From the NCBI GenBank assembly GCA_001770815.1, contig MESD01000115.1, positions 1 through 34,689 of the forward strand: a stretch of DNA of 34,689 nucleotides. The letters are read 5' to 3'. Positions 1 to 34,689 of this stretch are shown piece after piece. The notes beneath the pieces were generated by a model. The model did no database searches. It was given only the letters and a program-made list of their open reading frames with translations, and was not told where the DNA came from. The translations under genes and the position numbers were made by a program. The stretch is from Burkholderiales bacterium RIFCSPHIGHO2_12_FULL_69_20. Its GTDB lineage: Bacteria; Pseudomonadota; Gammaproteobacteria; Burkholderiales; Burkholderiaceae_C. How positions within the stretch are numbered: the first letter of the stretch is position 1; the number at the start of each line of letters is the position of its first letter.

Positions 1-1950
1 CCCAGCCCGGTGACCGGCGAGCCGGTGCCCGACGAGGCGGCGCGGGTGGCGCAATGGGCCTACGTCAACCCGCGCCGCGCCGAGTGGCCACAGGCGGATT
101 TCATCGTGGGGAATCCGCCGTTCATCGGCGCCAGTTCGATGCGTGCCGCTTTGGGTGACGGCTATGTGCAAACGCTGCGCAGCACTTGGCCTGAGGTGCC
201 TGAGAGCGCCGACTTCGTCATGTACTGGTGGAACCAGGCGGCAAGCACCGTACGCCGCGACCACGCCCGCCGCTTCGGATTCATCACGACCAACAGCATC
301 AGGCAGGCCTTTAACCGGCGCGTTATTGAGTCGCACCTCACGGCAACCGATCCGCTGTCGCTGAGCTTTGCCATTCCCGATCACCCTTGGGTCGACAGCG
401 CGCAGGGCGCTGCGGTTCGAATTGCGATGACGGTAGGAGTCGCTGGTCAACGCACGGGTCGCCTGCTGGCCGTCAGCAACGAACGGCCAGGTGGCGATGA
501 TGGCGTTCAGGTGGAACTCGACGAACGCGAAGGGGCTGTCCATGCGGATCTGCGCATTGGCGCCAACGTAGCTGGTTGTCGTGGACTTCAGGCCAACCAG
601 TCGCTGGCGTTCCGCGGTGTCACTTTGATGGGAAGTGGCTTCTGGGTCGAACCTGCCGACCCGCTGATCCAGGATGAACCAACCGCCCTGAAGCTTCTGC
701 GCAACGGTCGTGACATCACCGATCGACCTCGTGGCGTCTTGGCCATCGACTTCTTTGGCTTAACAGCCGACGAGGCAAGGCGCAGGTTTCCGATGGCCTT
801 TCAGCGTGTACTCAATGGAGTCAAGCCAGAACGCGAGCAGTCTGAGCGGCGGTCCTACCGAGAAAGATGGTGGCTATTCGCCGAAGCACGCCCCGACATG
901 CGTCGCGCACTTCAGTCACTGCGCAGCTATTTCGTCACTTCAATGACGGCAAAGCACCGAACATTTGTGAGCTTGCCATCGCAAGTCTTGTCGGACCAAG
1001 GGCTGATTGTGGTCGCCAGCGACGACTTCTTGGTGCTCGGGGTGTTGTCCAGCCGAATCCATGACGAATGGGCACTTGCCGCGGGCGGCCGACTGGGCAT
1101 CGGCAACGACCCTCGCTACAACAACTCTCGCTGCTTCGAAACATTCCCCTTCCCCGCCGAAGACACCGGCCTGACGCCCGAGTTGAGCGACCGCATCCGC
1201 GCGCTGGCCGAGCAGATCGACGCGCACCGCAAGGCGCGGCAGGCGGCGCACGAGGCCGTCACGCTGACCGGGCTGTACAACGTGCTGGCCAAGCTGCGCA
1301 GCGGCGAGCCGCTGTCGGCCAAAGACAAGGCCCTGCACGAACAAGGCCTGGTCAGCGTGCTGCGCACCCTGCACGACGAGCTGGATGCCGCCGTGCTGCA
1401 GGCCTACGGCTGGGCCGATCTGGGCGCGGTGCCCTGGGGCGACGAGGCCGCCCGCGCCGCCTGGACCGAAAGCCTGCTCGAGCGCCTGGTGACATTGAAC
1501 GCCCGCCGCGCCGCCGAAGAGGCGCAAGGCCTGGTGCGCTGGCTGCGGCCCGAGTTTCAAGACCCCGTGCGCCGCCACGCGGCCGCCGCGCCCGCACCCG
1601 CCCAGGCCGAGTTGGACGTGCTGACCGAGCAGCCGGCCCAACCCGAGGACAGCGACGACAGCCCCGTCACCGGCACCACCCCCGGCACCAGCATCGCCGA
1701 CATCGTCGGCACCACCAGCCCCGCCAGCGCCCGCCGCCCCTGGCCGCCCAGCCTGCCCGAGCAGATGCGCGCCGTGGCCGATGCCCTGGCCGCCAGCCCC
1801 GGCCCGCTGGGCGAGGCCGCGTTGGCCGACCGCTTCACCGGCCGCGGGCCGTGGAAGAAGCGCCTGCCGCAGATCCTGCAGACCCTGGAAGCGCTGGGCC
1901 GCGCCCGCGCCGATGCCGGCGCCAGCGGCGCGGTGTGGCGGGCGGCGTGA
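1..1950 (+). CDS. Class I SAM-dependent DNA methyltransferase, MmeI/YeeA type (5' truncated by window edge)
   Basis: The frame is open from base 1, so the gene starts upstream; 649 residues are visible. The adenine-methylase motif IV, NPPF, is at 112-123. It is followed by GFITTNS (about 280-300) and by a C-terminal block containing RYNNSRCFETFPFP (about 1110-1155), which is typical of the MmeI/YeeA-like family that joins a methylase to a target-recognition region. The SAM-binding FxGxG motif and any nuclease domain would lie upstream, so it is unknown whether this is a type IIL restriction-modification enzyme, a phage-defence methylase or a solitary one. After residue ~470 there is an Ala/Pro-rich linker and a winged-helix-like tail (residues ~580-646). 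Codons between about 125 and 1135 are visibly less GC-rich than those on either side, suggesting an exchanged specificity segment. The family call is firm; the modification target is unknown. Confidence 0.85.
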   Translation, partial: PSPVTGEPVPDEAARVAQWAYVNPRRAEWPQADFIVGNPPFIGASSMRAALGDGYVQTLRSTWPEVPESADFVMYWWNQAASTVRRDHARRFGFITTNSIRQAFNRRVIESHLTATDPLSLSFAIPDHPWVDSAQGAAVRIAMTVGVAGQRTGRLLAVSNERPGGDDGVQVELDEREGAVHADLRIGANVAGCRGLQANQSLAFRGVTLMGSGFWVEPADPLIQDEPTALKLLRNGRDITDRPRGVLAIDFFGLTADEARRRFPMAFQRVLNGVKPEREQSERRSYRERWWLFAEARPDMRRALQSLRSYFVTSMTAKHRTFVSLPSQVLSDQGLIVVASDDFLVLGVLSSRIHDEWALAAGGRLGIGNDPRYNNSRCFETFPFPAEDTGLTPELSDRIRALAEQIDAHRKARQAAHEAVTLTGLYNVLAKLRSGEPLSAKDKALHEQGLVSVLRTLHDELDAAVLQAYGWADLGAVPWGDEAARAAWTESLLERLVTLNARRAAEEAQGLVRWLRPEFQDPVRRHAAAAPAPAQAELDVLTEQPAQPEDSDDSPVTGTTPGTSIADIVGTTSPASARRPWPPSLPEQMRAVADALAASPGPLGEAALADRFTGRGPWKKRLPQILQTLEALGRARADAGASGAVWRAA

Positions 1951-1975
1951 CCACGGCGAGCATCGCTGGCTTGCT

Positions 1976-2083
1976 GCGGATGCCTGTTGATGCTGGCGCG
2001 CACGCCCACTGTCGAGTCCGAAGACGCGGCGCCAGACGTTGCCAGCATCCGGTTTGCCCGTCGCCGTCCACCAGTGCATCCGC
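1976..2083. repeat. Nested inverted repeats (8-bp outer, 9-bp inner arms)
   Basis: GCGGATGC at 1976-1983 pairs with GCATCCGC at 2076-2083, and GATGCTGGC at 1989-1997 pairs with GCCAGCATC at 2041-2049. The nesting allows a folded element of about 108 nt. It may be coincidence in GC-rich DNA, but it lies directly beside the longer hairpin at 2107-2184. Confidence 0.4.
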
Positions 2084-2106
2084 AAGGTCGAGGTCGTGGG
2101 GTCGGG

Positions 2107-2184
2107 CAGGGCTTGGCACGCGAGGCGCGGCGTCGATGCGTCGCATACCTCGGCCTGCGACGTGTGCTCGCGTGCCAAGCCCTG
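2107..2184. repeat. Long hairpin: perfect 18-bp inverted repeat with an inner 7-bp stem
   Basis: CAGGGCTTGGCACGCGAG at 2107-2124 is the exact reverse complement of 2167-2184. Inside the loop, CGTCGCA (2139-2145) pairs with TGCGACG (2156-2162). An 18-bp perfect arm is much longer than chance predicts in this space. It could be a REP/BIME- or MITE-like element, or a structured RNA. No run of T follows, so it is not a classic intrinsic terminator. Confidence 0.7.
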
Positions 2185-2405
2185 AACGGCGCCGCGGCCT
2201 CGGCCTGGCCGCCGCGATGTTCGGATTGGCGAGCATCAAGCACCGTTCGCCATACGGAAACCCACGCAAGTCCTTGATCTGCCAGCATTGGCCGCACAAA
2301 TCCAGATCTTCTGAAAGCTACGGCCAATGGACTTTCTGCCGCTGCCAGACAACGCCGCTCGCCCGGTGATCGGCTCGACCACGTTCGTCACCGAGTACCG
2401 GCGAT

Positions 2406-2657
2406 TCAAGGCCAGCGGCCTTCCGCCATCAACTCGCGGCTGCTGAGGCCGCCCAGGCTCACGCTCTGGCGGCAGGCACGCAGGCGGTTGATGCTCTGCT
2501 GCGCGTGCGCGTCGGCAATATCGACCTCGGGCAACACAAGCCGTGCGACCGGCTTGCCCCGGCGTGTGATGGTGAAGGCTTCACCCGCCTGCAGACGATC
2601 GATCAGTTCAGACAACCGCTTCTTGGCTTGGACCAGGGCGATCGCGGTCATGGTCAT
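2406..2657 (-). CDS. Phd/YefM-type (prevent-host-death) antitoxin
   Basis: The protein has 83 residues from the ATG at 2657. The N-terminal part has the Phd/YefM signature: VQAKKRLSELIDRLQAGEAF, then TRRGKPVARLV. This fold dimerises and binds operator DNA, while the C-terminal tail wraps and neutralises a toxin. The start is uncertain: a TTG at 2663 overlaps the upstream TGA, and ATGs follow at 2657 and 2651. No strong ribosome-binding site is seen, so translation is probably coupled to the upstream ribbon-helix-helix gene. In this family the partner is usually RelE/ParE, Doc or a PIN toxin. Here the only toxin nearby is the PIN protein two genes upstream, which makes the module a three-gene one. 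Confidence 0.85.
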   Translation of the reverse strand: MTMTAIALVQAKKRLSELIDRLQAGEAFTITRRGKPVARLVLPEVDIADAHAQQSINRLRACRQSVSLGGLSSRELMAEGRWP

Positions 2658-2659
2658 CG

Positions 2660-2884
2660 TCAAGGTGCGTCGACAACGCGATCCAGCTTGTCCAGCAAGG
2701 CCAGCGCCCGTTCGGGGTTGCCCCTGGCCGCCCGGGTTTCGAAGCGAACACGCGCATCGAAGTTGGCCAATGCCACGGTCGCCAATTCGTCGATCAACTT
2801 ATTGACGCTGACGGCGTTGGCGCGCGCCAACGCCTTCAGGCGTTCATGCTTGTCGTCGGGCAGACGGATCGTCAACGTGGACAT
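2660..2884 (-). CDS. Ribbon-helix-helix DNA-binding protein, probable antitoxin
   Basis: The protein has 74 residues. MSTLTIRLPDDKHERLKALA is a typical ribbon-helix-helix start: a beta strand of alternating residues, then a helix, then VSVNKLIDELATVALANF. Such small proteins bind operators as dimers and act as antitoxins to PIN RNases (VapB, FitA and relatives). The start at 2884 is preferred over an ATG at 2902 because GGAGG lies 7 nt upstream of it. The start codon overlaps the end of the PIN toxin gene (stop at 2872-2874), so the two genes are translationally coupled. It is likely the cognate antitoxin and autorepressor of the operon. Confidence 0.85.
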   Translation of the reverse strand: MSTLTIRLPDDKHERLKALARANAVSVNKLIDELATVALANFDARVRFETRAARGNPERALALLDKLDRVVDAP

Positions 2885-3306
2885 GGGAACACCTCCAGAC
2901 ATCGCTCGGGTGAAAGCACCTCGAGCCCGGGAAACTTCAACTCGCCTCGCGTCAGATCGCGCAGGTTTCGGGTGACGATGGCCTGCGCCTGGGCCGCCAC
3001 CGCCAGCTCAATCAAGTGATTGTCGGCCTCGTCGGGCAGGTTGGGTCGCCAGGCGTAGAAGACCTCGACCCAGCGACAACGGCTGAGATAGCCATCGAAC
3101 ACCTCGTTGCGCTCGGCGGCCGACAGCACGCCGTCGGCAAACAGTGTGGCACGTCCCAACACATCCTCGTACTCGGCCAGCAGCGCCGGGCCGACCACGG
3201 GCTGGTAATCCCGGTTCAGGCAGGCGCGCAGGACAGCGCGCGCGCTGCCACCACCACGCAGCAGCGCGGCGACCAGCACATTGGTGTCGAGCACGAGCGT
3301 GACCAT
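2872..3306 (-). CDS. PIN-domain toxin (putative endoribonuclease, COG1569-like)
   Basis: The protein has 144 residues from the ATG at 3306. The PIN acidic set is visible: D7 in VLDTNVLVAALLRGG, E45 in LLAEYEDVL, D95 in PDEADNHLIELA, and the VTRNLRDL block with D117. PIN toxins of this group are Mg2+-dependent ribonucleases that stop growth by cleaving RNA. The gene is first in its operon (toxin before antitoxin), followed by an overlapping ribbon-helix-helix gene and a Phd-type gene. An upstream-extended frame reaches 3471 but crosses the palindromic putative operator at 3315-3334, so the shorter start is chosen. No clear ribosome-binding site precedes the ATG. Confidence 0.87.
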   Translation of the reverse strand: MVTLVLDTNVLVAALLRGGGSARAVLRACLNRDYQPVVGPALLAEYEDVLGRATLFADGVLSAAERNEVFDGYLSRCRWVEVFYAWRPNLPDEADNHLIELAVAAQAQAIVTRNLRDLTRGELKFPGLEVLSPERCLEVFPCPR

Positions 3307-3314
3307 TGGCAAAA

Positions 3315-3334
3315 TGATAGCGTATATGCTATCA
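3315..3334. promoter_or_regulatory. Near-perfect 20-bp palindrome, putative toxin-antitoxin operator
   Basis: TGATAGCGTATATGCTATCA pairs at 9 of 10 positions (G3322/T3327 mismatched). It is AT-rich within GC-rich DNA and ends 8 bp upstream of the PIN toxin start. The place and symmetry suit autorepression by the ribbon-helix-helix or Phd protein. A TATCAT on the minus strand (3319-3314) could be the -10 element. Confidence 0.6.
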
Positions 3335-3394
3335 AATGACGATGATCGAGTGCGCCTGAGTCGGTATTGCCGCGCGCTGCGGCTCCAGTTCGGT

Positions 3395-4204
3395 TCAGTT
3401 GGACGTCTGGCCGTACACCGGCTTGCGCTTTTCGAGAAACGCGCGGATGCCTTCGCCAAAATCACCGCCACGGGTGCACAGCACCTGGTTGCGGTCTTCC
3501 ATCGCGATGGCCGCGCGCAGGCCCTGCGCGTCGATGTTCTGGTTCAGGCAGTCCTTGGTCAGGCGCAGCGCCAGCGGCGTGGCGTTGAGCATCTGTTCGA
3601 CCAGCGCCTGCGCCTCGGCCTGCAGCGCGGGCAGCGCATCCACCTTGCTGACCAGGCCCAGCGCGTAGGCGCGCTGGGCGTCGAGGAAGCGGCCGGTCAG
3701 CAGCATCTCGGACGCCACCGAGGCGCCCACCATGCGCGGCAGAAAGTAGCTCGATCCCATGTCGCAGCCCGACACGCCGATCTTGATGAAGGCGGCGTTG
3801 AAGCGCGCCTCGGGCGTGGCGATGCGGATGTCGCTGGCCAGCGCGATGCCCAGCCCACCGCCGCTGGCCGAGCCCTGCACGATGCTGACGATGGGCTGCG
3901 GGCATTCGCGCATCGCGATCATGATGTCGCGGATGGCCTTCTGCCCGGCAAAGCTGGCCTGCACGTCGGCCGGCGCCGCGCCGACACGGTCTTTCAGATC
4001 CAGCCCGGCGCAGTAGGCGCGGCCGGCGCCCTGCAGCACCACCACGCGGATATCCGGCCGATCCTCCAGCGCCTGGAAGTAGGTGCGCAAGGCATCGGTC
4101 AGCCCACGGTTCAGCGCGTTCAGGCGCTCGGGCCGGTTCATCGTCAGCCAGGCCACGCCGTCGCGCTCGTCGATCAGCAGGGGTTGTTCGGTGGCAGCGT
4201 TCAT
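3395..4204 (-). CDS. Enoyl-CoA hydratase/isomerase (crotonase) family protein
   Basis: The 269-residue length is typical. Crotonase features are visible: NRPERLNALN (23-32), the oxyanion-hole segment GRAYCAGLDL (61-70), and GSASGGGLGIALASDIRIA (111-129) for the second oxyanion NH. Both glutamates of classical enoyl-CoA hydratase appear to be missing: the GGG-C-E position reads GGGLG, and the second one (PE in the reference enzyme) lies in FNAAFIKIG. An Asp in SGCDMGSSYFLPR (about 148) could be a substitute. It may therefore be an isomerase, a hydrolase or a hydratase of unusual substrates. GGAG lies 8 nt upstream of the ATG. It is the last gene of the minus-strand acyl-CoA dehydrogenase operon, 31 nt after the preceding gene. 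Confidence 0.9.
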   Translation of the reverse strand: MNAATEQPLLIDERDGVAWLTMNRPERLNALNRGLTDALRTYFQALEDRPDIRVVVLQGAGRAYCAGLDLKDRVGAAPADVQASFAGQKAIRDIMIAMRECPQPIVSIVQGSASGGGLGIALASDIRIATPEARFNAAFIKIGVSGCDMGSSYFLPRMVGASVASEMLLTGRFLDAQRAYALGLVSKVDALPALQAEAQALVEQMLNATPLALRLTKDCLNQNIDAQGLRAAIAMEDRNQVLCTRGGDFGEGIRAFLEKRKPVYGQTSN

Positions 4205-4235
4205 GCGGGGTTCTCCGGTGAGCGGCGCGCGGGGG

Positions 4236-5396
4236 TCACAGCGCGCGGGAAATCACTTCTTTCATGATCTCGCTGGTGCCGCCGTAGATGCGTTGCACCC
4301 GGGCGTCGGCGTACATGCGCGCGATCAGGTACTCGTTCATGAAGCCGTAGCCGCCGAACAGCTGCAGGCATTCGTCCAGCACCTTGCCCTGGGCTTCGCT
4401 GCCCCACAGCTTGGCCATGCTGGCGGTGGCGGTGTCGAGTTGGCCCGCGATCAGCTGCTCGACGCAGCAGTCCATGAAGGCGCGGCCCACCTGGATGGTG
4501 GTGGCCACCTCGGCCAGCTTGAAGCGGGTGTTCTGCAGATCACCGATCGGCTTGCCGAAGGCCTTGCGCTCGCGCACGTAGGCCAGCGTGGCCTCGTAGG
4601 CGCCTTCCATGCAGGCCAGTGCGCTGATGCCGATGATCAGCCGCTCGTACGGCAGATCACCCATCAGCTGGTAGAAGCCCTGGCCCTCGGCGCCGCCCAG
4701 CAGGTTGGCGGCCGGCACGGTGACGTCGTCGAAGAAAAGTTCGGAGGTGTCCTGCGACTTCATGCCCAGCTTGTCGAGCACACGGCCGACGCGGTAACCG
4801 GCGCAGCCTTCGGTCTCGACGATCAGGATCGAGGTGCCGCGCGCGCCCTGGGTCGGGTCGGTCTTGCACACCACCAGCACCACGCCGGCCAGGAAGCCGT
4901 TGGTGATGAAGGTCTTGCTGCCGTTGATGACGTAGCTCTCATTTCCGGCAGTCCCACGCTTTTCGGCCTTGGTGCGGATGCCCTGCAGGTCGCTGCCGGC
5001 GCCGGGCTCGGTCATCGCGATGGCGCCCACCAGCTCGCCGCTGGCCAGCTTGGGCAGGTACTTCTGCTTCTGCTCGGGCGTGCCGTGGTTCAGGAAGTAG
5101 TGCGCCACGATGGTGTGCACCGAGTTGGCCCAGCCCGACAGGCCGCGCCGCGCACATTCTTCATACAGCACCGCCTCGTGGCGGAAATCACCGCCGCCGC
5201 CGCCAAATTCCTCGGGGATGTCGGTGCACAGCAGGCCCAGTTCACCGGCCTTGCGCCACACCGCGTGGCCCACGTTGCCGCGCTTGCGGGCGGCCTCGTC
5301 GTCGGGCATCAGCTCGGTTTCGGCAAAGCGCGCACAGGTGTCGCGCCAGCGGTCCAGGTCTTCGTCGGTCCAGCTGCGGGCAAAGGTCATGGCCAT
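4236..5396 (-). CDS. Acyl-CoA dehydrogenase, long-chain (LCAD)-like
   Basis: FAD-dependent alpha,beta-desaturation of acyl-CoA thioesters. The protein has 386 residues from the ATG at 5396, with GGAGA 8 nt upstream; an ATG at 5447 would add a poor 17-residue extension. FAD/substrate-binding motifs are visible: AMTEPGAGSDLQGI (127-140), FITNG (163-167), RKAFGKPIGDLQ (277-288) and QLFGGYGF (345-352). The C-terminal motif reads IYGGTSEIMKE, with Gly where short- and medium-chain enzymes carry the catalytic Glu. As in LCAD and isovaleryl-CoA dehydrogenase, the base is probably E251 in LPYERLIIG. Electrons would pass to ETF. It is third in an operon behind two other acyl-CoA dehydrogenase genes. 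Confidence 0.93.
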   Translation of the reverse strand: MAMTFARSWTDEDLDRWRDTCARFAETELMPDDEAARKRGNVGHAVWRKAGELGLLCTDIPEEFGGGGGDFRHEAVLYEECARRGLSGWANSVHTIVAHYFLNHGTPEQKQKYLPKLASGELVGAIAMTEPGAGSDLQGIRTKAEKRGTAGNESYVINGSKTFITNGFLAGVVLVVCKTDPTQGARGTSILIVETEGCAGYRVGRVLDKLGMKSQDTSELFFDDVTVPAANLLGGAEGQGFYQLMGDLPYERLIIGISALACMEGAYEATLAYVRERKAFGKPIGDLQNTRFKLAEVATTIQVGRAFMDCCVEQLIAGQLDTATASMAKLWGSEAQGKVLDECLQLFGGYGFMNEYLIARMYADARVQRIYGGTSEIMKEVISRAL

Positions 5397-5462
5397 GGGG
5401 TTGTCTCCGGGAATAGCAAGGGATGAGGGTGGCGCTGCGGCGGACAAACCGGCAGCGGTGTT

Positions 5463-6587
5463 CTAGCGCAGCGGCTGGTACGCGGCCACGCGGCGCAGGT
5501 GCACGTCGACGCTGCCGAAGTGGTGTTCGATCAGGGTGAGTCGCTTGAAGGCATGGCCCACGGCCAGTTCGTCGGTCATGCCCATGCCGCCGTGCAGCTG
5601 CACCGCACCCTGCCCCACGCTGCGCGCCGCCCGCGCCACCGCCACCTGGGCCGAGGCCACCGCACGGCGGCGCTCGGGCGCAGGCTGGTCCATCGCCGCC
5701 AGCGTGGCGCCCACCAGCGCACGCGCCAGCAGCCAGGCCATGTGCATGTCGGCCAGGCGGTGCTGCACCACCTGGAAGCTGGCCAGCGGCGTGCCGAACT
5801 GCTGGCGCTGGCGCACGTAATCCAGCGTGTCGTGCATCAGCCGCTGCATCACGCCCACCGCCTCGGCACCAGCGGCCAGCAGGGCCTCGTCGGCGGCTTG
5901 CAGCAGCAGCGGCAGCAGGTCGGTGCCGGCATCACCCAGCAGCGCCTCGGCCGGCGTGGCGTCGAAGGCCAGTTCGGCGGCCCAGCCGCCATCGGCCAGG
6001 CGCAGATCGCGCCGGCTGATGCCGCTGGCATCGGGTCGCACCAGCGCCAGGCGCAGCGTGCCGGCCTCGTCGCGCGCGCTGACCAGCCAGTGCGTGGCAT
6101 AAGGCGCGGCGCGCACCACCGCCTTGCGGCCGCTGAGCCGGCTGGCGCCGTCGCCGCTGCGCACGGTGGTGGCCACCTGCGACAGATCGTGCCGGCCGCT
6201 GGGCTCCAGCGCCGCCAGCACCGGCCGCACCGTGCCGTCGGCCACGCCGGCCAGCAGCTGGCGCGCCCGCGCGCCCGGCAGGCGCTGCAGCAGGCCCGCG
6301 CCGGTGACCACGCAGGCGGCATACGGCTCGGGCAGCAGCGCATGGCCCAGCGCCTGCAGGATGACCAGGTGGTCGGCCAGGCCGCCGCCCAGGCCACCGG
6401 ACTCCTCGGGCAGCGCGGCGCCCAGCAGGCCCAGCGATTGGGTCAGGCCGGTCCACAGCGGCGTGATGGCCTCGGGCGTGGCCAGCAGCCCGGCGCGGCG
6501 CTCGAACGGGGCGTGGTCCTGCAGCCAGCGCGACAGGCTGTCCTGCATCAGGGCCTGGGTGTCGCTGAGGGGAAAGAGGGCGTCCAT
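5463..6587 (-). CDS. Acyl-CoA dehydrogenase family protein, probable subunit of a heteromeric enzyme
   Basis: The protein has 374 residues. The N-terminal helical domain (LGLLGAALPEESGGLGGG, about 52-69) and the C-terminal helical domain (YVRQRQQFGTPLASFQVVQHRLADM, then QLHGGMGMTDE) are clear. The middle beta domain is degenerate: the TEP-G-GSD flavin loop is not seen. No YEGT catalytic motif is present. This pattern fits the smaller subunit of alpha2beta2 enzymes such as mycobacterial FadE pairs. The gene begins 2 nt after the stop of the upstream dehydrogenase gene (stop TGA, CC, ATG), which supports co-translation and a complex. Substrate unknown; heteromeric enzymes of this type often act on branched, short or steroid side-chain acyl-CoAs. 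Confidence 0.88.
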   Translation of the reverse strand: MDALFPLSDTQALMQDSLSRWLQDHAPFERRAGLLATPEAITPLWTGLTQSLGLLGAALPEESGGLGGGLADHLVILQALGHALLPEPYAACVVTGAGLLQRLPGARARQLLAGVADGTVRPVLAALEPSGRHDLSQVATTVRSGDGASRLSGRKAVVRAAPYATHWLVSARDEAGTLRLALVRPDASGISRRDLRLADGGWAAELAFDATPAEALLGDAGTDLLPLLLQAADEALLAAGAEAVGVMQRLMHDTLDYVRQRQQFGTPLASFQVVQHRLADMHMAWLLARALVGATLAAMDQPAPERRRAVASAQVAVARAARSVGQGAVQLHGGMGMTDELAVGHAFKRLTLIEHHFGSVDVHLRRVAAYQPLR

Positions 6588-6589
6588 GG

Positions 6590-7801
6590 TCAGTGGCTCA
6601 GCAGGTGCTGGGCGATCAGGTTGCGCTGCACTTCATTCGTGCCGGCGTAGATCGACGCGGCGCGGTCGTTGAGGTAGGTGCTCATGGCCCAAATCGCGTC
6701 CTCGGGCAGCGCCAGCACATGGGCAGCGCAGTCGGCCTGGGGCAGCCGCGCCGCACCGTAGGGCCCGGCGATGGTGACCGCGATCTCGGTGATGAACTGG
6801 CGCAGTTCGGTGCCCAGCAGCTTGCCCACCGACGGCGCGATGGGCTGATCTTCGCCACGGATGCGCGCGGCCAGCACCTGCTGCTCCAGCGCATGCAGCG
6901 CGTCGATGCGGCAGGCCGCGTCGGCCAGCAGCCGGGCCACGTCGCGGCGCTCGTCGTCGTCGGCCGGCCGGTCGGCAAAGGCCTGCACCGCCGCACGCTG
7001 CAGCCGGCCCAGGCGGGCGCGCAGCGCGGGTGCGTAGGTGCCGCCGCGCTCATGCACCAGCAGGTACTTGGCGATGGTCCAGCCCTTGTTCTCCTCGCCC
7101 AGCAGCGCCGTGGCGGGCACGCGCACGTCGTCGAAGAACACCTGGTTCAGCTCGTGGTCGCCCGAGATGCTGATGATCGGCCGCACCGTGATGCCCGGCG
7201 TGTCCATGTCGAACAGCAGGAAGCTGATGCCCTGCTGCGGCTTGCCGGCGCTGCTGGTGCGCACCAGGCAGAAGATGCGATTGGCCCACTGGGCATGGGT
7301 GGTCCAGATCTTGGTGCCGTTGATGACGTAGCTGTCGCCGTCCCGGACTGCCTTGCACTGCAGCGAGGCCAGGTCGGAGCCCGAGCCCGGCTCGCTGTAG
7401 CCCTGGGCCCAGTAGTCGTCGCCGTTGCGGATGGCCGGCAGCCAGCGGGCTTGCTGCTCGGGCGTGCCGAAGGCCAGCAGCACCGGCGCCACCATGCGCA
7501 CGCCCTGCGGCGCCAGCACCGGGGCCTGGGCCGCCGACAGCTCGCTGGCGAAGATGGCGTGCTGGCGCGGCGTCCAGCCGCAGCCACCCCATTGCACCGG
7601 CCAGTGCGGCACGGCCCAGCCACGGCGCGCCAGGATGCGGAACCAGCGCTGGCCGTCGTCGTGGTCGGTGAAGATGCCGGCGGTGCGCTGGCCGGCCAGG
7701 CGCAGGTCGTCGGTGAGCTCGGTGGCGAGGAATTGCCGCACCTCGTCGCGGAAAGCATCGTCGGCCGCAGTGGATTGATTGCAGGCAGGGGATGACACCA
7801 T
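6590..7801 (-). CDS. Acyl-CoA dehydrogenase, probable large subunit of the pair
   Basis: The protein has 403 residues. The flavin-contact motifs are intact: YSEPGSGSDLASLQ (135-148), NGTKIWTTHAQWAN (161-174) and QVFFDDVRVP (220-229). C-terminal IYAGTNEVQRNLIAQHLL has Ala at the usual Glu position; E251 in LLVHERGG is a candidate base. GGAGG lies just upstream of the ATG with a short 3-nt spacing. It heads the minus-strand operon and is divergent from the acyl-CoA ligase at 7998, with a 196-bp shared control region. Together with the next gene it probably forms one enzyme. Confidence 0.9.
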   Translation of the reverse strand: MVSSPACNQSTAADDAFRDEVRQFLATELTDDLRLAGQRTAGIFTDHDDGQRWFRILARRGWAVPHWPVQWGGCGWTPRQHAIFASELSAAQAPVLAPQGVRMVAPVLLAFGTPEQQARWLPAIRNGDDYWAQGYSEPGSGSDLASLQCKAVRDGDSYVINGTKIWTTHAQWANRIFCLVRTSSAGKPQQGISFLLFDMDTPGITVRPIISISGDHELNQVFFDDVRVPATALLGEENKGWTIAKYLLVHERGGTYAPALRARLGRLQRAAVQAFADRPADDDERRDVARLLADAACRIDALHALEQQVLAARIRGEDQPIAPSVGKLLGTELRQFITEIAVTIAGPYGAARLPQADCAAHVLALPEDAIWAMSTYLNDRAASIYAGTNEVQRNLIAQHLLSH

Positions 7802-7855
7802 CGGCCTCCAGATCAGGGTCAGCGGGCAGTCTCACATGCGGGGCGGGGTGCATGA

Positions 7856-7873
7856 ATCGTCGAAAGCGACGAT
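7856..7873. promoter_or_regulatory. Inverted repeat between divergent acyl-CoA genes, possible operator
   Basis: ATCGTCG AAAG CGACGAT is a perfect 7-bp inverted repeat with a 4-bp spacer. It sits in the 196-bp region between the divergent dehydrogenase operon and the acyl-CoA ligase gene. It could bind a TetR- or GntR-type acyl-CoA-responsive repressor, but no regulator gene is adjacent. Confidence 0.35.
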
Positions 7874-7997
7874 GTAGGCGCGGCGCGGCAACCGATTCAA
7901 TCGCGCTTCTTGCGCAGCGGCCGGCGCCAGCAACTCGCCGCAAGACAGCAGCGCGCCGCCCGCCTCAGCATGCACGATCGAAGGAACCCCGCCCATC

Positions 7998-9602
7998 ATG
8001 CCCAAGCCCGCCAGCACCCCGGCCCCGCCCCCCGCCACCATCGGCGACCACCTCAGCCTGGCGGCGCGCCGCCGCGGCGGCCAAACGGCCTACATCGAGC
8101 ACGACGCGGCCTATGGCTGGGCGACGGTGGACGCCGCCAGCGACCAGATGGCCTGCGGCCTGATGGGGCTGAAGCTGCAGCGTGGCGACCGCATCGGCAT
8201 CATCGGGCTGAACCAGATGGAGTGGCTGCTGCTGTTCTACGCCGCGGCCAAGATCGGCGTGGCGGTGGTCGGCCTGAGCGTGCGCTACCGCGACAGCGAG
8301 CTGGAGGCCATGCTGGGCGACAGCGAGACCAAGGCGGTGTTCACGCTGCGCGAGCACGAGGGCTTCGACTTCATCACGATGTTCCAGCGCCTGGGCCCGC
8401 GCCTGCCGGCGCTGCGCCACGTCATCGCCATCGACGGCAGCGGGCTCAACAGCCTGGCCGCGCTGGCCGCCACGCCGCTGGAGGCCGGGCGGCTGTCGGC
8501 GCTGCGACGCCGGGTGCTGGCCGACGATGTGGCCATGGTGATCTACACCTCGGGCACCACCGGCCGGCCCAAGGGCGCCGGGCTCACCCACCACAGCCTG
8601 CTGGCCAGCGCCGCCGCCCAGGCCGCCCACACCCGCGTGAGCGAGGCCGACCTGATCCACATGGCCAACCCGCTGAACCACGTGGGCGGCATCACCTGCG
8701 GTGTGCTCACCCACCTGGTGGGCGGCGGCACGGTGGTGCTGGTGCCCGAGTTCAAGGCCGATCTGATGATCACGCTGATGCAGCGGCACCGGCCCACCAT
8801 CGTGGCCGGCGTGCCGACCATGCTGACGCTGCTGCTGATGCATGCGCGTGTCGACCAGGTCGATTTCTCGGCGGTGCGGCTGGTGTTCTCGGGCGGCTCG
8901 AACGTGGACGCGGTATTGCTGGAGCGGTTGGCCGCACGCATGCCCAACGCCACGCTGATGAACCTGTACGGCCTGACCGAAACATCGGGTGCGATCGTGA
9001 TGACGCCCTGGGAGCGCAGCCACGACGACCTGATGGGCACCATCGGCAAGCCGTTTGCGGGCGCGTTGTTGCGCATCGCCGGGCCGCATGGCGAATCCCT
9101 GCCCGCAGCCGCGGGCAGGGGTGGCGAAGCGCTGCCGGCGGGCACCATCGGCGAGCTGTGCTTCAAGGGCGTGGGCGTGGTGCCGGGCTACATCGGCGCG
9201 GCCGCCGGCCAGGGTTTCAGCAGCGACGGCTGGCTGCAGACCGGCGACCTGGGCGAGGTGGATGCACGTGGGGTGATCACGCTCAAGGGCCGCAAGAAGG
9301 ACATGTACATCCAGGGCGGCTTCAACGTCTACCCGGCCGAGGTGGAGGCGCTGATCAACCGCCACCCCGGCGTGGTGATGGCCGCCATCATCGGCGTGGG
9401 CGATCCGGTGCTGGGCGAGGTGGGCCGCGTCTACGTGATCCCCAGGCCCGACAGCGGCCTGCGCGAGACCGACATCCGCGCCTGGTGCGCCGAGCACCTG
9501 GCCGACTACAAGGTGCCGCGCCAGATCGTGCTGCGCGAGACGCTGCCGATGACGCCGGCCGGCAAGATCCACAAGGCGGCGCTGCGCAACGAGGGCGCCT
9601 GA
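7998..9602 (+). CDS. AMP-binding acyl-CoA synthetase/ligase (ANL superfamily)
   Basis: It activates a carboxylic acid with ATP to an acyl-adenylate, then to the CoA thioester. The protein has 534 residues. Motifs in order: P-loop YTSGTTGRPKG (183-193), A5 NLYGLTET (322-329), A7 GWLQTGDLG (411-419), A8 hinge GRKKDMYIQGGFNVYPAEVE (431-450), and the catalytic Lys K523 in PAGKIHK. It would supply CoA esters to the divergent dehydrogenase operon. Residues 367-377 (SLPAAAGRGGE) are encoded by a 33-bp palindromic insertion at 9096-9128; without it the sequence reads like an ordinary family member (HGEALPAGTIGEL). Substrate not predictable by eye; a medium-chain, aromatic or branched acid is plausible. 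Confidence 0.93.
   Translation: MPKPASTPAPPPATIGDHLSLAARRRGGQTAYIEHDAAYGWATVDAASDQMACGLMGLKLQRGDRIGIIGLNQMEWLLLFYAAAKIGVAVVGLSVRYRDSELEAMLGDSETKAVFTLREHEGFDFITMFQRLGPRLPALRHVIAIDGSGLNSLAALAATPLEAGRLSALRRRVLADDVAMVIYTSGTTGRPKGAGLTHHSLLASAAAQAAHTRVSEADLIHMANPLNHVGGITCGVLTHLVGGGTVVLVPEFKADLMITLMQRHRPTIVAGVPTMLTLLLMHARVDQVDFSAVRLVFSGGSNVDAVLLERLAARMPNATLMNLYGLTETSGAIVMTPWERSHDDLMGTIGKPFAGALLRIAGPHGESLPAAAGRGGEALPAGTIGELCFKGVGVVPGYIGAAAGQGFSSDGWLQTGDLGEVDARGVITLKGRKKDMYIQGGFNVYPAEVEALINRHPGVVMAAIIGVGDPVLGEVGRVYVIPRPDSGLRETDIRAWCAEHLADYKVPRQIVLRETLPMTPAGKIHKAALRNEGA
9089..9128. repeat. 33-bp in-frame palindromic micro-insertion with 7-bp flanking direct repeats
   Basis: Perfect 10-bp arms CCCTGCCCGC (9097-9106) and GCGGGCAGGG (9111-9120) enclose AGCC. 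The hairpin is flanked by TGGCGAA at 9089-9095 and again at 9122-9128, like a target-site duplication. The extra length (one repeat copy plus the hairpin unit) is 33 bp, which is 11 codons, so the ligase frame is kept. Confidence 0.75.
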
Positions 9603-9625
9603 GCTACTGCATCAGCGGCAGGGTG

Positions 9626-10171
9626 TCAGTAATCGGCATCGCAGCGTGGATCGGGCAGGTACGAGGCACCGCCGCGCACCCAGCCTTCGGCTGTGAAGGT
9701 GATGCGCACCCACTCGCAATCGTAGGTCTCGAAGCGCCACGACCAGGTCTGGCGGTTCATGTACTCGGCGGCCTTGTCGCCGGGCCGGCCCAGCAGGCGC
9801 AGCACCTCGTCGCGCGGCATGTTGTGGCGCACCTGGGCGAAGTTCTCCCGCGTCAGCACCTGCTGCACGGCACTGACCCGGCCGGTGGCGTCCAGGTCGA
9901 CCATCCAGGTGTGCAGCCCGAACGGGCCGGTGGCGTACTCCACCCGCTGCGCCCCACCGGCCAGCGGGTAGCGGCCGGTGGGCGTGCCCATGGTGGCCAG
10001 CATCTGCGCCTCGGTCTGGCCCGGCTGGGCCAGCGCAGGCTGCAGGCTGGCGCAGCCCGACAACCCTGCGAGGCCCAGCACCAGCGTCGCGGCGACCGTG
10101 CGCCGCCGCAGCCCGGAAAAGACGTGAAGCGGGGCCGTGGCGGGCGGCAGCATGGACGGGGGTCTGGGCAT
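9626..10171 (-). CDS. Putative outer-membrane lipoprotein with two BamE/SmpA-like repeats
   Basis: The protein has 181 residues from the ATG at 10171, with GGAG 6 nt upstream; the frame runs further up, but the extension looks non-coding. A basic N-terminus (LRRR), a hydrophobic stretch and the lipobox LSGC with Cys40 mark a lipoprotein signal. The mature part seems to be an internal duplication: a 'PGQTEAQMLATMGTPTG' unit and a 'MPRDEVLRLLGRPGD' unit. Each is followed by a Trp-containing strand and a D/F-x-A-x-G-x-V turn, resembling BamE/SmpA modules. It lies between a convergent acyl-CoA ligase and a divergent TRAP transporter, with no clear functional link to either. Confidence 0.8.
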   Translation of the reverse strand: MPRPPSMLPPATAPLHVFSGLRRRTVAATLVLGLAGLSGCASLQPALAQPGQTEAQMLATMGTPTGRYPLAGGAQRVEYATGPFGLHTWMVDLDATGRVSAVQQVLTRENFAQVRHNMPRDEVLRLLGRPGDKAAEYMNRQTWSWRFETYDCEWVRITFTAEGWVRGGASYLPDPRCDADY

Positions 10172-10383
10172 CGTGGGCTCCGGGGCAGGTGCGATCAATG
10201 CAACATCATCGCATCGTGCCGCGACCCACCGGCGTGGCCCCGCAGCCACCCCGCCGCCGCCCCTGTCAGACACCTGCGCGACACCGGGTACACCGCAACT
10301 TGCGGCGCGCGCGGCGCCTCCGGCATCATGCGCCGCAGCCGATGCCCGGTGGATCGGGCATCGATCAACCCGAAGGAGACTCC

Positions 10384-11562
10384 ATGACCCACGTTCGCAA
10401 GCCCCGGCTGATCGCCGCCCTCGGTGCCGTGTTCGGCGCCGCGCTGCTGGCCACTGGCGCCGCCCACGCGCAGGACATCAAGCTGCCGCCTTCGTTGACC
10501 ATGACCGCCTACGACACCGGCTCGTCGGGCTTCAACATGGCAGTGGCCATCGGCAAGATGATGAAGGAGCGCAGCAGCACCGACGTGCGGGTGCTGCCCG
10601 GCGGCAACGACATCGCCCGCCTGGCGCCGCTGAAGGGCGGCCGCGCCCAGGTCTCGGCGATGGGCGTGGGCGGCTACTTTGCCCAGGAAGGCGTGTTCGA
10701 GTTCGGCGCCAAGGACTGGGGCCCGCAGGCGCTGCAGCTGATGCTGGCTTCCACCTCGTGCAACGGCCTGTCGCTGGGCGTGGCCAAGGACGCTGGTGTC
10801 AAGGACATCAAGGACCTGAAGGGCAAGCGCGTGGGCTTCGTGGTGGGCTCACCCGCGCTCAACCAGAACGCACTGGCCGTCATCGCCTACGGCGGGCTGA
10901 CCCGCGCCGACGTGAAGATCGTCGAGTTCTCGAACTACGGCGCGATGTGGAAGGGCATGGTCAACAACGAGGTCGACGCGGCCTTTGCATCCACCATCTC
11001 GGGCCAGGCGCGTGAGGTCGATTCATCGCCGCGCGGCCTGATGTGGCCGACATCACCGGCCGGCGACAAGGCGGCCTGGGCGCGGGTCAACAAGGTCGGC
11101 CCGTACTTCTACCCGCACCAGGTCACCTGCGGCGCCGGCGGCCTGAGCAAGGCCGCACCGCTGGAACTGCCGGCCTATCCGTACCCGCTGTTCGTGGCCT
11201 ACGGCAGCCAGTCGGCCGACGTGATCCACGGCGTGACCAAGTCGATGATCGTCAATTACGACGCCTACAAGGACGGCGCACCGGGTGCCGATGGCCTGGA
11301 GCTCAAGCGCCAGAACCTGACCTGGGTGCTGCCCTACCACGAAGGCGCGGTGCGGGCGATGAAGGAGGCAGGCGCCTGGACGGCCGCCGCACAGCAGCAC
11401 AACGACGCGCTGCTCAAACGCCAGGCCACGCTGGCGGCCGCCTGGGGCCAATACACCAAGGCCGGCGCGCCCGATGACAAGGACGCCTTCTACAAGGGCT
11501 GGATCGCCGCACGCAAGGCCGCCCTGGTCAAGGCCGGCATGGACCCGGTGTTCGAGGAATGA
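10384..11562 (+). CDS. TAXI-family TRAP transporter substrate-binding protein
   Basis: Periplasmic receptor of a TRAP transporter, 392 residues. The start at 10384 has AGGAGA 4 nt upstream. A Sec signal ends at AHA|Q (about residue 29). The mature sequence carries TAXI features: YDTGSSGFNMAVAIGKMM, VLPGGNDIARLAPLKGGRAQVSAMG and DLKGKRVGFVVGSPALNQNALAVIA. TAXI receptors take up carboxylates and some amino acids, driven by ion gradients. The stop codon overlaps the permease start (ATGA at 11559-11562). Confidence 0.93.
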   Translation: MTHVRKPRLIAALGAVFGAALLATGAAHAQDIKLPPSLTMTAYDTGSSGFNMAVAIGKMMKERSSTDVRVLPGGNDIARLAPLKGGRAQVSAMGVGGYFAQEGVFEFGAKDWGPQALQLMLASTSCNGLSLGVAKDAGVKDIKDLKGKRVGFVVGSPALNQNALAVIAYGGLTRADVKIVEFSNYGAMWKGMVNNEVDAAFASTISGQAREVDSSPRGLMWPTSPAGDKAAWARVNKVGPYFYPHQVTCGAGGLSKAAPLELPAYPYPLFVAYGSQSADVIHGVTKSMIVNYDAYKDGAPGADGLELKRQNLTWVLPYHEGAVRAMKEAGAWTAAAQQHNDALLKRQATLAAAWGQYTKAGAPDDKDAFYKGWIAARKAALVKAGMDPVFEE

Positions 11563-13586
11563 AGCCGGCCATCGACACCCCGGCACCCGCGACCACCCAG
11601 GCCGTCGCACTGGACGACGGCGAGGCCGGCAGCAATCCGGCGCGCACCCGCCAGTTGTCCCCCGGCTGGCGCTGGTTGCTGCTGACCTGGACCGTGGTGT
11701 CGATGGCGCTGTGCTTCAACCAGCAGTTCACGCTGCGCTTCTTTGCCGACGTGACGCTGCTCGACACCGAGTACTTCTGGCTGATCCTGGCGGTGCTGCT
11801 GCCGCTGGCCTTCATCCTGTACCCGGCCCGGGTCGGGCGCCAGCTCGACCACGTGCCCTGGTACGACCTGGTGCTGTTCGCCGCCGCCACCGGGCTGGCC
11901 CTGTTGTGGGCCTGGACGGCGCGCGACTCGGCCGGCAACGGCTGGGAGTACAGCGCACCCGACGTGGCACCACGCTGGATGGTCTGGGGCGCGGTGGCCA
12001 GCTGGCTGCTGGTGCTGGAGGCGCTGCGCCGCGCCGGCGGCATGGCGCTGCTGATCATCATGGGCGTGTTTTCGCTGTTCCCGCTGTTCTCGGTGCTGAT
12101 GCCCGCGCCGCTGCACGCGCCGTCGGTCAGCCTGCTGGAGGCGGCGTCGTTCCACATCTTCTCGCGCGAAAGCGTGCTGGGCATCCCGATGCGCGCCTTC
12201 GCCGAGCTGGTGATCGGCTTCCTGGTCTTCGGCACGGCGCTGCAGTACACCGGCGCGGGCACCTTCTTCATCAACTTCGCCTTCTCGCTGTGCGGCCACT
12301 ACCGCGGCGGCGCGGCCAAGGTGTCGATCTTCTCGTCGGGCCTGCTGGGCTCGATGAGCGGCAGCGTGATCAGCAACGTGCTGACCACCGGCACCATGAC
12401 CATCCCGGCGATGAAGCGCACCGGCATGAAGCCCTCCACCGCCGCCGCGGTGGAGGCCTGCGCGTCCACCGGCGCGGTGCTGGCGCCGCCGGTGATGGGC
12501 GCCACCGCCTTCGTGATGGCCGAGTTCCTCGACATCCCCTATGCCCAGGTGGCCCTGGCCGCCGCGGTGCCGGCGGTGCTGTACTACTTTGCGCTGTTCA
12601 TGCAGATCGACGGCAATGCCGCGCGCAACGGCCTGGTGGGGCTGCCCAAGGCCGAGTTGCCGAAGCTGGGCCAGGTGTTCCGCGAAGGCTGGTACTTCAT
12701 CTTCGTGATCATCCTGCTGGTGCTGCTGCTGCTGGTGATGAAGCGCGAGAACTGGGCGCCCTGGCTGGCCACCGCGCTGCTGCTGGTGCTCAACCAGCTG
12801 TTCTCGCCGCAACGCTGGGGCCGGCGCGAGGTGCTGGGCTTCATCGAAGGCAACGGCCGGGTGTTCGTCGAGCTGGTGGCCATCCTGGCCGGTGTGGGCC
12901 TGCTGGTGGGTGCTTTCTCGTTGACCGGGCTGACCGGCACGCTGACCACCGAACTGCTGCACCTGGCCGGCAACTCGCCGCTGCTGCTGATGCTGATGGG
13001 CGCGCTGACCAGCTTCATCCTGGGCATGGGCATGACCATCACCGCCTGCTACATCTTCCTGGCGGTGCTGCTGGCACCCAGCCTGATCAAGGTGGGGCTC
13101 GACCCGCTGGCGGTGCACATGTTCATCATGTACTGGGGCATGGTGTCGTTCATCACGCCGCCGGTGGCGCTGGCGGCGTTTGCCGCCGCCTCGGTGGCCA
13201 AGGCCAAGCCGATGGAGACCGGGCTGGAGGCGATGAAGATCGGCAGCATCATCTACTTCGTGCCGTTCTTCTTCCTGATGAACCCGTCGCTGCTGCTGCA
13301 GGGCAGCCTGGTCGATTTTGCGATGCACTTCGGCACCGCGCTGATCGGCGTGGCGCTGGTCTGCAGCGGGCTGCAGGGCTACCAGCAAGGGGTGGGTGAC
13401 CTGCGGCGCTGTGGCGCGCTGGAGTGGCCGGTGCGCATCGCGCTGATGCTGGGCGGGCTGATGTTCATTGCCCCGGGCGGCGGGCTGATGCCACTGTCGC
13501 CGCTGCAGATGACCGGCGCGGCGCTGGCGCTGACCCTGCCGGCGCTGCTGGTGGCGCGCCTGCTGTCGCGCCAGCGCGCCGGCTGA
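11559..13586 (+). CDS. TRAP transporter fused permease (DctQM-like, TAXI-associated)
   Basis: The protein has 675 residues, mostly hydrophobic helices. The N-terminal third corresponds to the small DctQ unit, the rest to the DctM pore. Typical DctM signatures: GLLGSMSGSVISNVLTTGTM with AMKRTG, the APPVMGATAFVMAEFLDIPY segment, and the late FITPPVALAAFAAASVAKAK. It overlaps the binding-protein gene by 4 nt. Its TGA lies inside a 37-bp palindrome that also contains the stop of the convergent ABC ATPase. Together with the receptor it forms a complete TRAP-TAXI importer of unknown substrate. Confidence 0.93.
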   Translation: MKPAIDTPAPATTQAVALDDGEAGSNPARTRQLSPGWRWLLLTWTVVSMALCFNQQFTLRFFADVTLLDTEYFWLILAVLLPLAFILYPARVGRQLDHVPWYDLVLFAAATGLALLWAWTARDSAGNGWEYSAPDVAPRWMVWGAVASWLLVLEALRRAGGMALLIIMGVFSLFPLFSVLMPAPLHAPSVSLLEAASFHIFSRESVLGIPMRAFAELVIGFLVFGTALQYTGAGTFFINFAFSLCGHYRGGAAKVSIFSSGLLGSMSGSVISNVLTTGTMTIPAMKRTGMKPSTAAAVEACASTGAVLAPPVMGATAFVMAEFLDIPYAQVALAAAVPAVLYYFALFMQIDGNAARNGLVGLPKAELPKLGQVFREGWYFIFVIILLVLLLLVMKRENWAPWLATALLLVLNQLFSPQRWGRREVLGFIEGNGRVFVELVAILAGVGLLVGAFSLTGLTGTLTTELLHLAGNSPLLLMLMGALTSFILGMGMTITACYIFLAVLLAPSLIKVGLDPLAVHMFIMYWGMVSFITPPVALAAFAAASVAKAKPMETGLEAMKIGSIIYFVPFFFLMNPSLLLQGSLVDFAMHFGTALIGVALVCSGLQGYQQGVGDLRRCGALEWPVRIALMLGGLMFIAPGGGLMPLSPLQMTGAALALTLPALLVARLLSRQRAG

Positions 13587-13619
13587 CCGGGCGCCGCCGG
13601 CCCGGCGGCGCCCGGTCAG
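13583..13619. terminator. Perfect 37-bp palindrome containing both convergent stop codons; candidate bidirectional terminator
   Basis: Arms 13583-13600 and 13602-13619 (18 bp each) are exact reverse complements around C13601. The left arm contains the TGA of the TRAP permease (13584-13586), and the right arm contains the TGA of the ABC ATPase (13618-13616, minus strand). The stem is extremely GC-rich. No T tract follows on either side, so termination would not be of the classical intrinsic form. Confidence 0.65.
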
Positions 13620-14434
13620 GCCGCCGCCTGCTGGGCCTGCGCGGCGCGCACCTCCACCCGCACCTGCTCGGTCAGCTCGGCCTTCAGCTCGGCAAACGCC
13701 GGCGTGGTCTTGACCGAGTAATGCCGCGGGTGCGCCAGCGGCACCGCGCGGTCGAGCTTGATGCGGCCGGGCCGCGCGCTCATCACCACCACGCGGCTGC
13801 CCATGAACACCGCCTCGTCGATGTCGTGGGTGACGAACAGCACGGTCTTCTGCTCGGCCTCCCAGATGCCCAGCAGCAGCTCCTGCATCAGCTCGCGGGT
13901 TTGATGGTCCAGCGCGCCGAAGGGCTCGTCCATCAGCAGCATGCGCGGGTTGTTGGCCAGCGCCCGGGCAATCGCCACGCGCTGCTGCATGCCACCCGAC
14001 AGCTGCTTGGGAAAGTGGTGCTCGAAGCCGCGCAGCCCCACCTTGTGGATGAAGGCGCCGGCCTGCTCCAGCTGCTGGGCGCGTGGCAGGCCACGTTCAC
14101 GCAGGCCGAAGCAGACGTTCTGCTGCACCGTCAGCCAGGGAAACAGCGTGTAGCTCTGGAACACCATGCCGCGGTCGGCGCCCGGGCCGCTGATGCGCGC
14201 GCCGTCCAGCAGCACCTCGCCCGAGGTCTGCACGTCGAGCCCGGCGACGATGCGCAGCAGCGTGCTCTTGCCGCAGCCGCTGGGGCCCAGGATGGTGATG
14301 AAGTCGTTCTCGGCCACGGCCAGGTCGGTGGCCTGCAGCGCCACCGTGGGCACGCCGCCCGATTGCGAAGGAAAGCTGCGCGAGACGCCGCGCACTTGCA
14401 GGATGGAATGCGGGGCGGGTTGCGGCATGGTCAT
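13616..14434 (-). CDS. ABC transporter ATP-binding protein, NitT/TauT (SsuB/TauB) type
   Basis: Powers uptake through the permease encoded at 15060-15839. The protein has 272 residues. Walker [10 protein letters not shown] (50-58), Q-loop Q93 in [10 protein letters not shown], signature LSGGMQQR (145-152), Walker B LLMDEP (166-171) and switch His203 in [10 protein letters not shown] are all intact. [12 protein letters not shown] and the length match the nitrate/sulfonate/taurine subfamily. The start overlaps the stop of the ORF6N gene (ATGA at 14431-14434, minus strand), so its translation appears coupled to that unrelated gene. It is last in the hutU-hutH-transporter run. Confidence 0.94.
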
Positions 14435-14994
14435 TTCTTTGGTGAAGCCAGATCGACGGTGAAACCAATGGGGCGGCTGGTGCGCCCGGGCGTCGCAGTC
14501 ATCTGGCGCAGGGCCTCGATCAAGCCGGTGATGGCCTGGTCGTGGGTGGAAAGCTTGCGCTCAAGTTCATCGAGCTTGATCGCCAGCTCTCGGTGGGTGC
14601 CCAGCAGCGAGCGCAACTGCACGAATGCCCGCACCACGAACACGCTCATCTCGATGGCGCGTTGGGAGTTGAGCACCGTGGCCGCCATCAGCGCACCATG
14701 TTCGGTGAAGACCTTGGGCGCGGTGCGCCGGCCACCGCGGCCAGGCGGCTTTGAGGTCACAAGTTGTGACCTCAAAGCCGCCACCTCGACCGCCGTCAGC
14801 TCGAACATGAAGTCGACCGGAAAGCGCAGCGTATTGCGCTTGACCGCCTGGTTCAGTGCCTTGGTCGGCACCCCGTAGAGCGCGGCGAGGTCGCTGTCGA
14901 GCATCACCTTGGCCTCGCGCACCCAGTGGATGTGCTGGGCCAATGCGGCCACAGCCAAACCGTCACCGTCGTCGTTCTCCTGGCGCTTGGTCAT
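14431..14994 (-). CDS. ORF6N-domain DNA-binding protein embedded in the ABC transporter operon
   Basis: The protein has 187 residues from the ATG at 14994, preceded by GGAGG at 8 nt. The ORF6N domain covers about residues 22-108: VMLDSDLAALYGVPTKALNQ, then RNTLRFPVDFMFELTAVEV, LRSQLVTS and RRTAPKVFTEHGALMAATVL. A likely coiled coil follows (about 130-165). ORF6N domains occur in phage antirepressor-like proteins (KilA-N/Bro group) and are often carried on mobile DNA. It separates permease and ATPase genes that are normally adjacent, yet overlaps the ATPase start by 4 nt. Its function here is unknown: local regulator, phage-derived cargo, or selfish gene. A perfect 39-bp palindrome lies inside the coding sequence. 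Confidence 0.9.
   Translation of the reverse strand: MTKRQENDDGDGLAVAALAQHIHWVREAKVMLDSDLAALYGVPTKALNQAVKRNTLRFPVDFMFELTAVEVAALRSQLVTSKPPGRGGRRTAPKVFTEHGALMAATVLNSQRAIEMSVFVVRAFVQLRSLLGTHRELAIKLDELERKLSTHDQAITGLIEALRQMTATPGRTSRPIGFTVDLASPKK
14744..14782. repeat. Perfect 39-bp palindrome inside the ORF6N coding sequence
   Basis: Arms 14744-14762 and 14764-14782 (19 bp each) are exact reverse complements around one central base (14763). On the coding strand it spans residues 72-84 and uses TTG AGG TCA CAA CTT and TCA codons, rare among the GC-ending codons of the same gene. Possibly an operator read by the ORF6N protein itself, a cruciform, or a strong mRNA hairpin. Confidence 0.85.
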
Positions 14995-15059
14995 GTGCTT
15001 GCCCTCCCTCTGCTCGGTATCGCGAGAGTCCGGGATCACGCTCGGCCCAGCCCACGCAC

Positions 15060-15839
15060 TCACCGCCCCAACTGCGCCCACGGGAACAGCCGCCGGTTGA
15101 AGGCCTTGAAGGCCATGTCGCTGACCAGCCCGATCACGCCGATGACGATGATGCCGAAGATGATCTGGTCGGTGGCCAGCAGCGCCTGGCTGTCGGTGAT
15201 CATGTGGCCGATGCCACTGCTGGCACCGATCAGCTCGGCCACGATCACGTAGGTCCAGGCCCAGCCCAGCACCATGCGCAGGATCTCGGCGATCTCGGGC
15301 GCGGCGCCGGGGATCAGCACCCGCTTGACCAGGCTGGCATCGCTGCTGCCCAGCGTGTAGGCGGCTTCGACCAGATCACGCCGGGTATTGCCCACCACCA
15401 CCGCGATCATCAGCACCAGCTGAAAGAAGCTGCCGATGAAGATCACCGCCAGCTTCTGCGCCTCGCCGATGCCGGCCCACAGGATCAGCAGCGGGATGAA
15501 GGCACTGGCCGGCAGATAACGCGCAAACGACACGAACGGTTCGAAGAAGGCTTCGACCGGCTTCCAGGCGCCCATCGCCACGCCCAGCGGCAAGGCCAGC
15601 ACGGCGGCGATGGCAAAGCCACCCAGCACCCGCCACACCGTCATGCCGATGTCGGTGGCAAAGCCCATCTCGGTGAGCAGCGTGTAACCGCTGCGCACCA
15701 TCGTGATCGGGTCGGCCAGAAAGGTCTTCTGCACGAAGCCGCCCAGCGTGGCCACCGCCCACACGGCAAAGAACAGCACGAAGAAGGCGATGCCGAGCAC
15801 GACGCGCGTGCCCGGTGCCACCGGCACCAGCGGTTTCAT
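15060..15839 (-). CDS. ABC transporter permease, NitT/TauT (SsuC/TauC) type
   Basis: Inner-membrane channel subunit of 259 residues. It has an N-terminal helix (VVLGIAFFVLFFAVWAVATL), then a binding-protein-dependent transport fold with about six helices. The cytoplasmic EAA-like loop reads EAAYTLGSSDASLVKRVLIPGAAPEI, where the ATPase docks. AAGGG precedes the ATG. It lies 19 nt after the substrate-binding-protein gene and is followed by a 65-nt gap and the ORF6N gene. Cotranscription with hutUH suggests uptake of histidine, urocanate or another imidazole compound; this is inference. Confidence 0.93.
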   Translation of the reverse strand: MKPLVPVAPGTRVVLGIAFFVLFFAVWAVATLGGFVQKTFLADPITMVRSGYTLLTEMGFATDIGMTVWRVLGGFAIAAVLALPLGVAMGAWKPVEAFFEPFVSFARYLPASAFIPLLILWAGIGEAQKLAVIFIGSFFQLVLMIAVVVGNTRRDLVEAAYTLGSSDASLVKRVLIPGAAPEIAEILRMVLGWAWTYVIVAELIGASSGIGHMITDSQALLATDQIIFGIIVIGVIGLVSDMAFKAFNRRLFPWAQLGR

Positions 15840-15858
15840 CGACGATCGCCCTTGCGGC

Positions 15859-16803
15859 TTATTTCAGAAAACGCGTATCGGCCAGCTTGGTCAGGTCCGG
15901 CATCTGCCGGATGATGCCGCTCTCCAGCAGCAGCGCAGCCGCCTCCTTGCTGAACTCGGCATGCTCGCCGGCGAAGAACTTCTGGTTCGCCTCGCGGTCT
16001 TGCCAGCGCAGGTAGGCCTGGCTCTTCTCGAAGGCCTCGGCGCTCTGCTTCACATCCGCGCCCATGATCTGGAAGCTCTTCTTCGGCTCGGCCTTGATCA
16101 TCGCCAGCGCGTCGAAGTAGCCATCGGCCAGCGCCTTGGCGGCCTTGGGGTTCTCGGCCAGAAACTTGGGCGTGCAGCCGAAGGTGTCCATCACCATCGG
16201 GTAGTCCAGCGTGGTGGCGATGATCTTGCCAGCCTCGGGCTTGGCCCGCACCGCGCCCAGGTAGGGCTCGTAGGTCATCGCGGCGTCCACGCCGTCGGTG
16301 CCGGCGATCATCGCGTTGGCGGCGGCCTGCGGCGACAGGTTGACCACCTTCACGTCCTTGATCGACAGGCCGTTCTTCTTCAGCATCCAGGCCAGGCCGA
16401 AGTACGGTGCGGTGCCCGGTGCATCGGCGGCCACGGTCTTGCCCTTCAGGTCGCTGATCTTGGTGATGTGCGGCTTGACCACCATGCCGTCGGCGCCGTA
16501 GCTCTTGTCGAGCTGGAAGATCTGCGTGGTGGCCACGCCGTTGGCGTTCCAGACCACCCAGGTCTCGACCGTGGTGGCGGCGCACTGGATGTCGCCCGAG
16601 GCGATCGCCAGGTGGCGGTCTTTCTGCGGAATCTTCTTGATAGCCACGTCCAGCCCGTGCTTCTTGAACAGACCCGCCTCCTTGGCCAGCGTCAGCGGCG
16701 CAAAGCCGGTCCAGCCCGAGATGCCGATGGCGATCTTGGTGTCTTGCGCCGAGACGGCGCCGAAGGCGCTGGCCAGGGCCAGGGCGACGAGAGATTTCTT
16801 CAT
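15859..16803 (-). CDS. ABC transporter substrate-binding protein, NMT1/SsuA-like (NitT/TauT family)
   Basis: Periplasmic receptor of 314 residues with a Sec signal ending near AVSA|QD (residue 19). The mature protein shows the family pattern: IGISGWTGFAPLTLAKEAGLFKKHGLDV, IASGDIQCAATTVETW, and DLKGKTVAADAPGTAPYFGLAWML. AGGAG lies upstream of the ATG at 16803. The gene starts 38 nt after hutH with no terminator between them, so it is probably part of the hutU-hutH operon. No hutXWV/HisJ-type transporter is present in the window, so this ABC system may replace it. Confidence 0.93.
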   Translation of the reverse strand: MKKSLVALALASAFGAVSAQDTKIAIGISGWTGFAPLTLAKEAGLFKKHGLDVAIKKIPQKDRHLAIASGDIQCAATTVETWVVWNANGVATTQIFQLDKSYGADGMVVKPHITKISDLKGKTVAADAPGTAPYFGLAWMLKKNGLSIKDVKVVNLSPQAAANAMIAGTDGVDAAMTYEPYLGAVRAKPEAGKIIATTLDYPMVMDTFGCTPKFLAENPKAAKALADGYFDALAMIKAEPKKSFQIMGADVKQSAEAFEKSQAYLRWQDREANQKFFAGEHAEFSKEAAALLLESGIIRQMPDLTKLADTRFLK

Positions 16804-16841
16804 GGAGGCTCCTCTTGGGGTTGGGGGTCAGACGGGTGGGT

Positions 16842-18392
16842 TCAGGCCGGTATCCACAGCGCCGGCAGCTCGGGCAGCTGGTGCAAGATGCGCGCCAGCG
16901 CGCCGTCGCGCACCAGCGCGGTGGCCTGCGCGATGTCGGGCGCAATGTAGCGGTCTAACGCCATCGCGGGGCAGTGCGCACGCAGTTCGGCGTGCGCCGC
17001 CTCCAGCACCGGCGAGCTGGCCAGCGGCCGCAGGAAGTCGATGCCCTGCGCGGCGGCCAGCAGCTCGATGCCCAGGATATGCGCCACGTTGGCGATCATC
17101 GGCTGCAGCCGGCGCGCGGCGAAGGTGGCCATGCTCACGTGGTCTTCCTGGTTGGCGCTGGTGGGCAGGCTGTCGACGCTGGCCGGGTGGGCCATCGACT
17201 TGTTCTCCGACGCCAGCGCTGCGGCGGTGACATGGGCGATCATGAAGCCGCTGTTCAGGCCCGCATTGGCGGTCAGAAAGGGCGGCAGCCGCGACACGCT
17301 GCTGTCGATCAGCATGGCGATGCGGCGCTCGGCGATGGCGCCCACCTCGGCGATGGCGCAGGCCATCGCATCGGCGGCCAGTGCCACCGGCTCGGCGTGG
17401 AAGTTGCCACCGCTGATCATCATGCCGTCCTCGGCAAAGACCAGCGGGTTGTCGGTCACCGCATTGGCCTCGCGCAGCAGCACCAGCGCGGCATGGCGCA
17501 GTTGGTCGAGGCAGGCGCCGACGACCTGCGGCTGGCAACGCAGGCAGTAGGGGTCTTGCACGCGGTCGTCGCCTTCGGCATGGCTGGCGCGGATCGCGCT
17601 GCCGGCGAGCAAGGCCCGGTAGTAGCGTGCCACGTCGATCTGGCCGGGCTGCCCGCGCAGCGCGTGGATGCGCGGGTCGAACGGGCCGTCGCTGCCACGC
17701 GCGGCATCCACCGTCAGCGCACCCACCACCAACGCCGACTCGAGCACCGGCTCGAAGCTGAACAGCGCGTGCAACGCCAGCGCAGTGCTGGTCTGCGTGC
17801 CGTTGATCAGCGCCAGGCCTTCCTTGGCTTCGAGCGCGAGTGGTGCGATGCGGTGCTGCTGCAGCACTGGCGCGGCCGGCTGGCGCTGGCCGTCGACCAC
17901 GAACTCGCCCTCGCCGATCAGCGCCAGCACCATGTGCGCCAGCGGCGCCAGATCACCCGAGGCGCCGACCGAGCCCTGGCTGGGCACGAAGGGGATCAGG
18001 CCGGCGTTGTGCACCGCCAGCAGCGTATCGATCACCACCGGCCGCACGCCCGAGTAGCCCCGCGCCAGGCTGGCTGCCTTGGTCGCCAGCATCAAGCGCA
18101 GCACCGGTGCGGCCAGCGGCTCGCCCACGCCCACGCTGTGCGAGCGGATCAGGTTGCGCTGCAGCGTGGCCAGGTCGTCGGTGCTGATGCGCGTGCCCGC
18201 CAGCTTGCCGAAACCGGTGTTGACGCCGTAGACCGGCGCATCGCCGGCCGCCGCACGCTGCACCACCGCCGCGCTGGCCTGGATCCCCGGCAGCGCGGCC
18301 GGGTGAATCATCAGTGGTTGCGGTTTGCCAGAACCACCGGCGTGGATGGCCTGCAGTTCGTCGAGCGAGAGTTGTCCGGGGCGCAGCAGCAT
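16842..18392 (-). CDS. hutH: Histidine ammonia-lyase
   Basis: First step of histidine breakdown: L-histidine to urocanate and ammonia, in the cytoplasm. The protein has 516 residues. The self-forming MIO cofactor tripeptide Ala-Ser-Gly is at 144-146 in [15 protein letters not shown]. The catalytic Tyr region [10 protein letters not shown] (55-64) and LINGTQ are present. The start at 18392 shares one base with the hutU stop (TGATG), so the two are translationally coupled. Length and motifs match the family along the whole protein. Confidence 0.97.
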
Positions 18393-20128
18393 CAGCGCGC
18401 TCCGCCGTTGACCATCGGCAGGTCCAGCCCCTGCTCGCGGGCGCAGGCCACGGCCTCGTCGTAGCCGGCGTCGGCATGGCGCATCACGCCGGTGGCGGGG
18501 TCGTTCCACAGCACACGCGCTATGCGCCTGGCCGCGGCGTCGGTGCCGTCGCAGACGATCACCACGCCGCTGTGCTGGCTGTAGCCCATGCCCACGCCGC
18601 CGCCGTGGTGCAGGCTGACCCAGGTGGCACCGCCCGCGGTGTTGAGCAGCGCATTCAGAAGCGGCCAATCGCTCACCGCATCGCTGCCGTCCATCATGGC
18701 CTCGGTCTCGCGGTTCGGGCTGGCCACGCTGCCGCTGTCGAGGTGGTCGCGGCCGATCACGATCGGCGCCTTCAGCTCGCCCGACTTCACCATCTCATTG
18801 AAGGCCAGCCCGGCGCGGTCGCGCTCGCCCAGCCCGATCCAGCAGATGCGCGCCGGCAGGCCCTGGAAGGCGATGCGCTCGCCGGCCATGTCCAGCCAGC
18901 GGTGCAGGTGCGCATCCTCGGGGAACAGTTCCTTCATCTTGGCGTCGGTCTTGCGGATGTCTTCCGGATCACCCGACAGCGCCACCCAGCGGAACGGCCC
19001 CTTGCCGCGGCAGAACAGCGGCCGCACATAGGCCGGCACGAAACCAGGGAAATTGAAGGCGTTCGTCACGCCCGCATCGAAGGCCACCTGGCGGATGTTG
19101 TTGCCGTAGTCGACGGTGGGCACGCCCATGGCCTGGAAATCCAGCATCGCTTGCACATGCACCGCGCAACTCTGCGCCGCGGCCTGGCGCAGGCCGGCGT
19201 GGGCCGCATCGTCGGCCTGTGCGGCTTGCCACTGCGCCACCGTCCAGCCCGAAGGCAGGTAGCCGTTGACCAGGTCGTGCGCGCTGGTCTGGTCGGTCAC
19301 CAGATCGGGCCGCAGGCCGCCGGCCCGGGCGCGTCGCGCCAGCTCGGGCAGCAGGTCGGCGGCGTTGCCCAGCAGGCCGACCGACTTGGCCTGGCCGGTA
19401 GCGGTGTAGTGGGCGATGCGCGCCAGCGCGTCGTCCAAATCGTTGGCCTGTTCGTCGAGGTAGCGGCTGCGCAGGCGGAAATCGATGCGGCTCTGCTGGC
19501 ACTCGATGTTAAGCGAGCAGGCGCCGGCGAAGGTGGCGGCCAGCGGCTGCGCGCCGCCCATGCCGCCCAGGCCGGCGGTCAGGATCCACCGGCCTTGCAG
19601 ACTGCCGTTGTAGTGCTGCCGGCCGGCCTCGACGAAGGTCTCGTAGGTGCCTTGCACGATGCCCTGGCTGCCGATGTAGATCCAGCTGCCCGCGGTCATC
19701 TGGCCGTACATCATCAGGCCCTTGCGGTCCAACTCGCTGAAGTGCTCCCAGGTGGCCCACTTGGGCACCAGGTTGCTGTTGGCGATCAACACCCGCGGCG
19801 CATCGGCATGGGTGCGGAACACGCCCACCGGCTTGCCGCTCTGCACCAGCAGGGTCTCGTCGTCACCCAGCTTGCGCAGGCTGTCGAGGATGGCCTCGTA
19901 GCAGTCCCAGTTGCGCGCGGCCTTGCCGATGCCGCCGTAGACCACCAGTGCGTCGGGGTTCTCGGCCACCTCGGGGTCGAGGTTGTTCTGCAGCATGCGG
20001 TAGGCGGCTTCGATCAGCCAGTTGCGGCAGCTGAGGGTGGTGCCGCGCGGCGCACGCACCGGGTGCGGCTGCGCCGGCGACTTGGCAGCGGATTGGGCAA
20101 CGGCGTGGACGGCGGAGAGGTCGGTCAT
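18392..20128 (-). CDS. hutU: Urocanate hydratase
   Basis: Second step: urocanate to imidazolonepropionate, using tightly bound NAD+. The protein has 578 residues from the ATG at 20128; the frame extends to 20272 but would cross the control region. Family motifs: [32 protein letters not shown], the nucleotide-binding [22 protein letters not shown] and [18 protein letters not shown]. The ribosome-binding site is weak. It is the first gene of the minus-strand hut operon, controlled from the shared region with the hutC operator. Confidence 0.97.
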
Positions 20129-20205
20129 GGTGGGGCCCCGGCGTGGTTGGGTGGTGAAGTTGAATCCGTGCAGGCGCCGAGCCGCTGGGGCTCGATAGGG
20201 GTTGA

Positions 20206-20234
20206 ATCCTACTTGTCTAGACAAGCAACCGCAA
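20206..20234 (-). promoter_or_regulatory. Candidate sigma70 promoter for hutU-hutH
   Basis: On the minus strand, TTGCGG (20234-20229) and TAGGAT (20211-20206) are separated by 17 bp. The palindromic operator occupies most of the spacer, an arrangement suited to repression by HutC. Confidence 0.4.
20212..20225. promoter_or_regulatory. HutC-type operator (perfect 14-bp palindrome)
   Basis: CTTGTCTAGACAAG is a perfect palindrome between the divergent hutU and hutC genes. Its CTTGT/ACAAG arms resemble the hut operators recognised by HutC in pseudomonads. It overlaps candidate promoters in both directions, so one site could repress both operons until urocanate binds HutC. Confidence 0.8.
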
Positions 20235-20241
20235 GTAGCAT
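20213..20241 (+). promoter_or_regulatory. Candidate promoter for hutC, possibly giving a leaderless mRNA
   Basis: TTGTCT (20213-20218) and TAGCAT (20236-20241) lie 17 bp apart, with the -35 inside the operator. A start about 7 bp after the -10 would fall at the hutC ATG (20247), which has no ribosome-binding site. Confidence 0.3.
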
Positions 20242-20246
20242 GGGTC

Positions 20247-20990
20247 ATGGTTTCTACCCAGTCACCGTCCACTGCACCCGCCCCCGCGCCGCGTCTGGCG
20301 CCTTATGCCCGGGTCAAGCAATCCTTGAAGGACGGCCTGGCCTCAGGCCGCTGGCCCGCCGGTGCGCTGATGCCATCCGAGGCCGAACTGGTGGCGCAGT
20401 TCGGTGTCAGCCGCATGACGGTCAACCGCGCGCTGCGCGAGCTGCAGGCCGAGGGCCTGGTGCGCCGCGAGCAAGGCGTGGGCACCTTCGCAGCGCAGCT
20501 GCACCGCGTGGCCTCCACGCTGACCATCCGCGATCTGCACGAGGAGATCGAGGCGCGTGGCCACCAGCACCACGCGGTAGTGAAGCTGCAGCGCAGCGAG
20601 AAGGCGCCCGCCGCGCTGGCCGAGCAACTGAGCCTGGCGCCCGGCGCGAAGGTCTTCCACACGCTGATCGTGCACCACGAGAACGGCGTGCCGCTGCAAC
20701 TGGAAGATCGCTACGTCAACCCCGCCTGCTCGCCCGGCTACCTGGATTCCGACTTCAGCCGCACCACGCCCACCCAGGTGCTGTTCGACACCACCGCGCT
20801 GTGGCGTGCGCAGTACGCCATCGAGGCCGAGCCCGCCACTGCCGACGAGGCCCGGCTGCTGGGCATCGCCCCCGGCACCGCCTGCCTGGTGGTGACGCGC
20901 CGCACCTTCACCCGCGATGCCACCATCACGCTGGCGCGGTTGGTGCATCCCGGCCAGCGTTATGTGTTGCAGGGCGAGTTCCAGCCATGA
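20247..20990 (+). CDS. hutC: Histidine utilisation repressor HutC (GntR/HutC family)
   Basis: The protein has 247 residues. The N-terminal winged helix-turn-helix (about 18-85) reads [50 protein letters not shown] and [11 protein letters not shown]. The C-terminal UTRA effector domain (about 95-240) contains the [20 protein letters not shown] segment typical of HutC. Urocanate is the usual inducer. The gene heads the plus-strand operon and lies beside its own probable operator, implying autoregulation. No clear ribosome-binding site precedes the ATG. The stop overlaps hutD (ATGA). Confidence 0.95.
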
Positions 20991-21577
20991 ACGGCCCGCG
21001 CTTGGTGATGCTCGACGATGTCCCGCCGCAGCCCTGGCGCAACGGCGGTGGCCTCACCCGCGAGCTGTTCACCTGGCCCGCCGCCGGGCCCTGGCAGTGG
21101 CGCATCAGCGTGGCCGACATCGAGCGCGACGGGCCGTTCTCGGCCTTCGACGGCGTGGACCGCTGGTTCACCGTGCTGCAGGGCGCGGGGGTGCGGCTGC
21201 TGCTGCCGGCGGGGGCCGTCGACCTGCACACCGGCAGCGCGCCGCTGCACTTTGCCGGTGAGGCCGCGCCCGGCTGCACGCTGACCGACGGCGCCACACG
21301 CGATCTCAACCTGATGGTGCAGCGCGCGGCCGGCCGCGGTGCGATGCAGCGGCTGCAGCCGGGGGTGGGCTGGACCGATGCCGCTCCACTGCGGGCCCTG
21401 TTCACCGCCCAGCCGCTGATGCTGCGCATCGATGATCAAGCGGCCGTGGCCGTGCCGGCCTGGTCGCTGGCGGTCAGCACCCAGGCTGCTCACCAGCGCT
21501 GGTGGGCCGATGGTGCCGGCGCAGCGCCGCAGGCCTGGTGGCTGGCGTTCGACCCCAACACCGGAGCCTCATCGTGA
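20987..21577 (+). CDS. hutD: HutD family protein
   Basis: The protein has 196 residues and a cupin-like fold. The family signature is at the N-terminus: [19 protein letters not shown], then [24 protein letters not shown]. HutD does not catalyse a known pathway step; it is thought to tune hut expression or buffer urocanate in some bacteria. The ATG at 20987 overlaps the hutC stop, and its own stop overlaps the hutI GTG. Confidence 0.92.
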
Positions 21578-22851
21578 CCGACCCCAGCGCAGCCCTCACC
21601 CTCTGGCGCGACGCCCGCCTGGCCACGATGCAGCCCGGCAGCGCCTGGGGCTGGATCGAAGACGGCGCCCTGCTGGTGCACGATGGCCTGCTGCGCTGGG
21701 TCGGCCCGGCCCGCGAGCTGCCCGCCGCGTGGGCCGCCCAGGCCATCACCGAGCATTCGCTGGGCAACGCCGTGGTCACGCCCGGCCTGGTCGATTGCCA
21801 CAGCCACCTGGTCTACGGCGGCCACCGCGCGCACGAGTTCGAGCTGCGCCTGGCCGGCGCCAGCTACGAGCAGATCGCGCGCGCCGGCGGCGGCATCCAG
21901 TCCACCGTGGCCGCCACCCGCAACACCGACGAGGCCGCCCTCTACGCTGCCGCCCTGCCCCGCGCCCGCGCGCTGATGGCCGAGGGCGTGACCACGCTGG
22001 AGATCAAGTCGGGCTACGGCCTGTCGGCCGAGCACGAGGCACGCTGCCTGCGCGTGGCGCGCCGCCTCGGCTGCGATCTGCCGCTGACCGTGCGCTGCAC
22101 CAGCCTGGCCGCACATGCACTGCCTCCCGAGTTTGCCGGCCGGCCCGATGCCTACATCGATGCCGCCTGCGCCTGGCTGCCGGGCCTGGTTGAACAAGGC
22201 CTGGTCGACGCGGTCGATGCCTTCTGCGACCACATCGCCTTCACGCCCGACCAGACCCGCCGCATGTTCGACACCGCCCGCGCCTTGGGGCTGCCGGTCA
22301 AGCTGCATGCCGAGCAGCTGAGCAACCAGCACGGCGCCGCACTGGCGGCGGGTTATCAGGCGCTGTCGTGCGACCACCTCGAGCACCTCGACGACGCCGG
22401 CATCCAGGCCATGGCCGCTGCCGGCACGGTGGCGGTGCTGCTGCCGGGCGCGTTCTACTTTCTGCGCGAAACCAGGCTGCCGCCGATCGCCGCGCTGCGC
22501 GAGGCCGGCGTGCCGATCGCCATTGCCACCGACCACAATCCCGGCTCGTCGCCCGGGCTGTCGCTGCTGCTGATGCTCAACATGGCCTGCACCTTGATGC
22601 GGCTGACGCCCGAGGAAGCGCTGCGTGGCGCCACCCAGCATGCCGCGCGGGCGTTGGGGCTGGGCGCCAGCCACGGCCAGCTCGAAGCCGGTTTGGCCGC
22701 TGACTTCGTCGCCTGGGATGTCGACCATCCGCGCGAGCTGGCCTACTGGTTCGGCCGCAACCCCTGCCGGCGCATCGTGCGCGCCGGCGTGGACACCACC
22801 GCCTTCAACACCGCCTTCACCACCGCCTTCACCCCGGACACCCTGCCATGA
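21574..22851 (+). CDS. hutI: Imidazolonepropionase
   Basis: Third step: hydrolysis of imidazolonepropionate to N-formimino-L-glutamate. The protein has 425 residues from GTG 21574, chosen because GGAG lies 7 nt upstream and the GTGA overlaps the hutD stop; longer starts run back through hutD. Amidohydrolase metal ligands are seen: H76 and H78 in [18 protein letters not shown], His in KLHAEQLS, the CDHLEHL segment, and Asp in [11 protein letters not shown]. The stop overlaps the hutG start (ATGA). Confidence 0.96.
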
Positions 22852-23642
22852 CCGATGCCGTCTTCACCCTGCACCGCGGCACCGCGCCGCTGCTGCTGAG
22901 CCTGCCGCACGTGGGCACCGAGTTGCCCGAGGCCCTGCGAGCGCGGCTGGTCGATCGCGCCCTGGCGGTGGAAGACACCGACTGGCACCTCGATCGCCTG
23001 TACACCTTTGCCCGCAGCCTGGGCGCCAGCGTGCTGGTGCCGCGCCACAGCCGCTTCCTGGTCGACCTGAACCGCCCGCCCGAAAACGTGCCGATGTACC
23101 CCGGTGCCAACAACACCGGGCTGTGCCCGACCACCTTCTTCACCGGTGAGCCGCTGTACCGCGACGGCCAGGCGCCCGACGCCACCGAGATGGCCGATCG
23201 GGTGGCACGTTATTGGCAGCCCTACCACGACGCGCTGGCCGGCGAGCTGGCGCGGCTGCGCAGCACGCATGCCAACGTGGTGCTGTTCGACGGGCACAGC
23301 ATCAAGAGCGTTCTGCCCTGGTTGTTCGACGGCCAGTTGCCCGACCTGAACCTGGGCACCGCCAACGGCCAGAGTTGCGCGCCCGCGCTGCGCGATGCGC
23401 TGGGCCAGGTGCTGAGCAGCCAATCGGCCTACACGCAGGTGGTCGATGGCCGCTTCAAGGGCGGCTACATCACCCGCCACTACGGCCAGCCCGAGGTCGG
23501 CATCCACGCGGTGCAGCTGGAGATGTGCTGGCGCTGCTACATGGACGAAGCGCCGCCGTATGCCTGGCATGAAGGCCGTGCCGCGTTGGTGCAGCCGCTG
23601 TTGCTGCAGCTGGTGCAGGCCATGCTGCGCTTCGCCGCCTGA
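22848..23642 (+). CDS. hutG: N-formylglutamate deformylase (N-formylglutamate amidohydrolase)
   Basis: Last step of this version of the pathway: N-formylglutamate to glutamate and formate. The protein has 264 residues. Family blocks: [14 protein letters not shown] (metal-binding His21), [50 protein letters not shown] and [12 protein letters not shown]. It is encoded with hutF, which makes its substrate, and overlaps hutI by 4 nt. Confidence 0.96.
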
Positions 23643-23666
23643 CCCCACCCCTGTCGACCACCGGCC

Positions 23667-25055
23667 ATGAGCACAACCGACCGACTGCTGTGGGCCCCGC
23701 AGGCCTGGATCGCCAGCCGCTGGCAGGCGCAGGTGCTGATGCGCGTGGGCGCCGATGGCCACTTCAGCGCCATCGAGGCCGGCACGCCCGCCCCGGCAGG
23801 CGCCACCGTGCTGAGCGGCCCGGTGCTGCCGGGCTTCGTCAACGCGCACAGCCATGCCTTCCAGCGTGCCTTCGTCGGCCTGGCTGAGCGCCGCAGCGGC
23901 GCCGACGACGATTTCTGGGGCTGGCGCGACCGCATGTACGCGGTGGCGCTGCGGGTGTCGCCCGAGGCGCTGCGTGCGGTGGCCGCCCAGCTGTATGCCG
24001 AGCTGCTGCAGGGCGGCTATACGCAGGTGTGCGAGTTCCACTACCTGCACCATGCGCCCGATGGCCGGCCTTATGCCGATCCGCTGATGATGAGCCGCGC
24101 GCTGATGCAGGCCGCCGCCGACACCGGCATCGGCCTGACCATGCTGCCGGTGCTCTACGAGCGCGCCGGCTTCACCGCACCGGCGCTGCGCGACGACCAG
24201 CGGCGTTTTGCCACCAGCGCCGACGACGTGCTGGCGCTGCGCCGCGGCATCGCGGCCGCGCGCCAGCCGCGGGTGACGGCCGGCGTGGCCATCCACTCGC
24301 TGCGCGCGGCGCGGCCCGAATCCATCGCCCGGCTGGAACGCGCGCTGGCCGACGAGGCCACGCCCATCCACCTCCACGTGGCCGAGCAAACGGCCGAAGT
24401 GGACGACTGCCTGGCCGCCACCGGCTGCCGCCCGATCGAGTGGCTGACGAAGCACGTGTCGCTCGACGCCCGCTGGCAGCTGGTGCACGCCACCCATGCC
24501 GAGCCCGGCGAGATCGAGGCCGTGGCGCGCAGCGGTGCCGGCGTGGTGATCTGCCCCAGCACCGAGGCCAACCTGGGTGATGGCCTGGTCGATCTGCCGG
24601 GCTGGCTGTCGCACAACGCGGTCACCTCGATCGGCTCGGACAGCCATGTGACGCGCCACTGGCCGGCCGAACTGCGGCTGCTGGAATACGGCCAGCGCCT
24701 GGCGCTGCGCCGCCGCAACGTGGCCGCCGCGCCCGAGCTGGGGCTGGATGCCACCGCCGCGCGCCTGTTCAACCGCCACCTGGCCGGTGGCGCGGCGGCG
24801 GCCGGCTTCGATGCCTGGGGCCTGGTCAAGGGTGCGCGCGCCGACCTGCTGGTGCTCGATGTGCAGGCCGGTGGCCTGGCCGGCGTGCCCTTGTCGCACC
24901 AGCTCGATGCGCTGGTCTTCGCCACCGAGGCGCCGGCCTTCGACGAGGTGTGGGTGGCCGGCGAGCGCTGCGTGGCCGGGGGCCGGCACCGGCGTCAAGC
25001 CGAACTGGGTGCCGGCTTCGTCGAAGCGATGCAGGGCTTGTGGCCGGCGGGCTGA
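23667..25055 (+). CDS. hutF: Formimidoylglutamate deiminase
   Basis: Fourth step: N-formimino-L-glutamate to N-formyl-L-glutamate and ammonia. The protein has 462 residues. Amidohydrolase metal ligands: H61 and H63 in GFVNAHSHAFQRAF, His in IHLHVAEQTAEV, His in LVHATHAEPGE, and Asp in TSIGSDSHVTRHW. QVCEFHYLHH is typical of HutF. Its presence with hutG shows that the five-step formylglutamate route is used rather than direct formiminoglutamase. It starts 24 nt after hutG without a clear ribosome-binding site, and ends the operon. Confidence 0.96.
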   Translation: MSTTDRLLWAPQAWIASRWQAQVLMRVGADGHFSAIEAGTPAPAGATVLSGPVLPGFVNAHSHAFQRAFVGLAERRSGADDDFWGWRDRMYAVALRVSPEALRAVAAQLYAELLQGGYTQVCEFHYLHHAPDGRPYADPLMMSRALMQAAADTGIGLTMLPVLYERAGFTAPALRDDQRRFATSADDVLALRRGIAAARQPRVTAGVAIHSLRAARPESIARLERALADEATPIHLHVAEQTAEVDDCLAATGCRPIEWLTKHVSLDARWQLVHATHAEPGEIEAVARSGAGVVICPSTEANLGDGLVDLPGWLSHNAVTSIGSDSHVTRHWPAELRLLEYGQRLALRRRNVAAAPELGLDATAARLFNRHLAGGAAAAGFDAWGLVKGARADLLVLDVQAGGLAGVPLSHQLDALVFATEAPAFDEVWVAGERCVAGGRHRRQAELGAGFVEAMQGLWPAG

Positions 25056-25078
25056 TCAACCGGCCGCCGACCCCACGT

Positions 25079-26263
25079 TCAGGACACCGCGCCGCGCCCG
25101 TAGCGCCCCACCAGCAGCTGCCCGCTGCGAAAGCGCTCCAGCGCATACGGCGCCAGCGACACGTCGGTGGGCAGCCCCAGCGCCTCTTGCGCCAGCACCC
25201 GGCCGACGGCGGGCGACAGCTTGAAGCCGTGGCCCGAGAAGCCGTAGGCCACGATCAGCCCCGGCACCTCGGGCAGGCGGCCCAGCACCGGGTTCCAGTC
25301 GGGCGTCACGTCGTACACCCCCGTCCACGACGAGGCCACACCGGCCTCGACAAACGACGGAAAGCGCTCGGCTGCCTGGCCAGCAATCTGCAGCAGGTCG
25401 TCGTCGCTGATCGCGCCCTGCTCGGTGTCGGCGCTGGTCAACACCTCGCCGGCGGTGCCCTCGCTCACCAGCATCTGGCTGCCGCCGTAGCTGCGGCAAT
25501 AGATCATGCCGGGCGAGGCCAGGTCCTTGAACACCGGCATCGCCCGGGTGTAGCCCAGCGGGCCCTGCAGCGCCAGCACCTTGTGGCGCTCGGCCACCAC
25601 CGGGGTGGCGATGCCGGTCCAGCGCTCGATGTCGGTCGCCCAGATGTTCTGCGCGCTGATCACCAGCGGCGCGTCGAAGTCGCCCTCGTCGGTGGCCACG
25701 CCGATCACCTGGCCCGCCTCGCGCCGCAGGCCCTGCACCGTCACGCCCTCGATGAAGCGCACGCCGCGCCGCCGCGCCGAGCGTGCGAACGAAGTGGCGA
25801 CCAAATGCGCATCGGCAAACCCGGCCTCGGGCTCGTGGCCGATCAGCGCCGCATCGTCGAAGCGGGCGATCGGCAGCAGCGCCTGGGCGTCTTGCGCCGA
25901 CAGGCGCTGCACCGGGATGCCCATCGCCGCCTGCGCGTCCAGCGACGCGGACAGCGCGGCGCAGCGCTCGCCCTCGGGCGCGGCGATCAGGTAGCCGCAG
26001 CGCACCAGGCCGGCCGAGGCCTCGTCGTCGCCCACGTACTCTGAAAAGCGCTCGAAGGCACGCCACGAGCGGCGCGCCAGATCCACGTTCTGCGGTACCG
26101 AGTAATGGGTGCGCAAGATGCCGCTGCTCTGCGCCGTGGTGCCCTCGGCGATGCGGCCACGCTCGAGCACCAGCACCCGTTGCGCGCCCAACTCGGCCAG
26201 ATGAAAAGCCACCGAGGAACCGATCACCCCGGCGCCGATGACGATGATGTCGAAAGAAGCCAT
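25079..26263 (-). CDS. FAD-dependent oxidoreductase of the DAO/sarcosine oxidase family
   Basis: The protein has 394 residues. The N-terminal Rossmann motif VIGAGVIGSSVAFHLAELG and an LERG acidic-strand end bind the ADP of FAD. GTTAQSSGILRTHYS and the C-terminal GFSGHGFKLSPAVGRVLAQ are typical of sarcosine oxidase-beta/glycine oxidase-like enzymes, which oxidise secondary or D-amino acids to imino acids and H2O2. It converges with hutF and is divergent from the dienelactone-hydrolase gene. There is no cue to its substrate. No strong ribosome-binding site precedes the ATG. Confidence 0.92.
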   Translation of the reverse strand: MASFDIIVIGAGVIGSSVAFHLAELGAQRVLVLERGRIAEGTTAQSSGILRTHYSVPQNVDLARRSWRAFERFSEYVGDDEASAGLVRCGYLIAAPEGERCAALSASLDAQAAMGIPVQRLSAQDAQALLPIARFDDAALIGHEPEAGFADAHLVATSFARSARRRGVRFIEGVTVQGLRREAGQVIGVATDEGDFDAPLVISAQNIWATDIERWTGIATPVVAERHKVLALQGPLGYTRAMPVFKDLASPGMIYCRSYGGSQMLVSEGTAGEVLTSADTEQGAISDDDLLQIAGQAAERFPSFVEAGVASSWTGVYDVTPDWNPVLGRLPEVPGLIVAYGFSGHGFKLSPAVGRVLAQEALGLPTDVSLAPYALERFRSGQLLVGRYGRGAVS

Positions 26264-26371
26264 GGGGCCAGCTTAGCCGCTGCGGCGTGCACTCCGCATT
26301 GCGCCCGATTGACGCCCCCCAGCCACTGGCCTCTACTCATGGGTTTCATCCCCCAACGCAGGAGCAATTCC

Positions 26372-27055
26372 ATGGGCAGCATGATCAGCTTCAACCGACC
26401 CGACGGCGCCGCCGTGCAGGGCTACCTGGCCGAATCCGCCGGTGCGCGCGGCGCGGTGGTGGTGATCCAGGAATGGTGGGGCCTGAACGACCAGATCCGC
26501 GGCGTGGCCGACCGCATCGCGCGTGCCGGCTACACCGCGCTGGTGCCCGACCTGTACCGCGGCAAGAGCACCATCGCCGCCGAGGAAGCGCATCACCTGA
26601 TGAGCAACCTCAACTTCGGCGACGCCGCCTCGCAGGACGTGCGCGGCGCGGTGCAGCACCTCAAGGCCACGCATGCCAAGGTGGGCATCACCGGCTACTG
26701 CATGGGCGGCGCGCTCACCGTGCTGGGCATGACGATGGCGCCCGAGGCCGATGCCGGCGTGGTCTGGTACGGCTACCCGCCGCTGGAGTTCGTCGACGCC
26801 AGCAAGATCAAAGGCCCGCTGATGGCGCACTGGGCCGAGCAGGACCAGGCCTTCGCGATGTCGGGCGTCGACGCGCTGGAACAGAAGTTGCGCGATGCCG
26901 GCGTGGCCTACCAGGGTCACCGCTACCTGGCCCAGCACGGCTTCGCCAACGAGACCGCGCAAGGCCCCGGCCGCTTGCCGATCACCCAGTACGATGCGGC
27001 GTGGTCGCAGATCGCCTGGGACCGCAGCTTCGCCTTCTTCGGCAAGCACCTCTGA
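26372..27055 (+). CDS. Dienelactone hydrolase family protein
   Basis: An alpha/beta hydrolase of 227 residues. The catalytic Cys110 (GYCMGGAL), Asp158 (AEQDQAF) and His189 (LAQHGFANE) form the dienelactone-hydrolase triad, and Glu34 in IQEWWGLN fits the Glu that activates the Cys. AGGAG lies 7 nt upstream of ATG 26372. The family hydrolyses dienelactone in the beta-ketoadipate route, but many members act on other lactones or esters. No aromatic pathway genes are seen here. It precedes a TRAP-TAXI operon by 26 nt, so it may act on the imported compound. Confidence 0.92.
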   Translation: MGSMISFNRPDGAAVQGYLAESAGARGAVVVIQEWWGLNDQIRGVADRIARAGYTALVPDLYRGKSTIAAEEAHHLMSNLNFGDAASQDVRGAVQHLKATHAKVGITGYCMGGALTVLGMTMAPEADAGVVWYGYPPLEFVDASKIKGPLMAHWAEQDQAFAMSGVDALEQKLRDAGVAYQGHRYLAQHGFANETAQGPGRLPITQYDAAWSQIAWDRSFAFFGKHL

Positions 27056-27081
27056 TACCCGAACCCTCCTCAGGACCCACG

Positions 27082-28050
27082 ATGAAACTCACCTGGAAAC
27101 ACGGCGCGGCAGCGATCGCCGCCATCGCCATTGCCACCACCGCCGTGGCGCAGCAGCGTCTGTTCTTCGGTATCGCCACCGGCGGCACCGGCGGCACCTA
27201 CTACCCGCTGGGCGGCATGCTGGCGCAATTGATCTCGAACAAGGCCACGGTCGATGGCAAGAAGATCAGCGCCACCGCCGAGGCCGCCGGCGCCTCGGTG
27301 GGCAATGCGCAGTTGCTGGGCAAGAAGGAGATCGAATCGGCCTTCGTCGCCGCCGACATCCTGGACGCCGCCTACAAGGGCAGCGGCCAGTTCGCCGCCG
27401 CGCCGCTGAAGAACCTGCGCGCGCTGGGGGCGCTGTACCCCGAGACGGTGCAGCTGATCACCCGTGCCGACACCGGCATCAACAGCGTGAAGGACCTGAA
27501 GGGCAAGAGCATCTCGTCGGGCTCGCCCGGCTCGGGCCAGTACCAGCTGCTGACCGACCTGCTCAAGGTGCACGGCATGACGCGCGCCGACGTGAAGGAA
27601 GACCTGTCGTCCTTCACCCAGGCGGTCGACAAGATCAAGGACGGCAACCTGCATGCCACGCTGATCACCGCCGGCGTGCCCACCGCGGCCGTCACCGACT
27701 TTGCGCAGAGCCATGCGCTGAAGGTGATCCCGCTGTCGGGCCCCGAGATCGTCGAGCTGCAGAAGCAGCAGCCCTTCTACGCCAGCGTGCCGTTGCCGGC
27801 CAACACCTACAAGGGCCAGACCGCCGCGGTGCCCACGCTGGCGGTGATGGCGGTGTGGACCACGCACGACGGCGTGCCCGACAACGTGGCCTACGAGGTG
27901 ACCAAGGCGCTGTACGAGAACGTGGCCATCATGGGCCAGGTGCATGTGCAGGGCAAGAACATCACCCTGGCCACCGCCACGGCGGTGGGCAACGCGCCGA
28001 TCCACCCGGGCGCGCTGAAGTACTTCAAGGAAAAAGGCATCGTCAAGTGA
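27082..28050 (+). CDS. TAXI-family TRAP transporter substrate-binding protein (second system)
   Basis: Periplasmic receptor of 322 residues with a Sec signal ending at AVA|QQ (about residue 23). The TAXI hallmark is clear: FFGIATGGTGGTYYPLGGMLAQ, then ADTGINSVKDLKGKSISSGSPGSGQ. It is shorter (322 versus 392 residues) and more canonical than the receptor at 10384. The stop overlaps the DUF1850 start (TGATG). It probably binds a small organic acid or amino acid. Confidence 0.94.
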   Translation: MKLTWKHGAAAIAAIAIATTAVAQQRLFFGIATGGTGGTYYPLGGMLAQLISNKATVDGKKISATAEAAGASVGNAQLLGKKEIESAFVAADILDAAYKGSGQFAAAPLKNLRALGALYPETVQLITRADTGINSVKDLKGKSISSGSPGSGQYQLLTDLLKVHGMTRADVKEDLSSFTQAVDKIKDGNLHATLITAGVPTAAVTDFAQSHALKVIPLSGPEIVELQKQQPFYASVPLPANTYKGQTAAVPTLAVMAVWTTHDGVPDNVAYEVTKALYENVAIMGQVHVQGKNITLATATAVGNAPIHPGALKYFKEKGIVK

Positions 28051-28526
28051 TGCGGCGCGGGCACGCTGCCACGCTGGTGGCGTGCCTGGCCGGCCTGTGC
28101 GCCGGCGCACCGGCCGGCGCCGCTTGCGAGCTGGTGCTGCTCGATCACCGCAGCGGCACCGAGCTGCAGCGCCTGCCGCTCGATGCCCGATCACCCGAGC
28201 TGCGCATCGCCTTCGTGCACTCGGTGCTGGGCACGCCGGTGGTCGACCGCTACCGCTTCACGCCGTTGGCGCGGCTGGTCGAAGAGGTGTTCGAAGGCGA
28301 GGGCTACGGTCTGCCGTACGCGGCCGGCCCCGGTGAGAGCCTCAGCCGCGCAGGCGCCGGCTGGCGCCTGCAGCTCGATCGATCGGTGCACCCGCTGGTG
28401 GTGCGCCCCCTGCCGCAGCAGCGCATGCGCTTGCTGCTGCCCCACCGTGAATGGCTGCTGGGCGAGATCAGCACCCGGGCCATCGAATTCCAGGCGCAGG
28501 GCTGTCCTGCGCTCGCCTCACCATGA
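28050..28526 (+). CDS. DUF1850 protein of a TRAP-TAXI operon
   Basis: The protein has 158 residues, with an N-terminal signal-like stretch (LVACLAGLCAGAPAGAA) that suggests export. IAFVHSVLGTPVVDRYRF followed by LVEEVFEGEGYGLPYA matches the small DUF1850 family, which repeatedly occurs between TAXI receptors and fused permeases. The molecular role is unknown; an accessory or assembly role for the transporter is likely. It overlaps both neighbours (TGATG before, ATGA after). Confidence 0.85.
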   Translation: MRRGHAATLVACLAGLCAGAPAGAACELVLLDHRSGTELQRLPLDARSPELRIAFVHSVLGTPVVDRYRFTPLARLVEEVFEGEGYGLPYAAGPGESLSRAGAGWRLQLDRSVHPLVVRPLPQQRMRLLLPHREWLLGEISTRAIEFQAQGCPALASP

Positions 28527-30769
28527 CGGCCCAAGCGATCAACCAGACGCCCGACAACACGCCCGACCGGACCCCCGACCAGGACGAAGTCGACCGCCTG
28601 ATCGAGCAGTTCGACCCCGAGTCCAACTTCCGCCGGCTGGCGGGCGTGGCCGCGGGCATCGTCACCGTGATCACGGTGGCGCTGTCGGGCTGGCACTACT
28701 ACACCGCCGGCTTCGGGCTGCACAACGAGATCGCCCACCGTGCCATCCACCTGTCGGTGGTGCTGGGGCTGTGCTTCCTGGTGTTTCCGCGCCAGCGCCG
28801 GCTGCCCGGGCCGTGGGAGTGGATCGTCTCGGTGGGCCTGGCCGGCTTTTACCTGGTGATGGGCTTCAGCCTGTTGCAGGAACTGGGCGCCGACGCGCCC
28901 GCCGGGGCGCAGGCGGTGTTCTACAGCGTGCTGCTGGCGATTGCCGGGCTGTCGCTGCCGTTCAAGCTCTACGACGGCAGCCACCACCACATCCCCTGGC
29001 GCGACTGGATCTTTGCCGGCCTGGCATCGAGCTTCTCGCTGTACCTGCTGCTGTTCTTCGACAGCATCTTCATCGACCGCCCGGGCCAGCACAGCCAGGT
29101 GGACCTGATGTTCGGCGTGATCGCCATCGCGATGGTGATCGAGGCCACACGCCGCACCATGGGCATCTTCCTGCCGCTGCTGGCGGTGGCCACCGTGGTC
29201 TACGGCATCTTCGGCCCCTACCTGCCGGGTGATCTGGCGCACCGCGGCTACAGCGTGCCGCGCGTGGTGGCCCACCTCTACAAGGGCACCGAGGGCATCT
29301 ACGGCATCCCCGTGGGCGTGGTCGCCACCTTCGTCTTCCACTTCGTGCTGTTCGGCATCATGGCCCAGCTCACCGGGCTGGGGCAGCTGTTCGTCAACCT
29401 GGCCACCATCGCCGCCGGGCGTTTTGCCGGCGGGCCGGCCAAGGTCAGCGTGGTGTCGTCGGGGCTGTTCGGCATGATCAGCGGCTCGGCCATCGCCAAC
29501 ACCGTGACCACCGGCGTGATGACCATCCCGCTGATGAAGAAGGTGGGCTTCTCGCCGCGCTTTGCCGGCGGGGTGGAGGCCAGCGCCTCGTGCGGCGGGC
29601 AGGTCACGCCGCCGATCATGGGCGCGGCCGCCTTCATCATGGCCGAGACCCTGGGCATCCCCTACAACCAGCTGATCCTGGTGGCGGTGGTGCCGGCGCT
29701 GATGCACTACACCGCAATCCTGTGGATGGTGCACCTCGAGGCCAAGCGGCTGAAGCTGGCCGGCATGCCGCCCGATGAGATCCCCTCGCTGGGGCTGGTG
29801 CTCAAGAGCAGCTGGCACCTGTTCATCCCGCTGGTGGTGATGGTGACGCTGCTGCTGATGCAGTACACGCCTTTCCTGGCCGCGTTCTGGGGCATCACGC
29901 TGACGGTGGCCTGCTCGTGGATCCCCAAGCTGCTGAGGCCGTTCGGCTCGATCGGGCGCAGCATGACCGGCCTGGCCATCACGCCGCGCGCCCTGGTGCA
30001 GGGCTTCGAGATGGGCGCCAAGTCGGCGCTGGGCATCGGCGCGGCCTGCGCCTGCGTGGGCTTCGTCCTGGGCATCACCACGCTCACCGGCATGGGCTTC
30101 AAGTTCTCGGCCTTCGTGCTCGATCTGTCGGGCGTTGCCGCGCAGATGCTGCATGCACTGGCACCCGCGGGCTGGTTCGAGCTGCAGCCGATCACGCTGC
30201 TGTTCGGCCTGCTGTTCACCGCCATCGCCTGCATCATCATGGGCTCGGGCGTGCCCACCACGCCCACCTACATCATCCTGGCGGCGATCGTGGCGCCGGC
30301 GCTGGCACAGCTGGACGTGCCGCAGTTGGCGACCCATTTCTTCGTCTTCTACTTCGGCGTGCTGGCCGACGTGACACCGCCGGTGGCATTGGCCGCGTTT
30401 GCAGCGGCGGGCATTGCGCGCAGTGAGCCGATGCGCACCGGCATGACGGCCTTCCGGCTGTCGATGGGCAAGGCGCTGGTGCCGTTCGCCTTCGTCTACA
30501 CACCGGCGCTGCTGTTCATCAACTTCAGCTGGGGCAGTTTTCTGGTGGCCTTCTTCGGCACCGTCGTCGCCATCCTGGGGCTGGGCGCGGCCTACACCGG
30601 CTACTGCGGCCGCAGCATCGGCCGCAGTGCGTTCTGGCTGCTCAACGCGCTGTCGCTGTCGCTGATCTTCGGCAACCCGCTGGTGACGGCCGTGGCCGCC
30701 CCCGCGGTGTTACTGATCCTGGTGTGGCACTGGCGCACGGCCGATCGTGGCCAGCCGGCGGCGGCTTAG
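28523..30769 (+). CDS. TRAP transporter fused permease (TAXI-associated, second system)
   Basis: The protein has 748 residues. After an acidic, Thr/Asp-rich N-terminal cytoplasmic tail (about 40 residues), there is a DctQ-like part and a DctM-like part with the signatures GLFGMISGSAIANTVTTGVM with PLMKKVG, TPPIMGAAAFIMAETLGIPYN, and ADVTPPVALAAFAAAGIARSEP. It overlaps the DUF1850 gene by 4 nt. The last 60 bp are antisense to the 3' end of the PEP-CTERM gene. It completes the second importer in the window. Confidence 0.94.
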   Translation: MTAQAINQTPDNTPDRTPDQDEVDRLIEQFDPESNFRRLAGVAAGIVTVITVALSGWHYYTAGFGLHNEIAHRAIHLSVVLGLCFLVFPRQRRLPGPWEWIVSVGLAGFYLVMGFSLLQELGADAPAGAQAVFYSVLLAIAGLSLPFKLYDGSHHHIPWRDWIFAGLASSFSLYLLLFFDSIFIDRPGQHSQVDLMFGVIAIAMVIEATRRTMGIFLPLLAVATVVYGIFGPYLPGDLAHRGYSVPRVVAHLYKGTEGIYGIPVGVVATFVFHFVLFGIMAQLTGLGQLFVNLATIAAGRFAGGPAKVSVVSSGLFGMISGSAIANTVTTGVMTIPLMKKVGFSPRFAGGVEASASCGGQVTPPIMGAAAFIMAETLGIPYNQLILVAVVPALMHYTAILWMVHLEAKRLKLAGMPPDEIPSLGLVLKSSWHLFIPLVVMVTLLLMQYTPFLAAFWGITLTVACSWIPKLLRPFGSIGRSMTGLAITPRALVQGFEMGAKSALGIGAACACVGFVLGITTLTGMGFKFSAFVLDLSGVAAQMLHALAPAGWFELQPITLLFGLLFTAIACIIMGSGVPTTPTYIILAAIVAPALAQLDVPQLATHFFVFYFGVLADVTPPVALAAFAAAGIARSEPMRTGMTAFRLSMGKALVPFAFVYTPALLFINFSWGSFLVAFFGTVVAILGLGAAYTGYCGRSIGRSAFWLLNALSLSLIFGNPLVTAVAAPAVLLILVWHWRTADRGQPAAA

Positions 30770-31264
30770 CAGCGCGGCCACGCCGCCGGCCAGCAGCAGC
30801 GCGCTGGCCGGCTCGGGCACAGCAGTGACGGTCAGGGGCAACTCGGTCGACGATTGCCCACCCAGATCGACAATGTAGGCGCCCGGCAAGCCCGACGAAC
30901 CGACGCCACTGAGCAATGCGACATCGCCAACGCTGACCAGCAGGCCTTCACCCGGGGCATCGCTGTCATCGCCCAGCAGCCCACCGTCCAGACGGTAGGT
31001 CAGCCCGTACAGATCGGCGAGCCCGAAGGCCGCCGGGGCGACCAGCACATCCCCGGCGAAAGCAGCCTGGAAGGCGCTGACCTCGCCGTCGAACGAGCTC
31101 AACCAGCCATCGCCGTTGCCATCGGCCCCGGCAAAGTTGCCACTGAAGCTGCCGCCACCGCTGTAGCCCCCTTGCTGAAACAACCAGCTGCCCGCCATGG
31201 CGGGGGTGGCGGCCACGGCCAGCGCCAGGCTGGTCAGGCGCAAGATCTTGGCAAGGGGGTTCAT
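30710..31264 (-). CDS. PEP-CTERM sorting-domain protein
   Basis: The protein has 184 residues from the ATG at 31264, with AGGAG 7 nt upstream. A Sec signal ends near AMA|G (residue 24). A Gly-rich region with an acidic ADGNGDGWLSSFDGE stretch resembles a calcium-binding loop. The C-terminus has the exosortase tripartite signal: VPEP (149-152), a hydrophobic segment, then SRRR. About 14 residues follow the basic cluster, an unusually long tail. Exosortase (EpsH/XrtA type) would cleave at PEP during export; none is encoded in this window. It follows the type I secretion genes on the same strand, and its 3' end overlaps the TRAP permease antisense. Confidence 0.87.
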   Translation of the reverse strand: MNPLAKILRLTSLALAVAATPAMAGSWLFQQGGYSGGGSFSGNFAGADGNGDGWLSSFDGEVSAFQAAFAGDVLVAPAAFGLADLYGLTYRLDGGLLGDDSDAPGEGLLVSVGDVALLSGVGSSGLPGAYIVDLGGQSSTELPLTVTAVPEPASALLLAGGVAALLSRRRLATIGRAPVPHQDQ

Positions 31265-31306
31265 CGCGGTACTCCTGGAGTCGATGGGGAACAAGGGCGA
31301 AAAAAT

Positions 31307-32659
31307 TCAACGCTCGCGCAGCGCACGCTGGAACTGGTCGGTCAGCGGCTTGAGCAGGTAGCTGAGGATGGAGCGATCGCCGGTGCGCAGGAACACCTCG
31401 ACCGGCATGCCCGGCACCACGCTGTAGGCCTGGAGCCGGGCCAGGTCGTCGGCGGCGATGCGCAGCTCGACCCGGTAGAAGGCCGCGCCGCTGCGCTCGT
31501 CGACCACGCTGGTGGGCGAGATGGTGTGCACCCGGGCCGGCAGCTCGGGCGTGATGTCGCGGCTCAGCGCCGGAAAGCGCACCGTGGCCGGCTGGTCGCG
31601 TGCCAGCTGGTCGATGAACTGCGGCTCGATGCCTGCATCCACCACCAGCCCCTGCTCGGCCGAGATCACCTGCATCAGCGTGGCGCCAGGGGCGATCACA
31701 CCGCCGACGGTGGCCACGCTGATCTCGTGCACCACGCCCGATGCGGGCGCGCGGATCTCCACCCGGCGCAGCTGCTCGGTGGTGGCGCGGTACTGCTGGG
31801 CCAGGTCGTTGGTCTCGGCGGTCACCTGGCGCAGCTCGGACAGCAGGTTCTCCTGGAACTCACGCTCGTTCTGCAGCAGGCCGATGCGGGTCTCATCGAT
31901 GCCGTTGGCCAGCCGCGCCAGCTCGCTGCGGTGCTCGGTCACCTGCCCGGCCAGCGAGGCCTGCTCACGCTCCAGCGACAGGATGCGCGTCGCCGGCACG
32001 TAGCCGCCCTTCTGCAGATCACGCAGGCCGGCCAGCTCGCCTTCGAGCGACGCGATCTGCTCGCCCTTGGCCTTGATCAGGCCACGGATGCCGAGGATCT
32101 GGTTTTCGATCTGCTTGACCTTCTCGCTGCGCTGCGACACCTGGCCGCCGCGCGCCGCCCGGCGCACCTCGAACAGCCGCTGCTGCACCGCGCGCTGCTC
32201 GGCCAGCGTGTCCACCCCGGGCAGGCCGGGCAGCGTGGCGGCTTGCCAGGCGATGGCCGCGCGGCCGTCGCGCTCGGCCTCCAGGCGCGCGCGCCGCGCC
32301 AGGCCTTCGCGCAGCCGGTTGAGCTGGATCTCGGCGGTGGCGCGCAGGTTGGTGTCGTCCAGCCGCAGCAGCAGGTCGCCCTTGGCCACCGCCGCACCGT
32401 TGCGCACGCGGATCTCGCGCACGATGCCGCCGTCCAGGTGCTGCACCGCCTGCGGCCGGCCCTGCACCGCGATCACGCCGTTGGCCACCACCGCGCCCGA
32501 GATGTCGACCAGCGCGATGCCGCCGCCCACGCCCAACACCAGCAGGGCCGCGGCCAGCAGGCCGGCCAACATGGGCCGGCGCACGTCGGTGCGCGGGCGC
32601 GGGCCGGCGGCCGGGGCCGGCACCGCGACGCTGGCCAGGTGCAGGGCCGGACCTGTCAT
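31307..32659 (-). CDS. Type I secretion membrane-fusion protein (HlyD/PrtE/HasE family)
   Basis: Periplasmic adaptor linking the ABC exporter to a TolC-like outer-membrane channel. The protein has 450 residues: a short cytoplasmic N-terminus, one transmembrane helix (about 30-52), a lipoyl-like half VQHLDGGIVREIRVRNGAAVAKGD, a long coiled coil (about 130-290), the second half IRAPASGVVHEISVATVGGVIAPG, and a C-terminal beta-barrel. It overlaps the ATPase gene by 4 nt (ATGA). No TolC-type gene is in the window. Confidence 0.95.
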   Translation of the reverse strand: MTGPALHLASVAVPAPAAGPRPRTDVRRPMLAGLLAAALLVLGVGGGIALVDISGAVVANGVIAVQGRPQAVQHLDGGIVREIRVRNGAAVAKGDLLLRLDDTNLRATAEIQLNRLREGLARRARLEAERDGRAAIAWQAATLPGLPGVDTLAEQRAVQQRLFEVRRAARGGQVSQRSEKVKQIENQILGIRGLIKAKGEQIASLEGELAGLRDLQKGGYVPATRILSLEREQASLAGQVTEHRSELARLANGIDETRIGLLQNEREFQENLLSELRQVTAETNDLAQQYRATTEQLRRVEIRAPASGVVHEISVATVGGVIAPGATLMQVISAEQGLVVDAGIEPQFIDQLARDQPATVRFPALSRDITPELPARVHTISPTSVVDERSGAAFYRVELRIAADDLARLQAYSVVPGMPVEVFLRTGDRSILSYLLKPLTDQFQRALRER

Positions 32660-34404
32660 GCCGAAGCCACCCGCGCCACCTTGCGCAGCACCTCGGCCTT
32701 GGGGCCGAAGGCCGTCTGGCGGCCGTTGTCGAGCATCAGGATCAGGTCGACCGCAGCGATGGCGCTGGGCCGGTGCGCCATCACCACCACGGTGCTGCCA
32801 CCCTCACGCAGCTGGTGGATGGCCTGGGTGAGCCGGTCATCGCCCTCGGCGTCGAGGTTGGCATTGGGCTCGTCCAGCACCACCAGCGCCGGGCGGCGGA
32901 ACACCGCGCGCGCCAGGCCGATGCGCTGCACCTGCCCGCCCGACAGCACCGTGCCGCCCGGCCCCAGCCGGGTGGCGTAGCCCTCGGGCAGCGCCAGGAT
33001 CATCGGGTGCACGCCCGCCAGCTGGGCGGCGGCGATGACCTCGTCGTCGGTGGCCTGGGCATCGAAGCGGGCGATGTTGTCGCGCAGCGTGCCGGCCATC
33101 AGCTCGACCGTCTGCGGCAGGTAGCCGATGTGGCGGCCGACCTGGTCGGGTGCCCATTGCTCGAAGGTGGCGCCGTCCAGCCGCACGGTGCCGGCGTCGG
33201 GCCGCCACACGCCGGTGAGCAAACGCGCCAGCGAGGTCTTGCCGCAGGCGCTGGGGCCGATCACGCCCAGACCGCTGCCGGGCTCGAGCGCGAAGTTCAG
33301 GCCTTCGAGCAGGGGCCGCCGGTTCTCGCCAGGGCGCGCCAGCGGCGAGCGCTTGGCCACCCCCTGCACCTGCAGCGCGCCGACGGGCGCCGGCAGCTGG
33401 ATGGGCGGCGCCTCATGCCCGGCGCCACGCAGGTGCAAGGTCAGGCGCCGGTGCGCGCTGCGCGCCCGCACCATGCCGCGCCAGCCGCCGATGAGCTGGT
33501 CGATCGGCGCCAGCGCCCGCCCGGCGATGATGGACGCGGCCACGATGGCGCCGGCCGACAGCTGCTGGCGGATCGCCAGGTAACCACCCAGCCCCAGGAT
33601 GGCCGATTGCAGCAGCAGGCGGAAAGCGCGCGACAGCGACGACAGCCATTCCACCCGCTCGGCCGCGGCCTGGCTGCTGGCCGATGCGGCGTCGTGCAGC
33701 GATTGCCAGTGCGCGGTGGTGGCGCCCACCATGCCCATGGCCAGCAGCGTCTCGACGTTACGCTGGCTCTGCTCGGCGAACACCGCATCGTGGTGATCGG
33801 CTGCCGCCGCTATCGCCGCCGGCCGGCGCGTCAGCGCCTCGGTCAGCAGCGCCAGCACCACGGCCACCAGCGCACCGCCGGCGGCCAGCGCGCCCAGGCT
33901 CCAGTGCAGGCCGAACACCAGCAGCAGGTACAGCGGCATCCAGGGCAGGTCCATCAACGCGTTGACCGCCGGCGTGGTGAGGAAGTTGCGCAACACCGCC
34001 AGCTCGGCCAGCGGGCGCGTGGGGCCGCCTTCAGCCGCCCCCGCCCCCACACCCGCGCCCGCACCGCCCTGCCCCATCCAGCGCCGCAGGGTGAGGCTGC
34101 CCAGCCGCGCATCCAGCCCCTGTGCCAGCCGCGACATCACCCGCGCGCGCAGGAAGTCGAACACGCCGAGAAAGGCGTACATCAGCGCGGCAAAGGCCAT
34201 CAGCGCCACCAGCGTGGGCACCGAGCGGCTGGTGAGCACACGGTCGTAGACCTGCAGCATGAACACCGGACCGGTGAGCATCAGCAGGTTGACCACGCAG
34301 GCAAAGGCAAAGGCCGCCAGCAGCGCGCCGCGCGCGGCCCGCAGGGCCAGCGCCAGCGCATCGGGTGGGGCCGGGCGCGCCGGCGAAGCCAGGGTTGAAG
34401 TCAT
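32656..34404 (-). CDS. Type I secretion ABC permease/ATPase (PrtD/HasD family)
   Basis: Inner-membrane exporter of 582 residues. The transmembrane domain is about 1-320; the nucleotide-binding domain has Walker A GPSACGKTS (383-391), signature LSGGQVQR (487-494), Walker B LVVLDEP (507-513) and His544. There is no N-terminal C39 peptidase domain, as expected for PrtD/HasD exporters of RTX or HasA-like substrates. A Gly/Ala-rich insertion lies at about 111-128. Its start overlaps the stop of the upstream RTX-type gene (ATGA), which identifies the probable substrate. Confidence 0.95.
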   Translation of the reverse strand: MTSTLASPARPAPPDALALALRAARGALLAAFAFACVVNLLMLTGPVFMLQVYDRVLTSRSVPTLVALMAFAALMYAFLGVFDFLRARVMSRLAQGLDARLGSLTLRRWMGQGGAGAGVGAGAAEGGPTRPLAELAVLRNFLTTPAVNALMDLPWMPLYLLLVFGLHWSLGALAAGGALVAVVLALLTEALTRRPAAIAAAADHHDAVFAEQSQRNVETLLAMGMVGATTAHWQSLHDAASASSQAAAERVEWLSSLSRAFRLLLQSAILGLGGYLAIRQQLSAGAIVAASIIAGRALAPIDQLIGGWRGMVRARSAHRRLTLHLRGAGHEAPPIQLPAPVGALQVQGVAKRSPLARPGENRRPLLEGLNFALEPGSGLGVIGPSACGKTSLARLLTGVWRPDAGTVRLDGATFEQWAPDQVGRHIGYLPQTVELMAGTLRDNIARFDAQATDDEVIAAAQLAGVHPMILALPEGYATRLGPGGTVLSGGQVQRIGLARAVFRRPALVVLDEPNANLDAEGDDRLTQAIHQLREGGSTVVVMAHRPSAIAAVDLILMLDNGRQTAFGPKAEVLRKVARVASA

Positions 34405-34689
34405 CCGCCGAAGGTGAACCAGTCGTTCGTTACCTGCGGCAGCGCCGTGCCGCGCAGCAACAAGCTGTCGCCGCCGCCGAAATCGAACACCACGCCGGCG
34501 TCGGTCTGGTGGGCATATTGCAGCACATCGTTGAAGCCGGCCACCCCCGGAACGTGCAGGTCGATGTGGTCGTTGCCGGCCAGCGAGTTGCTGCTGAAAT
34601 CGAGCACCGTGTCGCGCCCGTCGCCCTGGCGGAAGACGAAGCGGTCGGCGCCCCAGCCGCCGCTCAGCTGGTCGTCGCCGCGCCCGCCG
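34401..34689 (-). CDS. C-terminal end of an RTX-type calcium-binding exported protein (5' part beyond window)
   Basis: Ninety-five residues are visible and the frame is open to the window edge. GGRGDDQLSGGWGADRFVF is an RTX nonapeptide-type repeat followed by the strand that caps serralysin-type beta rolls (GADRFVF, then RDTVLDF and NDHIDLH). The last residues (WFTFGG) form a hydrophobic C-terminus as used for type I secretion signals. It is first of the operon with the ATPase and adaptor, and hence is the likely cargo. Whether it is a protease, lipase, adhesin or S-layer protein cannot be told from this part. Confidence 0.85.
   Translation of the reverse strand, partial: GGRGDDQLSGGWGADRFVFRQGDGRDTVLDFSSNSLAGNDHIDLHVPGVAGFNDVLQYAHQTDAGVVFDFGGGDSLLLRGTALPQVTNDWFTFGG

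Follow-up and report, generated by a model that had tools for sequence, protein, structure and literature searches.

Why should a gene carry a long perfect palindrome inside its own coding sequence, and what might read it? The question is raised by an ORF6N gene in the window, by which we mean the whole stretch of 34,689 nucleotides analysed here. The features on which the argument depends are the following:

13616 to 14434, minus strand: ABC transporter ATPase gene, directly downstream of the ORF6N gene; the ORF6N stop and the ATPase ATG overlap as ATGA
14431 to 14994, minus strand: ORF6N gene, 187 aa from the ATG at 14994 (PF10543, E 3.2e-29); the open frame reaches 15081
approximately 14435 to 15059, no strand: inserted single gene, bounded by the permease stop and the ATPase start; the relative L294 lacks it
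14744 to 14782, no strand: 39-bp perfect palindrome, to which the encoded protein is proposed to bind
14750 to 14776, no strand: 27-bp core common to relatives; read outwards from its centre, the half-site is TTGTGACCTCAAA
14836 to 14865, minus strand: predicted recognition helix TKALNQAVKR, residues 44-53
15060 to 15839, minus strand: ABC transporter permease gene, directly upstream of the ORF6N gene

An ORF6N gene inserted in an ABC operon

The PF10543 (ORF6N) match scored 101.5 bits against a cut-off of 27.8; within the 216-aa open frame it spans residues 50-136. The AlphaFold model of the protein (mean pLDDT 84) contains helices at residues 33-40 and 44-53, predicted to form a helix-turn-helix, and a loop near residues 81-90 with a pLDDT of 61. 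A Foldseek search of the model against the PDB returned no match at an E value of 0.001 or below (the best was 0.13), and no sequence relatives were found in the PDB, the best hit (E 0.54) falling outside the domain. Pfam gave no nuclease or recombinase domain in this protein.

In L294, a relative with a 99% identical permease, just 5 nt separate the permease stop from the ATPase start, and this gap is at most 49 nt in 10 of the 15 relatives examined. Since the ORF6N gene is missing from the junction in L294 and in most relatives, it is a recent single-gene insertion. The other five relatives (L296, L297, L298, L302 and L304) have different inserts of about 430-1100 nt at this point; judging from these sequences, the permease-ATPase junction is an insertion hot spot. 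ORF6N genes are sporadically distributed, being present in 26/200 genomes of the family and in 64/349 of the order.

The original prediction had offered, among its alternatives, that the palindrome is a target for recombination or insertion. For the window gene this idea found no support: the insertion is bounded by the gene ends (permease stop and ATPase start), not by the palindrome, and no recombinase accompanied the gene. Moreover, the breakpoints of partial ORF6N genes fall in the palindrome columns only modestly often (8/33 starts and 10/42 ends). An insertion or recombination scar at the palindrome was rejected on these two grounds.

A single, exact palindrome written in unusual codons

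The symmetry of 14744-14782 is exact, with 19 paired bases on either side of a single central base and an end of the pairing at offset 20, and no longer perfect palindrome was found in the window when spacers of 0 to 7 were scanned. It falls in the 5' half of the minus-strand gene; on the coding strand, with flanking bases, it reads AALRSQLVTSKPP. Note that the runner-up (13583-13619; 18-bp arms, GC-rich) is located at a convergent junction, between the gene at 11559-13586 on the plus strand and that at 13616-14434 on the minus strand, and looks like a terminator shared by this pair.

Across the palindrome the minus-strand codons are GCG GCT TTG AGG TCA CAA CTT GTG ACC TCA AAG CCG CCT. Four of these codons are rare both in the rest of the ORF6N gene and in the three neighbouring ABC genes: AGG (0/15 and 0/37, respectively), TCA (1/7 and 0/39), CTT (2/20 and 0/85) and TTG (4/20 and 2/85). 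The third-position GC is 0.57 in the palindrome codons, compared to 0.84 in the remaining gene. Thus, both the perfect 39-bp palindrome and its unusual codon usage, as originally described, proved correct.

The assembly (5.5 Mb in 219 contigs) contains a single copy of the palindrome when up to 3 mismatches are allowed in 27 bases. With the 17-base core, the next-best matches were 2 places at 3 mismatches, while the reversed control pattern gave 7. The search for further copies of the 39-mer, which the original prediction had proposed, therefore yielded no other good copy in the assembly with either pattern, and a dispersed operator of a global regulator was rejected on this basis.

The palindrome is a property of the ORF6N family

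Relatives carry a palindrome at the same place with different letters, the symmetry being preserved by compensatory changes. The half-site pairs include TTGAGGTCA/TGACCTCAA, TTGAGGTCG/CGACCTCAA and TTGAGGTTG/CAACCTCAA, as well as TTAAGG/CCTTAA, TTGAAG/CTTCAA, TTGAGA/TCTCAA and others, and the conserved core extends over 13 pairs per side. We scored a full ORF6N domain as having the palindrome at the same place when at least 9 of the 13 offsets were paired at one of two centres. By this measure it was present in 60/60 full domains of the first relative sets (11 fragments dropped), in 93/93 domains from named genomes (the best 80 of 587 confirmed relatives; 3 fragments dropped), in 37/40 domains from viral contigs (2 fragments dropped) and in 78/81 domains of a later blind set (9 fragments dropped). 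The named set covers Planctomycetes, Omnitrophota, Bacteroidota, Acidobacteria, Elusimicrobia, Verrucomicrobia, Chloroflexota and others.

In 167 of 170 genes with at least 11 pairs the centre is at either of two positions, 2 nt apart: the first base of profile column 64 (135/170) or the middle base of column 63 (32/170). As a consequence the palindrome is read in two codon frames, LRSQxVTS and EVVxNCDHL, and the use of different frames by two gene groups indicates conservation of the DNA rather than of the peptide. Perfect arms of at least 9 were the longest in 43/68 ORF6N domains of relatives, compared to 1.3% of synonymous-codon shuffles, and a chance origin of the palindrome was rejected by this comparison. 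Homologues with ordinary synonymous codons and no symmetry, the outcome that should count against the original prediction, are the opposite of what we found: in the proposed comparison of homologues the symmetry persists across the family, and synonymous shuffles fail to reproduce it.

Some members depart from the simple arrangement. Two or three tandem palindromes are present within single ORF6N frames in L069, L011 and L223 (in L069 in the order LKTQSATSNP, LKSQNGTSNP, SLRSQSVTAN). At least two ORF6N genes lie close together in L086, L088, L090, L109, L117, L151 and L154, mostly with different half-sites; in L088 both genes share TGTGATC, in different codon frames. Members of a distant subfamily (L070, L077, L078 and L243) have another palindrome core, for example GCTGTCCGAATTTCGGACAGC, and other members have none; note that these distant proteins (L070-L078 and relatives) fall outside the profile used.

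The predicted recognition helix covaries with the palindrome of its own gene

We analysed covariation between protein columns and palindrome bases in 186 genes (effective number 110), leaving out the palindrome-coded columns, after 18 of 204 genes with fewer than 9 pairs or another centre had been dropped. The top coupling was that of column 35 with base 4 (MI 1.14 bits, z 67.6). Base 3 was coupled to columns 43 (z 51.7) and 39 (z 35.9), and base 8 to column 31 (z 17.3). Column 85, outside the helix, was also coupled to base 3 (z 14.7); the covariation of columns outside the helix reflects shared ancestry. Columns 31, 35 and 39 are spaced one helical turn apart and all lie within the predicted second helix (window residues 44-53), where they correspond to K45, Q49 and R53.

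These couplings amount to a code. At base 4, Gln35 goes with T (89/97), Glu35 with C (59/59) and Arg35 with G (15/16), the exception being Lys35, with G in 8/12. At base 3, Arg39 goes with G (175/175) and Asn39 with T (7/9), and at base 7 Lys31 goes with C (103/104). The residue-base rule was noted before 90 new loci were fetched. From this blind set, 9/88 genes were dropped as fragments lacking the helix-to-palindrome span and 3 more (fewer than 9 pairs) stayed outside the code count, so that 76 of the 79 full-length genes, those with 9 or more paired offsets, could be scored. The rule gave the right base 4 in 72 of these, one being wrong and three unpaired; the most common base accounts for 36/76. 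Arg39 went with G in 64/64, Asn39 with T in 10/11 and Lys31 with C in 44/44, and the prediction also held in 8 of the 9 genes less than 60% identical to any training protein. A QQ sub-rule, derived from a few close relatives, failed in the viral genes.

We also compared sister pairs: each gene was used once, with its nearest relative, and the two had to share at least 50% identity over the sequence outside the helix and the palindrome. Base 4 differed in 91/100 pairs in which column 35 differed, and in 4/109 in which column 35 was the same; for other columns the maximum was 84% (column 36) and the median 44%. Columns 88, 83 and 101, outside the helix, also covary in this test. Moreover, the coupling extends to bases that are silent for the protein. 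In the LRSQ frame the synonymous third base of Ser is A (TCA) in 103/104 Gln35 genes and G (TCG) in 76/77 Glu35 genes, and in the EVVxNCDHL frame that of Cys is T in 17/19 Gln35 genes and C in 16/16 Glu35 genes. Both reading frames give the same residue-base code, and the coupling at synonymous bases led us to reject a protein-level contact of residue 35 with palindrome-coded residues.

The window gene, with K31, Q35, R39 and the half-site TTGTGACC, follows all three rules. The code predicts that a change of Gln35 to Glu35 should shift the preference from TTGTGACC to TTGCGACC. The leading idea of the original prediction, that the protein reads a palindrome in its own gene, is strongly supported by the covariation of helix and palindrome, by the blind performance of the rule and by the synonymous coupling; as far as sequence comparison can tell, each ORF6N protein very probably recognises a site within its own gene.

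Sites elsewhere and upstream palindromes

The core GGTCRCAANTTGYGACC was found at 36 places in 30 of the 349 genomes, and the reversed pattern at one. When positions were compared by hand, 25/36 sites were within or overlapping PF10543 hits (some of them fragments) and 11/36 were outside. The core sites of L326 and L333, outside these hits, lie in ORF6N remnants by profile, and that of L322 in a remnant by eye only; these three (L322, L326 and L333, in genomes G833, G699 and G635) are decayed ORF6N genes keeping the palindrome core. The loci surveyed, 1.55 Mb in all, contain 324 strong palindromes, of which 229 fall within ORF6N domains, and 29 of the remaining 95 are within 250 nt upstream of such a domain, mostly of the same type. 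In L330, which holds one more of the 11 core sites outside the hits, a 13/13-pair ORF6N-type palindrome (centre 1291) is located just before the start of another gene, whose product resembles an AlbA_2-type protein.

An upstream palindrome of any kind is present in 34/256 genes with enough upstream sequence, 39 palindromes in total, of which 31 are ORF6N-type. Strong ones, 40-200 nt upstream of the domain, are found in L032 (which has three), L123, L124, L092, L158, L163, L182 and others. They are often of a different code from that of the protein of their own gene: base 4 matches the own code in 13/31 (17 when four QQ rows are counted as Q), the chance expectation being about 13.6 for all 39 upstream palindromes. 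Since the upstream sites are not enriched in the own code, a simple autorepressor that combines a promoter operator with the internal one is unsupported. In the window gene itself, the 300 nt preceding the domain hold no palindrome with at least 10/13 pairs, and an autorepressor with a promoter operator was not retained as a candidate.

Bro-N genes carry internal palindromes

Bro-N (PF02498) genes from the same 349 genomes were fetched as a negative control. However, 18 of 43 chromosomal domains had at least 11 pairs, compared to 2.8% of synonymous shuffles. As the Bro-N genes carry palindromes of their own, there was no clean negative-control family. When viral loci (the best 80 of 595) were included, 88/112 Bro-N genes had at least 10 pairs in the region, and in 71 of these 88 the codon position and the phase are the same. 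After 33/112 genes had been dropped, 63/79 had exactly reverse-complementary codons on the two sides of the core (the viral loci being again the best 80 of 595), and the residues paired in this way are V-D, V-H, T-R, L-Q, T-S and R-P. Bro-N bases 4-7 are coupled most strongly to columns 31 and 36-44 for the most part, and high values were also obtained for 76 and 79; ancestry is uncontrolled in this case. Loci L338-L507, from chromosomes and phages, have internal palindromes of the type AAGGGT...ACCCTT that are coupled to the helix region. By these comparisons, Bro-N genes appear to carry the same kind of internal site as ORF6N genes.

A model for the internal site

We propose, with a probability of roughly 0.6, that the palindrome is the cognate two-fold symmetric site of the protein that it helps to encode, with self-repression as the most likely effect. 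The recognition helix of one subunit would read one half-site, with contacts, counted from the centre, of residue 31 to bases 7-8, residue 35 to base 4 and residue 39 to base 3, and a homodimer would be bound to the palindrome as duplex DNA. The site lies about 230 bp inside the gene, where a poorly ordered loop of the protein may tolerate the forced codons. The least certain step, to which we give an even chance, is that the dimer on the internal site blocks RNA polymerase, so that the mobile gene represses itself together with the genes cotranscribed with it. The gene would be kept turned down wherever it had landed, without the need of an operator at its own promoter; for a single gene landing in foreign operons, only an intragenic operator would be certain to travel along. 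In the window, such a roadblock would also lower expression of the downstream ABC ATPase gene. More tentatively, and with some doubt, ORF6N and Bro-N genes, both large families of phage-type regulators, might be self-addressed: the exact site of their own helix would be placed inside the DNA-binding domain in any codon frame that fits, reader and site co-evolving, and copies on chromosomes, prophages and phages would be recognised, limited or outcompeted through a readable amino-acid-to-base code.

Alternative explanations

Could the palindrome act in the RNA instead? The original prediction had considered an mRNA hairpin controlling the downstream ATPase, and translation or decay could be controlled in the same way. 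Perfect DNA palindromes always fold as RNA too, and pairing is weakest at the offset beside the centre (171/262), as a triloop would permit; relaxed pairing at this point would be expected of an RNA loop and of the centre of a dimer site alike. An RNA stem, however, should favour G-U over A-C mismatches. Among 262 genes, mismatches at offsets of at least 2 were of the G-U type (G-T/T-G) in 48 cases and of the A-C type (A-C/C-A) in 60, and this lack of an RNA-specific tolerance favours duplex DNA over a hairpin. Rfam gave no family at gathering score in 14000-15600, and a hairpin leaves the coupling of helix and site at synonymous bases unaccounted for. We rejected this candidate, which we consider very improbable. 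Even more improbable is that ancestry or protein contacts produce the coupling artificially, with the symmetry coming from a mutational process such as the template-switch correction of quasi-palindromes. It is true that some columns outside the helix covary too, but sister pairs that switch residue 35 nearly always switch base 4, the coupling is present at silent bases with the same code in two frames, and a mutational process is blind to the recognition helix.

A reading by the own protein for identity or mobility, that is, to mark, count, exclude or compete with copies or for homing, is unlikely, although it deserves more weight than the two previous possibilities. In its favour, site and reader are inseparable and travel as a single gene, the distribution of the genes is sporadic, and adjacent ORF6N genes can be of different code (e.g. 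L090, L109, L117 and L151). Moreover, the sites are nearly confined, over the loci surveyed, to ORF6N genes and their upstream regions, and those upstream are often of another code, as if meant for a different ORF6N protein. The missing nuclease and recombinase domains, the gene-end boundaries of the window insertion and the modest breakpoint counts in partial genes argue against it. The palindrome might also resemble an iteron of a replication origin, with the product of the same gene as its reader. The ori of phage lambda lies in the O gene and is bound by the amino-terminal half of O (PMC4488673), and some ORF6N genes (L069, L011 and L223) have more than one palindrome; the window gene, however, has a single site in a chromosomal ABC operon, and we regard an iteron as quite improbable. 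A cognate site bound as duplex DNA by the encoded protein is the reading that we retain.

Significance and comparison with known systems

If this reading is correct, a common domain that has no target in the literature searched would be given one in DNA, together with a residue-to-base code that works, and the binding sites of thousands of uncharacterised ORF6N and Bro-N genes could be read from their own sequences. The Bro-N residues paired via reverse-complement codons (63/79 exact; viral loci, the best 80 of 595) show with unusual clarity how a signal in the DNA can dictate amino acids. If it is true that the site governs the recognition of copies, it would provide a mechanism of competition between mobile genes.

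We found no description of an internal self-site in ORF6N or Bro-N in the open-access literature searched, nor of any internal site that is shared by a whole family and obeys a residue-to-base code. ORF6N (PF10543) and Bro-N (PF02498) are domains of phage antirepressor-type proteins, and the window protein belongs to the former; an ORF6N-KilAC protein is listed as an antirepressor in a phage paper (PMC6591296). Like homing or selfish single genes, the window gene is a single-gene insertion that would have its own DNA recognition, but it differs from them in having no nuclease domain and in that the gene contains the whole site, which the insertion does not split.

The likeness to lambda O and ori-lambda (PMC4488673) is that of a DNA-binding protein with cognate sites in its own coding sequence, the binding by ORF6N being predicted from sequence. 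Lambda differs in having four 19-bp iterons and an AT-rich segment, with a role in replication. ORF6N genes usually have one odd-centred palindrome and encode a different protein family, and nothing in the window points to an origin. Tandem iterons of the lambda O type are not present in the window gene, which has one site; two or three occur only in a few relatives.

Intragenic operators are known, and PurR is an autoregulatory repressor with an operator inside its own coding region. PurR-type repressors are similar to the proposed ORF6N system in having an operator within the regulator's own coding region. The ORF6N case would differ from the PurR type in that the internal site is near-universal across phyla and is written in two codon frames, whereas upstream palindromes accompany only 34/256 genes.
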